Positions 1 through 64,000 of a DNA stretch of 64,000 nucleotides are shown one piece after another. The stretch covers positions 1-64,000 of the forward strand of contig CAJXWT010000003.1 of assembly GCA_913062595.1 (NCBI GenBank). The letters run 5' to 3'. The notes under the pieces are model-generated. The model was given only the letters and a program-made list of their open reading frames with translations. It ran no database searches and was not told the DNA's origin. The stretch's first letter is position 1; each line of letters begins with the position of its first letter. The DNA comes from an uncultured Fidelibacterota bacterium. Lineage in GTDB: Bacteria > Fidelibacterota > Marinisomatia > Marinisomatales > TCS55. The position numbers and the translations under genes are program-made.

Positions 1-1
1 A

Positions 2-112
2 CCGGCATTTGACGTAACACCTGCAGAATTAATAAATGGGATTATTACAGAAAAAGGTGTGGCAAGATATCCCTACAAAGAATCACTAGAGGAGCAGCGC
101 AATGCCGACTGA
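2..112 (+). CDS. mtnA: S-methyl-5-thioribose-1-phosphate isomerase, C-terminal end only
   Basis: Only the last 36 codons are present; the gene begins before the window. The tail reads [19 protein letters not shown] and then a short hydrophilic end, which matches the conserved C-terminus of MtnA/eIF2B-like isomerases. MtnA converts methylthioribose-1-phosphate to methylthioribulose-1-phosphate in methionine salvage. The stop overlaps the start of the next gene, mtnP, by 11 bases, so the two are translationally coupled, and the functional pairing supports the call. A call from so short a fragment rests on the motif and the neighbour. Confidence 0.8.
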
Positions 113-869
113 CTTGAAGATAGGTATTATTGGTGGGTCGGGCATGGAAGATCCAGCATTTATATCTGATTTTACTTCAAAAGAAATTTCAACACCCTAT
201 GGTGATCCCAGTTCTAAATTGATTTTGGGAAATATAGCAGATATTTCTATAGTAATACTTTCCCGCCATGGACCGGGACATTCTATTAATCCAACCAATG
301 TCAATTATCGGGCTAATATCTGGGGTTTAAAGGAAGAGGGCTGTACTCATATTCTTGCTGCCACTGCCTGTGGATCATTACGGGAACAAATTGCACCCGG
401 ACATTTTGTTTTTCCAGATCAATTTATTGATCGTACAACTAAGCGCATTAGTACTTATTTTGATGGATCGAAGGTCCAACATGTGTCTATGGGTGAACCG
501 TTCAGTGCCGGAATGCGCAATTGTCTGGTACAAGCCTGTGCTTCTTTGGGATTTGACCACCATGATGGCGGCACGGTTGTAACAATTGAGGGTCCACGAT
601 TTAGCACCAAAGCCGAAAGTATGATGTTTCGGGCCTGGGGTTGTGATATCATCAATATGTCTACCGTACCAGAGGTTGTTTTGGCGCGAGAATTGGAATT
701 GGAATACCAAAGTATGGCTATGAGTACGGATTATGATTGCTGGCATGAAAGCGAGGAAGAAGTAACGATGGAAATGATATATGCCGTTATGGAAAAAAAT
801 GTCCATAACGTAAAGAAATTGATTGAGCATGCTATTCCATTAATTAGTAAAAACTGCGGAAAAGAATAA
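102..869 (+). CDS. mtnP: S-methyl-5'-thioadenosine phosphorylase (MTAP family)
   Basis: A 255-residue purine nucleoside phosphorylase of the MTAP/PNP-2 family. It phosphorolyses methylthioadenosine to adenine and methylthioribose-1-phosphate. The N-terminal [11 protein letters not shown] phosphate-binding loop (about residues 7-17), the [11 protein letters not shown] motif (about 54-64), an ATACGSL segment, and the [12 protein letters not shown] and [14 protein letters not shown] substrate motifs are all visible. Length is normal to slightly short for the family. It lies between mtnA and apt: products of the reaction feed both neighbours, adenine going to Apt and methylthioribose-1-phosphate to MtnA. 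A bacterial guanosine/inosine phosphorylase is the only realistic alternative, and the context argues against it. Confidence 0.92.
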
Positions 870-872
870 TAA

Positions 873-1394
873 ATGGATATCGATAGAATTAAAAATAGTA
901 TCAGGAATGTACCAGATTTTCCAAAACCAGGGATTCAGTTTAAAGATATAACAACATTATTGCAGGATAAGGATGCTTTCGGAGAGGCAATTGAAGCTTT
1001 TTATAGTGCGTTTAAGGATAAAGAAATAGACGTTATAGTAGGCATTGAAAGTAGAGGTTTTATATTCGCTGCACCTTTAGCTCTGAGAATGGGTTGCCGA
1101 TTTGTATTAGCTAGAAAGCCGGGAAAATTGCCCAGTGAAACCATTGCGGAGGAGTATGCACTGGAATACGGCACTGATGCGATAGAAATGCATATTGATG
1201 CCATAAATAAGGGTGATAAAGTATTAATTGTTGATGATCTGCTGGCAACAGGTGGTACAGCCAAAGCTACCGGTAGTGTTGTTCAAAAATTACAAGGGGA
1301 AATTTTAAGCTATGCTTTTTTGATTATACTTAAGGGCCTAAATGGCGATGAATTATTGAAGCCCATCCCGGTATTTAATATTTTAGACTATTGA
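873..1394 (+). CDS. apt: adenine phosphoribosyltransferase
   Basis: A 173-residue type I phosphoribosyltransferase that makes AMP from adenine and PRPP in the cytosol. The FPKPGIQFKDITTLL N-terminal signature, the ESRGFIFAAPLA segment and the PRPP-binding motif VLIVDDLLATGGT (residues 117-129) are intact, and the length is typical of Apt. It begins three bases after mtnP ends, forming an mtnA-mtnP-apt transcript that recycles both halves of methylthioadenosine. About 70 bases without a gene follow it; I see no strong terminator there. Confidence 0.95.
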   Translation: MDIDRIKNSIRNVPDFPKPGIQFKDITTLLQDKDAFGEAIEAFYSAFKDKEIDVIVGIESRGFIFAAPLALRMGCRFVLARKPGKLPSETIAEEYALEYGTDAIEMHIDAINKGDKVLIVDDLLATGGTAKATGSVVQKLQGEILSYAFLIILKGLNGDELLKPIPVFNILDY

Positions 1395-1463
1395 CCTTTA
1401 ATTCCTATTATTGTTAGCAAATTAACACCATTGTAAGTTTGGCCCTCATCTGGAGTAGGTCCC

Positions 1464-3950
1464 TTGAAAATAATAGCTTCATTTATCTTAGCAATAGTTG
1501 TTGCTGGTTTCGCTGGCGATGCACCCTACAACCCTACGCCGGACCGTTATGTGGATATTCATCATTCCAAGATTGATATTCGCGTCGATCTGGATGATAG
1601 TACAGTAACCGGTAATGTAACCCATATAATGAGTTCCCTGCGCACGGACCTCTACATTATCCAGCTAGATTGCGAGGATACGGAAATACAGCAGGTGTTG
1701 ATCAACAATAATCGACCGCTGGAATACTCACTGAATGGACCCAAACTGAATATTGAGTTGGACCGTACCTACGGATTTGATGATACACTGACACTTTCCA
1801 TTGATTATAGCGCCAAACCGAAAAAAGGTCTCTATTTTGTCCGTTCCGATAAAGCGTATCCAGATAAGAATAACCAGGCCTGGACCCAGGGTGAAGGAAT
1901 GGATAACCACAATTGGGTGCCCCTTTGGGACTATCCCAATGACCGGGCCACTTTTGAGGTTATTTTGACAGTGGATACACCCTACACCGCTGTATCGAAT
2001 GGTGAATTCGTGGGTATGACCGATAAGGGCGCCACCCGGACCTTTCACTGGCACGAGCATTTCCCTATGGTCAGCTACCTGATTTCTTTTGTCATTGGCG
2101 ATTTTCGTAGGGTAGAGGATAGCTATGGCGATCTTTCCATTGGCTACTGGGTAACGCCTGAATTCAGCGACGCAGATGCCTTACGCTCCTTCGATCGGAC
2201 ACCGGAGATAGTGGCTTTCTTCAATGAACATACCGGTGTTTCGTACCCCTATGAGAAACTGGATCAGATTATTATCGACGATTTTATGTGGGGTGGCATG
2301 GAGAATATCACCCTGATCCACCAGAGTTCCGGTACGATGCATACAGATCGTGCTCGTCCGGACCATACCAGCGATCGGTTGGTGGCCCACGAAATTGCCC
2401 ACCAGTGGTACGGCGATATGCTTACTACCCGGAACTGGGCCAATGCCTGGCTTAACGAAGGTTTCGCTACATTCCTGACCTATGCCTGGGGCGAATACGA
2501 CCATGGCAGGGATGCGGCCGAATATGGCCGTCGCTGGATGCTTTCCAGCGTCCGCTGGGCAGATGAATCAAAGCGCCGGCCTATGGTCCAGTATTACTAT
2601 GAATCAGACATGGATCTTTTCAATTCGAATATTTATGCCAAGGGTGCCCTGGTCTTGAATATGCTGCAGCATATGCTGGGTTATGATGCCTTTTGGCGAA
2701 CCGTTCGCCACTATACCAGGACCTACCAGTTCAAGAATGTGGAATCCCAGGATCTGAAGCGCGTTTTTGAAGATGTTACCGGCCAGAATTTGGAATGGTT
2801 TTTCGATCAGTGGGTCTATACTGGTGGTTTACCAGAATTAGAGATCAAGTATAAATACAACCGCCGCAATAAACACGTGAAACTGACCATTCGTCAAACC
2901 CAGGATGTTGCTTCTTCTTCACTGTTTCGCCTGCCAATAACTGTTTTGATCGACAATGGTGAAATTGTGCGCCAGGATATCTGGATTGAAGAGGAAGAAT
3001 CCACCTTTCTCATTCCCTCCATACGGGATCCCAATATGGTCCTTGTCGATGAGGGGCATATCATTCCCAAGCGGATGGTATTCAACAAAACACAGAGTGA
3101 ATTAATCTACCAATCTGAACATGCAACCCACGTACTGGACCGTATCTGGGCTATTGAAAAACTAGCGGAGAAAAAACAGCGCAAGCGTTCCATTGAAAAT
3201 GCGCTGGTGCATGCGTTGCAGAAAGATCCTTTTTACGGAGTCCGTGTTGAGGCTGCAGAGGCGCTTGGTAAGTATAAACCTAAAAAAGGGGCGGAAATTC
3301 TCATGAGCTCCATGCCCCGGCAGGACAACCGCGTCAAAAGGGCCTGTATTCGTAGTTTAAGCAGCTATAAAACAAAGGAAGTAAAAGATTTCTTGATTGA
3401 AACGATGATGACAGCGGATAATGATTACACGGTCAATGATGCCTATACCACCTTGTTTGCTGTGGATAGTACTGCGGCTGATTCACTGTACGATTGGGCC
3501 ATGAAACAGGATTCGCACCGTGATATGATTCGCAAAACTGCGATCCGATCTTTACGCAAATATAATACCAGTAACTATAAAAGACTTAAAGCTTTACTTG
3601 AATATGGGACGGCACCTTGGTCTTGCCGCTCAACAGTGGTTTCAACCATTGGCAAACACACCAAAAAACACCCTGAACTAATATCCACGTTTGAAGAATT
3701 ATTGGTTGATCCCAGTCGTGATGTGCGTACCACAGCTGCCCGGTTATTGAGCCGCCACGGCGATGAATCTCAGGTAGTGAACCTGGAAGATCTCATTGTC
3801 CGCGATCCCATTACGGAACGCTATGTTACACCTATGATCGCCCGGTTAAAAGGCGAGGGGCCGACACAAGAACCGGTTCCTTCATTGAGGCACGAACTAC
3901 TGGATATCCGCGACCGCCTGGACAAACTTATCAAAGCGCAGCAGGATTAA
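1464..3950 (+). CDS. secreted M1 family zinc aminopeptidase with C-terminal HEAT-like repeats
   Basis: An 828-residue zinc metallopeptidase of family M1. A signal peptide covers about residues 1-18 (hydrophobic core IIASFILAIVVAGFAG). The exopeptidase motif GGMEN is at 277-281. The zinc site HEIAH is at 309-313, with the third ligand E332 in WLNEGF and the usual 18-residue spacing. After the catalytic and beta-sandwich domains, residues from about 560 onward look like alpha-helical HEAT repeats (recurring RxEAAxxLGxYKxxKG-type units), ending in a helical tail. It should trim N-terminal residues of peptides in the periplasm or at the surface. The start is TTG with a GGAGTAGG-like site upstream. 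The gene is visibly richer in G+C than apt before it. Confidence 0.92.
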   Translation: MKIIASFILAIVVAGFAGDAPYNPTPDRYVDIHHSKIDIRVDLDDSTVTGNVTHIMSSLRTDLYIIQLDCEDTEIQQVLINNNRPLEYSLNGPKLNIELDRTYGFDDTLTLSIDYSAKPKKGLYFVRSDKAYPDKNNQAWTQGEGMDNHNWVPLWDYPNDRATFEVILTVDTPYTAVSNGEFVGMTDKGATRTFHWHEHFPMVSYLISFVIGDFRRVEDSYGDLSIGYWVTPEFSDADALRSFDRTPEIVAFFNEHTGVSYPYEKLDQIIIDDFMWGGMENITLIHQSSGTMHTDRARPDHTSDRLVAHEIAHQWYGDMLTTRNWANAWLNEGFATFLTYAWGEYDHGRDAAEYGRRWMLSSVRWADESKRRPMVQYYYESDMDLFNSNIYAKGALVLNMLQHMLGYDAFWRTVRHYTRTYQFKNVESQDLKRVFEDVTGQNLEWFFDQWVYTGGLPELEIKYKYNRRNKHVKLTIRQTQDVASSSLFRLPITVLIDNGEIVRQDIWIEEEESTFLIPSIRDPNMVLVDEGHIIPKRMVFNKTQSELIYQSEHATHVLDRIWAIEKLAEKKQRKRSIENALVHALQKDPFYGVRVEAAEALGKYKPKKGAEILMSSMPRQDNRVKRACIRSLSSYKTKEVKDFLIETMMTADNDYTVNDAYTTLFAVDSTAADSLYDWAMKQDSHRDMIRKTAIRSLRKYNTSNYKRLKALLEYGTAPWSCRSTVVSTIGKHTKKHPELISTFEELLVDPSRDVRTTAARLLSRHGDESQVVNLEDLIVRDPITERYVTPMIARLKGEGPTQEPVPSLRHELLDIRDRLDKLIKAQQD

Positions 3951-3956
3951 CAGTCG

Positions 3957-4454
3957 TTGACTTCTATCTGTCTCATTCCGGCCCCGGAAGATGCACAATA
4001 TCTCCAAGCGATAATAAATAACCTGGCAGCTTCTTATCAGGCTCCTGTATTCAGTCCTCATTGTACCTTATACAGCTCAACCGATCTGCCCGTAGCAGAG
4101 TTAAAGCAAATTCTTGAACGATCTGCCGAGGATACGATTTCCTTTGTGGTAGACAAGGAAAAAATCAACCATATGGAAAATATTTGGAAAACAGTATTCA
4201 TCGAATTGATAAGATCACCAGAATTGGAACAACTGCAGCAAGCGGTTATTAGCCAATTCCCGGAGGGCCAACCCTATGAATTTTTACCCCACATCAGTTT
4301 GATATATAAGAAAATGCCTGGTAAACAGAAAGAGGATATTATTCGTAATTTACACGTGAAAAATTACTTTAAAATGGATAAGATAGCTGCCATACGAACT
4401 GAGCCAAATGTGGATAATTGGGAAACAGTAGTTGAAATACCATTCCATGCTTGA
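3957..4454 (+). CDS. 2H phosphoesterase family protein (2'-5' RNA ligase / cyclic phosphodiesterase-like)
   Basis: A 165-residue protein with the two HxTL/HxSL motifs that define 2H phosphoesterases: FSPHCTLYSS near residue 35 and FLPHISLIYK near residue 110. Members act on 2'-5' or cyclic phosphodiester bonds, for example 2',3'-cyclic nucleotides or RNA ends. The exact substrate cannot be told from sequence, though the arrangement resembles the plant-type cyclic phosphodiesterase subgroup. It starts with TTG six bases after the M1 peptidase stop and its end overlaps the next gene, so it is probably co-transcribed with both. Confidence 0.8.
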   Translation: MTSICLIPAPEDAQYLQAIINNLAASYQAPVFSPHCTLYSSTDLPVAELKQILERSAEDTISFVVDKEKINHMENIWKTVFIELIRSPELEQLQQAVISQFPEGQPYEFLPHISLIYKKMPGKQKEDIIRNLHVKNYFKMDKIAAIRTEPNVDNWETVVEIPFHA

Positions 4455-4986
4455 ACCAAAAAATACAATTCTGGTAATTATCGATGTACAGGGTAAACTC
4501 GCCCAGATCATGAACGACCGGGAAGATCTGATCAAAAATCTGCAAGTTCTTATAAGCGGTGCAAAATTGTTGGAAATTCCCATTATCTGGATGGAACAGC
4601 TGCCTGATAAGCTGGGTCCGACCATTTCTGAGATCCAAGAACTGCTGCCGGATATGAAGCCGATTGTCAAGGATGTATTCAGTTGTGCTAGGAATGAAGA
4701 ATTCAATGCGCGCTTGCAGGAATTGCATGTCCATGACATAATTCTGGCCGGTATTGAATCTCACGTTTGTGTTTACCAGACAGCCATGGACCTTCTGGAT
4801 CAGGATTATGCGGTTCATGTGGCCGCAGATGCCGTTTCATCCCGTACGGATAGCAATAAACAACTGGGGCTGGAGCGCATGCTTCTTGAGGGTGTGGTCC
4901 AAACGAGTGTGGAAATGGTGCTCTTTGAATTACAGGGTGTTGCCTCAGGTGAACGCTTTCGTGAACTGGCTAAGTTGGTAAAATAA
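4447..4986 (+). CDS. isochorismatase-like cysteine hydrolase (YcaC/nicotinamidase superfamily)
   Basis: About 179 residues if it starts at ATG 4447, overlapping the previous stop by 8 bases; an in-frame TTG lies 15 bases earlier. The fold signature is clear: catalytic Asp in VIIDVQGKL, a Lys in PIVKDVFSC, and the nucleophile region AGIESHVCVYQTAMDLL, whose Cys is the expected catalytic residue. These enzymes hydrolyse amide or vinyl-ether bonds in small molecules. The closest general resemblance is the YcaC/isochorismatase-hydrolase group of unknown physiological substrate. Neighbours give no pathway clue. Confidence 0.85.
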   Translation: MLEPKNTILVIIDVQGKLAQIMNDREDLIKNLQVLISGAKLLEIPIIWMEQLPDKLGPTISEIQELLPDMKPIVKDVFSCARNEEFNARLQELHVHDIILAGIESHVCVYQTAMDLLDQDYAVHVAADAVSSRTDSNKQLGLERMLLEGVVQTSVEMVLFELQGVASGERFRELAKLVK

Positions 4987-5028
4987 GGTCATTAGGTAAT
5001 TTTTGTAATCTATCGTAGTTTTTTACCA

Positions 5029-5379
5029 ATGCTTCGGAAAATAATTACTGTCATTCTTCTTGCGGTGCTGATGGTTATTACTGTTGGCCCATTTGTTCAG
5101 GTCACTGCTTGCAACATGCCTTGCTGTACAGATTTGGCAGCTACCTGCTGTGAGCCAAACCCTGAACAGATTTGCCACAGTTCTGTTGACTGTGGTAAAA
5201 TTGTATTTACTACCGTTATTTCAGTGCCAATCCAAAAAAAATATCAGCAATCTGATCTATTAGAATTTGCATTGGTATTATTTTCTGATATTGTTCAGGA
5301 TCCTGGATTTCAAGTTTTACACGAAGAGGACACTATGTCTTACCTCTTAAGCCACCTTAACCTGCCTCTATTAGCCTAG
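5029..5379 (+). CDS. small secreted cysteine-rich protein, unknown function
   Basis: I do not recognise this 116-residue protein. A strongly hydrophobic N-terminus (about residues 5-24) is a signal peptide or membrane anchor. It is followed by a compact cluster of seven cysteines at 28, 32, 33, 40, 41, 49 and 55, including two CC pairs, then a Cys-free hydrophilic tail. Such clusters bind metals or form disulfides in the periplasm. It stands 134 bases upstream of the UGA-containing gene and two genes upstream of an HMA lipoprotein. A shared role in metal or redox handling in the cell envelope is therefore likely, but this is inference. The gene begins 42 bases after the hydrolase. Confidence 0.6.
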   Translation: MLRKIITVILLAVLMVITVGPFVQVTACNMPCCTDLAATCCEPNPEQICHSSVDCGKIVFTTVISVPIQKKYQQSDLLEFALVLFSDIVQDPGFQVLHEEDTMSYLLSHLNLPLLA

Positions 5380-5513
5380 TAGAATAAAATATCTTAATGC
5401 TTGGGCACTAAATATAGCCAGGCACTGATTATTCAATAAAAATTCAATAAATCCGGTGCGTGGTTTTGGTTACTGTTTTTGGTAGGATACCATAGGAAAA
5501 AGGATCAAGGAAA

Positions 5514-6533
5514 ATGAAGCTAAGAATTACAATATTTTTAACACTTTTATCAGCGTTGCTTTGGGGACAATGACCCATGTGAGCCAATCCCAGCCTCCCG
5601 GTCGGGACGGCCAATTCCGGTATTGGGTTAGATAAGGGTGAATTTACTCTTGGTTCTAACTTATTATATCAAAACATTGAATGGTGGCATAGTGAACTTG
5701 ATAGTATGGGTGACCATAAAGGTAACCTGCGCTCAAAACTTGCGGAAATCAATGCCACTTTTGGTATATCGGAGCAGTGGAACATGAGCGTTGATATGAT
5801 GCTTGGTAATCGTTCAATGGACTATTATCGGGTTGAGAATATCCACCATCGCGATGAACATAAATTAGGCCTGGGTGATACGCGCGTGACTTTAAGGTAT
5901 CTATTTGAAAATACAACATTTGGACCAGGACAACGGATGTTTCTAGGTTCCGGCCTAATTATTCCATCTAAAAATACATTGCAGGATGATCCCTTCTTAA
6001 TGGGTAGAAATGGGCAAAGACATACCCATTTTGATCTGGGCGAAGGGGTGTATAAAGGACTACTGGAATTTCAGTATTTTAATCGAACTCAAGGTTTTAT
6101 TTACCCTGGCGGGTTCTTGAAGGTCGTTTTCCCCTTGCAGACCAATCAATATGGGTATAAGCCGGGGTTGCAAATGAGCAGTGTGTTCATAGGTTATTTA
6201 CAAACAAAAATCCTTTTCAGAGGTGTACCGTTTGTTCAAATCATTGGGCAATACCGTTCTGTAGATACTTGGTCTGGGTTGATAGCGCCGAATTCAGAAG
6301 GTGGTGTCATAAATATTGGCGGCGGGCTTTCTTGGAGTTGGGCCGGTAACTATCTTACTTTATCAGTCCGGGGACCAGTGTATATTACCACTTCAGTCGC
6401 TGGTCAAGAACAGGACAAGGTGCAAAGTAGAACAGATGCATGGGGGTTTTCTTTCAGTATCCGTAAGTCATTTACTTTGCCTAAATTTTCACCTGAGCAA
6501 ATCGATGGGGAAGAGCACGATCATGAGCATTAA
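5514..6533 (+). CDS. putative secreted outer-membrane-type selenoprotein with two in-frame UGA codons (U-x-x-U)
   Basis: ATG 5514 opens a 339-residue frame if TGA at 5571-5573 and 5580-5582 are read as selenocysteine (residues 20 and 23). Residues 1-18 form a signal peptide ending LLSALLWG, then Q-U-P-M-U-A-N-P-S-L-P-V-G. Signal peptides elsewhere in this window also end in AQ or GQ, so cleavage would leave the U-x-x-U pair at the mature N-terminus. The rest has alternating amphipathic strands, a GLGDTRVTLRYLF segment and a GSGLIIPSKN segment like porin-type outer-membrane 'transporter' proteins, and a His/Glu-rich end (EEHDHEH). An AGGA-type site precedes the ATG. A SECIS-like hairpin follows the UGAs, and selA/selB lie downstream. 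A start at ATG 5706 would lose the signal peptide and cannot be right for an exported barrel. The alternative is a nonsense-mutated gene, but two UGAs spaced as C-x-x-C with intact sequence on both sides argue against decay. Confidence 0.8.
5583..5627 (+). promoter_or_regulatory. putative bacterial SECIS element
   Basis: Directly after the second UGA, GCC (5593-5595) plus TCCC (5596-5599) pairs with GGGA (5604-5607) plus GGC (5609-5611). This leaves loop GGUC (5600-5603) and a single bulged C at 5608. An outer CCAAT (5584-5588) can also pair with ATTGG (5622-5626). The loop starts 26 bases after the first UGA and 17 after the second. Bacterial SECIS elements lie just downstream of the UGA within the coding region and have a short loop with a G at the start and often GGU; this hairpin fits. 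SelB bound here would deliver Sec-tRNA. Both UGAs might share the one element. Confidence 0.7.
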
Positions 6534-6562
6534 TAAATCTAATTAGCCAAAGAGAGGAAAAA

Positions 6563-6904
6563 ATGAAGAAACAACTAATTACAATCAGCCTCGTTCTCGG
6601 TTTAATGGCCGGTTGCGGCGGTGAGGGCGAAAATAAAACTGCTGAAATCGCCTTAAACACCATTCAGTGCGGTATGTGTTCAGATAAAATTGCCAGCGGT
6701 CTGGATAAGTTAGAAGGCGTTGTTAAGGTGGATGTAGATCTGGAAAAGAAAGTTGGTAAAGTGGTTTACAAAGCAGGTGTTATCGATTTAGGCGTTATCG
6801 AAAAAGCGATTGCTGCTATTGGGTATGATGCCAATGATACACCGGCAGAACCAAAAGCCTATTCCGGACTAGATATGTGCTGCAAAGTCCCCGGGAAAAA
6901 TTAA
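6563..6904 (+). CDS. lipoprotein with heavy-metal-associated (HMA/MerP-like) domain
   Basis: A 113-residue protein. The signal peptide ends in a lipobox, MAG-C, with Cys18 as the lipidation site. The rest is an HMA ferredoxin-like domain: metal-binding Cys36-Gly-Met-Cys39 on the first loop, then DKIASGLDKLEGV, a VDVDLEKKVGKVVY strand pair and a second helix ending AIGYDA. The C-terminus carries an additional Cys106-Cys107 pair. MerP, CopZ and P-type ATPase N-domains share this fold and bind Cu(I), Hg(II) or similar soft metals through C-x-x-C. It follows the putative selenoprotein by 29 bases and is followed by a terminator, so the two form the end of one transcript. Confidence 0.85.
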   Translation: MKKQLITISLVLGLMAGCGGEGENKTAEIALNTIQCGMCSDKIASGLDKLEGVVKVDVDLEKKVGKVVYKAGVIDLGVIEKAIAAIGYDANDTPAEPKAYSGLDMCCKVPGKN

Positions 6905-6923
6905 GGCCTGCTTAAAGGCTCCT

Positions 6924-6945
6924 AACCCTTAATGGGGTTCTTTTT
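6924..6945 (+). terminator. rho-independent terminator after the HMA lipoprotein gene
   Basis: AACCC (6924-6928) pairs with GGGTT (6935-6939) around a six-base loop, followed by C and five T. A smaller hairpin, GCCT/AGGC, lies just before it. The position, 20 bases after the stop and before ffh, fits the end of the metal/selenoprotein cluster. The stem is short, so strength is uncertain. Confidence 0.6.
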
Positions 6946-7043
6946 ACTGATTTTACGTTTACTGTAATTCTTTTGTCATTGCCGGGCCTAACCGGTAACT
7001 TCCCGGGCTTATTTAGAACCGATCTATCCAAATTTTATAGAAA

Positions 7044-8366
7044 ATGTTCGATCAAATAACAGAACGGTTTGATACCGTGCTGCGCAACCTGCGCGGCCTC
7101 GGTAAGATTACAGATAAGAATATCCAGGAAACCGCGCGTGAAATTCGTCGCATACTCCTGGAAGCAGACGTGAATTTTCAAGTCACCCGAGATTTTGTAA
7201 AACGGGTGCAAGAACGGTCTGCCGGGACAAAAGTTCTCAAATCAGTGAAACCGGGGGAACAGTTTATCAAGATTATCCATGATGAACTGGCTACACTGCT
7301 TGGTAATGAACCCGTCCCATTGGAATTCGCTAAAAAAGGCCAGACCGTAATCTTAATGGCTGGCTTGCAGGGCTCCGGTAAGACTGCAACCTGTGTAAAA
7401 TTAGCCAACCGGTTTAAGGATCAGGGCAAATCAGCTCTACTGGTCGCAGCAGATGTCTATCGTCCAGCTGCGATCAAACAGTTACAGGTACTTGCCGATG
7501 AAATTGCTGTACCAGTGTTTGAGATGGGGCAGGATGACCCGGTGAAGATTTGCTCTGCTGCCGTTGAAGAAGCGGCCCTATCAAAGCTTGATTGTGTTAT
7601 TCTGGATACAGCTGGCCGTCTTCATGTAGACGGTGAAATGATGGTTGAGATCCAGCAAATTGCTGAAGCGGTAAAGCCTACAGAAACCTTGTTTGTGGCG
7701 GATGGCATGACCGGACAAGATGCGGTCCATTCCGCCCAGGCATTTAATGAAGCGCTGGAAATCACTGGTACGATATTGACGAAGTTGGATGGGGATGCTC
7801 GCGGTGGTGCCGCTATGTCGATCACTGCCGTCACCAAAAAGCCGGTGAAATTCATTGGTATTTCTGAAAAGACTGATGGCTTGGAAGTATTTGATCCGCA
7901 GCGCATGGCCGACCGCATCCTGGGGTTGGGTGATGTAGTTACCTTAGTAGAAAAAGCTCAAAAAGTGGTGGCTGAATCAGAAACCGCGAAAATACAGGAA
8001 AAACTTCTCGAGAATCGGTTTACGCTGGAAGATTTTAACACCCAGATTAAGCAACTGCATAAGATGGGTAACTTGAATCAGATTATGGGTATGATCCCAG
8101 GCGTACCGCGTAAGATGCTGCAGGGGATGGACCTGGATGATCGGCAATTATCATGGACGGAAGCCATGATTAATTCGATGACACTCCAGGAACGGAATAA
8201 TCCCCAGCTCATCAATGGGAGGCGCCGCAGGCGGATTGCAGCTGGCTCAGGTCGTTCTGTACAGGAAGTGAATCAATTATTAAAACAATTCACAGAAATG
8301 CAGAAAATGATGAAAAAATTTGGTAAAATGAAATCCCGCGGAATAAGGGTGGGACAGTTTATTTGA
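7044..8366 (+). CDS. ffh: signal recognition particle protein Ffh (SRP54)
   Basis: A 440-residue SRP GTPase. The N domain (about 1-90) is followed by the G domain with the P-loop GLQGSGKT (107-114), the ADVYRPAA insertion, DTAGRL, TKLDGDARGG and the GEK-like GISEKTDGLEVF segment. The C-terminal Met-rich M domain (about 300-440) includes GMIPGVPRKM and RRRRIAAGSGRSVQEVNQLLKQF, which bind 4.5S RNA and signal peptides. Length is typical. It targets membrane and secreted proteins co-translationally with FtsY. The gene heads the conserved ffh-rpsP-khpA-rimM-trmD-rplS cluster. About 140 bases without a gene precede it, containing a CCGGG/CCCGG inverted pair (6982-6986 with 7002-7006) in the probable leader. 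Confidence 0.97.
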   Translation: MFDQITERFDTVLRNLRGLGKITDKNIQETAREIRRILLEADVNFQVTRDFVKRVQERSAGTKVLKSVKPGEQFIKIIHDELATLLGNEPVPLEFAKKGQTVILMAGLQGSGKTATCVKLANRFKDQGKSALLVAADVYRPAAIKQLQVLADEIAVPVFEMGQDDPVKICSAAVEEAALSKLDCVILDTAGRLHVDGEMMVEIQQIAEAVKPTETLFVADGMTGQDAVHSAQAFNEALEITGTILTKLDGDARGGAAMSITAVTKKPVKFIGISEKTDGLEVFDPQRMADRILGLGDVVTLVEKAQKVVAESETAKIQEKLLENRFTLEDFNTQIKQLHKMGNLNQIMGMIPGVPRKMLQGMDLDDRQLSWTEAMINSMTLQERNNPQLINGRRRRRIAAGSGRSVQEVNQLLKQFTEMQKMMKKFGKMKSRGIRVGQFI

Positions 8367-8388
8367 TGTAAATGAAGGAGATATTGTA

Positions 8389-9165
8389 TTGGCGACGAAA
8401 ATAAGACTAAAACGCATTGGGCGTCGAAATAGACCATTCTATCGCCTGGTTGTCATGGATGCGCGCAATCGCAGGGATGGAGCGGCAATTGAAGAGGTAG
8501 GCTGGTATAACCCCATTGCAAAAGATGAAATTTATTCACTCAAGGAAGATAGGATTTTGCATTGGCTGCAAGAAGGCGCGCAGCCAACGGATACGGCCCA
8601 TGATATTTTGCGTACAGCGGGAATCGCCCATAAGTGGCACCTTATGAAACAAGGCCTAGACGAAGCAGCCGTGGAAAAAGAAATGAAGAAATGGGCCCTT
8701 GAACGAGAAGATGTATTGGAGCGCCGGCGCCAGCGGGCCGAAGCAAAAGTAGCTGAGAAGAAAGCTGCTGCTGGAAAGAAGGCGGCAGAAACAGCTGCTG
8801 AAGCGGATAAACCTGCTGAGCCAGATGCTAAAGCGGAACCTGTGGATGAAGCACCAGATGCACTTGCGGAGGTAGATGCTGAGGAAAGTGCTGTTGATAG
8901 CGTTGATGAAGATCCTGTTGAAACAGAGGAAGAAGTACCCACGGAAGAAACTGATAATAGTGGTGTGGAAGATGAAGAGGCGCAAGCGGATGGGGCTGGT
9001 GATGAAGAAACTGGCGATGAAAGCGCAGCTGAAGAAGAGGAACCAAAAGAAGAAGCGCAAAAGGGTGAGAGTACTGAAGAAGCAGAACCCGAAAAGGACG
9101 AGTCAGGTAAAAAGGGTTCAAAGAAAACAGCCAAGAAAAATGGCCAAGAAACAGATGATAAGTGA
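8389..9165 (+). CDS. rpsP: 30S ribosomal protein S16 with a long acidic C-terminal extension
   Basis: The first 85 or so residues are a normal S16: KIRLKRIGRRNRPFYRLVV at the start, the RDGAAIEEVGWYNP loop, then LKEDRILHWLQEGAQPTDTA. S16 is a primary 16S rRNA binder needed for 30S assembly. The remaining 170 residues are unlike canonical S16, which ends near 80-90. They form a Lys/Arg/Ala/Glu helix (about 95-150), then a very Glu/Asp/Ala-rich stretch, and a short Lys-rich end (KKGSKKTAKKNG). Some FCB-group S16 proteins have shorter versions of such tails. The start is TTG 8389, fixed by AAGGAGAT (8375-8382) seven bases upstream. The frame is open throughout and khpA follows with its own ribosome site. 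Confidence 0.93.
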   Translation: MATKIRLKRIGRRNRPFYRLVVMDARNRRDGAAIEEVGWYNPIAKDEIYSLKEDRILHWLQEGAQPTDTAHDILRTAGIAHKWHLMKQGLDEAAVEKEMKKWALEREDVLERRRQRAEAKVAEKKAAAGKKAAETAAEADKPAEPDAKAEPVDEAPDALAEVDAEESAVDSVDEDPVETEEEVPTEETDNSGVEDEEAQADGAGDEETGDESAAEEEEPKEEAQKGESTEEAEPEKDESGKKGSKKTAKKNGQETDDK

Positions 9166-9202
9166 AGATATGGATCGCTAATGGTCCAAGGAGGAAATGA
9201 TC

Positions 9203-9436
9203 ATGAAGGATTTGATTGTAAGCATAGCGAAACATTTGGTAGATAAACCAGATGAAGTGAATGTAGCAGATGTAGAAACGGAACAACGTATTATCTACGA
9301 ATTGACAGTAGGTGAAGGTGATTATGGTAAGATAATAGGTAAGGGTGGACGGAATATTTCCGCTATTCGGACTATAGTCTTTGCAATTAATGCCAAACAA
9401 GGCGGTAAACGGGCCCGCTTGGATGTCATTGACTAA
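9203..9436 (+). CDS. khpA: KH-domain RNA-binding protein KhpA
   Basis: A 77-residue single KH-domain protein. The nucleic-acid binding GxxG loop is in KIIGKGGRNISAIRTI. KhpA proteins bind RNA, sometimes with KhpB, and sit between rpsP and rimM in many genomes, as here. Two ATGs are six bases apart at 9197 and 9203. The strong AAGGAGG site at 9188-9194 is only two bases from the first but eight from the second, so 9203 is the better start (MKDLIVSIAKHLVD). Confidence 0.92.
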   Translation: MKDLIVSIAKHLVDKPDEVNVADVETEQRIIYELTVGEGDYGKIIGKGGRNISAIRTIVFAINAKQGGKRARLDVID

Positions 9437-9442
9437 CGAGTA

Positions 9443-9943
9443 ATGAATAAACTATTCCCCATTGGCAAAGTTGTGAGGGCGACTGGAATGAAAGGAGCGG
9501 TGTCTGTGCGACCATTATCACGGTATTTCGATGATTATGTGCACTCCCACCCGCTGCACGTCGGATTTTCGGAAGAGTTCTCCAGTATAGTTCAACTAAG
9601 TGATGTGATCGGTGCCGGAAAAAAACGTCGTTTCATTTTTACAGGTATGCAGGATCGGGATGGTGCAGAAACTATGGTTGGACAGACTATCTTCGCTGTC
9701 GTGGATGATTCGGATGCAATACATTTTGTATCTGGTGATCTGATTGGATATGATGTGGTTACAGATAGTGGTCGGTTGATTGGTGAGTTAGGTGAAATAC
9801 TCTGGCTGCCTGCGAACGATGCCTATGTCATTTATAGTGGTGATCAGGAATTCCTTATTCCGATTATACCGGAAATCGTGAAAGAGATTAGCCATACCCA
9901 GCGGGCAGTAATGATCACGCCTATGGAAGGGTTGTTGGATTGA
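9443..9943 (+). CDS. rimM: 16S rRNA processing / ribosome maturation factor RimM
   Basis: A 166-residue RimM. The N-terminal beta-barrel begins FPIGKVVRATGMKGAVSVRP, the family signature, and the C-terminal PRC-barrel carries DLIGYDVVTDSGRLIGELGEI and ends LIPIIPEIVKEI. RimM binds S19 in the 30S head and assists late maturation of 16S rRNA. It begins six bases after khpA and overlaps trmD by four bases, the usual arrangement. Confidence 0.94.
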   Translation: MNKLFPIGKVVRATGMKGAVSVRPLSRYFDDYVHSHPLHVGFSEEFSSIVQLSDVIGAGKKRRFIFTGMQDRDGAETMVGQTIFAVVDDSDAIHFVSGDLIGYDVVTDSGRLIGELGEILWLPANDAYVIYSGDQEFLIPIIPEIVKEISHTQRAVMITPMEGLLD

Positions 9944-10662
9944 ACAAGGTTGCCATAATTACGCCTATCCCGGATATGGTCGATGCTATAATACAGCAAT
10001 CCATGCTGCGAAAAGCAGACATGGAGGGGATTGTTGATTTTGATGTAGTGAACCTACGGGATTTTGGGCAAGGAAATTATCGACAAATTGATGATACTCC
10101 CTATGGTGGCGGCGGCGGCATGGTGCTGATGGCCGAACCGCTTTTTGCAGCACTGGACCACACCATTGATAAAATCGGTGCAGCTGCAAATCTCAGAGTC
10201 ATATATCCATCACCGCAAGGACAGCAGTGGTCTCACGATACGGCCCAGGAAAATAGTTCTGTGGAAAATCTCATTTTCATTTGTGGTCACTACAAAGATA
10301 TTGACCATCGTGTAATCGATAAATACGTGACCCACGAATATTCTATCGGCGATTATGTCGTGACGAGTGGGGAGATTTCTACTATGATTATGATCGATAG
10401 TATTGTCCGCTTACTACCCGGTGTATTGAATAATTTTGATTCAGCAAAAACAGATTCGTTTTTTACGGAGTCATTGCTGGATGCACCCTATTATACCAAA
10501 CCTCGAGAAATTGATGGTCTGTCTGTACCGGAAGTACTGATGAGCGGAAATCACGAAAAAATTGCTGCCTGGCGGCAGGATGAAAGGAGTCGTCGCACGG
10601 AGGTGAAACGACCAGATTTATGGCAAGCACGTGCCAAGAAACTAGAATCTTCGGAGAATTAA
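9940..10662 (+). CDS. trmD: tRNA (guanine-N1-)-methyltransferase TrmD
   Basis: A 240-residue SPOUT-class methyltransferase that makes m1G37 in tRNAs reading CNN codons, preventing +1 frameshifts. Visible motifs are the [19 protein letters not shown] active-site loop, [15 protein letters not shown] and [12 protein letters not shown] of the trefoil knot, and a C-terminal helical region with [17 protein letters not shown]. Length matches E. coli TrmD. It starts with TTG inside the last codons of rimM (TTGA overlap). Confidence 0.96.
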
Positions 10663-10664
10663 TC

Positions 10665-11006
10665 ATGAATAAGTTGCAACAAGCTGTAGCCGATCAATTG
10701 CGGGATGATTTACCAGAATTTTCACCAGGTGATACGGTGTCAGTTGGCGTCCGCGTTATTGAAGGTGGAAAAGAGAGATCGCAGGTTTTTAAAGGGGTGG
10801 TTTTGGCCCGTAGCGGTGGCGGCATAGAGGAAACCTTTACTGTACGTAAGATTTCTGGCGGTATTGGCGTAGAACGGATCTTTCCAGTCCATTCACCAAT
10901 GATTACCACTATCAAGGTTGATCGCAGAGGTAAAGTACGGCGCGCAAAACTGCATTATCTGCGCGGATTAACTGGTAAAGCCACACGTATTACGGAAAAA
11001 CGCTAA
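10665..11006 (+). CDS. rplS: 50S ribosomal protein L19
   Basis: A 113-residue L19, with the [22 protein letters not shown] core, [23 protein letters not shown] and a basic C-terminus ([15 protein letters not shown]). L19 contributes to the 30S-50S interface. The frame is open further upstream into trmD, but ATG 10665, three bases after the trmD stop and preceded by GGAG, gives the normal L19 N-terminus. It is the last gene of the ffh-rplS operon and is followed by a strong terminator. Confidence 0.96.
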
Positions 11007-11031
11007 TTTCACCCTATACAAGCTATTTTCG

Positions 11032-11065
11032 CCCTCATTGGCAAATGTTGATGGGGGTTTTTTTT
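11032..11065 (+). terminator. rho-independent terminator after rplS
   Basis: CCCTCAT (11032-11038) pairs with ATGGGGG (11051-11057), a seven-pair stem with one T-G wobble and a 12-base loop. Eight T follow immediately (11058-11065). It ends the ribosomal/SRP operon 25 bases after the rplS stop. Confidence 0.85.
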
Positions 11066-11167
11066 ACTAGCAAGTGATATAATAGTGCGTTACATAATAT
11101 TAAACACCCAAGGATCCTTCCTAATCCAGAGATGAAAAGCAAGTGTAGTCAGAAAGACTGAATCAAT

Positions 11168-12334
11168 ATGAACCGGTTTGAAAAGATAGTATTGGGTATC
11201 ACTGGCGGCAGCCATTTATCAGTCCACGCTTTAATGCTGGCACTACCCAGTCTTATTCCTATCCTTCGTCAAGAATTCTCCACTGGGTTGGACACACTAG
11301 GCTTGGTTGTCACTTTCAGCGCCTTTATGTTTGGTATCGGAGCGATACCCGCGGGCTGGGCTGAAAGTAGATTGGGCGGTAAAACATTGCTGTTACTTTA
11401 CTTATTTGGTTCTGGGATAGCTGCTGTGATTGTGGCCCTATCCAATTCATTTATTCTATTAATCTTCGGATTGGGATTACTAGGGTTTTCCTGCAGTATT
11501 TACCATCCCGCCGGGCTCACACTTATTTCGCAACGAGTGCAAGCGATTACCAAGGGTATGGCTGTCCACGGTATATTTGGTACCACAGGTTCTGCGCTAG
11601 GGCCCATCATGGCTACAACGCTGGCGTTCCTAATATCCTGGCGGGCGTCGTATGCAGTTTTAGGCGTTTTCAATATTATTCTTGCACTAGCAACGATAGT
11701 AGTTATTCCAAAAAGAGACCACAGTGGAATCGGAAAAATCGAGCAGCAAGAAAATCGTGTTGAAAAGACAAACCGGCCGGCGCTGATTTTATTTTATATG
11801 ACCAATATGCTCATGGGGTTTGCCTATTACGGTTTTACGACTTTCATGCCTACTCATTTTGCTGAAAATACAAGTAATTTCCTGCCGTTTATTTCCGGTA
11901 CTATGAAGGCAGGTATATTTCCCTCCTTGGTATTTTTAGCGGGAATTATCGGCCAGGTTATTGGTGGTCGGCTCGGAACTCGGTATAAACGAACGAAATT
12001 ATTGCCGCTAATTATAGCAATTAATATCCCCTTTTTATTGCTTATGGGTTATACAACAGATATTTTCCTGGTACTATGCAGTCTAGGATTGGGAATGGCT
12101 TATTTTAGCAACCAACCCATCAGCAATACGCTCATTGCTGAATTTACCCATAGTGATAACAGGGGTTTGGGGTATGGTATCAATTTTTTCTTGAGCTTTG
12201 GCATCGGCTCTCTTGCTGCCGGGGTGGGTGGCTTTATTGCTGAAAATATGGGCATTGCCTATGTCTTTACCGCTATGGGTTTTTTATTGATTCCAGGACT
12301 GTTTACAAGTTATATGATTATCAAGAAATCATGA
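11168..12334 (+). CDS. MFS transporter, fosmidomycin-resistance/sugar-exporter-like
   Basis: A 388-residue major facilitator with about 12 hydrophobic segments. The N-terminal half carries the GWAESRLGGKTLL loop between helices 2 and 3, and a hydrophilic linker of about 30 residues near 180-210 separates the halves. TM1 begins GITGGSHLSVHALMLALPSLIPIL, similar in tone to Fsr-type exporters. The substrate is unknown. A 160-base gap with the rplS terminator precedes it, so it probably starts a new transcript. Only 44 bases separate it from selA. Whether the transporter has anything to do with selenium cannot be judged from sequence. Confidence 0.8.
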   Translation: MNRFEKIVLGITGGSHLSVHALMLALPSLIPILRQEFSTGLDTLGLVVTFSAFMFGIGAIPAGWAESRLGGKTLLLLYLFGSGIAAVIVALSNSFILLIFGLGLLGFSCSIYHPAGLTLISQRVQAITKGMAVHGIFGTTGSALGPIMATTLAFLISWRASYAVLGVFNIILALATIVVIPKRDHSGIGKIEQQENRVEKTNRPALILFYMTNMLMGFAYYGFTTFMPTHFAENTSNFLPFISGTMKAGIFPSLVFLAGIIGQVIGGRLGTRYKRTKLLPLIIAINIPFLLLMGYTTDIFLVLCSLGLGMAYFSNQPISNTLIAEFTHSDNRGLGYGINFFLSFGIGSLAAGVGGFIAENMGIAYVFTAMGFLLIPGLFTSYMIIKKS

Positions 12335-12378
12335 TGGTTGCTTTGTCTACCTAAAGTTCATCAACTTCCTGTGCAAAA

Positions 12379-13749
12379 ATGAGTAAAAAGCAATTACGGC
12401 AACTGCCTTCTGTATCTGAAGTATTACTTGAGGTAAATCAATCTATTACGCTTCATAATAATTATATAAAACAGGTTATAAAAACGGAATTAAGGGGCTA
12501 TCGAAGAACTGCGAAAGCTGGTAAACTTGATATTAAACGGAGTGGGATCACTGCTGCAATTTTAGATGAGCTTGATACCTTGAACCAGTCTTCCATAAAA
12601 AATATCATCAACGGCACTGGTGTTGTGCTGCACACAGGTTTCGGCCGCGCGCCTATTTCAAAAAAAGTAATATCAACCGTAGCGAAAAAACTAGAAGGTT
12701 ATATCAATTTAGAATTTGATCTCTCAACGGGAAAGCGTGGTGACCGGCAGAATCACATAGCTAAAATGCTAAATGCGATCTGTGGGGCTGAAAGCAGTCT
12801 GATCGTGAATAACAATGCCGCTGCTGTGCTACTGGCATTGAATACATTTTCTGAAGGAAAAGATGTCATCGTTTCTCGAGGACAAGAAGTGGAGATCGGC
12901 GGTTCATTTCGCATTCCGGACGTAATTCGTAAAAGCCACTGCACTTTGGTGGAAATAGGCACCACAAATCGAACACATTTAAAAGATTACGAAAAAGCCA
13001 TCACCAAAAAAACCGGTGCCATCCTTTGGGCTCACACCAGTAATTACGTGGTAAAAGGATTCACGAAAGAAGTCTCTCTCACAGAATTAGCGGAATTGGC
13101 GAAAAAGAAACGCATACCCCTGGTTGCTGATCTCGGTTCCGGTGCCTTGGTAGATATGGAAAAATTGAATTTACCTGTGGAAAAACTCGTAGCCAATGTG
13201 GTCCATTCCAGTGCAGATGTGATCACATTTTCCGGGGATAAGCTTTTGGGCGGTCCTCAATCCGGTCTTATTGTTGGGAAGAAGAAGTTTGTAAACAAAA
13301 TCCACAAAAATCCACTCTACCGCACATACCGCTGTGATAAGTGGACAATGGCTCTCATGGAAGAAACGCTTCGTACGTATCATTCAGAAGTAAAGGTCAA
13401 CGGTGATAATCTTTCACTCAAACTCTTGACAACATCCCAAAACACCCTCTTTAAAAGGGGAGAAAAGATTTTAACGGACATTTCTATAAAGAAAATCAAA
13501 GACCTGGGGATTTCATTGGTGGAATCCAACGTAGAAGCCGGGAGTGGTTCACTGCCGGTGGAACCCATCCCCAGCGCCGCTTTGCAGTTCAAGCCCAAAA
13601 CAATGTCTGTTTCAGCATTGGCAAAGGCATTCCGTACCGGTGAACAATCGGTAGTAGGATATACAAAAGGGAATATATTTTATATCGACCTGAAGGCAGT
13701 CTTGCCGAACCAGGTATCCAGACTTATTCAAGTAATTCAGGACGTTTAA
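12379..13749 (+). CDS. selA: L-seryl-tRNA(Sec) selenium transferase
   Basis: A 456-residue PLP enzyme that converts Ser-tRNA(Sec) to Sec-tRNA(Sec) with selenophosphate. The N-terminal tRNA-binding region begins LRQLPSVSEVL. The core has INGTGVVLHTGFGRAPIS, NNNAAAVLLAL, SRGQEVEIGGSFRIPDV, ADLGSGALVD, and the PLP lysine K288 in FSGDKLLGGPQSG. Length is normal for bacterial SelA. Its stop overlaps the selB start (TAATG), so the pair is one unit. Its presence means the genome makes selenoproteins; selD and the Sec tRNA gene are not in this window. Confidence 0.97.
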   Translation: MSKKQLRQLPSVSEVLLEVNQSITLHNNYIKQVIKTELRGYRRTAKAGKLDIKRSGITAAILDELDTLNQSSIKNIINGTGVVLHTGFGRAPISKKVISTVAKKLEGYINLEFDLSTGKRGDRQNHIAKMLNAICGAESSLIVNNNAAAVLLALNTFSEGKDVIVSRGQEVEIGGSFRIPDVIRKSHCTLVEIGTTNRTHLKDYEKAITKKTGAILWAHTSNYVVKGFTKEVSLTELAELAKKKRIPLVADLGSGALVDMEKLNLPVEKLVANVVHSSADVITFSGDKLLGGPQSGLIVGKKKFVNKIHKNPLYRTYRCDKWTMALMEETLRTYHSEVKVNGDNLSLKLLTTSQNTLFKRGEKILTDISIKKIKDLGISLVESNVEAGSGSLPVEPIPSAALQFKPKTMSVSALAKAFRTGEQSVVGYTKGNIFYIDLKAVLPNQVSRLIQVIQDV

Positions 13750-15611
13750 TGACACAAGTTGTCATCGGCACAGCCGGGCATATTGACCACGGGAAGACGT
13801 CGTTGGTGAAAGCCCTCACCGGCACGGATACCGACCGGCTGGCGGAAGAAAAAGCCCGGGGCATGACCATTGACCTGGGTTTTGCTTTTCTGAACGATTC
13901 CGTTACCATTATTGACGTTCCCGGTCACGAGAAATTCATCCGCAATATGGTGGCGGGAGTTTCCACAATTAATATTGCCCTTTTGGTGGTGGCGGCCGAT
14001 GACGGCATCATGCCCCAGACGAGAGAACATTTACACATTCTGAAACTGCTGAAAATTCCCCATTGCGTGGTGGCACTTACCAAAACCGACCTGGCGGAAG
14101 ATGCAGAATGGCTGGACCTGGTTGAACTGGAAATACGGGAATTAACAGACGGAATTTTTGAAAGCGTGGATGTGGTCCGGACTTCCGTGCAAACAAATGA
14201 TGGAATTGAAGAATTAAAGCACTTATTGGAAACGAGAGCATCCGCTGTTCAGCAATCAGAGGATGAGAGCTTTTTCCGCCTCCAGGCGGACCGTGTTTTT
14301 TCCATGACCGGTTTTGGAACGGTGGTGACGGGAACGGTCATTTCCGGGGGATTGAAAAAAGGTGATTCCGTGGATGTAGTGCCGGAAAATATTTCAGCAA
14401 AAGTCCGGGGAATACAGTCTCACGGTGCGGATGTGGAATCTGTCCAAAGAGGCGATCGTGCGGCGGTGAATCTTTCCGGTGTGGAAGCGGAAAAGGTCTT
14501 CCGTGGTTCAGAACTGGCGGCTCCCGGGAGATTGAAAGCCGTATCGAAATTCACGGCGCATATACAACTCACGGCGGACATGAAAAAAGAAATGAAGCAC
14601 CGCCAGCGAGTGCGGGTGCACTTGGGCACGGCGGAAGTCATGGCAAGAGTCTACTTAACGTCAAACAAGAAAATGAGTGCCGGCAGTTCGGGGAATGTCA
14701 TTATTGAACTGGAGCGTCCGGCTGTTATGGCGAGTGAAGACCGCTTTGTCATGCGCACGTATTCCCCCATGACCACCATGGGCGGCGGGATGGTATTGAC
14801 CACATTTATCCCTAAAGGTGTGAAGATCAAAGAATGGGTTTCAGCACTGGATATTGACCCGGTAAGTCGCTTTGCTCAATTGGTAATGACATTCAAATTA
14901 AATCCTAAGACGATCCATAGGTGGGGATCATTCCTACAGATGATGGATTACTACGTCAGGGAATTGGTAAAAAAAACGGATTTGAAAACATCCAGGCACA
15001 GTTTTATTTATGCAGACGAAAATTTGAATACATGCTCTGAATTGATAGTAAAAAGTTTAGAACAGTACCATGAGAGAAATCCACTGCGCAAAGCCATGTC
15101 TGCTGATGTGCTGCAACAGGAAACGCGATTGAGTGAAAAATGGCTGTCTGAATTGCTGGACATCATGGAAAAAGATGCATCCATTCGTTCCGCCGGAACG
15201 GGAGTGGCATTGGCTAGCCATAAGGTGGAACTGGAAGGTGGAACGGCAGAGTTATCTGGAAAAATAGAAACTGAATTGAGGGGTAAAGAATTCACTCCCA
15301 TGACCACAAAAGAATTATCTGGAAAGTTGAATAAGGCGGAAAATGACGTGCTGGAAATTCTCCATGTATTAAAAAACGCCGGGAATGTGCTGGAAATTGA
15401 AAACGGTGTCTGGATGCATGGCGAAAACATGGCTAAACTCCGCCGGTCATTAAAGATCCATTTTAATTCACAAAACGAAATGAATGTAGCAGACTTCAAG
15501 AACATCAGCGGTTTAACACGAAAATTCGCCATTCCAGTGCTGGAATTTTGCGATAGACAGGGTTGGACCAGCCGTGAAGGCAATCTACGGCTGAAGGGGA
15601 CGGAATTGTGA
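13749..15611 (+). CDS. selB: selenocysteine-specific elongation factor SelB
   Basis: A 620-residue translational GTPase. G1 is GHIDHGKT (residues 10-17), followed by RGMTIDLGFAFL, DVPGHEKFIRNMVAG and TKTDL. EF-Tu-like domains II and III follow, then a C-terminal region (about 390-620) expected to hold winged helices that bind the SECIS hairpin in mRNA. It brings Sec-tRNA to recoded UGA codons. Coupled to selA by TAATG and to mutS by a GTGA overlap. The first 1.1 kb is visibly G+C-richer than selA or the C-terminal third, which may reflect mosaic ancestry or only conservation of the GTPase part. Confidence 0.96.
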   Translation: MTQVVIGTAGHIDHGKTSLVKALTGTDTDRLAEEKARGMTIDLGFAFLNDSVTIIDVPGHEKFIRNMVAGVSTINIALLVVAADDGIMPQTREHLHILKLLKIPHCVVALTKTDLAEDAEWLDLVELEIRELTDGIFESVDVVRTSVQTNDGIEELKHLLETRASAVQQSEDESFFRLQADRVFSMTGFGTVVTGTVISGGLKKGDSVDVVPENISAKVRGIQSHGADVESVQRGDRAAVNLSGVEAEKVFRGSELAAPGRLKAVSKFTAHIQLTADMKKEMKHRQRVRVHLGTAEVMARVYLTSNKKMSAGSSGNVIIELERPAVMASEDRFVMRTYSPMTTMGGGMVLTTFIPKGVKIKEWVSALDIDPVSRFAQLVMTFKLNPKTIHRWGSFLQMMDYYVRELVKKTDLKTSRHSFIYADENLNTCSELIVKSLEQYHERNPLRKAMSADVLQQETRLSEKWLSELLDIMEKDASIRSAGTGVALASHKVELEGGTAELSGKIETELRGKEFTPMTTKELSGKLNKAENDVLEILHVLKNAGNVLEIENGVWMHGENMAKLRRSLKIHFNSQNEMNVADFKNISGLTRKFAIPVLEFCDRQGWTSREGNLRLKGTEL

Positions 15612-18208
15612 GCGCAAAATCAGCCAAACAACAAGGCACTCCCTTAATGCGCCAGTACGAGGAAGTGAAGCGTCAGTATAGCGATGCCATCGTCCTCTTC
15701 CGCATGGGCGATTTCTACGAAACATTCAGCGATGATGCCGTCACCACGGCGAAAGTGCTGGGCATTGTCCTGACTAAGCGTTCCAATGGCGCTGCCGCCG
15801 ATGTACCCTTGGCCGGATTTCCGTATCATGCCATCGATAATTATTTACATAAACTGGTGAACGCCGGTCACCGCGTAGCCATTTGTGAACAGGTGGAGGA
15901 CCCAAAACTGGCCAAAGGAATTGTAAAAAGAGAAGTGATCGAAGTCGTCACTCCAGGTACCATTACCAGCGATGCCGCTTTGAATGAGAAGACGAATCAA
16001 TTCCTAGCCTGTATTCACTTTCACGGCGATGATGCTGGGTATGCCGTACTGGATCAGTCCACTGGCGAATTATTTATTGGTGAATGTCTGGCAAGTAATC
16101 TGACGGAAGCGCTGCGGAAATATACCCCTCGAGAAGTGTTGCTGGGCAGTAATGTAGTTTATTCCACAAGCGTTTGGTACCGGGAATTGAGACCCTTTGT
16201 TTCCACGGTAGAGGACTGGGTATTATCCTTTGATCAAGGACAGCGCATACTGATAGAACATTTTAAGGTGCGCACCTTGAAAGGTTTCGGCTGCGCTGAT
16301 CTGGAATTGGGTATCACTGCCGCAGGCGCCATTTTTTACCATGTGAAAAATTCGTTGAGCGGATCATTGACGCATGTGACAAGCATCAGTCCTGTTGCAG
16401 ATGAGGGCATAATGGAACTGGATAGTTTTACCCTCCGCAACCTGGAAGTATTTAAATCTCTTGCTACTCAAGGTACACACGGTACACTGATTGATCTGTT
16501 AGATGAAACAGTGACCAATGGCGGTGGTCGACTGCTGAAGCAATGGCTTACCCGTCCACTTAAAGATACTAAAAAGCTAAATGATCGATTGAATATTGTC
16601 GCCGGTTTTGTCAGCAATAAACACCAATTACAACAGTGCAGGTCTATTTTAGAGGATATAATGGATATTGAGCGGATCTTGGGCAAAATAAACCAGAGTA
16701 AAGCCAGCCCGAGAGATCTCATTGGCTTGAAACAAAGCTTAAACAAAATACCAGAATTAAAAAAATTACTAGGTTCAGTAGATAATAAACATTGGAGCAA
16801 AGTAATTGAAAAATTTGCTGATGCAAATTCAGTATGTGCTTTGGTTGCTGAACAACTGAATGATGAAGTCCCGGCACAGATTCAGCAGGGGAATGTTTTT
16901 CGGGCAGGAGTGGATAAAAAATTAGATGAATTACGCCAATTAGCTGCCGGAGGAAAACAGTGGATCGCAGATATGGAAAAAGAGGAACGCCAGCGCACAG
17001 GTATCAATCGCTTGAAAGTCGGTTTTAATAAAGTATTCGGGTATTATCTGGAAGTATCGAAAGCACAGCAGGACAATGTACCCGAGAATTATATTCGTAA
17101 ACAGACCCTAGTGAATTCCGAGCGCTACATTACGGAAGAATTGAAGGAATACGAGGAAAAAGTTCTGTCTGCAGAAGAAGATATTATTGCCATTGAAACG
17201 GAATTATTTGCCAACTGTTGTCAAAAGATCCTAGATCAGGCTGGGCCGATTCAGACCAATGCGAAAATATTGAACCGTCTTGATGTTCTGTCTACCTTTG
17301 CGCACTTGGCCATCCAGAAGAAATACTGCAAGCCAATATTGCTGGAGGATGCAGCATTAGATGTTGTCGATGGGCGCCACCCTGTCGTAGAATATCTCTT
17401 ACCTGCTTCCGAACGATTTGTTGGTAATGACTTGCAGATGGATGTGACAAAAAGTCAAATCCATCTCATCACCGGGCCCAATATGGCTGGGAAATCCACC
17501 TATTTGCGTCAAATTGGATTGCTTGTACTGATGGCGCAGGTAGGGTGCTATGTGCCAGCTAAGAAGGCGGCCATTGGAATTGTAGATCGCCTATTTACCC
17601 GGGTAGGTGCCAGTGATAACCTTGCCGGTGGAGAAAGCACATTTTTAGTGGAAATGATTGAAGCGGCGAATATCCTCAACAATGCCACTCCACAGAGCTT
17701 AATCCTATTGGATGAGATTGGCCGTGGCACCGCCACGTTCGATGGGCTTTCGCTGGCCTGGTCGATCACTGAATACCTGCACAATCATGCGGAGGTAGCT
17801 GCCCGCACACTATTTGCAACCCACTATCACGAATTAACAGAACTTGAGCATACGCTGGAACGCTTGGAAAATCACCATGCTGCAGTAGAGGAATTTGGTG
17901 ATCAGATAATATTTTTACGGAAAATATCTCCGGGGCCAGGGGATAAAAGTTATGGTATTCATGTGGCGCAAATGGCAGGACTGCCTGAAAGTGTTTTGTC
18001 CAGAGCTAAGGAGATCCTCAATCATCATCTAGAATCTTCTACACAAACGGGAACCTCAGCACCCCCAGAAGCGTCTAACCAATTATCCATGTTTGAACGT
18101 CAAGAAGCAGCATTCAAAAGAGATCTGGATAAGGTTGACACAAACAAAATGACGCCGATGGAAGCACTACAGAAATTGGACGAATTGAAAAGGAAGCATG
18201 GCCTTTAG
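15608..18208 (+). CDS. mutS: DNA mismatch repair protein MutS
   Basis: An 866-residue MutS1. The mismatch-binding Phe-x-Glu is FYE at 36-38 in RMGDFYETF. The connector, lever and clamp domains follow, with LLKQWLTRPL and FNKVFGYYLEVSKA motifs. The ATPase has Walker A GPNMAGKST (623-631), LLDEIGRGTATFDG and a FATHYHELTELE switch. A C-terminal helical tail after about 810 is consistent with dimer/tetramer contacts. It recognises mispairs and recruits MutL. The GTG start overlaps selB and the stop overlaps the next gene by 11 bases. Confidence 0.97.
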   Translation: MSAKSAKQQGTPLMRQYEEVKRQYSDAIVLFRMGDFYETFSDDAVTTAKVLGIVLTKRSNGAAADVPLAGFPYHAIDNYLHKLVNAGHRVAICEQVEDPKLAKGIVKREVIEVVTPGTITSDAALNEKTNQFLACIHFHGDDAGYAVLDQSTGELFIGECLASNLTEALRKYTPREVLLGSNVVYSTSVWYRELRPFVSTVEDWVLSFDQGQRILIEHFKVRTLKGFGCADLELGITAAGAIFYHVKNSLSGSLTHVTSISPVADEGIMELDSFTLRNLEVFKSLATQGTHGTLIDLLDETVTNGGGRLLKQWLTRPLKDTKKLNDRLNIVAGFVSNKHQLQQCRSILEDIMDIERILGKINQSKASPRDLIGLKQSLNKIPELKKLLGSVDNKHWSKVIEKFADANSVCALVAEQLNDEVPAQIQQGNVFRAGVDKKLDELRQLAAGGKQWIADMEKEERQRTGINRLKVGFNKVFGYYLEVSKAQQDNVPENYIRKQTLVNSERYITEELKEYEEKVLSAEEDIIAIETELFANCCQKILDQAGPIQTNAKILNRLDVLSTFAHLAIQKKYCKPILLEDAALDVVDGRHPVVEYLLPASERFVGNDLQMDVTKSQIHLITGPNMAGKSTYLRQIGLLVLMAQVGCYVPAKKAAIGIVDRLFTRVGASDNLAGGESTFLVEMIEAANILNNATPQSLILLDEIGRGTATFDGLSLAWSITEYLHNHAEVAARTLFATHYHELTELEHTLERLENHHAAVEEFGDQIIFLRKISPGPGDKSYGIHVAQMAGLPESVLSRAKEILNHHLESSTQTGTSAPPEASNQLSMFERQEAAFKRDLDKVDTNKMTPMEALQKLDELKRKHGL

Positions 18209-19229
18209 AATATTCCTCTGCATTTGTACACTAGTACTTTCCACATACCTTACAGCTGAATCTATCTGGGTAAAATATGGTTGGGAAATAATGGATAATG
18301 GCGGAGATGCGCGCGCATTGGCCTTGGGCAATACTTTAACTGCAGACGGTTCATCGCCTATTGCTGTATTATGGAATCCAGCACACCAGACGCACCAGCA
18401 GACTTTGCCGCTTATATACGGCCACCAAAATCGGTTTGCTGGCCTAGTCAGCAGCGATGTATTGGTTTTCCCCTTAAAAACTAAAATGAAAATACCTTTG
18501 GGTTTAGTAATACTCAGGGAAGCGGTCTCTAGAATTCCTGATACCAGGAATCTGCTGCTTGACTGGGGTGCAGATGGTATGCCTGGCACTATGGATTTTG
18601 GTGAAGGGAATGGGGTCCTAGATGAAGGTGAACGACTGAATCTAGAAGATATAAAATATTTTAATCAGTCTCAATGGGCTGTCCATCTTAGTACATCCAG
18701 AAATTATAAACAATTTACCATTGGTATCGCGGCTAAAGGAGTTTTGCATAACTTGGGCGGTTATAATGGTACGGGGTTTGGTTTGGATATCGGCGCAAAA
18801 ATTTCTCCCTGGGAAAACAGTATGGTAGGTTTAACAATCACAAATTGTACCACATCCTGGCTGTTGTGGGAGAACGGTACAGTAGAACGAACAATCCCTG
18901 GCGTTAATTTGGGTATATCTCATCTTTTTGTATTTCCTGAAACGCCCTTTCAGGCTCGTATTAATGGCGGTGCTTTATTCGAATTAGGAAAAGAGAAATC
19001 GCGCTACAGAGCAGGTATGGAGGTTAGCTACAAATCCAAGTTTCAGGTTAGGTTTGGCCGCAATAATAATGGATTTTTATCCACGGGATTGGGACTCTTC
19101 TGGACCAATTTTTCGATGGACTATGCTTATCGTCCTTCCACGGCAGATACTGGATTTGGTGCAAGCCACATAATTTCATTTCGTATTGACCCATTATGGG
19201 TTAGAAATAAATTAAAAACATTGCTTTAA
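18198..19229 (+). CDS. PorV/UPF0164-like outer-membrane beta-barrel protein
   Basis: A 343-residue exported protein: signal peptide about 1-20 (IFLCICTLVLSTYLTAES), then GGDARALALGNTLTADGSSPIAVLWNPA, the N-terminal signature of PorV/PorQ/FadL-like barrels in which a Gly-rich start is followed by a WNPA box. The rest is a run of amphipathic strands, ending in ISFRIDPLW. An acidic loop near 120-150 (DWGADGMPGTMDFGEGNG) may be extracellular or calcium-binding. PorV proteins serve type IX secretion in Bacteroidetes, but close relatives in other FCB phyla have no assigned role. ATG 18198 overlaps mutS. A 91-base gap follows with a weak GATCA/TGATC inverted pair (19269-19282). Confidence 0.7.
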   Translation: MAFRIFLCICTLVLSTYLTAESIWVKYGWEIMDNGGDARALALGNTLTADGSSPIAVLWNPAHQTHQQTLPLIYGHQNRFAGLVSSDVLVFPLKTKMKIPLGLVILREAVSRIPDTRNLLLDWGADGMPGTMDFGEGNGVLDEGERLNLEDIKYFNQSQWAVHLSTSRNYKQFTIGIAAKGVLHNLGGYNGTGFGLDIGAKISPWENSMVGLTITNCTTSWLLWENGTVERTIPGVNLGISHLFVFPETPFQARINGGALFELGKEKSRYRAGMEVSYKSKFQVRFGRNNNGFLSTGLGLFWTNFSMDYAYRPSTADTGFGASHIISFRIDPLWVRNKLKTLL

Positions 19230-19320
19230 GTCTTATTTTATTTGGTTTAAGTCCGATAAACTTTATTTGATCATAAGTGATCTAAAATTAAATTTCTTGG
19301 CTATCCTTGGTTAGAAAATT

Positions 19321-20184
19321 ATGATTTCAAGTATGACAGGTTTTGGTCGAGCAGTTACAGATACGGATGCGGGTCAGTTGTCGGCATCAATTCGATCCGT
19401 TAATTCTCGCTATCTTGATGTGAAAATTAGGGGTTTGAATCTCGAACCGGAAGTGGAGAAGTCAATTCGCGGCTTAATGACCAAGAGTCTAATTAGAGGA
19501 ACAGTACAAATAACATTCGAGTTGGGTAACAACAGTGCTTCCAGCAAGAATTTGACCTTCAATAAAGACCGTTTTGAAGCACTGGATAATATATTAAAAA
19601 CCATTGCAAAGAATTATGGCCGTGAGCTCAATATGGGTGATTTGATGCATGCCTCAGACCTTATCGCTGATGGAAAAAATGAATTGTTGGATCCTGATAA
19701 GATTATCAATGTTACCAAAGAAGCCCTAATCCAAGTTCTAGATATGCGGCAAGCGGAAGGCGGCCAGATTCAAGAAGATCTGCTCCGCAGATTAAAGGTC
19801 TTAAAAACAGGACTCAGAGAACTTGAGAAAATGAATGTGTCTTTTGCTGATGAAAGGAAAGAAAAACTCGAAAGTCGACTACAAAAATTATTAGGCAATC
19901 ATGAACTAGATGAAACGCGACTTGCCCAGGAAGTAGCGCTACTAGCAGAGCGGGCCGATGTGACAGAGGAAACGGTGCGTTTGAAAAGCCATTATGACCA
20001 GATGGATAAAATATTAACTGCTGAAGGTGCTGTAGGGAAACGCTTTATTTTTCTGCTTCAGGAAATTACCCGTGAGGTGAATACTGTTGGATCAAAAAAT
20101 GGGTCTATTGATGTAGTAAATCAGGTGATTGCCATGAAAGATGAACTTGAAAAAATGAGGGAGCAGGCCCAGAATATTCTATGA
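19321..20184 (+). CDS. yicC: YicC family protein (endoribonuclease/stress-induced)
   Basis: A 287-residue YicC. The start MISSMTGFGRA and SIRSVNSRYLDVKIRG are diagnostic, as is the C-terminal DUF1732 block (EITREVNTVGSKNGSIDV). E. coli YicC has been linked to RNA degradation, and the family is conserved beside gmk, as here. Its stop overlaps the gmk start by four bases (ATGA), and rpoZ follows gmk, giving the common yicC-gmk-rpoZ order. Confidence 0.93.
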   Translation: MISSMTGFGRAVTDTDAGQLSASIRSVNSRYLDVKIRGLNLEPEVEKSIRGLMTKSLIRGTVQITFELGNNSASSKNLTFNKDRFEALDNILKTIAKNYGRELNMGDLMHASDLIADGKNELLDPDKIINVTKEALIQVLDMRQAEGGQIQEDLLRRLKVLKTGLRELEKMNVSFADERKEKLESRLQKLLGNHELDETRLAQEVALLAERADVTEETVRLKSHYDQMDKILTAEGAVGKRFIFLLQEITREVNTVGSKNGSIDVVNQVIAMKDELEKMREQAQNIL

Positions 20185-20729
20185 AGAATATTATCGTAAT
20201 ATCTGCGCCATCTGGAGCGGGAAAGACAACTCTTTGCGGCGAATTACAGCGCAGAAAACCACATATAAAATTTTCTGTATCGTGTACTACCAGGCCAAAA
20301 CGTGAAAATGAAGTTGATGGTGTGAATTATCATTTTTTATCCGATCAAGAATTCACAAAAAAGGTGCAAAATAATGAATTCGTCGAATATGAAAATGTGC
20401 ACGGCTATTATTATGGTACCTTACGCAAGACGCTTGAAGATGCACTGGCTCAGCAAGAAATGGTTTTATTTGATGTGGATGTGAATGGAGCTATGGCCAT
20501 TAAGAGTAATTATCCTGATAATACATGTACAATCTTTATTTTACCCCCTTCGATAGATGACTTGAAAAAGCGTTTGATCCAGCGCGGTAGTGAAACAGAG
20601 GAAAGAATTGATAAAAGACTTGAACGAACAGCTCAAGAAATGGAATACAAAGACAAATTCGACGTCTGCATAATCAATGATAATCTTGCAATTGCAGCCG
20701 AAGAATTGAATGAACTTATCACAAAATAA
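20181..20729 (+). CDS. gmk: guanylate kinase
   Basis: A 182-residue P-loop kinase making GDP from GMP. The P-loop SAPSGAGKTT is at residues 8-17, the GMP-binding SCTTRPKRENEVDGVNYHF and the EYENVHGYYYGT segment follow, and the lid region has QRGSETEERIDKRLER. Slightly shorter than E. coli Gmk (207) but complete. It supplies GDP/GTP, which links it loosely to the relA/spoT gene 3 kb downstream. Confidence 0.96.
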   Translation: MKNIIVISAPSGAGKTTLCGELQRRKPHIKFSVSCTTRPKRENEVDGVNYHFLSDQEFTKKVQNNEFVEYENVHGYYYGTLRKTLEDALAQQEMVLFDVDVNGAMAIKSNYPDNTCTIFILPPSIDDLKKRLIQRGSETEERIDKRLERTAQEMEYKDKFDVCIINDNLAIAAEELNELITK

Positions 20730-20745
20730 AATGAAGGAGTAGTTT

Positions 20746-21033
20746 ATGGCAGTTAAACCCGTATCTTTGCGCAAAATGGAGGAAAAAACCAAGAATATAT
20801 ACGAAGCGGTTGTAGTCATGTCAAAAAGAGCGAGGCAGATAAACCAGGAACGATACGAAGAACAGGTTATGGAATTATCAGAAGAGCTAGAATTGGATGT
20901 GTTGGATGAATCACCCGATATAAAACCAGAGGACTATGAGGAAAAGGAAAAAGTGACCACCATAGCAGTGAATGAATTTATTGAAGGTGAAGTCAATTGG
21001 CGTGTACTGGAGGATCCAGAAGAGGACCAGTGA
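20746..21033 (+). CDS. rpoZ: DNA-directed RNA polymerase omega subunit
   Basis: A 95-residue omega-type protein. The conserved core is the helix MEEKTKNIYEAVVVMSKRARQIN, which latches the beta-prime C-terminus. The C-terminal half is acidic and lineage-specific. It follows gmk by 16 bases with an AAGGAG site (20733-20738), the typical gene order. The divergent tail makes the omega call slightly less certain than the context suggests. Confidence 0.85.
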   Translation: MAVKPVSLRKMEEKTKNIYEAVVVMSKRARQINQERYEEQVMELSEELELDVLDESPDIKPEDYEEKEKVTTIAVNEFIEGEVNWRVLEDPEEDQ

Positions 21034-21701
21034 CATTGATAAAATCTGATGCTGTCAGTAGGTATTTAGAACAGACAAAAGATCTGTATGGCGATCAACT
21101 GTTTATTAGCTTGGCTAATGAATCCAGTCATGTGGATAGTTCAGATGAATCACTTGATCAATTTTTTGATAAAATTAATCAATGTCAAAAGTGTCAGCTT
21201 GGCCAAACAAGAACTAATTTTGTATTTGGTGTAGGCGATCCAAATGCGGATTTAGTTTTGGTAGGGGAGGCGCCCGGTGAACAGGAAGATTTGCAGGGCG
21301 AACCTTTTGTTGGTCGCGCCGGGAAATTATTGGATAAAATTCTCTCTGCCATAGAATTGTCGAGAAATCAAGGTGTATACATCTGCAATGTGTTGAAATG
21401 CCACCCTCCAAACAATCGCGATCCCTTGCCTTCCGAAGTTGAACAGTGTGAGTCCTACCTCATACATCAAATAAATTTGATAAAGCCCAGATTGATTGTA
21501 GCTTTAGGTCGGGTTGCTGCGAAAACGTTATTGAAGAAAGATTTGCCCTTGAAGGATATGCGTTCAATCAAACATGACTATCATGGCACTCCGCTGGTTG
21601 CCACATATCACCCCGCTGCATTATTGCGGAATCAAAACTTGAAGCCAGCTGCCTGGGAAGATTTCAAGTGGATTCGCCGCCTCATTGGGGAATCAAAATA
21701 A
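21030..21701 (+). CDS. family 4 uracil-DNA glycosylase (Fe-S type)
   Basis: About 223 residues from GTG 21030, which overlaps the rpoZ stop as GTGA; an earlier in-frame TTG at 20997 would overlap rpoZ by 37 bases and is less likely. The catalytic motif GEAPGEQEDLQGEPFVGRAGKLLD and the HPAALLRN motif are those of family 4 UDG. Cysteines in CQKC and in CNVLKCHPP with a downstream CESYL can make the 4Fe-4S site. It removes uracil from deaminated DNA. The neighbouring dnaB and upstream mutS fit a DNA-maintenance theme. Confidence 0.93.
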   Translation: MTLIKSDAVSRYLEQTKDLYGDQLFISLANESSHVDSSDESLDQFFDKINQCQKCQLGQTRTNFVFGVGDPNADLVLVGEAPGEQEDLQGEPFVGRAGKLLDKILSAIELSRNQGVYICNVLKCHPPNNRDPLPSEVEQCESYLIHQINLIKPRLIVALGRVAAKTLLKKDLPLKDMRSIKHDYHGTPLVATYHPAALLRNQNLKPAAWEDFKWIRRLIGESK

Positions 21702-21703
21702 TA

Positions 21704-23071
21704 ATGGCTACAAAAGAACAAGATCAGCAGCTAAACGTGCAGCCCCAGTCCATTGAAGCTGAACAAGCAGTGTTGGGGTCAATGTTAGCCAGCAAAGAAG
21801 CAATAAGTAAGGCCCTACAATGGGTACGTAGTCATCATTTTTATAATGAAGATCACGGTAAAATATTTCTGGTAATGTCTGACCTTTTTGATAAAGGTGA
21901 GCCGATTGATACTGTTTCAGTAATTAATAAGTTAAAGAAGAATAAAGAGTTGGAAAGTGTTGGCGGTGCTTATTTTATTACTGGTTTGGTTGAATCAGTA
22001 CCTACAGTAGCCAATGTCGAAAGTTATGCTAAAATAGTCCTGGAAAAGTTTATGCTTCGTGAATTAATTCGTGCATCCCACGAATTATCAAAAGATGCGT
22101 ATAATGATCGCCAGGAAGTTGAAGAGATCTTGGATGCTGCTGAACAGACTATCTTTAGTATCACTCAAGATCGTTTAAGGGGTGGTTTTAAGCCTATTGA
22201 TGGTATTTTACACGAAACATTTGAAAATTTGGATCGCATTGCTTCCAATCCTGGTTCTGTAACTGGTGTTCCTTCCGGATTAATCGATTTAGATGATATT
22301 ACTTCTGGATTTCAAAAGAGTGATCTTGTTATCATCGCTGGACGTCCATCAATGGGTAAAACCGCATTGGCGCTCTCTATAATGCGCAATGCAGCCGTGG
22401 ATTATAAAGTACCGGTTGGTGTGTTTAGTTTGGAGATGGCAAACCACCAATTGGTCCAACGACTGCTTTGTGCAGAAGGAAGAGTGGACAGTCACCTGGT
22501 ACGCACCGGTAAACTGCCGAAAAACCAGTGGAAAAACCTTAGTCTTGCGGTTGGTTCTCTTGCTGAGGCGGAGATAAGTCTTGATGATACAGCGGCAATC
22601 TCAGTGCTTGAGTTACGAGCCAAGGCGCGGCGCTTAAAAGCAGAGAAGGATGTGGGCCTAATTATCGTGGATTATTTACAACTGATGCAGGGGCCAAGGA
22701 ACATAGAAAGTAGACAGCAGGAAATCTCAACTATTTCGCGTTCCCTAAAAGCATTAGCGAAAGAACTTGACATACCAGTTATAGCACTATCTCAGCTTTC
22801 TCGGGCAGTTGAACAGCGCAGTGATCATAGACCGCAGTTATCAGATCTACGCGAAAGTGGCGCGATTGAACAAGATGCGGATTTGGTTATTTTTTTATAC
22901 CGCCCGTGGGTTTACTCCCGCGAAGATGAAGACAAAGGCAAAGCACAGGCCATCATTGCCAAGCAGCGGAATGGCCCCATAGGCAGTATAAATTTATCGT
23001 TCATCGATCGCTTTGCCCGTTTTGAAAGTATTTCTGCATTCGAAGAGTTGGAATCTGAAGTACCATTTTAA
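21704..23071 (+). CDS. dnaB: replicative DNA helicase DnaB
   Basis: A 455-residue hexameric helicase. ATG 21704, two bases after the glycosylase stop, is preferred over an upstream in-frame ATG at 21668 that lies inside that gene. The N-terminal domain begins PQSIEAEQAVLGSML. The RecA-like domain has Walker A AGRPSMGKTAL, the EMANHQLVQR loop, IIVDYLQLM, and the SQLSRAVEQR-LSDLRESGAIEQDAD block. It unwinds DNA at the fork with DnaG. The stop overlaps the next start (TAATG). Confidence 0.96.
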   Translation: MATKEQDQQLNVQPQSIEAEQAVLGSMLASKEAISKALQWVRSHHFYNEDHGKIFLVMSDLFDKGEPIDTVSVINKLKKNKELESVGGAYFITGLVESVPTVANVESYAKIVLEKFMLRELIRASHELSKDAYNDRQEVEEILDAAEQTIFSITQDRLRGGFKPIDGILHETFENLDRIASNPGSVTGVPSGLIDLDDITSGFQKSDLVIIAGRPSMGKTALALSIMRNAAVDYKVPVGVFSLEMANHQLVQRLLCAEGRVDSHLVRTGKLPKNQWKNLSLAVGSLAEAEISLDDTAAISVLELRAKARRLKAEKDVGLIIVDYLQLMQGPRNIESRQQEISTISRSLKALAKELDIPVIALSQLSRAVEQRSDHRPQLSDLRESGAIEQDADLVIFLYRPWVYSREDEDKGKAQAIIAKQRNGPIGSINLSFIDRFARFESISAFEELESEVPF

Positions 23072-25266
23072 TGCAGAACCCCCTTGCCAGGTTCCTACCA
23101 CATCTCGTCGGGGAATACCCCAAAAAATTTCTTAACCTATACGATAATATTTCCCTTTCCAACGGTTCGTCGCAGGATGAAATCCGAGACCTTTTATGGC
23201 AGGCTTATGAGTTTGCCATAACCCACCATGAAGGCCAGAAACGGCATTCCGGGGAACCGTATTTTAACCATTGTTTAGCGGTGGCTAATACGCTTGCACA
23301 GTGGAAGATGGATCATTTTACCATCATCGGCGGTATACTGCACGATACCATCGAGGACACGGATGCATCGATCCAGGATATAAAATCTCTTTTTGGGGAA
23401 GACGTTGCCAGCTTAGTAAATGGGGTCACAAAATTGGGCGGTATCCGCTTCTCTAGCAGGGAGGCAAAGCAGGCCGGTAATTTTATGAAAATGCTGCTCT
23501 CTGTGGCCCAGGACCTACGCGTAATTATAATCAAATTTTCCGATCGCTTGCATAACATGCGCACTATTGAATATCTACCGCGAATTAAACGCCATAGAAT
23601 CGCCATGGAAACCAGAGATGTGTATGTACCTTTGGCTCATCGGTTGGGTATGGCCCAGGTCAAATGGCAACTGGAAGACTTGGTGTTCCAGACATTAAAT
23701 CCCAAAGCTTTTGGTGAGATCGATTCGAAGATCAAATCCAGCCATAGAGTAAGAGAGAAGTATATTGCTGGTATTACGAAACCATTGTTAACAGAATTGG
23801 ATAAACATAATTTAGGAGCGGTTGTTAATGGTCGGGTGAAATCCTATTCATCTATATATGGGAAAATGGTTAAACGAGGTAAATCATTTGAAGAAATATA
23901 TGATAAACTGGCCATTCGAGTAATAGTTGATAAGATTGAGGAATGTTATTTAACCCTGGGGATCTTGCATCAGCACTATACACCGGTTCAGGACCGCTTT
24001 AAGGATTTCATTGCCACACCCAAATCAAATGCCTATCAATCTATCCATACCACTGTAATTGGACCAGATGGTAAACTGGTTGAAATCCAGATTCGAACCA
24101 AAGAAATGGAAGAAACAGCAGAAATTGGTGTGGCGGCTCATTGGCATTATAAAGAGGACGGTGTTAGTAGTAAGAGTATTGACAGCCATGTACAGTGGCT
24201 CAGGGATTTGGTAGAAATATTACAAGCCGAATCTTCTGACCCTCGAGAATTCATGCATTTATTGAAGATTGATCTATTTAGCGACGAAATATTTGTTTTT
24301 ACGCCAAATGGTGATTTGGTTCAGCTGCCAGTAAATGCTACGCCGATTGATTTTGCATTTAGTGTACACACTGAAGTTGGTCTGCATTGCATTGGCGCAA
24401 AAGTTGATCATAAAGTAGTACCACTGAATACCGTATTAAAAAATGGAGATACAGTGGAAGTATTAACCAGCAAATCCCAAAATCCTAGTTATGGCTGGTT
24501 AAAATTTGTCGTAACCAGTAAAGCCAGAAATCACATTAACCGCTTCTTGCGCAAAGCCATGCGGGAAGAAAGCATTAAGTTAGGACAACAATTACTTGAA
24601 AAAACACTACGGCGCCTCAAACGTTTAGCCTTAATTACAGAAGTGAAAGAATCCTTCGCAAAATTTGGATATAATTCTTCAGATTCTTTTCTGGAATCTA
24701 TAGGCAGCGGTGACCTCTCCATCCGTGATGTGTTAAAAAAGGTACAGCCTGAGGAAGACGTTGTGTTGGATAAAGAGCCTGTAGAGGAAGAAAAACGTTT
24801 CCTGAATTTTGCTAGATCGCGTTCAAAAGGTATCAAATTACAAGGTATAAAAAACCTAATGGTTACATTTGGGAAATGCTGTAACCCCATTCCAGGTGAT
24901 GAAATGACGGGTTTTATAACCCGTGGTAGAGGGATCACTGTACACCGTTCATCATGCAAGAGTCTGCCCTTACTCAATGAAGAATCTGACCGCTTAATGC
25001 CGGTAGAATGGGATTCAGCTCGCTCAGATATTTTTAATGTACGCTTGAAAGTAGAATCACTTGATCGCAAAGGTATGCTTAAAGAAATCACTGAAGTGAT
25101 TTCCGGTGCGGATATCAATATAACCAGCGTGGATATGAAAGTGAAAGACGTATTATCGACAGGATACTTTATCGTGCAGGTCAATAACCTGAAACAACTT
25201 GATCGGATTATTAATAAAGTAAGTAAGATAACTGGAGTTGATGGCGTAGTAAGAACGGGACAATGA
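23071..25266 (+). CDS. bifunctional (p)ppGpp synthetase/hydrolase RelA/SpoT
   Basis: A 731-residue long RSH protein. The HD hydrolase domain has KRHSGEPYFNHCLAVA and an intact HDTIEDT motif. The synthetase domain has YSSIYGKM and FKDFIATPKSNAYQSIHT with RVIVDK, so both activities look possible. A TGS domain (about 405-465: IFVFTPNGDLVQLP), a Cys-containing helical/zinc-finger segment (FGKCCNPIPGDE), and a C-terminal ACT domain (about 650-731) follow. It makes and breaks the stringent-response alarmone in response to starvation. Confidence 0.94.
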   Translation: MQNPLARFLPHLVGEYPKKFLNLYDNISLSNGSSQDEIRDLLWQAYEFAITHHEGQKRHSGEPYFNHCLAVANTLAQWKMDHFTIIGGILHDTIEDTDASIQDIKSLFGEDVASLVNGVTKLGGIRFSSREAKQAGNFMKMLLSVAQDLRVIIIKFSDRLHNMRTIEYLPRIKRHRIAMETRDVYVPLAHRLGMAQVKWQLEDLVFQTLNPKAFGEIDSKIKSSHRVREKYIAGITKPLLTELDKHNLGAVVNGRVKSYSSIYGKMVKRGKSFEEIYDKLAIRVIVDKIEECYLTLGILHQHYTPVQDRFKDFIATPKSNAYQSIHTTVIGPDGKLVEIQIRTKEMEETAEIGVAAHWHYKEDGVSSKSIDSHVQWLRDLVEILQAESSDPREFMHLLKIDLFSDEIFVFTPNGDLVQLPVNATPIDFAFSVHTEVGLHCIGAKVDHKVVPLNTVLKNGDTVEVLTSKSQNPSYGWLKFVVTSKARNHINRFLRKAMREESIKLGQQLLEKTLRRLKRLALITEVKESFAKFGYNSSDSFLESIGSGDLSIRDVLKKVQPEEDVVLDKEPVEEEKRFLNFARSRSKGIKLQGIKNLMVTFGKCCNPIPGDEMTGFITRGRGITVHRSSCKSLPLLNEESDRLMPVEWDSARSDIFNVRLKVESLDRKGMLKEITEVISGADINITSVDMKVKDVLSTGYFIVQVNNLKQLDRIINKVSKITGVDGVVRTGQ

Positions 25267-25267
25267 A

Positions 25268-25576
25268 ATGAAAGTAAAAACATTTACAAAAAGGAATATT
25301 GCCACTGAAATAGCGGACCGGTTGGAGGCGACGGTTGTTGACTCTTTGATGTTTACGGATGAATTATTTACAGTACTGAGAGAAATGCTGACTGAAGATC
25401 ATGAAAAGGTCCGTATCGAAATTAGGAATTTTGGTGTTTTCGAGGTAAAACCAACGAAGGCAAAGCCAAAAGCAAGAAATCCGCATACCAACGAAGAGAT
25501 ATTTGTACCTGCTCATAAAAAAACCCATTTCAAACCTGGCAAAATTCTCAAGAATTACCTTAATCAGCCGATCTGA
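25268..25576 (+). CDS. HU/IHF family DNA-binding protein
   Basis: A 102-residue member of the HU/IHF family: helical N-terminus, then VRIEIRNFGVFEVKPTKAKPKARNPHTNEEI, where the beta-arm with RNP at its tip inserts in the DNA minor groove, and a closing FKPGKILKNYL helix. The first 20 residues are more divergent than in typical HU. It starts one base after the relA/spoT stop. Whether it acts as general HU or sequence-specific IHF-like protein is not evident. Confidence 0.88.
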   Translation: MKVKTFTKRNIATEIADRLEATVVDSLMFTDELFTVLREMLTEDHEKVRIEIRNFGVFEVKPTKAKPKARNPHTNEEIFVPAHKKTHFKPGKILKNYLNQPI

Positions 25577-25591
25577 TTTACCGTCATCTAG

Positions 25592-25999
25592 ATGGGACGC
25601 CTTTTAGCCATTGATTACGGTGCTCGCCGGGTTGGTTTAGCTCTATCCGACCCATTAAAAATGATTGCTAGTCCTTATCGAACAATCATTAATAAAAGTG
25701 ACAGCAATTTGATCGTGGAAATTGAAAGGATCATCGCTGCAGAGGATGTAGAACAGACTATTATCGGTTTACCCCTTGGCATGGCCGGCCAGATAACGGA
25801 ACAAACAAAGAAGGTAGAAGAATTTGCAGATAAATTAGCTGCCCGGGGGATTGCAATTAAATATGAGGACGAAAGATGGAGCTCAGTAGCCGCGAAGCGA
25901 TCGTTGAAAGAACAAAAAATTAAGACTGGACATAATAAAGAACTGGTGGATCAAACGGCTGCAGCGATATTTCTGCAGCAATACCTAGAGCGACACTGA
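25592..25999 (+). CDS. ruvX: RuvX/YqgF family Holliday junction resolvase-like nuclease
   Basis: A 135-residue RNase H-fold protein. LLAIDYGARRVGLALSDP carries the first catalytic Asp, IIGLPLGMAG the middle motif, and YEDERWSSVAA with VDQTAAAIFLQQYL the last acidic residues. RuvX acts in 16S rRNA 5'-end processing and possibly junction resolution. It begins 15 bases after HU and ends two bases before lnt. Confidence 0.92.
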   Translation: MGRLLAIDYGARRVGLALSDPLKMIASPYRTIINKSDSNLIVEIERIIAAEDVEQTIIGLPLGMAGQITEQTKKVEEFADKLAARGIAIKYEDERWSSVAAKRSLKEQKIKTGHNKELVDQTAAAIFLQQYLERH

Positions 26000-26001
26000 T
26001 T

Positions 26002-27507
26002 ATGGATAAATTTCTTGACCTTCCAAAATGGCAGTTAGCTCTGTTTTCAGGTGTGCTCATAGGGGCAGCTTATCCGCCCTCACCACTGGGTTTTTTGGCT
26101 TGGTTCGGTTTAGTGCCCCTGATCCATTTATTATGTAATGTATCAACGGTTGAAGGGGCGAAGTGGTCCTTTTTGACAGGGGTTACCGTAAATATTATTA
26201 CTGTTTATTGGTTTGGGTTGAATAGTGGCGCTGGTTTATTTCCTGTATTATTATCCTTAACCGGGGCAGTTCTCTACCTCAGTATCTTTTGGATTATTTT
26301 TGGTATGTGCACCAGTTGGTACCATCAACGGACCGGATATGGATTGGCAGCAATACCAATATTTTGGGTTGGTATGGAACATATACGCAGTTTTGGACCA
26401 CTTGCATTTCCATGGATTAATTTGGCCCTGACCCAAACGTTTAGCTTACCCTTGCTACAAATTGCTGATGTAACGGGATCAACAGGAATTAGTTTCTGGA
26501 TAGTACTGATTAATGCAATACTTTATGCTGGTTATGGGTCCAGTATTGGCCTAAAAAGATCTTTGCAAATAGTTACCTTATTATTGGTTTTAATTTCGTC
26601 ATTGGGTGTATATCGAATTTCATCAATTCGGAATGAAAAAATTATTGATCAAATTAGCACTGCGATAGTACAACCCAATATAGATCCTAATCAGAAGTGG
26701 GAAGCAGATTTTCGTGATCAAATTTTTATTATTATGGATTCGCTTCATACTGCATCAATCGATCTTCAACCCGATTTTATTCTTTGGCCTGAAGCGGCCT
26801 TACCTTCATATCTGCGCATAACCTATGCTGCCCGCCGCCCAATCCTACGCAAAGTTCATGATTCGGGTATTCCACTGCTCACCGGTACCCCCGATAGGAG
26901 AAAGCGTGAGAATAATGAAAGAGATTACTACAACGGTGCCCTGTATTTTACACCTGATGGATCAATGAAAATGTATTATAAAATGCATTTAGTACCTTTC
27001 GCCGAGTATATACCTTTTTCAAAAACGTTTCCTGTGTTTAAACGATTAAATTTTAGCCAGGGGAACTTTACACCAGGTCATGATTTTACATTATTCCAGG
27101 TGGATAGCGTTCCATTTGGAAATTTAATTTGCTATGAATCAAGCATTCCAACTATTGTTAGCCAGTTTGTTCGTCGCGGGGCAAAATTCTTATCGATTGA
27201 GACCAATGATTCTTGGTGTGGCCATACTTCTGGGGTTTATCAGCATTTCCAAATTGCGCGACTCCGTGCGGTGGAAAACAGGGTTGCAATTGCGCGTAGC
27301 GCAAATACAGGTATTTCATGTCTTATTTTACCAACAGGTGAGGTTGCTGAAAAAATACCTTACAACGAACAAAAAATCATTTTGGCTGAAATACCAATTC
27401 TCGATTTAGCATCATTTTACATGCGATTTGGGGAATTGTTTGCAATCATTTGTTCATTAATTTCAACCATATTATTAGGCACAGGATGGGTAAAAAACAG
27501 ATCGTAA
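26002..27507 (+). CDS. lnt: apolipoprotein N-acyltransferase
   Basis: A 501-residue inner-membrane enzyme that adds the third acyl chain to lipoproteins. About six N-terminal membrane helices (residues 1-210) precede a periplasmic nitrilase domain with the triad E264 (WPEAALPS), K327 (KMHLVPFAEYIP) and C377 (CYESSIP); a last helix near 475-495 closes the protein. lgt is also in this window at 53 kb, and several lipobox proteins (HMA, LptE, the DUF4837-like protein) are possible substrates. Lnt implies a diderm envelope. Confidence 0.95.
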   Translation: MDKFLDLPKWQLALFSGVLIGAAYPPSPLGFLAWFGLVPLIHLLCNVSTVEGAKWSFLTGVTVNIITVYWFGLNSGAGLFPVLLSLTGAVLYLSIFWIIFGMCTSWYHQRTGYGLAAIPIFWVGMEHIRSFGPLAFPWINLALTQTFSLPLLQIADVTGSTGISFWIVLINAILYAGYGSSIGLKRSLQIVTLLLVLISSLGVYRISSIRNEKIIDQISTAIVQPNIDPNQKWEADFRDQIFIIMDSLHTASIDLQPDFILWPEAALPSYLRITYAARRPILRKVHDSGIPLLTGTPDRRKRENNERDYYNGALYFTPDGSMKMYYKMHLVPFAEYIPFSKTFPVFKRLNFSQGNFTPGHDFTLFQVDSVPFGNLICYESSIPTIVSQFVRRGAKFLSIETNDSWCGHTSGVYQHFQIARLRAVENRVAIARSANTGISCLILPTGEVAEKIPYNEQKIILAEIPILDLASFYMRFGELFAIICSLISTILLGTGWVKNRS

Positions 27508-28127
27508 CAGCCTTAGTTCTAACACAGGTATTGTACACCCAGCAATTGGGTCCTGCAGAAGATCAACAGAAGCCATTTATTTCGCCGGCATTGAAATCAT
27601 TGGTTTTGCCTGGTTGGGGCGAATACAGCTTAGACAATCAAATTAGAGGGCGTATTTTTGTTTTGTCTGAAACTGTGCTCTTATTATCAATCTTAGGTAG
27701 TTATTCTTTTGCGCAGAGGGAAGAAACGGAATATAAAGCCTATGCTGCTGAGCATGCCGGCATTGATCCCACTGGTAAGGATAGACAATTTTGGGTGGAT
27801 ATCGGGAATTATTCGTCCATGTTTGCGTTTAATGAGGAACATTTACGGTGGAGAGATTTCAACGCCCTTTATGAAGATAATGATACCTGGGCCTGGATGT
27901 GGAATTCTGGCAATAATCGTGTAAGGTTTGAGAATATGCGCATAGCCAGTGACAGTTGGAAAAAGCGAGGCTCATTCTTGATCGGCGGAGTTGTTTTGAA
28001 TCACATTGTCTCTGCAATAGATGCATTATACCTTTCAAGAATATCAAATATTAAAAAAACTGTAGTTTATCCTAATTATAACCCGCATGCAGATAAAATG
28101 GCATTATCCTTAACCGTTTATTTTTAA
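27486..28127 (+). CDS. DUF5683-like membrane/envelope protein
   Basis: About 213 residues from ATG 27486, overlapping lnt by 22 bases; the frame remains open upstream to 27450. After a signal-like start it has SPALKSLVLPGWGEYSLDNQIRG, resembling the 'PGxGQxYxGxxxxG' motif of DUF5683 proteins in FCB bacteria, then a hydrophobic helix (FVLSETVLLLSILGSYSF), a Trp/Tyr-rich hydrophilic part and a second helix (FLIGGVVLNHIVSAIDAL). No biochemical role is known to me. Confidence 0.6.
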   Translation: MGKKQIVTALVLTQVLYTQQLGPAEDQQKPFISPALKSLVLPGWGEYSLDNQIRGRIFVLSETVLLLSILGSYSFAQREETEYKAYAAEHAGIDPTGKDRQFWVDIGNYSSMFAFNEEHLRWRDFNALYEDNDTWAWMWNSGNNRVRFENMRIASDSWKKRGSFLIGGVVLNHIVSAIDALYLSRISNIKKTVVYPNYNPHADKMALSLTVYF

Positions 28128-28135
28128 ATATTAAA

Positions 28136-28861
28136 ATGCATGTTCATCCCCTAGTCCGGTTTATCTTTTTCCTGGCGTTTTCTTTTTCTATTTTATTTGC
28201 AGATACGCTCACTTTATGGGCTATTTATTTTGGAATATTTGTAATTATAACTGGATTTTACCAGACAGTCATTAGTGCGGTTTTTTCCCGTATAAAACCA
28301 TTTATCCTATACTTTCCATTCATGCTAATCCTTTATTTAGGTGTATCTATGTTGTTCACTGATACAACCATTAATCAAGCACTGTTTGAAGTGGGCTTTG
28401 CTTTTCTGCGCATTGCTTTAATGATCAGTATCATGAGTCTGTATTTTGAGTCGGTTGGTTCCCAGAATTTTCTGCTGGCGCTCCGGTCGATTTGGTTTCA
28501 GACTGGCCTCAAATGGCAATGGATGGAAAATTTCTTTCTTTTCCTGGAGATGACATTGCGTTTTTATCCATCGCTACAGCGTGACTGGATTGCCGTCAGA
28601 CAATCCCGGGAATCACTTGGTTTTAATCAAAACAATAATCGCTGGGGTGAGATACGAGAGGCAGCGTATGATTTACCCGTGTTATTGGTACAGAATCTGC
28701 GCAAATCTGAAGATATTGCTGTTGCAATGCAATTACGCGGTTTTGGAAAATCAATACCCAGGTGCGTTTATAATGCTGTGCCCTTTAGCATCTGGCATTT
28801 ATTACAATTCGCAGGGGTGGTCATCTGTTTTTATTTAATCAACTTGCATGCCCCGTTTTAA
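28136..28861 (+). CDS. ecfT: energy-coupling factor transporter transmembrane protein (EcfT/CbiQ family)
   Basis: A 241-residue protein with about five membrane helices and the cytoplasmic coupling motif AMQLRGFG near residue 200, the variant of the A-R-G motif by which EcfT contacts the ATPases. ECF transporters import vitamins or Ni/Co using T, two A subunits and a swappable S component. No A or S gene lies nearby, so this T unit must work with partners coded elsewhere. It overlaps truA by 14 bases. Confidence 0.85.
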   Translation: MHVHPLVRFIFFLAFSFSILFADTLTLWAIYFGIFVIITGFYQTVISAVFSRIKPFILYFPFMLILYLGVSMLFTDTTINQALFEVGFAFLRIALMISIMSLYFESVGSQNFLLALRSIWFQTGLKWQWMENFFLFLEMTLRFYPSLQRDWIAVRQSRESLGFNQNNNRWGEIREAAYDLPVLLVQNLRKSEDIAVAMQLRGFGKSIPRCVYNAVPFSIWHLLQFAGVVICFYLINLHAPF

Positions 28862-29579
28862 GTTAGTTTGCCAATACGATGGATCCAACTTCTCCGGTTG
28901 GCAAACACAAAAATCCGCACGCACTGTTCAGGATGAATTAGAGCGCGTACTGACTCTATTAAATCATGGTGATTTAGTCTGCGTCACCGGTTCAGGCCGT
29001 ACGGATGCAGGGGTTCATGCCTTAGGACAAGTTGCTCATTTTGATATGGAAACAGATATGGATGCTTGTGAGTTACGAGATGCATTAAATGGCAATCTTC
29101 CGGAGGACTGTTATATCGATTTGGTTGAAGTAACAGATCTTGATTTTCATGCCCGTTTTTCCGCCCTGCGAAGAGATTATTATTATACTTGTAGACAGGA
29201 TAGATATCTATTAGACAGGAATAAGGTGTGGTTTACAGGTACTCTTGACTTAAATAAATTAAATAAAGCTGCTGAAATTGTGGATGGTGATCATGATTTT
29301 CTATCTTTCTCAAAAAAGAACCCAGATGTTGAGAACACATTTTGTACTGTTTTTCAATCTCAGTGGAAGAAATCTGGTAAGATTGTAAATTATTATGTGT
29401 CCGCAAATCGATTTCTGCACCATATGGTGCGCTACTTAGTAGGCACTATGGTAGCAATAAGTCGCGGTAATTACACAATGGAAGAATTTAAAGAATTGCT
29501 AAATCAGCCCAAGCATGATGCGCGAATTTATCGTGCCCCTGCTTGTGGTTTGGTCCTGGATCATGTCAGCTATGAGTAA
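28848..29579 (+). CDS. truA: tRNA pseudouridine(38-40) synthase TruA
   Basis: A 243-residue TruA. The catalytic Asp is D53 in GSGRTDAGVHALGQVAHFD; the start CQYDGSNFSGWQTQ and the C-terminal FLHHMVRYLVGTM are also typical. It isomerises uridines 38-40 in the anticodon stem-loop. The gene overlaps ecfT at the start and htrA at the end. Confidence 0.96.
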   Translation: MPRFKLVCQYDGSNFSGWQTQKSARTVQDELERVLTLLNHGDLVCVTGSGRTDAGVHALGQVAHFDMETDMDACELRDALNGNLPEDCYIDLVEVTDLDFHARFSALRRDYYYTCRQDRYLLDRNKVWFTGTLDLNKLNKAAEIVDGDHDFLSFSKKNPDVENTFCTVFQSQWKKSGKIVNYYVSANRFLHHMVRYLVGTMVAISRGNYTMEEFKELLNQPKHDARIYRAPACGLVLDHVSYE

Positions 29580-30663
29580 CATTAACCGTAGATTTTTTAT
29601 TTCTGTGCTACTATGTTGTAGTTTTCTTTTTGCCGATAAGATCAGTGATTCTCGACGGAACGCCATAACGCGGGCGATTGAAAAAGTAGGACCTGCAGTC
29701 GCCAGCATTAATGTTATCCAGGATGTTGTTGTGCCTTTTGGCGGAGATCCATGGTTCAATTATTTTTTTCCAGAAATGTTTTATCGGAAACGAAAAGCCA
29801 GGAGTTCTGGTTCTGGTGTTGTAATTAGTCCCGATGGTTATATTATTACAAATTCTCACGTGGTCGAAAATGCCAGTGAAGTATTTGTATCACTGCAAGG
29901 CGGCAAGGAATTTGCCGCAGAGATAATTGGGATAGACCATATATCTGATGTCGCACTGTTAAAATTGGATGGACGGGATTTTCCGTATGCATCTTTGTCA
30001 AATTCTGATGACCTGATTATTGGTGAATGGGTAATCGCCCTTGGTAATCCTTTAGGGTTATTTGAAATCAATAATCAGCCCACCGCTACTGTAGGGATCA
30101 TTAGTGCGGTGGATATGAATTTTGGCGAAATGGAAGGTGGCCAGGTTTATAAGGATATGATTCAAACAGACGCCGCAATCAATATGGGTAATAGTGGTGG
30201 GCCACTGGTAAATAGCGAGGGAAAAGTTATTGGTATCAATACCTTCATTTATACTGGTTCATCCTATTCTGAAGGATCGATTGGTATTGGATTTGCCATA
30301 CCAATAAATCGGGCCAAACGTATCGTTGAAGAGTTGAAAAATACCGGCCGTGTGGATCGTAGTTATAAGACAGGATTGACGGTCCAGCCATTGACGCCAC
30401 GGATTGCATTGTATATGGAATTATCAATATCAGAAGGATTAATTGTGATTGAGGTTGAGGATAATAGCACGGCAGATCGATCAGACATAAAAGACGGTGA
30501 TATAATAACGAAAGTAAATGGTGTTAAGGTAAAGACTACCAATGAATTTAGAGTCATCATCGAAGAAAGCGATCTACGCCAGGGAGACAGGATCAAAATC
30601 CAGATATATAGGAATGGACGTTATCTAAACAAGATCCTTGCTTTGGGAAAGGCGGGTTCCTAG
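29572..30663 (+). CDS. HtrA/DegP-type periplasmic serine protease with one PDZ domain
   Basis: About 363 residues from ATG 29572, overlapping truA as ATGAGTAA; the frame extends to 29515 but that would give an odd N-terminus. The signal peptide or anchor is FFISVLLCCSFLFA. The triad is H96 (NSHVVE), D126 (SDVALLKLD) and S208 (GNSGGPL), in a trypsin-like domain. A single PDZ domain (about 265-355: GLIVIEVEDNSTADRSDIKDGD) follows. One PDZ makes it closer to DegS than DegP in layout. It degrades misfolded envelope proteins or senses them. Confidence 0.93.
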   Translation: MSNINRRFFISVLLCCSFLFADKISDSRRNAITRAIEKVGPAVASINVIQDVVVPFGGDPWFNYFFPEMFYRKRKARSSGSGVVISPDGYIITNSHVVENASEVFVSLQGGKEFAAEIIGIDHISDVALLKLDGRDFPYASLSNSDDLIIGEWVIALGNPLGLFEINNQPTATVGIISAVDMNFGEMEGGQVYKDMIQTDAAINMGNSGGPLVNSEGKVIGINTFIYTGSSYSEGSIGIGFAIPINRAKRIVEELKNTGRVDRSYKTGLTVQPLTPRIALYMELSISEGLIVIEVEDNSTADRSDIKDGDIITKVNGVKVKTTNEFRVIIEESDLRQGDRIKIQIYRNGRYLNKILALGKAGS

Positions 30664-30666
30664 ATA

Positions 30667-31308
30667 ATGTTGGCCCCTGAGGGCAGGTTCATCCTTTTTT
30701 CCTTATTAATCATCACACTTATTGCAGGGATGATTGGTTTTTACTATGATTCAGAGCGCTTGGTTGTTTGTTTTGCTGTTTTTGGTCTATTATTTTTATT
30801 CTCTTGTAATTTTTTCCGCGATCCTGCGCGATCAATACCAGTGGATGAATCATCAATTGTTGCTCCTGCAGACGGAAAGATTATTCGTATTGATCAAGTG
30901 AACGATAGTGAAATAGGGGAAGGTGCTAATCGGATATCCATATTCCTTAGTGTTTTCAATGTCCATGTAAATAGGGTGCCAATAACTGGCACCGTAAAGG
31001 ACGTTAAGTACATACCAGGGAAATTTTTAGTCGCATATGATCACAAGGCAAGCGATGAAAATGAAAAAACCGATATCCTTTTTATTGGGGTGAATATTAC
31101 TTATCGTGTCCATCAGATAGCAGGAATTATCGCCAGGAGAATACGTTGTTACGCAGAAAAAGACCTGAAAATGGAAAAAGGCGACCGTTTAGGATTTATT
31201 ATGTTTGGTTCAAGAACAGATATTATATTCCCCGAATCTGTTCAGATTGAAGTTGATTTGGGAGATAAAGTGAAAGGTGGAGAAACAATAATTGGGAAAA
31301 TGATATGA
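30667..31308 (+). CDS. psd: phosphatidylserine decarboxylase (short, type II-like)
   Basis: A 213-residue proenzyme with two N-terminal membrane helices, FFRDPARSIP, IVAPADGKII, and FNVHVNRVPITGTV. The self-cleavage site is the Gly-Ser in MFGSRTDI near residue 180, giving a pyruvoyl Ser (the usual LGST is FGSR here). It makes phosphatidylethanolamine from phosphatidylserine at the membrane. The next gene, pssA, makes its substrate and overlaps it by four bases. Confidence 0.93.
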   Translation: MLAPEGRFILFSLLIITLIAGMIGFYYDSERLVVCFAVFGLLFLFSCNFFRDPARSIPVDESSIVAPADGKIIRIDQVNDSEIGEGANRISIFLSVFNVHVNRVPITGTVKDVKYIPGKFLVAYDHKASDENEKTDILFIGVNITYRVHQIAGIIARRIRCYAEKDLKMEKGDRLGFIMFGSRTDIIFPESVQIEVDLGDKVKGGETIIGKMI

Positions 31309-32048
31309 AAAAAGTACGGAAAAAGCCTAAACAGTTTATCCCGAGCATATTTACAGTAATGAATATGTTTTTAGGGTTTCTTGCAATTGGATTACTAATG
31401 AAAGGTGACCCAATTCGAGCGGGCTGGCTCGTGTTGTTTGCCTGTTTTTTTGATGCCTTTGATGGTAAACTGGCTAGATTATTAGGTATCCCATCCCGGT
31501 TTGGAGCGGAATTTGATTCTTTTGCGGATACAATATCTTTCTGCACTGTTCCCTCGCTAATTATTTATTCTGTGTATGTCCAAGGTCTTCCATTTATTGT
31601 GGGTGTAATATTCAGTTTTATTCCATTACTCTTTGGAACAATTAGGCTAGCGAAGTTTAATCTCATGCAGGAAGATAATCCGAAAGCATATTTCATCGGC
31701 CTGGCCACGCCAATGAATGCTATTATGATCGTTACATTTATGATGTTTAACCACCAGTTGTGGGGGAATTTAGGGGATCCGAGAATTGCTCTTGTGATGG
31801 TTGTGGTACTTGGTTTTATGATGATCAGTAAAATACGATTCTCAAAATTTCCCTTGCTGTCTCTTAAAAAGGGCCGTTCAAATACACTAAGTTTGATCGG
31901 TGTTGGTCTGGTTATTTTATCAGCAGTTCTGTTTCGCGGACTAGTTTTGTTTCCACTGTTCTCACTATATATAATCTGGAGCGTCGTTCAATGGATGCTT
32001 GACCACGATCGTTTTGAAGAAGAAACGAAAGTACAAGCTAAGTTATAA
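31305..32048 (+). CDS. pssA: CDP-diacylglycerol--serine O-phosphatidyltransferase
   Basis: A 247-residue membrane protein of the CDP-alcohol phosphatidyltransferase family. The active-site pattern D-G-x2-A-R-x8-G-x3-D-x3-D is complete in FDGKLARLLG followed by GAEFDSFADT. About six to seven membrane helices. FIPSIFTVMNMFLGFLAI at the start is typical of PssA. With psd it forms the phosphatidylethanolamine branch. Confidence 0.93.
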   Translation: MKKVRKKPKQFIPSIFTVMNMFLGFLAIGLLMKGDPIRAGWLVLFACFFDAFDGKLARLLGIPSRFGAEFDSFADTISFCTVPSLIIYSVYVQGLPFIVGVIFSFIPLLFGTIRLAKFNLMQEDNPKAYFIGLATPMNAIMIVTFMMFNHQLWGNLGDPRIALVMVVVLGFMMISKIRFSKFPLLSLKKGRSNTLSLIGVGLVILSAVLFRGLVLFPLFSLYIIWSVVQWMLDHDRFEEETKVQAKL

Positions 32049-32059
32049 GACACCAAAGC

Positions 32060-32356
32060 ATGAACGTAAATAAAGCAAGGTCTATAAGTTTAATCTTTTT
32101 GGTCCTATTTTTTGGAGCAATGATGGGGACATTGCTCGGTGAATTACTGGGATTCTTACTGCCATCTGGCGTTGTAAAGGATTTTTTCTTAACGAGTGTC
32201 TATTTTGATCTGGCGGGGTTATTTGGCAATGCGACTGGTGTAGTTACAATTGATCTGGTAATGTTCGTACTCAAGTTTGGTTTAGAGATCACCATTAACT
32301 TTGCCAGTATAATTGGTTTGGCGACGGCATATTATTTTCTCCGTTTTTACAGGTAA
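32060..32356 (+). CDS. small two- to three-helix membrane protein (DUF4321-like)
   Basis: A 98-residue protein with an N-terminal helix rich in Gly (LVLFFGAMMGTLLGELLGFLL), a short loop, and a long hydrophobic C-terminal segment ending YYFLRFYR. The GxxxGxxLGxLLG pattern recalls DUF4321 proteins. No function is known. It stands between pssA and tatA, 12 bases after the former. Confidence 0.55.
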   Translation: MNVNKARSISLIFLVLFFGAMMGTLLGELLGFLLPSGVVKDFFLTSVYFDLAGLFGNATGVVTIDLVMFVLKFGLEITINFASIIGLATAYYFLRFYR

Positions 32357-32412
32357 AGCAGGTATGAATTCATTAAATTCATCACTCGAATTGAATATAT
32401 AAGGAAAAAACC

Positions 32413-32643
32413 ATGTCAGAACCAACAATTACCATTAATTATGCTGGAGTTCCCGGTGGATGGGAATGGGTCATAATTGCTCTAGTTGTCCTTTTATTGT
32501 TTGGTGCCAAACGCATACCTGAACTTGCCCGTGGTCTTGGCCAAGGCATACGCGAATTTAAGGGTGCCGTAGGTGATGCTAAGCAGGAATTGGATGATGC
32601 AGCAGAATCCATAAACTCAACCGATGAAAAACCAGAGGAATAA
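32413..32643 (+). CDS. tatA: Sec-independent protein translocase TatA
   Basis: A 76-residue TatA/E. One membrane helix (WEWVIIALVVLLLFG), the hinge with AKRIPELARGLGQGIREFK as amphipathic helix, and an acidic tail ending DEKPEE. Oligomers of TatA form the pore for folded twin-arginine substrates. tatB/tatC are not in the window. The start ATG 32413 has AAGGAAA upstream. Confidence 0.93.
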   Translation: MSEPTITINYAGVPGGWEWVIIALVVLLLFGAKRIPELARGLGQGIREFKGAVGDAKQELDDAAESINSTDEKPEE

Positions 32644-32814
32644 TTCAGCCATTTAATATTTTGTTATCTTATAAATACTGATACAAAATTGTATTGGTAA
32701 TTAACGCAGTTTGATATTGTGGTATGCAAATGCACTGAAAGGAAACTTTCTGCTGAACTTATCGTAATGAAATTAATTGTATCATTTTGCCAAGTAAAAT
32801 TCACATAGTACACC
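32644..32814 (+). promoter_or_regulatory. gap before batA with operator-like palindrome
   Basis: This 171-base gene-free stretch probably carries the bat promoter. It holds a perfect inverted repeat ATACAA-AA-TTGTAT (32681-32694) and further on a small hairpin GAAAG-GAAA-CTTTC (32737-32750) with a GAAA loop that would lie in the leader. I cannot assign a regulator. No coding frame of note was found. Confidence 0.35.
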
Positions 32815-33786
32815 ATGATTGAATTTGTCCATCCTTGGATCATTGCAGGATTATTATGCGTTCCGATTATTATCTGGTGGCACAAATACAAGGGTAAGTC
32901 CCTAGAAGGCTCAATGCGGATATCATCTTCCAAGTTGTTTTCTAATCATTTTCGTAAGCGCGGTAACAAAAGATCAAAAACTGTATTTGTTCTAAAAATA
33001 ATTACAATTTCGTTGATAATTGTGGGTATCGCGCGACCAAGAAGGATAGACAAGTTACAGATGACCACTGTTGATGTGGTGGATATTATTATGGTTTTGG
33101 ATATAAGTAGTAGTATGCTGGCAGAAGATTTTCAACCAAACAGACTTGAAGCTGTGAAAACTGCAGCACAACAATTTATTGAAAATAGGGTTGGCGATCG
33201 AATAGGATTACTGGTTTTTGCCGGAGAAACCTTTATTCAATGTCCTTTAACGACCGATAAAGATGTACTTGTTTCCTTATTAAATGATGTTCGCGTTGCG
33301 GAAAAAGAATATGATGGTACTGCCATAGGTATGGCCATTGCTAATGCAACCAATCGTTTGCGTTCCAGTGAAGCAAAAAGTAAAGTGATGATCCTGCTCT
33401 CTGATGGGAGCAATAATGCTGGCGAACTTGATCCCACAACTGCAGCAGATCTGGCCAGCCAGTTTGATATTAAAATCTATACCATCGGTGCAGCCACGAA
33501 CCAATCCCTAACTTACATTCCCGGGGTTGGGCGAATGGTAAATGAAATTGATGAAGAAACGTTAAAGGCAATTGCCAAAACTACTGGTGGACGATATTTT
33601 CGCGCCCGAGATAAAGACATGTTAACGGAAATATATCAGCAAATTAATGATATGGAGCGTACTGAAATTGAAGTGAAGAGTTATACACGATATGAAGAAT
33701 TGTTTGGTTGGCTGTTGATACCTGCACTAATGTTAGGGATGGGCACTGAAACATTAACTCGATCAATATTTAGACAGCAAACATGA
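32815..33786 (+). CDS. batA: BatA, von Willebrand factor A domain membrane protein
   Basis: A 323-residue protein: N-terminal membrane helix (WIIAGLLCVPIIIWW), a second near residue 60, then a VWA domain (about 85-270) with an intact MIDAS, Asp-x-Ser-x-Ser in VLDISSSML, and LSDGSNN, and a last helix near 300. It is the first gene of batABCDE, the Bacteroides aerotolerance cluster. These proteins form an envelope complex with metal-dependent adhesion modules facing the periplasm. The molecular role is still debated. Stop overlaps batB by four bases. Confidence 0.92.
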   Translation: MIEFVHPWIIAGLLCVPIIIWWHKYKGKSLEGSMRISSSKLFSNHFRKRGNKRSKTVFVLKIITISLIIVGIARPRRIDKLQMTTVDVVDIIMVLDISSSMLAEDFQPNRLEAVKTAAQQFIENRVGDRIGLLVFAGETFIQCPLTTDKDVLVSLLNDVRVAEKEYDGTAIGMAIANATNRLRSSEAKSKVMILLSDGSNNAGELDPTTAADLASQFDIKIYTIGAATNQSLTYIPGVGRMVNEIDEETLKAIAKTTGGRYFRARDKDMLTEIYQQINDMERTEIEVKSYTRYEELFGWLLIPALMLGMGTETLTRSIFRQQT

Positions 33787-34808
33787 TAGATTTCAGATTC
33801 CCGATCGTATTATCATTTTATGCATTACTGGCAGGCGCCTGGATATTATGGATAATCCGCAAACGCTATAATGATTTGATCTGGGAAGAAACTGAACCAC
33901 TAGTAAAAGAAAAACTTTTCAGACGATTGGATTTAAATCGTTGGGCATGGAAACACCGTTTGACCATCAGCGGGTTAATTTTACTTATTTTTGCAGCTTC
34001 AGGCCCTCAGATTGGCACCAGAGTAGCGGCTGTTGAGCGCAAAGGTATCGATCTGGTATTTGCGGTAGATGTTTCTGAAAGCATGAATGCACAGGATGTA
34101 AAGCCCAGTCGTTTAGAAAAAGCCAAATTCGAAATATCTCAAATGATTGATCAGTTAAAAGGCGATCGCGTAGGATTAATCGTATTTGCGGGATCAAGTC
34201 ACCTTTATTTACCCCTTACCTCTGATTATGAAGCAGCTCAACTGTTTCTGGATGCAATTGATACCAAAATGATTCCTTCTCAGGGGACCGACCTTAGTAC
34301 TGCTTTGCGCACAGCCATAAGTGCATTTAATGAGGATAGCGAAAAATATAAAGTAATGGTCCTCGTTACAGATGGGGAGGACCACGAGGGCGATGCTGTT
34401 GAATTGGTTGCAAAAGCGTCTGAATCAGGGATCATAGCCCATGCGGTTGGTGTAGGTACATTAAAGGGATCTCTAATTCCGATAAATGACAAGACCGGTA
34501 ACAGTTTTTATAAACGGGATAAAAGTGGAATTTTGGTTACTTCAAAACTTAATGAAGCAATGTTAACTGAACTTGCAGATGCCGGAGGTGGTATTTACAG
34601 CCGTTTCAATAATCGGGAAGCTAAGTATAAAGAAATCATGCAGGCCATTGATGGTATGGAGAAACGATCAATTCAAACCCACATTTATTCTGAATTTGAA
34701 GATCGCTATCAGTCGTTTGCTACGGTTTCATTGCTATTATTAATCGCCGGAATGGTTTTGCCAACACGGAGAACTAAAATAGAATCAAAGGATGACAGCC
34801 TTGAATAA
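33783..34808 (+). CDS. batB: BatB, von Willebrand factor A domain membrane protein
   Basis: A 341-residue paralogue of BatA: membrane helices near 10-25 and 65-80, VWA domain with MIDAS Asp-Val-Ser-Glu-Ser in FAVDVSESMNAQDVKPSRLE, and VTDGEDHEGDA as the second metal loop, then a C-terminal helix (FATVSLLLLIAGMVL). The two VWA proteins of the operon share about the same layout and likely interact. It overlaps batC by 17 bases. Confidence 0.92.
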   Translation: MIDFRFPIVLSFYALLAGAWILWIIRKRYNDLIWEETEPLVKEKLFRRLDLNRWAWKHRLTISGLILLIFAASGPQIGTRVAAVERKGIDLVFAVDVSESMNAQDVKPSRLEKAKFEISQMIDQLKGDRVGLIVFAGSSHLYLPLTSDYEAAQLFLDAIDTKMIPSQGTDLSTALRTAISAFNEDSEKYKVMVLVTDGEDHEGDAVELVAKASESGIIAHAVGVGTLKGSLIPINDKTGNSFYKRDKSGILVTSKLNEAMLTELADAGGGIYSRFNNREAKYKEIMQAIDGMEKRSIQTHIYSEFEDRYQSFATVSLLLLIAGMVLPTRRTKIESKDDSLE

Positions 34809-35565
34809 GGGGCTATTCAAATTTTGCCTTTTATTTTTTGTATCGATAAGCATTGGTGCAGACAAAGGAATAGAGCATTATAATAATAATGAATTCGAAA
34901 AAGCTCGTCAATATTACGAGTCTATTTTAATGGATAGGAATGATGATCACGCCGCAAATTTTGGTCTAGGAACAACAGCTTTTCAACAACAGGATTATGC
35001 AGCCGCAATGAAAGGCTTTGAAACTGCGTTGGGTACAGATGATGACAAACTGAAATCCAGTGCATACTATAATATGGCTAACATTCTAGCCCAAAATCAA
35101 CGGCTGGAGGAAAGCCTGGCTTTTTTCAGGAAATCTCTGGAATTAGACCCCAGTGATTTGGATGCTAAGATCAATTATGAATTAATAAAATTTCAACTTC
35201 AGCAACAACAACAGCAACAAAATCAAGACCAAAATCAGAATCATGACGAGAATAATAAGGATGGTGAACAATCAGGGGATCAAAAAAAACAGGATCAACA
35301 AAAAGACAAACAGCAACAAGAACAAAATGCACAGAATGATTCTTCAGATGAGCAAGAAAGTGAACAGCAATCTAATCAAAATGAGGACCAACAAGAGGAT
35401 CTAACTCAGCAGCAACAACAGGATATAGCTGAAAATAAAAAACAAGAATCTCAAGATAAACAAAATGCTGCAGCGATCCTTGATGCCTTAAAGAAGGATG
35501 AAAAAATCAATACAAAACAGCAGATGTCTCGTGCGAAAAAGCGGAAATTAGAAAAAGACTGGTGA
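34792..35565 (+). CDS. batC: BatC, TPR protein with Gln/Asn-rich tail
   Basis: A 257-residue exported protein. A signal peptide or anchor (about 6-20) is followed by two to three TPR units (IEHYNNNEFEKARQYYESIL; SAYYNMANILAQNQRLEESL). From about residue 137 the chain becomes a low-complexity tail of Gln, Asn, Asp, Glu and Lys, including runs of seven and five glutamines, before ending in a short basic segment (RAKKRKLEKDW). Such a Q-rich tail is common in BatC proteins, though this one is long. TPRs mediate contacts with other Bat proteins. Confidence 0.88.
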   Translation: MTALNKGLFKFCLLFFVSISIGADKGIEHYNNNEFEKARQYYESILMDRNDDHAANFGLGTTAFQQQDYAAAMKGFETALGTDDDKLKSSAYYNMANILAQNQRLEESLAFFRKSLELDPSDLDAKINYELIKFQLQQQQQQQNQDQNQNHDENNKDGEQSGDQKKQDQQKDKQQQEQNAQNDSSDEQESEQQSNQNEDQQEDLTQQQQQDIAENKKQESQDKQNAAAILDALKKDEKINTKQQMSRAKKRKLEKDW

Positions 35566-37295
35566 ACGGTTTGACCATAAAAAAACTGCTATTATTTGGG
35601 TCCTGCATATTGCTGGTAAACCCGACTTTTTCTGGCACGGTTCGTGCTACTGTTGATGGAAATACCATCACTATGAATGAAACTTTTACATTTAAAATCG
35701 AAGCAGTAGATACCGATAAGATGCCCTCCGTTAATATATCACCAATGTTAGATAACTTTACCATCGTAAGCGGCCCCGCCCAGCAAACGAATTATTCTTG
35801 GGTAAATGGTAAATCCACCTCGACAAAAAGCTTTACGTGGACGATGGCACCAAATCGAACCGGCACATTAACTATACCTGAGTTAATTGTATCCATTGGC
35901 AGAACCAAATACAAGACTGCCCCTATACGAATCAGTGTTAAAAAGTCGGGAACAGTAGCCAGCACTGGTGAATTGTTTCTCTTAACAGAAGTGGATAAAA
36001 ATGATGCTTTTGTTGGTGAACAGGTAACCGTTACGTACAAATTTTATACCCGTGTACAGCTTGGTATTGAAAATATTGAATATCCAAAGAGCGTGGGTTT
36101 TTGGCAGGAGGAACTCTCCGTACCTAAACCACCACGTTTCAACCGTACAACAATTAAAGGAGTGGAATATCAAGTAGCAACTCTTTATAAAGTAGCCTTG
36201 TTTCCTACCAAAACTGGAAATTTAGAAATATTGCCTATGAGCGTAACTGCTCAAGTAAGAACAAAACAAAAAGGTAAAAGAAGATCCATTTGGGATGACC
36301 CATTTTTCAGCAGTTTTAATACACGTACTGTCCAAAAATTAATTCGTACTGATCCTGTTAATATCAGGGTAAAATCCTATCCAGAGGGACAGCCAGCCGA
36401 TTTTACAGGTGCCGTTGGTGACTTTAATTTGCGGTCCTGGACTGACACCAGTCAGGTCAAGGTGAATGAGGCCATTACTTTGAACATAGAATTACGCGGT
36501 ACTGGTAATATTAATATGTTCAGTTTGCCTGAAATAAATTTCCCAGGAGATATGGATGTATTTCCTCCAACCTCTTCGTTCGAGCAAGAGAAGTTATGGG
36601 ATCAGTATACAGGCACAATACGCTGGCAATATATCTTAATCCCAAGAAGTGCAGGTCAATATCAATTGCCCAGGGTGCAATTATCTTACTTTAAGCCAAA
36701 AGATGAGTCCTGGAGTAACACGGGGACAAAACCTGTCGGTTTAAAAATTCTGCCAGGTGAAACTGATTTTGTGGGTAGCACATCAGGGTTTACAAAAGAA
36801 GAAATATCATTATTGGGCAGTGATATACGTTATAATATTACCGAAACGCCTGCGTGGATACCTCGCGATCAATCCAAAATACCAATCTGGGTGTGGACAT
36901 CGTATGTGTTAGCAGCCCTTTTATTTGTAGCTCCTATCCCAATTTCGCGTTTCCATGGACACCGTATTGAAAACGCAACCATGAGGCAATCCAATAAGGC
37001 CTTGAAACAAGCATTAAATGCACTAAAAAAGCGCTCAGAAGATCCATTTGCGCAGGTTGCTCAGGTCGTCTACCTCTACCTAAAGGACAAATTTTTTCTT
37101 GCCAGCGAACATTTAGACCCACTATCTGTCGATCAAGCATTAATTGGTATCATTGAAGCGAAAGCGCTGGCCAACTTAGTGGATTTATTGAAATTATGTG
37201 ATGCTGGTCGTTATGGTCCTGAAGCAGCAGACGCGAAGGAGACGCTTATTGAAGAGGCGAAAAATATATTGCGTAAAGTAGATTCGAGTAAATGA
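35562..37295 (+). CDS. batD: BatD, oxygen-tolerance-type beta-sandwich membrane protein
   Basis: A 577-residue protein: signal peptide (LLLFGSCILLVNPTFSG), then two or more Ig-like beta domains typical of BatD (TVDGNTITMNETFTFKIE near 25-45; VGEQVTVTYKFYTRVQ near 150; INLE/FPGDMDVFPP later). A membrane helix at about 445-465 (PIWVWTSYVLAALLFVAPI) leads to a cytoplasmic helical end. It starts with GTG, overlapping the batC stop, and its stop overlaps batE. Confidence 0.9.
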   Translation: MNGLTIKKLLLFGSCILLVNPTFSGTVRATVDGNTITMNETFTFKIEAVDTDKMPSVNISPMLDNFTIVSGPAQQTNYSWVNGKSTSTKSFTWTMAPNRTGTLTIPELIVSIGRTKYKTAPIRISVKKSGTVASTGELFLLTEVDKNDAFVGEQVTVTYKFYTRVQLGIENIEYPKSVGFWQEELSVPKPPRFNRTTIKGVEYQVATLYKVALFPTKTGNLEILPMSVTAQVRTKQKGKRRSIWDDPFFSSFNTRTVQKLIRTDPVNIRVKSYPEGQPADFTGAVGDFNLRSWTDTSQVKVNEAITLNIELRGTGNINMFSLPEINFPGDMDVFPPTSSFEQEKLWDQYTGTIRWQYILIPRSAGQYQLPRVQLSYFKPKDESWSNTGTKPVGLKILPGETDFVGSTSGFTKEEISLLGSDIRYNITETPAWIPRDQSKIPIWVWTSYVLAALLFVAPIPISRFHGHRIENATMRQSNKALKQALNALKKRSEDPFAQVAQVVYLYLKDKFFLASEHLDPLSVDQALIGIIEAKALANLVDLLKLCDAGRYGPEAADAKETLIEEAKNILRKVDSSK

Positions 37296-38041
37296 TGCGA
37301 ATAATTGGAATAATAATGTTGTTAATGGTTTCATTGCAGTCGGAGAGAATTTCTGCTGATAGTTTATTTGCGCTAGGTAATCGTTATTTTAGAATTGAAA
37401 AATATGACTATGCATTAGATGCTTATTCAGCAATTTTAGAGCAGGTAGAACATCCTGACTTGTACTTTAACATGGGGAACACATTTTATCGTTCAGGAGA
37501 TGTTGGTAAGGCGGTGTGGGCCTATGAAAAGGGGCTGCAATTTTCGCCTCGTCAAAAGGACTTGAACCATAACTTGGATATTGTAAATACACGTGTCCAG
37601 GATAGAATCGAGATGCCACAGGGATATTTCTTTATTGAGTGGTACAGTTCACTCAAGAATCAATACACGTTACAGGATTTGATTGTCTGGGGTGGCCTCA
37701 TGATCCTCTTGTTTGCTTTTGCTGGAATTTTTAAGGAATTTGGAATTTTAGACATGGTTTTCGCTGGCAGAACGCAAATCTTTTTCTTGATTTTGACTGT
37801 AATAATTCATGGTTTGGCGTTGGATAAATACTGGGAATTATCTGATCGGGAAGAAGGTGTTGTTATATCCCCAGTTGTAAATGTACGATCGGCTCCCGTA
37901 GATCGTGATGAGAAAGTAATTTTTCGCATTCACGAAGGACTGAAAGTTGATATTGCTCAATCACAGCCAGGGTGGTTTGAAATCATATTATTGGATGGCA
38001 AAAAAGGATGGATTCCTTATAAATCCTTATTAAAACTCTAA
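37292..38041 (+). CDS. batE: BatE, TPR and SH3-like domain protein
   Basis: A 249-residue protein with a signal-like start, two TPRs (LFALGNRYFRIEKYDYALDA; DLYFNMGNTFYRSGDVGKA), two membrane helices (about 130-150 and 160-178) and a C-terminal bacterial SH3 domain (VVNVRSAPVDRDEKVIFRIHEG, GWFEIILLDGKKGWIP). SH3 domains of this type often bind cell wall. It closes the bat cluster; the next gene starts at its stop (TAATG). Confidence 0.88.
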   Translation: MMRIIGIIMLLMVSLQSERISADSLFALGNRYFRIEKYDYALDAYSAILEQVEHPDLYFNMGNTFYRSGDVGKAVWAYEKGLQFSPRQKDLNHNLDIVNTRVQDRIEMPQGYFFIEWYSSLKNQYTLQDLIVWGGLMILLFAFAGIFKEFGILDMVFAGRTQIFFLILTVIIHGLALDKYWELSDREEGVVISPVVNVRSAPVDRDEKVIFRIHEGLKVDIAQSQPGWFEIILLDGKKGWIPYKSLLKL

Positions 38042-38478
38042 TGCATAACCTGGTTTTCTTAATCCTGCTGTACGTCCCTCTATTGGCCCAGGAAATTCAG
38101 GTAATTGACCATAAGATCGTTAAAGATATACAGCCTATTTGGCCAGTAATCATAAATAATGTTCTTGATGATTCTACATCATTTGAATCTGTAATTTCGC
38201 TGGATTCAGTACAATCTGTAATGGAAGGTTACCGTGTACAGGTGCTGGCCACGCGGTACTTCGAGCGCGCACATAGTTTTGCTATAATTATGAAAAATAC
38301 TGTTAGTGATAGTGTGTATGTGGATTTTGAAACGCCAAACTATAAAGTAAGGATTGGTGATTTTATTGAACGGGAGTCAGCGGAATCATTACAGCAAGAT
38401 TTGGTGCAAATGGGTTACAATTCAGCCTGGATATTGCGCTCGAGGATTAATTCGCAGGCTAGTAGAATAAAATATTAA
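38041..38478 (+). CDS. SPOR-domain envelope protein
   Basis: A 145-residue secreted protein: signal peptide LVFLILLYVPLLAQ, a variable middle, then a SPOR domain (about 63-140) with GYRVQVLATRYFERAHSF, YVDFETPNYKVRIGDF and a final WILRSRI strand. SPOR domains bind denuded glycan strands of peptidoglycan, often at division sites. It is coupled to batE by TAATG, so it may be part of the Bat unit. It ends eight bases before the convergent minus-strand gene with no terminator visible. Confidence 0.82.
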   Translation: MHNLVFLILLYVPLLAQEIQVIDHKIVKDIQPIWPVIINNVLDDSTSFESVISLDSVQSVMEGYRVQVLATRYFERAHSFAIIMKNTVSDSVYVDFETPNYKVRIGDFIERESAESLQQDLVQMGYNSAWILRSRINSQASRIKY

Positions 38479-38485
38479 TTACCTT

Positions 38486-39196
38486 TTAGCCGCCAAAGAT
38501 GAATGAAATTTTAAAAAAAGTATTGGACAATCCTACTTCTTGTTTATCAGCTACAGGTGAGTTATTTGCTTCCCAGCCATTTGGGTCATAAAAGGTTAGG
38601 AAATATCCAATGCTCAGGTCAAACCCAAACCAAGGTGTAAGGGGATAACGTAATGAAAGATAGGGATTTACTACAGTGATTGCAGTGGATATTTTATTGG
38701 TTACATAACTTGGTTCATCCCCGCCATCACCAAATGAATTCCATATATTTGACCAACTTTTTGTTCCAGAATCCTTTATCACATTCAAACTTGTTTCACC
38801 AAAATATATCCCAGCACCCAAGTTAAGTTCTAGGATGCCATATGGTTGATAGTTTGCTTCTAAGTAGGGGCCAACCATAGCTGATGAAAGACTTAGAGTT
38901 CTATTAACATTAAAATTTGTAGTATCAGCTCCGTTAATCTGAATATTTCCTGTGAATCCAGCTCCACCAATATATATCCTATCATATACGTTAACTGCAC
39001 CACCACCACCATTCAGAAACATTGCTTTTTCAAATTTGCCCATGCCGAATTCTGGTTTACTTTGAAGATTTAATGAAGTCCAGTTAATAGACCAAAGTCC
39101 TACCATATATCCGCCATATGCTCTGTAAGCCTGTCCACTGGCACTTGCGCTAAATACAATTATTAATAGTAAGACCAGTAAATTTTTCTTTAGCAT
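38486..39196 (-). CDS. outer-membrane beta-barrel-like protein, unknown function
   Basis: A 236-residue exported protein. The signal peptide is LLVLLLIIVFSASASGQ, again ending in GQ. Alternating strands (YRAYGGYMVGLWSINW; MVGPYLEANYQPYGILELNLGAGIYFGE; NPYLSLRYPLTPWFGFDLSIGYF) end in an aromatic strand (FFKISFIFGG), so an 8- to 10-strand barrel is plausible. I do not recognise a family. It is transcribed opposite to the bat operon; its 116-base upstream gap separates it from another minus-strand gene. Confidence 0.6.
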   Translation of the reverse strand: MLKKNLLVLLLIIVFSASASGQAYRAYGGYMVGLWSINWTSLNLQSKPEFGMGKFEKAMFLNGGGGAVNVYDRIYIGGAGFTGNIQINGADTTNFNVNRTLSLSSAMVGPYLEANYQPYGILELNLGAGIYFGETSLNVIKDSGTKSWSNIWNSFGDGGDEPSYVTNKISTAITVVNPYLSLRYPLTPWFGFDLSIGYFLTFYDPNGWEANNSPVADKQEVGLSNTFFKISFIFGG

Positions 39197-39312
39197 AATT
39201 ATTTTACTCCAAATTAATTAAAACTGCGATAAAGATTTCAATGGTTAAGTGATCCTAAAGCTAATATTAATCAATAAAATTGGAAAAAGGTAGTATTCAA
39301 GATACCGATATG

Positions 39313-39852
39313 TTATTTAGGGTAATAATATGGCCAAATTAGCGCATCCAAAAGCATCGTTTGGATACAAAAGAAGATTAAACTGATTATACTGGCAAAA
39401 TACAGCCAGCTAGAGCGGTCAAAATTTGAAGTGAGAAATGAAGCCAACAGCGCAACTGAGGAAAATCCCACTGTAAATAAAACTAATCTGATGATGATCC
39501 ATAATAATGGAGTAGGGTTTTCAATCATGGCAAAGGTCAGATAAATCCAGATTGCGGATGGTATAATTATACCGGCATATAAAATGTTTATCGCCCAAAA
39601 TCTATAGCGGCCAAATAGCTTGACGGAATCCGCGGAAACATGAATTAGAATATATCCTGTAAAGAAAAAATAACCGCCTGCAGCCAGGAACATAAAAATG
39701 GTGTAATATGGTCGTAATGAATCCGGCACCGCTCCCCATAAACCACAGCGGATTGAAGGGTTTGTAATTAATCCATGGGCATAGGAACCAAGCACGCAGA
39801 GCCCTCCAAATCCATTAATCAAATAAAAGAGAATGAGTTGTTTATTAACCAT
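39313..39852 (-). CDS. five-helix membrane protein, unknown function
   Basis: A 179-residue protein with about five hydrophobic helices (near 5-25, 50-70, 85-107, 115-137 and 150-172) and short polar loops, no charged motif, and no family I recognise. An extracytoplasmic loop RCGLWGAVPDSLRPYY follows helix 1. It may be co-transcribed with the minus-strand barrel gene downstream, 116 bases away. Confidence 0.55.
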   Translation of the reverse strand: MVNKQLILFYLINGFGGLCVLGSYAHGLITNPSIRCGLWGAVPDSLRPYYTIFMFLAAGGYFFFTGYILIHVSADSVKLFGRYRFWAINILYAGIIIPSAIWIYLTFAMIENPTPLLWIIIRLVLFTVGFSSVALLASFLTSNFDRSSWLYFASIISLIFFCIQTMLLDALIWPYYYPK

Positions 39853-40024
39853 AATTATTTCCGTTCAATGTTAACTATAGATAATTGCAATTTAGTTGTG
39901 ATATATTAGTACAACTTGGGTCGGATTTTATACATATTTTCGCGAATTACTTAATCATTTAGAAATACATTGCAAAGATATCTGCCATTGACACCGGTTA
40001 ACATACCGTCGTAATTTCGCCATT
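39853..40024. other. divergent gap between the five-helix gene and uvrB
   Basis: This 172-base AT-rich stretch lies between divergent genes and should hold promoters for both. I see no long inverted repeat and no coding frame. A GACACCGGTTAAC/TACCGTC region precedes uvrB but shows no clear LexA-type palindrome that I can recognise. Confidence 0.3.
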
Positions 40025-42025
40025 ATGGCAGAGTTTAATTTGCAAAGCGAATTTAACCCGGATGGGGATCAGCCTCAGGCGATCAAAGCGCTTGTATCTG
40101 GATTGAGCAATAATGCCAAACATCAAACATTACTTGGTATAACTGGTTCTGGTAAAACGTTTACGATGGCAAATGTTATTCAGCAAGTGCAGCGGCCAAC
40201 CTTAATTATTTCTCATAATAAAACGCTGGCAGCGCAGTTATATGGAGAATTCAAATTCCTCTTTCCTGATAATGCAGTGGAATACTTTATCAGTTATTAC
40301 GACTATTATCAACCGGAAGCGTATTTGGCTGTTACAGATACATTTATTGAAAAGGACATGTCCGTTAATGAGGAAATCGATATTTTACGACTAAAAGCCA
40401 CAAATTCCTTGCTTGAGCGGGATGATGTAATTGTCGTGAGTTCTGTTTCCTGCATCTATGGCATAGGCTCACCGGCAGAGTATCGTGATAAGATTGTCCA
40501 GATTCGCAAAGGAGACCAACTGAATCGAAGAGATTTCTTCCGTAGACTAGTAAATATTCATTATAACCGCAATGATACTGTTTTTGAAAGAGGGACCTTT
40601 CGTGTCCGTGGTGATGTGATTGAAGTATATCTTGCCTACGAAGATGTTGGCATCCGTTTGGAAATGTTTGGAGAAAATATTGATTCGATCACGCGGTTTA
40701 ATCCGCTAACTGGCGAAATTATCAAGGAAATGGCCAATGAATTCGTATATCCGGCCAAGCATTTTGTTACGGATAGGAAATCAATAAATCGGATCACAAT
40801 GGAAATTCGAGAGGAACTTGTTAACCGATTGGAAGAATTGCGGTCTAATGATAAACTACTGGAAGCGCAACGACTTGAACAGCGTACAAACTTTGATTTA
40901 GAGATGATGATGGAGGTCGGGTATTGTTCCGGAATAGAAAATTATTCCCGCTATTTTTCAGGCCGAAAACCCGGAGAAAGACCCTATACATTGATTGATT
41001 TTTTCCCAGATAACTTTTTGACAATTATCGATGAATCGCATGTTACATTACCCCAAATAAAGGGTATGTATAATGGCGACCGCGCTCGGAAAGAGGTGCT
41101 GGTTGAACATGGCTTTCGCTTACCGAGCGCTATGGACAATAGACCCTTACAAATCACCGAATTCATGCTGTTACAAAATCAATTGGTTTATGTTTCTGCT
41201 ACGCCTGGGGATAAGGAGCTTGAATTATGTGGTGGTGAGATAGTTGAGCAAATAATTCGTCCAACCGGATTGCTGGACCCAAAAGTAGTTGTAAGGGGGA
41301 CCCATGGTCAAATAGATGACCTGATCGGGGAGGCTCGCGCTAGAGCAAACCGCAATGAGCGGGTCTTAGTTACTACTCTTACCAAACGGATGGCAGAGGA
41401 TTTGAGTGAATATCTGCGGAGCGTCAATTTACGGGTGCGTTATTTGCACAGTGATATTAATACCCTGGAACGGGTGAAGATTTTGCGTGATTTACGTTTA
41501 GGAAAATTTGATGTTTTGGTGGGCATAAACCTTTTGCGGGAAGGGCTTGACCTGCCTGAAGTGTCATTGGTAGTTGTATTGGACGCTGATAAACAGGGCT
41601 TTCTCAGAAGTCATAGATCCTTGATGCAAGTTGCTGGACGGGCAGCCCGTCATCAGGAGGGGATGGTCATATTATACGCGGATAAAGTATCAGCCGCTAT
41701 GGATTATCTCATCAGTGAATCTGAGCGTCGCAGGAAAATCCAAAAAGCACATAATGAAAAAGAGGGTATAAAGCCGACTACAATTTATAAATCCGTCGAA
41801 GATATTATGACCACTACAGCTGTGGCTGATTCGATCAAAGATGATAACTATAAACCCATAAAAAACCGCAAGGGCGATGATTTTAGCAAAATGGATAAAC
41901 AGCTAGCTGTCGATATGATGCGTAAGGAAATGCTGGAAGCCGCTGAGAATCTTGAATTCGAGAAAGCAACAAAACTTCGTGATGAGATTCTAAAACTAGA
42001 AAAGGAATTAGAGGGTATATTTTAA
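40025..42025 (+). CDS. uvrB: excinuclease ABC subunit B
   Basis: A 666-residue UvrB. The Walker A is GITGSGKT (38-45), the beta-hairpin reads YYDYYQPEAYLAVTDTFIEKD, and the helicase motifs IDESHVTLPQ, ATPGDKELE, GINLLREGLDLPEVSLV and QVAGRAARH follow. The C-terminal UVR domain (about 625-660: MRKEMLEAAENLEFEKATKLRDE) binds UvrC. It verifies DNA damage in nucleotide excision repair. galE begins right after its stop. Confidence 0.97.
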   Translation: MAEFNLQSEFNPDGDQPQAIKALVSGLSNNAKHQTLLGITGSGKTFTMANVIQQVQRPTLIISHNKTLAAQLYGEFKFLFPDNAVEYFISYYDYYQPEAYLAVTDTFIEKDMSVNEEIDILRLKATNSLLERDDVIVVSSVSCIYGIGSPAEYRDKIVQIRKGDQLNRRDFFRRLVNIHYNRNDTVFERGTFRVRGDVIEVYLAYEDVGIRLEMFGENIDSITRFNPLTGEIIKEMANEFVYPAKHFVTDRKSINRITMEIREELVNRLEELRSNDKLLEAQRLEQRTNFDLEMMMEVGYCSGIENYSRYFSGRKPGERPYTLIDFFPDNFLTIIDESHVTLPQIKGMYNGDRARKEVLVEHGFRLPSAMDNRPLQITEFMLLQNQLVYVSATPGDKELELCGGEIVEQIIRPTGLLDPKVVVRGTHGQIDDLIGEARARANRNERVLVTTLTKRMAEDLSEYLRSVNLRVRYLHSDINTLERVKILRDLRLGKFDVLVGINLLREGLDLPEVSLVVVLDADKQGFLRSHRSLMQVAGRAARHQEGMVILYADKVSAAMDYLISESERRRKIQKAHNEKEGIKPTTIYKSVEDIMTTTAVADSIKDDNYKPIKNRKGDDFSKMDKQLAVDMMRKEMLEAAENLEFEKATKLRDEILKLEKELEGIF

Positions 42026-42994
42026 ATGAAGGTATTTGTCACTGGTGGTGCGGGGTACATTGGCTCCCATATTACACTTGAATTGCTCGAAGGAGGACAT
42101 ACTGTTACCGTTTACGATGATCTATCCCTAGGATTTAAAGAAAACGTGGATAAAAGAGCGCAGTTCATAGAAGGCTCGACGCTGGATAAAAATTACTTGA
42201 AAAAATCGCTGGTAAACGAGTTTGACGCAGTAGTACATATGGCCGCATTCAAAGCTGCAGGTGAGTCGATGACTGATCCAGCAAAATATTCCCAAAATAA
42301 TTTGAATGGGACCATAAATCTCCTAAATGTGATGACTGAACTTGGTATAAAAGATCTTATTTTTTCATCAACAGCTGCAGTTTATGGTTATCCAAATTAT
42401 TTACCTGTAGATGAAGATCATGACCTAAAACCAATAAACTTTTACGGCTATACAAAACTAGTCATTGAACAAATCATGCAATGGTATGCTGACCTAATGG
42501 GATTACGTTATGTAGCGTTACGATATTTCAATGCTGCTGGTTATGATATTGATGGTAGAATTAGATGTATGGAACAAAATCCAGCCAATTTGTTGCCCAT
42601 AGTAATGGAATTGGCCAGTGGGCGTAAAGAATCCATGGAAGTATTTGGCGATGATTACGATACGGTTGACGGAACCGGAGTGCGCGATTACATACACGTC
42701 AGTGATCTGGCAACTGCTCATGTAAAAGCGCTCGATTATTTATCTCGAAATAAAAAAAGCGTAACACTCAATTTAGCTACTTCCGAAGGCTATTCTGTTC
42801 TTGAAGTCATTCAAAAAGCGGAAGAAATATCGGGGCAGAATATAACTTTTGATGTTGTGGAAAGAAGGCCAGGTGATCCTGCCGAATTGGTAGCCACCTC
42901 AAAGCTGGCATTTGATTTGCTTGGCTGGGAACCTAAAAATTCCAGCCTGGAAACGTTATTAAGTAGTATGTGGAATATTTACAAAAACGAATAA
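42026..42994 (+). CDS. galE: UDP-glucose 4-epimerase (GalE-type SDR)
   Basis: A 322-residue extended short-chain dehydrogenase. GGAGYIGSH is the NAD loop, SSTAAVYG carries the catalytic Ser region, and Tyr-x3-Lys is in YGYTKLVIEQ. RYFNAAGYDIDGRI and GVRDYIHVSDLATAH are typical of GalE. It interconverts UDP-glucose and UDP-galactose (or the N-acetyl forms), for surface sugars. Adjacent to uvrB without spacing, which looks like convenience of packing rather than function. Confidence 0.88.
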   Translation: MKVFVTGGAGYIGSHITLELLEGGHTVTVYDDLSLGFKENVDKRAQFIEGSTLDKNYLKKSLVNEFDAVVHMAAFKAAGESMTDPAKYSQNNLNGTINLLNVMTELGIKDLIFSSTAAVYGYPNYLPVDEDHDLKPINFYGYTKLVIEQIMQWYADLMGLRYVALRYFNAAGYDIDGRIRCMEQNPANLLPIVMELASGRKESMEVFGDDYDTVDGTGVRDYIHVSDLATAHVKALDYLSRNKKSVTLNLATSEGYSVLEVIQKAEEISGQNITFDVVERRPGDPAELVATSKLAFDLLGWEPKNSSLETLLSSMWNIYKNE

Positions 42995-43008
42995 GGGGAC
43001 TTGATCTC

Positions 43009-44226
43009 ATGATTGACATTGAAAAACTGCAATCAACCTCAGGAATCATTGGAAATTCTGATGGGATACGTCAGGTTTTGGAAATGATCGCTCAGGTCGC
43101 TCCTGTTGATATTACGGTATTGGTTGCAGGCGAATCCGGTACAGGGAAAGAAATAGTAGCAAAGGCGATTCATAAATTCAGTCACCGTGCGCGGAATGAA
43201 ATGGTTACAGTAAATTGTGGTGCCATTCCTGCTGGTATCATTGAAAGTGAATTATTCGGTCATAAAAAGGGTGCATTTACTGGTGCAAATGAGGATCGCA
43301 AAGGATATTTCGAAACAGCTAACAAGGGTACCATCTTTCTTGATGAAATTGGTGAGACTCCTTTGGAAACACAGGTAAAGCTACTGCGCGTATCAGAAGC
43401 CGGAGAATTTATGCGGGTCGGTGATTCCAAAACACTATATACGGATGTAAGGGTCATTGCAGCAACCAATAAAGATCTTGGCGATCTTGTTGAAAAGAAC
43501 AAGTTTCGTCAGGATTTATATTTCCGGCTAAAAACTGTACAAGTTGATTTGCCACCTTTACGTCAGCGGGTTGAAGATATTTCACTACTAGTGGAACGAT
43601 TTGCCCTTGAATTTACACGGGGAAATGATATCCCATATCGGGGATTCATGCCTGAAGCTATCCGGGTCATGAAAAACTTCAATTGGCCTGGTAATGTGCG
43701 AGAGTTGAAAAATTTTGTAGAAAGTATGCTTGTCCTACAGAAAGGTGAACGAATTACAGTGGAAATGGTAGAAGAAAAACTTGGTTCATCCCAACAGATT
43801 AGGAACGAGAACCTACCCGTCATTGTGAACCAGTCATCCGAGCAGGCGGAGCGGGAACTTATACTACGGCAATTGTTATTGCTGCGGCAGGACGTCAATC
43901 TCATAAAGGATGCAATCGGTGGAAGTAATTCTCTTAGTGCACCGCCAACAAACGTATCATTTTTTCCTCCGGATGAAAATGCGCGATTAAGAGACCACAT
44001 GCATATAGATGAGGATGGACAAAAACTTGTACGGGATGATGCCATAGGTGATATGCATTTAGAAGACCTTGAACAGGAAGCAATCATTAGAACACTGCAA
44101 TATTATAATAACAACCGTCGTAAAGCTGCAAAGTCACTCGGTATGAGTGAACGGACCCTATATCGTAAAATCAATGATTATGGACTCGGTCGGAAAAATA
44201 AACTGCCCAAATCACTGAACGAATGA
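43009..44226 (+). CDS. sigma-54-dependent transcriptional activator lacking a receiver domain
   Basis: About 405 residues from ATG 43009; the frame opens further upstream at 42970 inside galE. The AAA+ domain starts near residue 8 with no preceding sensor: IIGNSDGIRQVLEMI, Walker A GESGTGKE, the sigma-54 contact loop GAFTGA, FLDEIGE, and FNWPGNVRELKNFVESM. A linker of about 90 residues leads to a Fis-type helix-turn-helix (NNRRKAAKSLGMSERTLYRKI). It remodels sigma-54 polymerase at enhancer-dependent promoters. Similar short activators stand beside lptE in Bacteroidetes, where they are linked to envelope genes. Constitutive activity or control by partner proteins is implied. Confidence 0.9.
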   Translation: MIDIEKLQSTSGIIGNSDGIRQVLEMIAQVAPVDITVLVAGESGTGKEIVAKAIHKFSHRARNEMVTVNCGAIPAGIIESELFGHKKGAFTGANEDRKGYFETANKGTIFLDEIGETPLETQVKLLRVSEAGEFMRVGDSKTLYTDVRVIAATNKDLGDLVEKNKFRQDLYFRLKTVQVDLPPLRQRVEDISLLVERFALEFTRGNDIPYRGFMPEAIRVMKNFNWPGNVRELKNFVESMLVLQKGERITVEMVEEKLGSSQQIRNENLPVIVNQSSEQAERELILRQLLLLRQDVNLIKDAIGGSNSLSAPPTNVSFFPPDENARLRDHMHIDEDGQKLVRDDAIGDMHLEDLEQEAIIRTLQYYNNNRRKAAKSLGMSERTLYRKINDYGLGRKNKLPKSLNE

Positions 44227-44774
44227 GATTGTTACTTCCAGCTTTGATTTTGCCGTTTTTTGTTGGCTGTATTTACTATTCCATGGCCGGTTCAATTCCA
44301 CCGCATATCAAAAGTATTGCTATTCCATTGGCGGAGAATCAGACTGCGGAGTTCGGCATGTCTGAAGCAGTAACTGATAATATGGTCAATAAGTTTACGG
44401 AGGAGAATATTCTTCGCCTTGTACCGGAGGACCAAGCCGATTCCATTTTGAGAGGTAAGATAGTTCGCGTGAAAGATGCACCGTACACATACACAAAGGA
44501 GGAAGCTGTCACGGAATACCGTTTTACAATTACAATGGATCTGGAATGGTTTGATGTCAAACAAGATAAGGTGCTTTTGAAAAAACAGTATTCAGGGTTT
44601 GGGGCCTACGGCTTAAGTGGGGATATTAGTTCAGATGCAATTGATAATGATGGCGACGGATTGATTGATAGTGAAGATGAGGATGAATTTGGTGACCCAA
44701 GGGAGTTTGCTACAAAAGTAGCGGTAGAAAAAATAGCGCAAGATGTACTTAATGAAATCATGACATCATGGTAA
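44223..44774 (+). CDS. lptE: LptE-like LPS-assembly lipoprotein with an acidic DxDxDG insertion
   Basis: A 183-residue lipoprotein: lipobox FVG-C near residue 16, then YSMAGSIPPHIKSIAIPLAEN, characteristic of the FCB-type LptE, followed by the helix-strand core. LptE plugs LptD and helps deliver LPS to the outer membrane. Residues 141-158 are unusual: D-N-D-G-D-G-L-I-D-S-E-D-E-D-E, a calcium-binding loop pattern like thrombospondin type 3 or dockerin repeats, inserted before the last helix. The start overlaps the sigma-54 activator stop by four bases. Confidence 0.82.
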   Translation: MRLLLPALILPFFVGCIYYSMAGSIPPHIKSIAIPLAENQTAEFGMSEAVTDNMVNKFTEENILRLVPEDQADSILRGKIVRVKDAPYTYTKEEAVTEYRFTITMDLEWFDVKQDKVLLKKQYSGFGAYGLSGDISSDAIDNDGDGLIDSEDEDEFGDPREFATKVAVEKIAQDVLNEIMTSW

Positions 44775-44803
44775 TTTTTACCTTGAAAGAACGCCTGGAA
44801 TAA

Positions 44804-46096
44804 ATGGAAAATACATATTTATCTGGTATTGCAGATTACGAAGATCAGGAAGCCACATTTAATGGTTGGGTATATAATACCAGATCCGTTGGGAAAATAT
44901 GGTTCCTTATTTTGCGGGATGGTACCGGTATGACTCAATGTGTGGTAACCAGGGATAACACAACTGATGATATTTTTAACTTGGAAAAAACTCTAACACA
45001 GGAATCGTCTGTTTCGGTTACAGGAGTAGTTAAAAAGGAACCTCGTTCAGTCGGTGGACATGAAATGCTAGTGAAAAATATTGTAGTGCACCAGGTTGCA
45101 GAAAAATACCCCATTACACCCAAGGAACATGGTACGTCATTTCTTATGGACCACAGGCATTTATGGATTCGTTCGAAAAAACAGCATGCCATATTGAAAA
45201 TTCGTCATCAGGTGGTCAAAGCGTGTAGGAATTTTTTGGACAATAATGGTTTTATTTTGATTGACGCACCAATTTTTACGGCCAACGCTTGTGAAGGCAC
45301 GTCAAATTTGTTTGCTGTTGATTATTTTGAACGATCGGCCTATTTAACCCAGAGCGGACAGTTGTATTCCGAAGCTACAGCGGCCAGTTTTGGTAAGGTC
45401 TATTGTTTTGGTCCAACTTTTAGAGCAGAGAAGTCCAAAACAAGACGACATCTCACTGAATTTTGGATGGTTGAACCAGAAATGGCCTATTACAATCTTG
45501 ATGATAACATGAATTTAGCAGAACAGTTTGTGGAATATATTGTGCAAAGTTGCCTTAAATACTGTCAACCAGAATTGAAAACACTGGAAAGAGATATTTC
45601 CAAACTAGAGAACATAAAAGTACCATTTCCACGGATCACTTATGATGAAGCAGCTAAGACACTTGAGGATCAGGGGTCAGACTTCGCCTATGGGTCAGAC
45701 TTTGGCGGAACTGATGAGACGATTATATCTGATCAATATGATAAACCAGTGATGGTGCACCATTGGCCTGCAGAGGTAAAGGCTTTCTACATGAAACGTG
45801 ATGCTGAAAATGATAACCTAGCGCTCGGTTTAGATATGCTGGCTCCGGAAGGATATGGTGAAATTATTGGCGGTGGACAACGAGAAGATGATTTGGCGAC
45901 TTTGGAGAGCAGGATCAAAGAACATGATTTAGACATGAAAGACTTCGGCTGGTATTTAGACCTACGTAAATATGGCTCCGTGCCTCATTCCGGTTTTGGG
46001 TTAGGTATTGAACGGACCGTGGCTTGGATCACTGGTATAAAGCATATCCGTGAAACAATTCCATTTCCCAGAACAATTTACCGTCTTGATCCATGA
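44804..46096 (+). CDS. asnS: asparaginyl-tRNA synthetase
   Basis: A 430-residue class II synthetase. The N-terminal OB-fold (about 15-105: [23 protein letters not shown]) binds the anticodon. Class II motif 2 ([21 protein letters not shown]) and motif 3 ([15 protein letters not shown]) are intact, and the AsnRS pattern [12 protein letters not shown] is present. Length and motif choice point to AsnRS rather than AspRS. Its stop overlaps the next gene by four bases. Confidence 0.95.
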
Positions 46097-46548
46097 ATTT
46101 CAGCCAGACCCGCATTGCAGTTTTTGGTGGTCGGAAAATAAGTGATAACATCTATCAGAAAGCATACAAACTGGGATGCTTATTGGCTAAAGAAGGCTAT
46201 CTGGTCTATTGTGGCGGAGGAAAGGGTGTAATGGAAGCAATTTCTAAAGGTGTTAGTGAGAGTGGTGGTACTTGTGTGGGCATTTTAAAAGGATTGACGC
46301 TGGATGGAATGAATGATTTTATAAAGGTACCAATCGCAACGAACATGGGTATCTCCCGCAATGCGCTGTTGGCCTATAACTGTGATGCAGCCGTTGCTAT
46401 CAGTGGTCAATACGGAACATTGTCCGAGATCGCTTATGCCAAACAGTTGGAAAAGCCTATCATCGGACTCCACAGTTGGGCGATCGAAGGTCTGGAAAAT
46501 GTTGAAAGTCCAAGTGAAGTAATACAATTTCTTAAAGATAATACTTAA
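46093..46548 (+). CDS. LOG-like / TIGR00725 nucleotide-binding protein
   Basis: A 151-residue Rossmann-type protein. [33 protein letters not shown] and [22 protein letters not shown] follow the SLOG pattern (PGGxGTxxE-like, with Q-Y-G-T-L-S-E). Relatives include cytokinin-activating LOG phosphoribohydrolases and the DprA/YvdD-like groups. The TIGR00725 branch has no assigned biochemical role. It overlaps asnS by four bases. Confidence 0.82.
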
Positions 46549-46565
46549 AGTATAACATGAATAAA

Positions 46566-46640
46566 AACTACCACAAAGCCTCGAAGACACAAATATTTTT
46601 TACGTTACTATTCCTTCGCGCCTTGGTGCCTTCGTGGCGA
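46566..46640 (-). repeat. imperfect inverted-repeat element (recurrent intergenic type)
   Basis: Arm 1 (about 46570-46593, ACCACAAAGCCTCGAAG...) and arm 2 (about 46612-46638, ...CCTTGGTGCCTTCGTGGC) pair imperfectly around a 17-base AT-rich spacer. Most mismatches are A against C on this strand, which become G-U pairs in a minus-strand transcript, so a folded RNA would be more stable from that strand. I recognise near-identical 'cctt-ggtg-ccttcgtgg' elements between genes in many environmental bacteria. It also encodes a 29-residue open frame on the plus strand (46557-46646) that I take to be spurious. Confidence 0.6.
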
Positions 46641-46647
46641 AAATAAA

Positions 46648-46920
46648 ATGAAAGCCTTCAAAGCAACTGTGACTGGTAAAGTTCAAGGAGTATGGTTTCG
46701 TGATTCCACCTGCAAAATAGCCAATAAGCTAAATGTAGCGGGCTGGGTAAAGAATATGCCCGACGGAACGGTGTACCTGGAAGCGGAAGGTGAGGACAAT
46801 GATCTGGATGCCCTGATAAAATGGATCCATGTTGGTTCACCCCATTCTCATGTGGATAGAGTAGATTTGCAATGGAGTGAACCTACCAATACCCATTCAA
46901 CCTTTGAGGTTATATTTTAA
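46648..46920 (+). CDS. acyP: acylphosphatase
   Basis: A 90-residue acylphosphatase. The catalytic Arg is in GKVQGVWFRDST and the catalytic Asn in GWVKNMPDGTVYLEAEG, both in standard positions. It hydrolyses acyl phosphates such as carbamoyl phosphate and 1,3-bisphosphoglycerate. nadE starts at its last base (TAATG). Confidence 0.95.
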   Translation: MKAFKATVTGKVQGVWFRDSTCKIANKLNVAGWVKNMPDGTVYLEAEGEDNDLDALIKWIHVGSPHSHVDRVDLQWSEPTNTHSTFEVIF

Positions 46921-48536
46921 TGAAGATTGCCCTCTGTCAGATAAATCCCACTGTCGGTGCTTTTGAAGATAATAAAAAACTTATCCTAGGTAATTATCGT
47001 GAGGCTGTTGAAAATGGAGCTGAATTGGTGATCTTCCCAGAAATGGTAATTACCGGATATCCAACTGCTGATCTATTGTATGAAGATGGTTTTGTGCGGG
47101 GAAATATGGCTATTCTAGCTGAAATTGCTTCCCAAGCGACTATACCCCTAGTGGTGGGCTATGTTCATGGCGAGAATGGTCATTTGTACAATTCTGCCGC
47201 TCTATGTGGATACGGCCAGAAGCTTTTTAGGTATGATAAAATATTATTACCCACCTATGATGTCTTTGATGAAGACCGTTATTTTAGTGCTGGATCTGAA
47301 TTAGGAGTGTGCAAGGCAAATATTGGTGGGCAAGAGATCAATCTAGGACTGCAGATCTGTGAGGACCTTTGGGATGAGGATTATGACCGCAAAGTCACGG
47401 CAGAACTCCAGCAAGCAGGGGCAGCATTTGTAGTGAATATTTCTGCTTCTCCATATCATGAATTGCGGCTGAAAGAAAGGCTGGGGCTTGTCCAAAATAA
47501 AGTGCAAGCAACCGGAATACCCTTCTTTTACTGCAACCTCGTTGGCGCTCAGGATGAACTTATTTTTGATGGGCAGTCTTTGGCGGTAAATAGTACGGGA
47601 GAACTAATCGGTTTAGGCGCTATTTTTTCTGAAGAGATCGTTTATGTTGATACAGATGCAGACAATAGAATTTCAGAACCTGCAGATAATAGAGAAGGAG
47701 AATTGTACGCTGCTTTGGTGCTCGGTGTACGGGATTATTTAAAGAAAACGGGGCACAAGGAAGCTGTAATTGGTTTAAGTGGTGGAATTGATTCGTCGTT
47801 GGTGGCCTGTATTGCAGTAGATGCACTGGGAATGGAACATGTGCATGGTGTTTCCATGCCGTCCCGGTTCTCAAGCGATCATAGCAAAGATGATGCGCAA
47901 CAACTGGCAGAGAACCTGAGTCTTGACTTTCGATCGATCACAATTGAAGGAATTGTTTCGGAGTATGAGGATACACTTGGTATTCATTTTGATGGTACAG
48001 AACGCAATGTAGCAGAAGAGAATGTTCAAGCGCGTACGAGAGGTAATTTGCTCATGGCATTAAGTAATAAGTTTAACTGGCTTGTGTTATCCACGGGAAA
48101 TAAAACAGAAATGGCCCTGGGTTATTGTACGTTGTATGGTGATATGAGTGGCGGACTTGCGGCCATTTCGGATTTATCAAAAAACGATGTTTATGCACTG
48201 GCCCATTGGGTAAATAATGTTGCTGGTCAGGATAGAATTCCAGCGAATTGTATCGAAAAGCCACCTTCAGCAGAACTGGCACCAGAACAGGTGGATCCTT
48301 TTGATTATGATATAGTCAGCCCACTAGTGGACCGTATCATTGAAAATTGCGAATCACCAGCAGCATTAATCAAAGATGGATTTGATCCTGATCTCGTCCA
48401 TGATATTTATCACAGGATCACAATTAATGAATACAAGCGTCGTCAGGCGGCGCCGGGCCTGCGTGTGAGTTCGAAGGCTTTTGGGCTCGGTCGCAGAATT
48501 CCAATAGTAAACCATTTTATGGGGAGGCGAAGTTGA
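46920..48536 (+). CDS. nadE: glutamine-dependent NAD+ synthetase
   Basis: A 538-residue two-domain enzyme. The nitrilase-like glutaminase (about 1-250) has Glu in FPEMVITGYP, Lys in YDKILLPTYDVFDE and Cys in LQICEDLWD. The synthetase (about 260-538) has the PP-loop GLSGGIDSSLVA, STGNKTEMALGY and the C-terminal R-Q-A-A-P basic motif. It amidates deamido-NAD in the last step of NAD synthesis, with ammonia channelled from glutamine. Confidence 0.96.
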   Translation: MKIALCQINPTVGAFEDNKKLILGNYREAVENGAELVIFPEMVITGYPTADLLYEDGFVRGNMAILAEIASQATIPLVVGYVHGENGHLYNSAALCGYGQKLFRYDKILLPTYDVFDEDRYFSAGSELGVCKANIGGQEINLGLQICEDLWDEDYDRKVTAELQQAGAAFVVNISASPYHELRLKERLGLVQNKVQATGIPFFYCNLVGAQDELIFDGQSLAVNSTGELIGLGAIFSEEIVYVDTDADNRISEPADNREGELYAALVLGVRDYLKKTGHKEAVIGLSGGIDSSLVACIAVDALGMEHVHGVSMPSRFSSDHSKDDAQQLAENLSLDFRSITIEGIVSEYEDTLGIHFDGTERNVAEENVQARTRGNLLMALSNKFNWLVLSTGNKTEMALGYCTLYGDMSGGLAAISDLSKNDVYALAHWVNNVAGQDRIPANCIEKPPSAELAPEQVDPFDYDIVSPLVDRIIENCESPAALIKDGFDPDLVHDIYHRITINEYKRRQAAPGLRVSSKAFGLGRRIPIVNHFMGRRS

Positions 48537-48976
48537 AATCACACCAAACACCTATTTTTTGCATATGGATCCTTTTTGTGAGTATCATATCAGCTCAATC
48601 AGAAGCACCGGCTGATTACTGGACGAAGCTCAGTCAGGGGGAAAAAGTTGCCTTTGTAAATGGTGCGTATGGAGGCGTGGCCCGAATGAAACTGCACCAT
48701 GAAAAGGAAGTGCAAAAACAGTATATGAGTAATCCGTACTGGGTTCAACCATATTACATTAATCGGTTCTATGATATCGTGGATGAACATATATCTCAGG
48801 GAGTTACCTATGACCTGAATATTGTCGCCGGTCACATCGATGCGTTATACGCCAACTATGATAACAGAAACATACCGCTCATAGAAGCTATTCGAATTGT
48901 TTCTGTTGCGCAGGATGGAGAACCGCAAAAAGCGGATCTTATTTTGCTTCGGGCGCAGAAAAAATACACGCCCTGA
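48533..48976 (+). CDS. secreted protein of unknown function
   Basis: A 147-residue protein starting with TTG inside the nadE stop (TTGA). The signal peptide is FCIWILFVSIISAQ, then YWTKLSQGEKVAFVNGAYGGVARMK and a helical region with NPYWVQPYYINRFYDIVDEH. The W-x-x-L-x-x-x-x-K-x-x-F-V-x-G pattern is reminiscent of small Rap1a/DUF-type periplasmic proteins, but I do not assign a family. It ends directly at the stop of the convergent mscS gene, with no gap. Confidence 0.6.
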   Translation: MKSHQTPIFCIWILFVSIISAQSEAPADYWTKLSQGEKVAFVNGAYGGVARMKLHHEKEVQKQYMSNPYWVQPYYINRFYDIVDEHISQGVTYDLNIVAGHIDALYANYDNRNIPLIEAIRIVSVAQDGEPQKADLILLRAQKKYTP

Positions 48977-49483
48977 TTAATTCAGGATACTAATCTCTTT
49001 CGTAAACAGGGTAGATTTTTGTATAAGGACTTTTTTCCCATCGGCTTCGATAGTCGTATAGCGCAAATCAATATCGATTACTTTTCCCTCGTGCCCAGCT
49101 TCACAAATTATATCATGAACTTTGAACGGTTTATGCAGCAGGATCATAGAACCGGCAATTAAGTTTGATACCACATCCTTCAGAGCAAACCCTAGTGCAA
49201 AACCAGTAAGTCCCAACCCAGCGACCAATGCTGATACATTAATGCCGATTGTACCTAGCGCCATAACGAGGCCGAATATTATTAACCCTATTATTGTTGT
49301 CCGACCAATGAGTTTTAGTAATTCCGGATTCAACCCACGTTTGTTGGCCAATCGCGTTATTAAGAATTGAGTAAAGATTCCACTGATCCAGAACAAAATA
49401 AAAATTACTATACTCGCCATTACGACAGGAAAGATTTCCATAATGTTTCGGTATGTTGTGGTGACCATGGTACTCCAGCCCAT
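48977..49483 (-). CDS. small MscS-family mechanosensitive channel
   Basis: A 168-residue MscS protein, much shorter than E. coli MscS (286). It has one long N-terminal helix (IFPVVMASIVIFILFWISGIF), a second (LIGRTTIIGLIIFGLVMALG), and the pore helix GLGLTGFALGFALKDVVSNLIAG, then the beta domain (ILLHKPFKVHDIICEAGHEGKVIDIDLRYTTIE). The C-terminal alpha-beta domain is missing, ending at NPSxxF-like STLFTKEISILN. The pore and beta parts are complete, so a minimal channel is possible. Confidence 0.85.
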   Translation of the reverse strand: MGWSTMVTTTYRNIMEIFPVVMASIVIFILFWISGIFTQFLITRLANKRGLNPELLKLIGRTTIIGLIIFGLVMALGTIGINVSALVAGLGLTGFALGFALKDVVSNLIAGSMILLHKPFKVHDIICEAGHEGKVIDIDLRYTTIEADGKKVLIQKSTLFTKEISILN

Positions 49484-49599
49484 GGATCAACTTACGAGTA
49501 AACAAAAAATGAACCCAATAATTATTGGTTGGTTTTCTTTTGGAAAGAACGGCCGACTTTCCATAGTCAATCCCTGAGGAGCGGCTTAATTTCATACTT
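49484..49599. promoter_or_regulatory. divergent mscS-lepA region with palindrome and leader hairpin
   Basis: Between the divergent genes lies a perfect 14-base palindrome, CCAATAATTATTGG (49515-49528), suited to a dimeric regulator. Closer to lepA, GGAAAG (49542-49547) pairs with CTTTCC (49557-49562) around a nine-base loop containing CGGCCG. A GAGGAG string near 49577 is too far from ATG 49600 for an ordinary ribosome site. Confidence 0.35.
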
Positions 49600-51399
49600 A
49601 TGATTCAAGAAGAGATACGAAATTTTTGCATTATTGCCCATATTGATCATGGCAAATCAACTTTAGCCGATCGTTTGTTGGAAGACACCAATACGGTAGC
49701 CAAAAAGGATATGCAGGATCAGGTGCTGGATAGCATGGACCTCGAACGTGAACGAGGTATCACGATTAAGAGCCATCCCATCCAAATTCATTATCAGCAC
49801 AATGATGGTAAATCTTATATTTTGAATCTCATAGATACGCCCGGTCATGTCGACTTTTCTTACGAAGTATCTCGTTCGCTGGCTGCCTGCGAAGGTGCAT
49901 TATTACTGGTCGATGCGGCCCAGGGGGTTGAGGCACAAACCGTTAGTAATACGTACCTAGCCATTGAAGGTAATTTGAATATAGTACCGATCATCAATAA
50001 AGTTGATTTACCCAGCGCGCAGATAGAAAAAGTCACCCAGCAACTTATTGAATTGATCGGCTGTGATGAAAATGACATCATATTAGCCAGTGCAAAAGAC
50101 GGTATTGGCACACAGGATATTTTTAATGCAATTATTAATAGAATACCTGCGCCACAGCAAAATTCTAATGTCCCTACTCGGGCGCTGATCTTTGATTCCA
50201 CCTACAATAATTACCGTGGTGCAATACCTTACGTTCGTGTTGTGGATGGTGTATTGAAACCGGGGTCAACGGCAATGTTTTTTGGTCACAACCATGAATA
50301 CGAGATCACAGAAGTGGGACATTTTGTGTTGAAAATGATAAAAGCAAAAGAGCTGCGCTCGGGGGATGTGGGCTATGTTATTGCCAATATCCGGGATTTA
50401 GCACACATATTACCTGGCGATACGTTAACCGCAAAGCCAAACCAGGCCGAAGAACCGCTCCCGGGTTTCAAGCTTATAAAGCCAATGGTTTTTTCAGGCT
50501 TGTACCCATCCAATAGTGATGATTATAACCAGCTACGCAAAGCATTGGACAAACTGAAGCTAAATGATGCTTCACTAATTTATGAACCTGAGACCAGTGA
50601 AGCGTTGGGGTTTGGTTTTCGCTGCGGCTTTCTTGGACTATTACATATGGAAATTATTCAGGAACGTTTGGAAAGAGAGTTTGAGGTCAACTTAGTTACA
50701 ACAACACCGAATGCACGGTACCTAGTAGTGCAAAAAAATGGCCAAGAAGTGGAGGTTGATACACCGGCCAAGATGCCGCCAAGTTCCGATATTCAGGATA
50801 TCCAAGAACCGTATATGGCATCGGAGATCATCACGCCGGTTGAATATATTGGTAATATCATGAAACTATGCCAAAGTATACGGGGTATCTATATAAACAC
50901 CGATTACTTGACCAAAGATAAGGCTCAGTTACATTATGATCTGCCTATGGCTGAAATAATATTTGATTTCTATGACAAATTAAAATCAGCTACCCGAGGT
51001 TATGCGTCTTTTGATTATACGCTGGCTGACTACCGACAAGGAGATTTAAAAAAACTGGATATATCACTGAATGGTGAGCCGGTGGATGCTTTATCAATCA
51101 TCACTCATGCCAGCGATGCATATGATCGGGGAATAGCGCTTTGCAGTAAATTAAAAGAATTAATACCGAGGCAACTTTTTGATGTTCCTATTCAGGCCTC
51201 ATTGGGAACAAAAGTAATTGCCCGTTCAACAGTAAAAGCATTAAAAAAGAATGTAACAGCAAAATGTTATGGGGGGGATATTACCCGAAAGCGGAAGCTC
51301 TGGGAAAAGCAAAAGAAGGGGAAAAAACGCATGAAATCGATCGGGAAGATTGAGATTCCGCAGGAAGCACTCCTGGCCGTGTTGCAGATAGATAAATGA
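49600..51399 (+). CDS. lepA: elongation factor 4 (LepA)
   Basis: A 599-residue translational GTPase. G1 is AHIDHGKST (13-21), then ERERGITIKS, DTPGHVDFSYEVSRSL, NKVDLPSA and a SAKDGIGTQDI segment. The C-terminal domain unique to LepA ends in AKCYGGDITRKRKLWEKQKKG and RMKSIGKIEIPQEALLAVL. EF4 rescues or remodels ribosomes under stress and during initiation. ATG 49600 gives the standard N-terminus. Confidence 0.96.
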   Translation: MIQEEIRNFCIIAHIDHGKSTLADRLLEDTNTVAKKDMQDQVLDSMDLERERGITIKSHPIQIHYQHNDGKSYILNLIDTPGHVDFSYEVSRSLAACEGALLLVDAAQGVEAQTVSNTYLAIEGNLNIVPIINKVDLPSAQIEKVTQQLIELIGCDENDIILASAKDGIGTQDIFNAIINRIPAPQQNSNVPTRALIFDSTYNNYRGAIPYVRVVDGVLKPGSTAMFFGHNHEYEITEVGHFVLKMIKAKELRSGDVGYVIANIRDLAHILPGDTLTAKPNQAEEPLPGFKLIKPMVFSGLYPSNSDDYNQLRKALDKLKLNDASLIYEPETSEALGFGFRCGFLGLLHMEIIQERLEREFEVNLVTTTPNARYLVVQKNGQEVEVDTPAKMPPSSDIQDIQEPYMASEIITPVEYIGNIMKLCQSIRGIYINTDYLTKDKAQLHYDLPMAEIIFDFYDKLKSATRGYASFDYTLADYRQGDLKKLDISLNGEPVDALSIITHASDAYDRGIALCSKLKELIPRQLFDVPIQASLGTKVIARSTVKALKKNVTAKCYGGDITRKRKLWEKQKKGKKRMKSIGKIEIPQEALLAVLQIDK

Positions 51400-51414
51400 T
51401 TTATATTTTAATCG

Positions 51415-52134
51415 ATGAATAATCCCAGTTATTGGTCTACAACGAACTCACCCCTTTATAGTTTTATTTTCACGATTCCGCTATTTGTTATCTATGAGAT
51501 TGGTGTATTTACCATTTCTGTAAATGATATTGTAATACTCCGGAATGGTGCAGACGTACTCATGCGTCAAGTTTTGGGTGTGTTTGGCATTTATGGTGTG
51601 TATGGCTTCAGTGCTTCGTTCATGATTGGTTTTATGGTGGCCTTCTTGCGTCAGAAGAAAGCGCTTAAATCCACTGCTATCCATGGAGAATATTTAATCT
51701 GGATGTTTCTGGAAAGTATTTGTTGGGGGTTTGCATTGTACATCCTAATGATATCCACAACGCCGTTGCTAATTGCCAATGCGACTGGTACAATGCTGCA
51801 GCAAGTGGTGCTCTCAATTGGGGCCGGGATCTATGAGGAATTTGTGTTCCGTGTTATCCTTATCGCTGGATTTGGATCTATACTTGGGTTCATTTTTCAG
51901 TGGAAAAAAATTGCCAAAACAGCAAGTGGTATAGTCTTTGCCGCCGCACTGTTCTCTCTTTTCCATTTTATGGGTGATTACGGTGAAGATCCAAATTTCC
52001 CAATATTCATGATGCGTTTTACCGCCGGAGTATTTCTGGGGATCATCTATGTTTTTCGCGGCTTCGGACCAGCAGCATACGCCCATACAGTCTATGATTT
52101 AATTGTGCTTACGCTGGTTACAACACAATTATGA
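51415..52134 (+). CDS. CPBP family intramembrane metalloprotease (CAAX protease-like)
   Basis: A 239-residue protein with six to seven membrane helices. The active-site motif is E-E-x3-R in GAGIYEEFVFRVIL, with the second histidine motif in SLFHFMGDYG and a third near YAHTVYDL. CPBP proteases include Rce1-like CAAX processing enzymes and bacteriocin self-immunity proteins; in most bacteria the substrate is unknown. It follows lepA by 16 bases. Confidence 0.85.
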   Translation: MNNPSYWSTTNSPLYSFIFTIPLFVIYEIGVFTISVNDIVILRNGADVLMRQVLGVFGIYGVYGFSASFMIGFMVAFLRQKKALKSTAIHGEYLIWMFLESICWGFALYILMISTTPLLIANATGTMLQQVVLSIGAGIYEEFVFRVILIAGFGSILGFIFQWKKIAKTASGIVFAAALFSLFHFMGDYGEDPNFPIFMMRFTAGVFLGIIYVFRGFGPAAYAHTVYDLIVLTLVTTQL

Positions 52135-52192
52135 TAGATCGATAGTAATTACATTAGATTTGGTAACGGTATAATTATAAATTTTAACCTGT

Positions 52193-53026
52193 ATGCATAA
52201 ATATCTCTTCATAGTTATACTATTTTATCAAAATATTTTTGCCACTTCTCCTATATCAAAATTGGATGTCCACATTTATCCGGAATACTATTACAGTGGC
52301 GTGATGGTGGAATTGAATGGGAAAGTGGAAGAATCCGCGCTACCGTTAGCACTTGAAATGGTTGTACCTGCAACAACGGATTCAGTATTTTTCGTTTCAG
52401 GAATCGCAAATGATGAATCCGAAGTATTACCTGTAAAAATAGATAATAAAGAATCGAATAGTTGGGTACGGTTGGATCTTGATAAGCCATCATTTCGAAT
52501 CTTTGTTTTTTACGTGCCATTTGATACATCAAGTACACGGAAATTCAACTATACAGTGCAGACCACTGTACCCTTGGATGAATTCCATTTTTTTATTCAA
52601 GAACCGCTGGTTGCGAAAGATTTTACCCTAGCACAGGAATCAACTGCCAATAAGGATCAGCATGGCATAACATTTCATCAAATTCACGTTGCCGAGTTGC
52701 CGGCAATGTCAGCAAAATCAATATTTATATCGTACACCAATCATACCAGACAGACGACGATGGTATTACTACAGCAACTACTGAGCGAGCGTTCCCAGGG
52801 CAACTCAGAAGCAGTGCAAAGTAAGCAGGTGGTGCCGCAACGTCATAGACTACCATTATGGGAACCATTGGCAGTTTTAGGTATTTTGGCAATTCTTGTG
52901 GGAATTGTTTTTTATAATCAAAAAGACTATGGCGGTGTTTCCGATGGGGAAAAATATTGTCCCGGATGTGGTAAAAAAATAGGTATTAGCGATAAATATT
53001 GTGCAAACTGTGGAGGAAAATTATAA
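52193..53026 (+). CDS. secreted/membrane protein with C-terminal zinc ribbon
   Basis: A 277-residue protein: signal peptide (YLFIVILFYQNIFATS), an extracellular beta domain (about 25-190), one membrane helix near 225-240 (PLAVLGILAILVGIVFYN), and at the end a cytoplasmic zinc ribbon CPGCGKK...CANCGGKL with four cysteines. An external beta domain, a helix and a treble-clef-like end suggest a signal or scaffold role. No family was recognised. Its TAA overlaps the lgt start. Confidence 0.65.
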   Translation: MHKYLFIVILFYQNIFATSPISKLDVHIYPEYYYSGVMVELNGKVEESALPLALEMVVPATTDSVFFVSGIANDESEVLPVKIDNKESNSWVRLDLDKPSFRIFVFYVPFDTSSTRKFNYTVQTTVPLDEFHFFIQEPLVAKDFTLAQESTANKDQHGITFHQIHVAELPAMSAKSIFISYTNHTRQTTMVLLQQLLSERSQGNSEAVQSKQVVPQRHRLPLWEPLAVLGILAILVGIVFYNQKDYGGVSDGEKYCPGCGKKIGISDKYCANCGGKL

Positions 53027-53892
53027 TGTGGCCTGTAATCTATGATTTTGGAATAATTAGCTTTCTGGGCTTTGAATTTCATCTGGCCATTTATTCGTAT
53101 GGTTTCATGCTGGTTGTGGCTTTTTATACTTGCTATGCATTACTGCTAAAGGAAATTCGCCGCTTAGGTTATGGGGATAAACTTGCTTCTGATATACTAA
53201 CTGCGGCGGCGATTGGCGGAATCGTTGGATCAAAGATCTATTATCTATTGGAAAATTTTGACCGTGTAGTTGTTGACCCCATAGGGATGATATTCAGCGG
53301 TGCGGGACTTGTTTTCCTTGGAGGTTTAATGGGCGGAACTATGGGAGTGACTATTGCACTAAAAAAGAATGATTTACCATGGTTAACCTTCGCTGATATT
53401 GTTGCCCCGTTACTGATATTAGGCTATGGTATTGGTCGAGTTGGTTGTTTTTTGGTCGGGGATGATTATGGTCTGCCTACGAAATCCTTTATTGGTATGA
53501 CTTTCGAAAACGGTGCGCCGCCAACAACGTACGAATCATTCACTTACAATTATCCTTTGGTAGACCTATCTGGTTGGGATCCAGGTGATGTAATTACTGT
53601 ATTTCCAACACAAATCATGGAAACGATCATTGGTTTAGGGATATTTTATTTTCTCTGGAATAAACGGGAAACCGTCATGGTCAAAGGCAGTTTGTTTTTT
53701 ACGTATCTTATTTTTACTGGGATAGAACGGTTTTGCATCGAGTTCATCCGCATTAATCCAAAGTATATTTGGATAGTTCAGCCTGTTTTTGGACTTTCTG
53801 GCGCACAGCTAATATCAATCATAATGATGGGTGTGGGTACCTACTTTATAGTAAAACCGCCACAAGTATCTGAAACAAAACCAGTCAATTGA
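53026..53892 (+). CDS. lgt: prolipoprotein diacylglyceryl transferase
   Basis: A 288-residue Lgt from ATG 53026, set at the preceding stop (TAATG). Seven membrane segments; the phosphatidylglycerol-binding signature is GRVGCFLVGDDYGLPT with the conserved Arg and Gly, and ERFCIEFIRINPKY is the C-terminal conserved block. It transfers diacylglyceryl to the lipobox Cys of lipoproteins. Together with Lnt (26 kb) it serves the lipoproteins encoded in this window. Confidence 0.93.
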   Translation: MWPVIYDFGIISFLGFEFHLAIYSYGFMLVVAFYTCYALLLKEIRRLGYGDKLASDILTAAAIGGIVGSKIYYLLENFDRVVVDPIGMIFSGAGLVFLGGLMGGTMGVTIALKKNDLPWLTFADIVAPLLILGYGIGRVGCFLVGDDYGLPTKSFIGMTFENGAPPTTYESFTYNYPLVDLSGWDPGDVITVFPTQIMETIIGLGIFYFLWNKRETVMVKGSLFFTYLIFTGIERFCIEFIRINPKYIWIVQPVFGLSGAQLISIIMMGVGTYFIVKPPQVSETKPVN

Positions 53893-53899
53893 TCGTATT

Positions 53900-53930
53900 G
53901 GCCCTATGATTAGGGCTATTGTCTTTTTTT
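53900..53930 (+). promoter_or_regulatory. hairpin enclosing the start codon of the next gene, with a T-run
   Basis: GGCCCT (53900-53905) pairs with AGGGCT (53912-53917; one G-T wobble) around loop ATGATT, which contains the start codon ATG 53906. Seven T (53924-53930) follow six bases later. It reads as a terminator-like or start-occluding structure just after lgt. No Shine-Dalgarno sequence is visible upstream. Confidence 0.5.
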
Positions 53931-54745
53931 ACCTGGTCAGTTGTCTATCTGCCCAGTCAGTGCAGGTTTATCAATTTCCAAAAAGTTTTCAGGCTCAGGA
54001 ATTCTCTCCAGATATGATTACTGCAGGGCTGGGGGAATGGGTTTTTTATCTCGATAGTAAGTCCCGTCGTCTTGCCTCCCGTTCACCTGCAGGAGATATC
54101 CTATTTGCAGGCGGGTTTGGGAATGATTTTGATGCATTTTTTGACCCCGTCGGGCTTACCATTTCCAACCTAGATCTATTAGTCTGTGATCGCAGTGAAA
54201 AGAAGATCCTGCGCTTTGACTATAAACTAAACTACACCGGCAGTATTAGCCTGTATCCATACCAGGATGGATCTGGAGTTTATATCGATAAAATTTCTAC
54301 AGACCCCTGGGGGTATTATTATCTCTATTCTGCAGATGACCATTTAATTCGGCGGGGCAATGCTTCCGGAATTGATCGGTTACCCTTTCTGGATTTAAAC
54401 CAGCAAACCATCGAGGAGATCTGTCTGGAGTCAATGGTAATCGTACCTAATGGTGATATAGGTCTATTATTCTCGTGTACGGGGGAAGTGGTAATATTTA
54501 ATCGCCTGGGTCGAATAAAATCCAAACTGATGGTAGCTATTCCAGCACCTTCAAAGTTGCAGTATGTTAAAAATAAATGGATAGTTGTCAACGCTGAGGG
54601 GCAAGGTCAGATCCTCGATCATGTAGAAACAAGCGAATTTTCAATACCAATTCGCGCCGATGAACAACTACTGGACTGTACTGTGAATAATCGAGACATG
54701 ATATGTTTAACCAACCAAAGGATGCTGGTACTTCAATTTGATTAG
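53906..54745 (+). CDS. secreted beta-propeller-like (NHL-type) protein
   Basis: A 279-residue protein with signal peptide AIVFFYLVSCLSAQ. Repeating blocks of about 45 residues with aromatic and Gly/Asp turns (GEWVFYLDSKSRRLASRSP; LTISNLDLLVCDRSEKKILRFD; WGYYYLYSADDHLIRRG; NGDIGLLFSCTGEVVIFNRLG) suggest a five- to six-bladed propeller of NHL type. Role unknown. Its start lies in the loop of a hairpin, and it overlaps the next gene by eight bases, so it belongs to the same transcript as the large barrel protein. Confidence 0.6.
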   Translation: MIRAIVFFYLVSCLSAQSVQVYQFPKSFQAQEFSPDMITAGLGEWVFYLDSKSRRLASRSPAGDILFAGGFGNDFDAFFDPVGLTISNLDLLVCDRSEKKILRFDYKLNYTGSISLYPYQDGSGVYIDKISTDPWGYYYLYSADDHLIRRGNASGIDRLPFLDLNQQTIEEICLESMVIVPNGDIGLLFSCTGEVVIFNRLGRIKSKLMVAIPAPSKLQYVKNKWIVVNAEGQGQILDHVETSEFSIPIRADEQLLDCTVNNRDMICLTNQRMLVLQFD

Positions 54746-57700
54746 TAGAATTATTTTATTCGCTGCCTTGAGCAGTTATTTGGCTGGGCAAATTCTATCG
54801 GTGATAGATACAATCCAGGTTCCAGAGATTGCTACGGAAATCCAGCTGCGACACAAATTTATCATTGATTCAACATTCATCGTTAATGGATTGGATAATG
54901 TTCCGTTTGACTATGCATTGGATGCAGTACAAGGCGTGGTATCATTGCCAAGTTCTCAAAAGGAGCCACGAACCTTGGTAGTTAGATATAATTATTTTTC
55001 TAGCCCCTTACCGTTGCAGGTGGGACCAAAGTGGCTGCAGTTACCACTCGTGGATTCCCTGATAAATAAAAATAATTTACCTATAGAAACATCACCTAGT
55101 TCAACGCCTGGTATTCAGAATACAGATGCTCTATTTGCTGCGGGCACAGTTTATCGAACTGCCAGTGTATCCCCGATAACTGGCTCTGAATTTACTGGAG
55201 GTCTGCGGATGCAGATACAGGGTACCCTAGGGCGCGATATACAAATTAGCGGCGTGCTGTCTGATCAAAATCTACCGATCCAGCCTGAAGGAAATACCAA
55301 AACACTGGATGAAATTGATAAAGTCTATTTGCAGGTAAATCATGATAATTTTCTGGTGACTGCCGGGGATATTGACGTGAGTTATTCGTCAGGTAAATTC
55401 ATGAATATTAACAGAAGGATGGTTGGACTAAATAATAACTTTAAGTACAAAGAATGGTCAGGAAGTGCAGTATTTGCCGGGTCGAAGGGGAAATTAAACC
55501 AGATAGAGTTTAAAGGTATGGATGGAAAGCAAGGACCTTATAAACTTACTTCCGGGGATGGCAGCAGGGATATTATTATTCTGGCGGGATCAGAAAGGGT
55601 CTGGTTAAATGGTCTGCGCATGGTCCGTGGTGAAAACAATGATTATACCATTGATTACGCTATCGGTGAATTGACATTTATGCCCCGGCACCTGGTCCAT
55701 TTTGATAGCGATATTTATGTTGAATACCAATACTCAGATGCACAGTATAATCGCAGTGTGTTGGGTACATCCATGAAAAGGGATTTGAGAAATAAAGGCA
55801 ATATACAATTGAGTTGGTTAAGGGAATTTGACCAGGCTTTAGCGGGCGAAGATCAAATAGATGGTGAAATCATGAACTTGTTCAAAAATGTGGGTGATAA
55901 AGATGTACAAATAAGTGGTGCGATACAAGACACTAGCGGTGCGTACGTATTTGTGGATAGTATATATGTCTATGATCCAGCGGACACTATCTTGGGTGAT
56001 CATTTTAACGTAGCGTTTACCTACGACAGATTTGCTGGTGAATATGCACGAAAGGTCACGATTAATGGGGCTCTTTATTACGAATGGATGGGCAACAATG
56101 ACCTCGATCAGATGCGCCAGACCATGGACCTTTATAGCCCGGTGAGAAAGCTGGTAAAACCAGAGAGCCAGCAGATGGTTCAGGCGGTGGGTTATTATCA
56201 ATTGAATGATTGGATAAATCTATCTGTAGAATTAGCGGTTTCAGATCATGACCAAAACAGTTATTCCAGCATAGACGACGCGGATAATCAAGGTATAGGT
56301 CATGAGGTCGAGGTATCGGGTCAAAAAATTCCGCTTGGCGAAAAGATATTCTTCGGTTACCAGGTTTCTGACTGGGCCAGGAACAGCAGGTTTCATACAC
56401 TGCAGCGGGATCGCTCCGTTAATTTTTATCAGGACTGGAATATCCCCGTAAGTGGGAAGAAAAGGGAGAGACTGCGCAATGCGGGTGCAACCCTTACTAT
56501 TGATTCATTGGGGGCAGTCAATGGAAGTTTTTCCCAATATGAAATTGGCTCTGCATTGCGAAAGCGAATGTTGATGGATTTTCATGGTACAACTGCGGTC
56601 GTACCAAGTGTTACAGGAAATTTTAATCAGGTTCTTTATGGTAAGGATCGTTTCAACCAAATTGATTTTGCTGCGCGATTACTGCCGGGTATGGTACACC
56701 CCGTAATTAATTATTCTTTTGAGTCATCTGAAAAAGCCTATCAATTCGAGCATATCACCAGCGGCGTCGAATATAGTGGGGAAAAATTACAGACGACCGT
56801 AGTTATTGGTCGCCGTGAAAATCACTTGAAAATTGAGGATGCACTCCTTTTATCCAGTAGGGGGTATTTCAGCGAGTTGGACCTGCGCTTTCAAACCCGT
56901 AATGGCTGGAATCAATCGCTCATCTATCGCAAACGCATGAAAACCTATATGCTGGAAGAGAAAGACCTAGACTATGATCTCGCCCAGGCACGGATCTTTT
57001 TTCGAAAGCCGAGCCATCCATTTCGTCTGGATGTAAAGATCAAGCTTGAAGAAACACTTACCGAAAACAGGGCAACCGTTTATGATTCGGTAGGTGTCGG
57101 GCTGGGGACGTACCGTTATGATCCACAATTTGAGGAGTATGTGCCCGATCCTAATGGTGCCTATATCGCGTATACAATTTTAACCGGCAGTCGTGAACCG
57201 ACTACACAATTCGAAGGAATTCAGCGTTTGGAATATGATTTTGGTAAAAGGCTCAATTCGAAGTTCAAGGATGTAAAATACAGGTTGGATTGGTTCTGGG
57301 ATTTCAATGGTCAAAATTTCAGTGTAAATCGCTACATGGAAGATGATTTGAATGCATCTACTATAATTCGTTCCCGTTCGAAATTGCGCCATGAATGGGA
57401 TTATGTAAACCGTACTGGTCGTCAGATCAGAACATGGTGGTTGAGTGAGAAAGACTTAAATAACATGGATCCCAGGGGTGCAGATTTGCGGAAGAATACA
57501 GAACTGGCTCTGGATTGGCTGGAATCAATCAGTGCTAATATGCATGCCGTAGTCAAATTAAACCAACATGACTCCAAAGTTGAATCTGGTTTTTCTCACA
57601 GTCGAGACCGCAGTGCCCAAGGCACCTGGGCAGAAATCGGAATCAAGAAACGATTCTCATCGCTTTGGCAGACCGAAGCATTACTGCAAAGTGGATATGA

Positions 57701-58016
57701 CACTGGTAAGCACCAGTCGAGTAATTACTCTGCTGACTTGCGTGGTATTCGTCTAGATATCCTACATTTTTTCAGTAGTAAGGGACGTTTACAAGGCAGA
57801 TTTGAATGGTCCACAGTAAGTCTGGATAGCGAGGCAGCTTATTTACCGCCAGAGGCTGTTCGTGGTCATGCGCTAGGAGATACGAGAAAGGCGAATATTC
57901 AAGGCCATATTCTCTTGCGGCAGAATTTTTCGATTAATGTAACTATAAATTATATTTCTGATATACGGTATGATAATTTTATCAATATAATGGGGGAGAT
58001 CCGTGCGTATTTCTAG
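54738..58016 (+). CDS. large outer-membrane beta-barrel-like protein, 1092 residues
   Basis: A signal peptide (about 1-20, SYLAGQ) is followed by a beta-rich N-terminal part with GGLRMQIQGTLGRDIQISGVLSDQNLPIQPEG and GSERVWLNGLRM plus NDYTIDYAIGELTFMPRHL; these repeat motifs recur in large surface proteins of FCB bacteria and distantly recall parts of the type IX translocon SprA. The last 700 residues are alternating strands rich in Arg, Tyr and Trp, ending in an aromatic strand (IRAYF) like a barrel closing strand. SprA itself is about twice as long. The TTG start overlaps the propeller gene, and its end overlaps the Omp85 gene by 14 bases. Confidence 0.6.
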   Translation: MISRIILFAALSSYLAGQILSVIDTIQVPEIATEIQLRHKFIIDSTFIVNGLDNVPFDYALDAVQGVVSLPSSQKEPRTLVVRYNYFSSPLPLQVGPKWLQLPLVDSLINKNNLPIETSPSSTPGIQNTDALFAAGTVYRTASVSPITGSEFTGGLRMQIQGTLGRDIQISGVLSDQNLPIQPEGNTKTLDEIDKVYLQVNHDNFLVTAGDIDVSYSSGKFMNINRRMVGLNNNFKYKEWSGSAVFAGSKGKLNQIEFKGMDGKQGPYKLTSGDGSRDIIILAGSERVWLNGLRMVRGENNDYTIDYAIGELTFMPRHLVHFDSDIYVEYQYSDAQYNRSVLGTSMKRDLRNKGNIQLSWLREFDQALAGEDQIDGEIMNLFKNVGDKDVQISGAIQDTSGAYVFVDSIYVYDPADTILGDHFNVAFTYDRFAGEYARKVTINGALYYEWMGNNDLDQMRQTMDLYSPVRKLVKPESQQMVQAVGYYQLNDWINLSVELAVSDHDQNSYSSIDDADNQGIGHEVEVSGQKIPLGEKIFFGYQVSDWARNSRFHTLQRDRSVNFYQDWNIPVSGKKRERLRNAGATLTIDSLGAVNGSFSQYEIGSALRKRMLMDFHGTTAVVPSVTGNFNQVLYGKDRFNQIDFAARLLPGMVHPVINYSFESSEKAYQFEHITSGVEYSGEKLQTTVVIGRRENHLKIEDALLLSSRGYFSELDLRFQTRNGWNQSLIYRKRMKTYMLEEKDLDYDLAQARIFFRKPSHPFRLDVKIKLEETLTENRATVYDSVGVGLGTYRYDPQFEEYVPDPNGAYIAYTILTGSREPTTQFEGIQRLEYDFGKRLNSKFKDVKYRLDWFWDFNGQNFSVNRYMEDDLNASTIIRSRSKLRHEWDYVNRTGRQIRTWWLSEKDLNNMDPRGADLRKNTELALDWLESISANMHAVVKLNQHDSKVESGFSHSRDRSAQGTWAEIGIKKRFSSLWQTEALLQSGYDTGKHQSSNYSADLRGIRLDILHFFSSKGRLQGRFEWSTVSLDSEAAYLPPEAVRGHALGDTRKANIQGHILLRQNFSINVTINYISDIRYDNFINIMGEIRAYF

Positions 58017-59367
58017 AATAATGCTGTTTATGGTACTTGTTCTTCATGGGCAAACAGTAGAACTGGTTGTGCACGAGGATAAAAATCCCACCATAATAGC
58101 TGCGCAAATGGTCGAAATGTACCTGGACTCACTGCTTACGGCTGAAGAAACCTTAAATCATAGCTATGTTCTTGCTTCTTTTCAAGGGATGTCCCCGACA
58201 AAGATAGCATACAAGAAAATTGAAGAAGCAATAGCAATTGATACCATTATCATTTCAGGGAATGATGAAATAAGTAGAAATACTACCCGCAGGTTATTGG
58301 CATCAATTGTGCATTCAGCACCGCGGTTTGAAACGATGCAGCAAGTTGGCTGGATTGAGTCTAGTTATAAATTTTTCCAGAATAGTATTGAGCTTGTCTA
58401 CGGACGTACACAAGACGAACACCTTGCTGCAGTGGTTATGGTTACCCCTGCTTTTGAAAGCAATTTTTCCGGTATTTTGGGGGCCAGTCAGGGTGCTGGA
58501 GGTATTTGGAAAACAACCGGTGAATTAGATATTCATCTGGAAAACATCTGGCAATCAGCCAGCACCTCGCAATTGCATTGGCAACGCCTAAACGAGCAGT
58601 CACAAGTGTTGTCATTTTATCACGAAGAACCGGCACCGTTGGGTATACCATTTGGATTGCGAATTAAATTTGATCAAGAACTGAGAGATGGGGAATATGT
58701 ATATGGTGCGCAGGAAGGTACGATTCTTACGGGCGGTACCCGTTATGGAAAATGGCGTTTTGGTGGCAGTAGTACAAACATTAATCCTACAGAAACAGGT
58801 GCATCAATTGGCTTGTCCAAGCTTAAATCATCCGCAATATCTGTTGGCTTGGAGAAGGATAATAGAAATAACCGCTGGACCCCATTTGATGGCAATTATT
58901 GGGATGTAGCTGCTACACTGGGCAATCAAACCGAAGATAACAAAAAAGATCTTCAAGGACACTGGCTGATATCTATGGGCTCATACTGGCCTATAACCTC
59001 GCGAATTTCGGCACATACCCGACTGTTGACTACTGGTCGCTGGGTGCAGGATGGCGCTATCCATAAAGGGCAGAAAATTCGTTATGGCGGCGTCAACGGT
59101 TTGCGTGGGTACAGGGATGACCAGTTTATCAGCAATAGTATCCTAATTCCGACATTTGAATTGATAGCAACAGATGGGAATAACCTGCAATTATTTGGGT
59201 TTATCGAAGGCGCTATACAGAAGGAATATCAACCTTATCCAATTGGTTTTGGGTTTGGTTTGACACAAGTGTCGATCAGTTCCATCCTCAGCGCCACAAT
59301 TGGTTATGGACGCGATGATCCTTTATCGGCAGCTAAGTTACATATCAAATTCTCCAGCCGACTATAG
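58003..59367 (+). CDS. Omp85-family outer-membrane protein with one POTRA domain
   Basis: A 454-residue protein starting with GTG inside the preceding gene. After the signal peptide (VLVLHGQ), residues about 75-150 fit a POTRA domain (IDTIIISGNDEISRNTTRRLL...). Residues about 155-454 form the 16-strand barrel, with the Omp85 motif GLRGYRDDQF in strand 13 region and a terminal aromatic strand (HIKFSSRL). BamA has five POTRAs and TamA three, so a single POTRA marks a different subgroup, perhaps dedicated to the preceding large barrel protein. Involvement in secretion or assembly is inference. Confidence 0.78.
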   Translation: MRISRIMLFMVLVLHGQTVELVVHEDKNPTIIAAQMVEMYLDSLLTAEETLNHSYVLASFQGMSPTKIAYKKIEEAIAIDTIIISGNDEISRNTTRRLLASIVHSAPRFETMQQVGWIESSYKFFQNSIELVYGRTQDEHLAAVVMVTPAFESNFSGILGASQGAGGIWKTTGELDIHLENIWQSASTSQLHWQRLNEQSQVLSFYHEEPAPLGIPFGLRIKFDQELRDGEYVYGAQEGTILTGGTRYGKWRFGGSSTNINPTETGASIGLSKLKSSAISVGLEKDNRNNRWTPFDGNYWDVAATLGNQTEDNKKDLQGHWLISMGSYWPITSRISAHTRLLTTGRWVQDGAIHKGQKIRYGGVNGLRGYRDDQFISNSILIPTFELIATDGNNLQLFGFIEGAIQKEYQPYPIGFGFGLTQVSISSILSATIGYGRDDPLSAAKLHIKFSSRL

Positions 59368-59412
59368 CAATTAAGTGGTTTTTGGTCTGGAAAGCGCTAA
59401 TTTTGTATCTAG

Positions 59413-60435
59413 ATGGCGAATAAAAGTACTAGTGAAATAAAAAATATTATCCTGGGACTGATTGTCCTCTTATTGTGTGGCTGCGAGACAAAACGGGAAG
59501 CACTGGGTTCAGATGATGAGATCTTTGTGATCGCTGCCATGGAAGATGAAGGCAAGATTAAGGAAATTCTTAGCGCTGTTCTCAATGATACATTGTACAC
59601 TCCAAAACCGGAGCCGTATTACAAACTAAGGTTTGTCCATCCACGTGAATTTGATAGAATTAAAAATAGTACCCTGGTTGTAGTTGGTGCAATTGGCAGT
59701 GATCTATCCAGTCCAGGAGTAGCGCTGGTTAAGCGAATTTTATCGGACAAACAATACCAACAATCCATTTCTGGAGAAAAGCCGTTCATTTTTACGAAAG
59801 ATCCATTCGCCCGCAATCAGATATTCATGGTCATAAACACGCCAACTGCAGCACGGGCCAAAGAAATAGCAAAAGTACAGAATAAATGGATAAAACAGCA
59901 GTTTTCTGATTTATTTGAATATCGCCAAGCACGTTTCATGTTTAATAATACGCGCCAGAAAGAGTTGGAAACACATTTGTATGAGGCATACGGCTGGGGT
60001 ATAAAAGTTCCGTGGGGTTACGAGGTGCTCGTTGACAGTTCAGAGCAGCGATTATTCTGGATTGGTCAAGAAATGCCCTTCCGCTGGCTGGCTGTACATT
60101 GGGAAAACGGTGCAATCATTAATGATGACCAAATGGCGAAACAATATATAATGGATTTTCCTGAAGAATATTTTGGAAGTATACGCTATAGTGAATACAA
60201 ATTTAATTTGAATACCACCCAATTTAATGACTGGCTTGCCTGGCGTGTAACGGGTACCTGGGAAGCAATTGAAGATACCCAGGGGGGACCATTCATAGGG
60301 TATTTATTTTATGACGGCTTAACTGATAAAACGTATTACATCCACACCATGATATTCCATCCTGGCAATAACAAATTGATCCTGCTGCGCCAACTGGAAA
60401 TTATTGCCAAGTCATTTTTTGTTGAAAAAGTGTAA
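59413..60435 (+). CDS. DUF4837-like lipoprotein
   Basis: A 340-residue lipoprotein: lipobox LCG-C near residue 24. It resembles DUF4837 proteins of Bacteroidetes, with EIFVIAAMEDEGKIKEILSAV, a YKLRFVHPREFDRIKN segment, and a second half with WGIKVPWGYEVLVDSSEQRLFWIGQE and FPEEYFGSIRYSEY repeated halves. Function unknown. It begins 45 bases after the Omp85 gene and is followed eight bases later by rfbD. Confidence 0.7.
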   Translation: MANKSTSEIKNIILGLIVLLLCGCETKREALGSDDEIFVIAAMEDEGKIKEILSAVLNDTLYTPKPEPYYKLRFVHPREFDRIKNSTLVVVGAIGSDLSSPGVALVKRILSDKQYQQSISGEKPFIFTKDPFARNQIFMVINTPTAARAKEIAKVQNKWIKQQFSDLFEYRQARFMFNNTRQKELETHLYEAYGWGIKVPWGYEVLVDSSEQRLFWIGQEMPFRWLAVHWENGAIINDDQMAKQYIMDFPEEYFGSIRYSEYKFNLNTTQFNDWLAWRVTGTWEAIEDTQGGPFIGYLFYDGLTDKTYYIHTMIFHPGNNKLILLRQLEIIAKSFFVEKV

Positions 60436-60442
60436 TACATAA

Positions 60443-61309
60443 ATGAGTCGTATATTGATAACTGGCTCCTTCGGACAACTGGGTACATCCTTGCGGAATA
60501 TTCTTTCCGATCAATCAATTTTAGCCGCCGGGAGAATGATCCCGGTGGAAGAAATAGATGGCTGTACTGAGCTGGATATTACTGAACCAAACCAGGTACG
60601 TGAAACAATTGCTTCGTACCAGCCTGATGTGATTGTGCACCTTGCTGCCATGACTAATGTGGATGGCTGCGAACAGCATCCTGAACAGGCTTTTGATGTA
60701 AATGTCCGCGGAACTGAAAACCTGCTCGATAATTTCAGCGGTAGATTCATCTATATTTCTACTGATTATGTTTTCGATGGCAGTAAGGGCCCCTATGGAG
60801 AAGAGGATGAGGTAAACCCCATAAGCGTATATGGTCGAACAAAATTGTATGGTGAAGATCTGGTCCAGCAATCGGATGCGAACTGGGTCATTTTACGTTC
60901 CAATGTCGTTTTCAGTTTTCAGGAAAGAACTAAAGCAAGTTTTATGGATTGGGTAGTAGATTCGCTCAAAAATAGGCAATCGATTACTGTTGTGGATGAC
61001 CAATGGAATAATCCGACCTGGACCGTAGATCTGGCGCGCATAATCTCACGGGTCATGGATCATGAGATTTATGGTCTTTATCATTACGGTGGTCGTGACT
61101 TATTAAATCGTTTTGCATTCGCGGAGATGATTGCTGAAACATTCAAACTTGATCGGACGTTGATAGAACCAATAGATACAGCCTCACTTAACCAACTGGC
61201 GAAACGACCACTGAAAAGTGGTTTGCGTCCTGAAAAGATCGAAATAGACCTGGGTGTTGAAGCGCTGCCACTGCAAAAAGCACTGAACGAAATATATTCT
61301 TTATCATGA
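60443..61309 (+). CDS. rfbD: dTDP-4-dehydrorhamnose reductase
   Basis: A 288-residue extended SDR. LITGSFGQLGTSL is the NAD(P) loop, HLAAMTNVDGCEQHPEQA and STDYVFDG are the RmlD signatures, and YGRTKLYGED has the catalytic Tyr-x3-Lys. It reduces dTDP-4-keto-L-rhamnose to dTDP-L-rhamnose. rfbABC are not next to it. It opens a sugar-transfer group with two glycosyltransferases and overlaps the next gene by four bases. Confidence 0.88.
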   Translation: MSRILITGSFGQLGTSLRNILSDQSILAAGRMIPVEEIDGCTELDITEPNQVRETIASYQPDVIVHLAAMTNVDGCEQHPEQAFDVNVRGTENLLDNFSGRFIYISTDYVFDGSKGPYGEEDEVNPISVYGRTKLYGEDLVQQSDANWVILRSNVVFSFQERTKASFMDWVVDSLKNRQSITVVDDQWNNPTWTVDLARIISRVMDHEIYGLYHYGGRDLLNRFAFAEMIAETFKLDRTLIEPIDTASLNQLAKRPLKSGLRPEKIEIDLGVEALPLQKALNEIYSLS

Positions 61310-62022
61310 AAACATTAGTCATATCTCCAACATATAATGAACGGAAGAACGTAGCTACCCTTATTGAGACTGTATTCAAGGTCAATTCAGATTATCATTT
61401 ATTGATCATTGATGACAATTCTCCAGATGGTACTGCTGACTTAGTGAACGAATTGCAGCTACTTTATGATAACCTTTTTCTGGAGGAACGCCCTGGTAAG
61501 GCAGGCTTGGGTACGGCGTATATTTTTGGGTTTAAATGGGCTTTGGAAAGAAATTATGACGCAATTGTACAAATGGATGCTGATATGTCTCATGATCCAA
61601 ATGAGATCAAGGTTATGGTAAATTTACTTGGTGATCATGACGTAGTCATTGGCAGTCGGTACATTGATGGAGTTAGTGTCATTCACTGGCCGATCCGGAG
61701 ACTCTTATTGAGTTATGGTGCAAACGTGTATTCACGGATCGTTACTGGATTACCAGTAAAAGATTCTACGGGAGGTTTCAAAGCCTGGCAAAGAAAAGTG
61801 CTGAAAATAATTGACTTCGATTCGGTCAAATCACAGGGCTATTCTTTCCAAATTGAAATGAATTGGCGGGCTTGGCAAAAAGGCTTTTCATTGCACGAAC
61901 ACCCGATAATTTTCACTGATAGAACCATTGGTGAATCAAAAATGTCGCGAGGAATTATGTTTGAGGCAATGATCGTCATCTGGCGCATGCGCATCTGGAA
62001 AATATTTGGCTGGCATAAGTAA
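61306..62022 (+). CDS. polyprenol monophosphomannose synthase-like glycosyltransferase (GT2)
   Basis: A 238-residue GT2 enzyme resembling DPM1: ISPTYNERKNVATLIETV, the DDNSPDGTADLV and the metal-binding QMDADMSHDP motifs, then GSRYIDGVSVIHWPIRRLLLSYGAN and a C-terminal VPF-like region. It would add mannose or a related sugar to a polyprenyl phosphate, giving a lipid sugar donor for periplasmic transfer. There is no C-terminal membrane domain. Confidence 0.88.
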   Translation: MKTLVISPTYNERKNVATLIETVFKVNSDYHLLIIDDNSPDGTADLVNELQLLYDNLFLEERPGKAGLGTAYIFGFKWALERNYDAIVQMDADMSHDPNEIKVMVNLLGDHDVVIGSRYIDGVSVIHWPIRRLLLSYGANVYSRIVTGLPVKDSTGGFKAWQRKVLKIIDFDSVKSQGYSFQIEMNWRAWQKGFSLHEHPIIFTDRTIGESKMSRGIMFEAMIVIWRMRIWKIFGWHK

Positions 62023-62031
62023 GAACCAATC

Positions 62032-64000
62032 ATGACTACCGTTTCCATTTTAACCGTTAGTTATAACGTACGGCAATATGTAGCTCACGCTATTGATGCG
62101 ATTCTTAAATCTGATATGGAAGAAATGGAAATCATTGTTGTGGACAACAATTCTTATGATAACACGGTCGCATACCTACAGGATAGATATAACCATTTAC
62201 ACCAGATCGAGATCATTGAAAATACTGATAATGTCGGTTTTGGCAAGGCTGTGAACCAGGCTGCTGCCGTTGCCAAGGGGGACTATTACTTGATCCTGAA
62301 CCCTGATACGATTATTCAGGAAGAGACTATCTCCACATTACAGGATTATCTTGATGATTATCCCGACGTAGGTATGATCGGTCCAAAAATTCTTAATGCG
62401 GATGGATCATTGCAGCTGGCCTGTAAGCGGTCATTCCCAACGGCTAGTGTTTCCTTACCCAAATTGCTGGGGCTAAGCCGCCTTTTCCCTAATTCACGCT
62501 GGGCGGGGAAATATAACTTGACCTATCTCGATCCGGATGCAGTACATGCAGTGGATGCCATCAGCGGATCATGTATGTTTATCAGAAGCGCGTTGTTCCA
62601 CGAATTGAACGGTTTTGATGAGAGATTTTTTATGTTTGGGGAAGACCTGGACCTGTGCTTCCGGATATGGAAAAATAATTATGAGATCCATTATGTACCA
62701 CGAACACAGATCGTACATTACCAGGGTGAGTCAGTAAAATCAGCTCCATTTGACAGTATCAACGCTTTTTACAACGCCATGATACTGTTTGCTGATAAGC
62801 ATTTTTCCTCCGGGTCAGGATGGCTGATGAAACTGGCTATTCGCTGCGGAATCTTTGTGCGGAAGTTATTATCAATGATCGGCGAAAAACGTTCACAGAT
62901 TCTTTCGTTTACTTTGGATGGTTTCGTAGTGTTTCTGGCCTTTATGGTGGCTATACCATTACGGTTTTCCCATTTTGAACCGATCACGATAAGTAAAGGT
63001 CTGGTGCCTACAATCTACATTTTTTTCTGGATTGGTGTTGGCTCCTTATTCCAGCTTTATTCACGATATATATTGTCTTATTCCCGAGCGATCATTGCAT
63101 CTATAACTGGATTCTTTCTAGCGGTTGCATTCACCTACTTTTTCAAGCAGTATGCATTTTCACGGTTGGTGATTATAACCGCCACTGCGATAATTACAGT
63201 ACTTATCCCCGGATGGCGAGTATTCGTGCACTTTCTGATGTCTCGGGGGTACCTACGCCCAGTAAAAGAACAGCACCCCATTCTATTTACCAGGAAAACG
63301 CTGATCATCGGGGCTGATGAGGAAGGCATCCATATTGCTGAAAATATATTGAAGCGCTTCGATACGGGCCTGGATGTAGTAGGTTTCATTGACCATCAAT
63401 TACCCACTGATGAAGATGATCTTCCGGTAGGGTTTAGGGGCCGGCTTGCTGACCTGCGGGACATTGTAATGACCTACCGCATCCGCGAACTGATCTTTTC
63501 TACAACGGCGTTTACCAATAAAGAGATACTATTACTTATGGATGAGACTAAAGATCTACGGCTTACATACAGAATGGTGCCACGCCAGCAGGAAATACTA
63601 TTGGGGAAAGCATCTATTGAAAATATTGGTGATTTTTCATTTGTAAATATCGAATATACGCTCTTCTATCGGTTGCACCGGATCACCAAGCGCGCATTCG
63701 ATATGGTTATTTCCGGAATGATGCTGACGCTTTTTAGCCCTTTCCTGGTGGTCCTATTTGGATTTGGGAAGGGCCGGAAGAAACAATTCTGGGGCGCCGA
63801 AGGAACCATTTTTGAGGCGACAATCTTCGATGTGAAAGGAGGATTCTTGAAGGAACTGCCACTGTTTATAGGCGTTCTGTTTGGTAATTTAAGTTTGGTT
63901 GGCTCCAGTATGGTGGATACCAGTGATCCTGATCCCCATCTCATTTGCCAGCCAGGATTGACTGGGCTAGAAAGGATCCGCTCCGTTAAATTTAAACCTG
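62032..64000 (+). CDS. fused GT2 glycosyltransferase and polyprenyl glycosylphosphotransferase-like protein (3' end off window)
   Basis: The frame runs from ATG 62032 to the window edge (656 residues, no stop). Residues 1-260 are a WbbL-like GT2 rhamnosyltransferase domain: VSYNVRQYV, NPD at 90-92, and GEDLDLCFR with E204/D205. About four membrane helices (290-395) and a nucleotide-binding-type region (about 410-535, LIIGADEEGIHIAENIL) follow, as in WbaP/WcaJ. From K553 (KRAFDMVISGMMLTLFSP) begins a sugar-phosphotransferase domain, but it is degenerate: the catalytic D-E of the usual LDELPQL is K-E (LKELPLF) and GPRP is G-S-S-M, with a shortened middle. It may thus be a membrane scaffold for the glycosyltransferase. 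Confidence 0.85.
   Translation, partial: MTTVSILTVSYNVRQYVAHAIDAILKSDMEEMEIIVVDNNSYDNTVAYLQDRYNHLHQIEIIENTDNVGFGKAVNQAAAVAKGDYYLILNPDTIIQEETISTLQDYLDDYPDVGMIGPKILNADGSLQLACKRSFPTASVSLPKLLGLSRLFPNSRWAGKYNLTYLDPDAVHAVDAISGSCMFIRSALFHELNGFDERFFMFGEDLDLCFRIWKNNYEIHYVPRTQIVHYQGESVKSAPFDSINAFYNAMILFADKHFSSGSGWLMKLAIRCGIFVRKLLSMIGEKRSQILSFTLDGFVVFLAFMVAIPLRFSHFEPITISKGLVPTIYIFFWIGVGSLFQLYSRYILSYSRAIIASITGFFLAVAFTYFFKQYAFSRLVIITATAIITVLIPGWRVFVHFLMSRGYLRPVKEQHPILFTRKTLIIGADEEGIHIAENILKRFDTGLDVVGFIDHQLPTDEDDLPVGFRGRLADLRDIVMTYRIRELIFSTTAFTNKEILLLMDETKDLRLTYRMVPRQQEILLGKASIENIGDFSFVNIEYTLFYRLHRITKRAFDMVISGMMLTLFSPFLVVLFGFGKGRKKQFWGAEGTIFEATIFDVKGGFLKELPLFIGVLFGNLSLVGSSMVDTSDPDPHLICQPGLTGLERIRSVKFKP

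Follow-up and report, generated by a model that had tools for sequence, protein, structure and literature searches.

The window, a 64,000-nucleotide stretch of contig from an uncultured Fidelibacterota bacterium, carries at 5514-6533 on the forward strand a gene with two in-frame TGA codons, whose predicted product we name the U-x-x-U barrel. The genes and features of the locus that bear on this study are as follows.

5029..5379, forward strand: Cys-rich small secreted protein CNMPCCTDLAATCCEP, encoded ahead of the barrel gene; membership in the barrel unit is uncertain
5514..6533, forward strand: U-x-x-U barrel, a putative double-Sec outer-membrane barrel gene; 339 residues including two Sec
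5514..5567, forward strand: signal peptide MKLRITIFLTLLSALLWG, read from the sequence; the same hydrophobic leader occurs in relatives
5571..5573, forward strand: UGA codon 1, predicted Sec20; of 71 motif matches, 70 have TGA here and one has TGT
5580..5582, forward strand: UGA codon 2, predicted Sec23; of 71 motif matches, 70 have TGA here and one has TGT
5593..5611, forward strand: SECIS-like hairpin, apical loop GGUC at 5600-5603, supported by comparison
5640..6476, forward strand: predicted 12-stranded beta-barrel, residues 43-321 (AlphaFold2; topology inferred)
6563..6904, forward strand: HMA-domain (MerP/CopZ-like) lipoprotein, 30 bp downstream of the barrel gene
12379..13749, forward strand: selA (TIGR00474, 512 bits)
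13749..15611, forward strand: selB (TIGR00475, 370 bits)

The reading frame starts at ATG 5514, and after the second TGA it runs for a further 316 codons to a TAA at 6531-6533; both TGAs fall within the segment Q-U-P-M-U-A-N-P-S-L-P-V-G. The signal peptide, the start codon, the TGAs at residues 20 and 23 and the long frame behind them were all as the initial annotation had described. Cleavage of the signal peptide is inferred at Q19 or within one residue of it. The idea of a lipoprotein lipidated on Sec was rejected, as the small residue (A, G or S) expected directly before the lipidated position is missing and Q19 is invariant there (53 of 53 sequences). Ordinary (table 11) ORF calling starts the window gene at ATG 5706 and gives a product of 275 aa, so annotation would drop both the signal peptide and the U-x-x-U motif. 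The family as a whole is missed by gene callers because both UGAs lie within the first 23 codons. At confident genes elsewhere in the window, among them ffh (8364-8366) and selB (15609-15611), TGA serves as an ordinary stop, in agreement with the earlier view that genome-wide recoding does not occur here. At 8389-9165 lies a 258-aa ORF resembling ribosomal protein S16, whose C-terminal extension is very long, acidic and rich in Glu.

The presence of selA and selB close to the barrel gene, noted at the outset, was confirmed by the scores listed above against two equivalog models. The window assembly also contains a tRNA-Sec (66.4 bits, over the cut-off) and, on another contig, a selD with one in-frame TGA at the active-site GSG-U. 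The SelD gene of this genome is thus itself a selenoprotein gene. With selA, selB, tRNA-Sec and a UGA-containing selD in one assembly, the cell very probably makes Sec. Co-occurrence of the family with SelB was uninformative at the threshold used, at which other translation GTPases match too.

In a set made up of the window genome plus the 100 genomes closest to it, 39 have the gene, and a profile search across 245 genomes of Candidatus Neomarinimicrobiota detected relatives in 83 of them, representing 47 of 84 genera. Nearly every profile match that covered the N-terminus had exactly two TGAs. This pattern recurs in about 75 genomes from dozens of genera, at protein identities down to about 26%, and as judged by sequence comparison the recurrence of both codons is far beyond chance. 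The family motif, [GSPA]Q-U-x-[LM]-U-x-N-[PLIV]-[ST]-L-P-[VG]-G, was then scanned against one genome per species (84,980 species) with TGA, TGC or TGT permitted at both sites. The scan returned 70 stretches with 71 matches: 69 were U/U, one was C/U (locus L136) and one was U/C (L161), while no C/C version was present among the 71 and no unrelated match arose from the 84,980 species. Nearly all matches, single-cell genomes included, were titled Neomarinimicrobiota, Marinimicrobia or plain bacterium. Three had deviant taxon labels, namely L111 (Methylococcales), L137 (Bacteroidetes) and L148 (Rhodobiaceae). Spread into other phyla was rejected for L111 and L137, which share 87 to 94% DNA identity over 1 to 7 kb with Neomarinimicrobiota loci and whose contigs look misbinned or mislabelled; for L148, no match was listed. 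A plasmid search found none, and a search for related loci with a Cys-only back-translation found nothing, because the family carries UGA and not Cys codons.

Independent substitution of Cys at each position is classical evidence for Sec. In this family Cys replaces Sec at site 1 in one genome and at site 2 in another, and positions 20 and 23 of the homologues are UGA or Cys throughout the motif matches. The initial annotation had held that homologues with neither Cys nor UGA at these positions would refute a selenoprotein; none appeared among the 71 matches or among neighboring paralogues. These paralogues form a second barrel family, divergent from the first, in which a PPPP stretch comes after Q-C-x-x-U or Q-C-x-x-C; they are found directly downstream of the U-x-x-U barrel gene in three genomes (C-x-x-U in L081 and L082, C-x-x-C in L083) and alone in a fourth (L189, C-x-x-U). 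The C-x-x-U paralogues L081 and L082, in which the UGA is kept, retain the GGUC hairpin; as read from the DNA, the C-x-x-C paralogue has lost the loop sequence.

In the window gene, the codons for S/T-L-P-V-G right after UGA 2 fold into a stem of 6 bp capped by a 4-base loop that lies at +18 from UGA 2 and +27 from UGA 1; for comparison, the apical loop of Escherichia coli fdhF is likewise GGUC, at +19. Among 65 sequences the loop was GGUC in 46, AGUU in 15 and AGGU in 4, and changes in stem and loop were coupled, CCG occurring with GTC and CCA with GTT or GGT. When codons were permuted among sequences sharing the same amino acid in each column, 372 of 390 stem pair cells were formed in the real alignment against 300 ± 5 (maximum 317) in the permuted ones, and none of 2,000 permutations reached the observed value. 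Thinning the set to below 80% identity gave the same result (202 of 210 pair cells against 161 ± 4). Folded as a single sequence, the hairpin of the window gene shows no unusual stability (z = −0.88), and the support for a SECIS element thus rests on covariation and comparison; Rfam had no match. Only one consensus hairpin was found for both UGAs.

The family meets the expectations for a SelB-dependent selenoprotein: a conserved in-frame UGA, Cys replacements, a covarying downstream hairpin, and SelA, SelB, SelD and tRNA-Sec. We regard it as near certain, on this comparative evidence, that the window protein carries Sec at both UGAs, as first proposed, although Sec incorporation is inferred and there is no direct proof of selenium.

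The proposed barrel fold and outer-membrane location also gained support, at the level of prediction. An AlphaFold2 model built from an alignment of 40 family sequences was a 12-stranded barrel (mean pLDDT 84, pTM 0.81), in which residues 13-34, the segment with U-x-x-U, were of low confidence (pLDDT < 50). The top fold neighbors in the PDB were FapF (E = 9.5e-11) and the COG4313 channel 4rl8 (TM 0.62/0.77, 3.6 Å); a viral fold search returned generic barrels only. Pfam gave no match for the window protein, PF13557 included, and PF13557 touches one of 40 family members (E = 7e-5). Residues H68, H111, H112, E115, H170 and H172 are conserved in 96 to 100% of 53 sequences. If both termini lie in the periplasm, a barrel of 12 strands would expose loops 60-67, 105-114 and 151-180 outside the cell; under this inferred topology the six residues would cluster at these predicted extracellular ends. 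The mature protein lacks any other Cys in 48 of 53 sequences, which makes a metal-binding or diselenide pair likelier than intraprotein thiol exchange. In 4rl8 the first ~14 mature residues enter the lumen from the periplasmic side (PMC4493636), and by analogy we infer that the U-x-x-U segment may occupy the periplasmic end of the barrel lumen.

The HMA-domain lipoprotein downstream of the barrel gene has a 57% identical relative right after the barrel homologue of a near relative (L090), and the upstream Cys-rich protein has a weak relative near RND-type metal efflux genes in L105. Across 38 loci surveyed we counted ArsR-type genes in 14, MerT-type in 11, CopZ-like 2Fe-2S in 11 and HMA-domain in about 16, together with mercuric-reductase-type flavoproteins in 4, of which the one tested was MerA over the cut-off. 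In about a dozen genomes the barrel gene stands beside MerT, CopZ, ArsR or MerA genes; MerT is on its contig in 12 genomes and within ~2 kb in 10. The family is present in 16 of 20 MerT-bearing genomes against 83 of 245 overall (Fisher P = 1.4e-5, uncorrected for phylogeny). Neither MerT nor a MerA over the cut-off is present in the window genome, where the matches for MerA were sub-threshold flavoproteins only, and we therefore do not claim mercury reduction there. Since most pelagic relatives also have no mer genes near the barrel gene, mercury is not the sole substrate; HMA-type soft-metal handling is therefore what the loci have in common, mercury being a special case.

Other proteins accompany the barrel gene at some loci. 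A conserved secreted protein with the pattern GxWLIxxSYIxxGCxGxDCIPxL, which looks like DUF3179, another listed selenoprotein family, is encoded near barrel genes in L081 (8442-9512), L082, L083 and L094. A small gene set is conserved in the operon with CopZ and the barrel in L069, L074, L076 and L077; it encodes an integral-membrane protein as well as a ~165-aa protein that is secreted, and had no NCBIfam match.

We consider it probable that the gene represents a new double-Sec family of Candidatus Neomarinimicrobiota (Marinisomatota/SAR406) that acts in the outer membrane as a soft-metal channel or receptor, with the U-x-x-U pair capturing the ion; the metal role itself is inferred. In the proposed mechanism, SelB and tRNA-Sec would decode both UGAs as Sec through the one hairpin just downstream, a step well supported by comparison. 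Once the signal peptide is removed, the 12-stranded outer-membrane barrel would have (Q)-U-x-x-U-x-N-P-S-L-P-V-G as its mature N-terminus, which is likewise supported; if COG4313 channels are a guide, that segment may fold back into the lumen. The remaining steps are inferences that the sequence does not establish, as are the lumen position and the identity of the metal. The outer-face histidines may attract a soft metal ion or organometal, such as Hg(II), Cu or possibly methylmercury; the ion or a neutral complex would cross the barrel and be bound by the U-x-x-U pair, and would then be handed to the periplasmic HMA/MerP-like protein and, in some genomes, onward to MerT, CopZ and MerA. An inward direction is assumed by analogy with mer uptake. 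Selenolates hold soft metals tighter than Cys thiolates, which would account for Sec in place of Cys. The most detailed version would make the protein the first Sec-lined outer-membrane metal channel known, its U-x-x-U plug relaying Hg(II), Cu or organomercury from the histidine cluster to HMA/Mer proteins, with one SECIS element decoding two UGAs nine bases apart; this is possible, and we put it forward only tentatively.

The resemblance of U-x-x-U to C-x-x-C redox motifs allows a different function for the same double-Sec barrel, that of a low-potential redox switch (selenol/diselenide) that gates the channel, repairs it or serves to reduce a substrate, with metals incidental. A redox function is presumed for most known selenoproteins, and most pelagic relatives lack adjacent metal genes; nevertheless, the barrel has no thioredoxin-like fold and usually no partner Cys in the mature protein, and the conserved histidine set and repeated MerT, CopZ, HMA and ArsR neighbors point to metals, so that we hold a redox role to be unlikely. 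It is less plausible again that the Sec barrel imports some other soft or organic ligand, such as selenium compounds, thiol-metal complexes or hydrophobic molecules. The fold match to a COG4313 channel, a group thought to carry hydrophobic molecules (PMC4493636), speaks for this idea, but the informative loci show metal genes and not lipid or aromatic catabolism. The single consensus hairpin, closer to UGA 2 than to UGA 1, could mean that only UGA 2 is efficiently read as Sec, with UGA 1 mostly a stop or a site of misincorporation and full-length protein rare. This is very improbable, as UGA 1 is conserved as strictly as UGA 2 and L161 retains UGA 1 while Cys occupies site 2. Finally, a pseudogene, sequencing error or genome-wide recoding without a gene product, suggested by two stops close to the ORF start, is already refuted by comparative data, given the same two stops in ~75 independent assemblies (single-cell genomes included), a protein conserved downstream of them, TGA acting as a stop elsewhere and no internal TGA in SelB genes among the matches listed.

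A soft-metal channel with a Sec pair would add a widespread double-Sec family to an abundant, mostly uncultured marine phylum, place selenium at the outer cell surface, where capturing soft metals is chemically natural, and tie selenium use to marine mercury and copper handling. It would also offer a clean natural case of one SECIS hairpin serving two UGAs. Overall, the U-x-x-U barrel looks like an unrecognised selenium-based device with which the cell surface catches metals that are toxic or scarce. The SECIS hairpin, phylum-wide distribution, conserved histidines and mer-type operons were not part of the initial annotation.

No NCBIfam model (June 2026) matches the barrel family, which is also absent from a 2026 inventory of 119 prokaryotic selenoprotein families (PMC13188914) and, as far as the main text of the deep-Sep study goes, is not mentioned there (PMC12013277). 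The family is thus new relative to NCBIfam and the 2026 inventory, subscription papers and preprints being outside the search. A 2016 survey listed an unexplained "ULPU-containing selenoprotein" in 26 organisms and three SAR406 genomes as orphan-SelD only (PMC5029168). The residue order U-L-P-U does not occur in our family, and together with the orphan-SelD listing this makes identity of the two unlikely; the ULPU sequence was not compared.

Among known systems, the COG4313/PF13557 channels (4RL8, Pput2725) likewise have a 12-stranded barrel with a segment ahead of strand 1, but identity is only ~10% and no Sec or U-x-x-U is reported for the 4RL8 channel (PMC4493636). In deep and some near relatives the barrel gene accompanies MerT/MerTP, MerR or ArsR, CopZ and MerA as in mer operons, for which we found no description of a Sec outer-membrane component; in the window genome we found no mer genes. 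According to the initial annotation, no outer-membrane barrel selenoprotein with a U-x-x-U pair is known. Barrel selenoproteins are in fact already listed, namely a TonB-dependent receptor of the FCYXU motif type (NF049945) and the MtrB/PioB-like GSU2204 family (NF041027), but each has one Sec and neither matches the window barrel in the NCBIfam scan, so they are different families; none of the barrel selenoproteins is listed with a U-x-x-U motif. U-x-x-U or Sec is found in mercury- and copper-type proteins, the UxxU metal-binding (seleno)protein NF041115 and the MerT/CopZ selenoprotein fusion NF045683. These are of HMA or MerT/CopZ type, not barrels, and neither matches the window barrel, but by analogy they support the metal chemistry proposed for its U-x-x-U pair.
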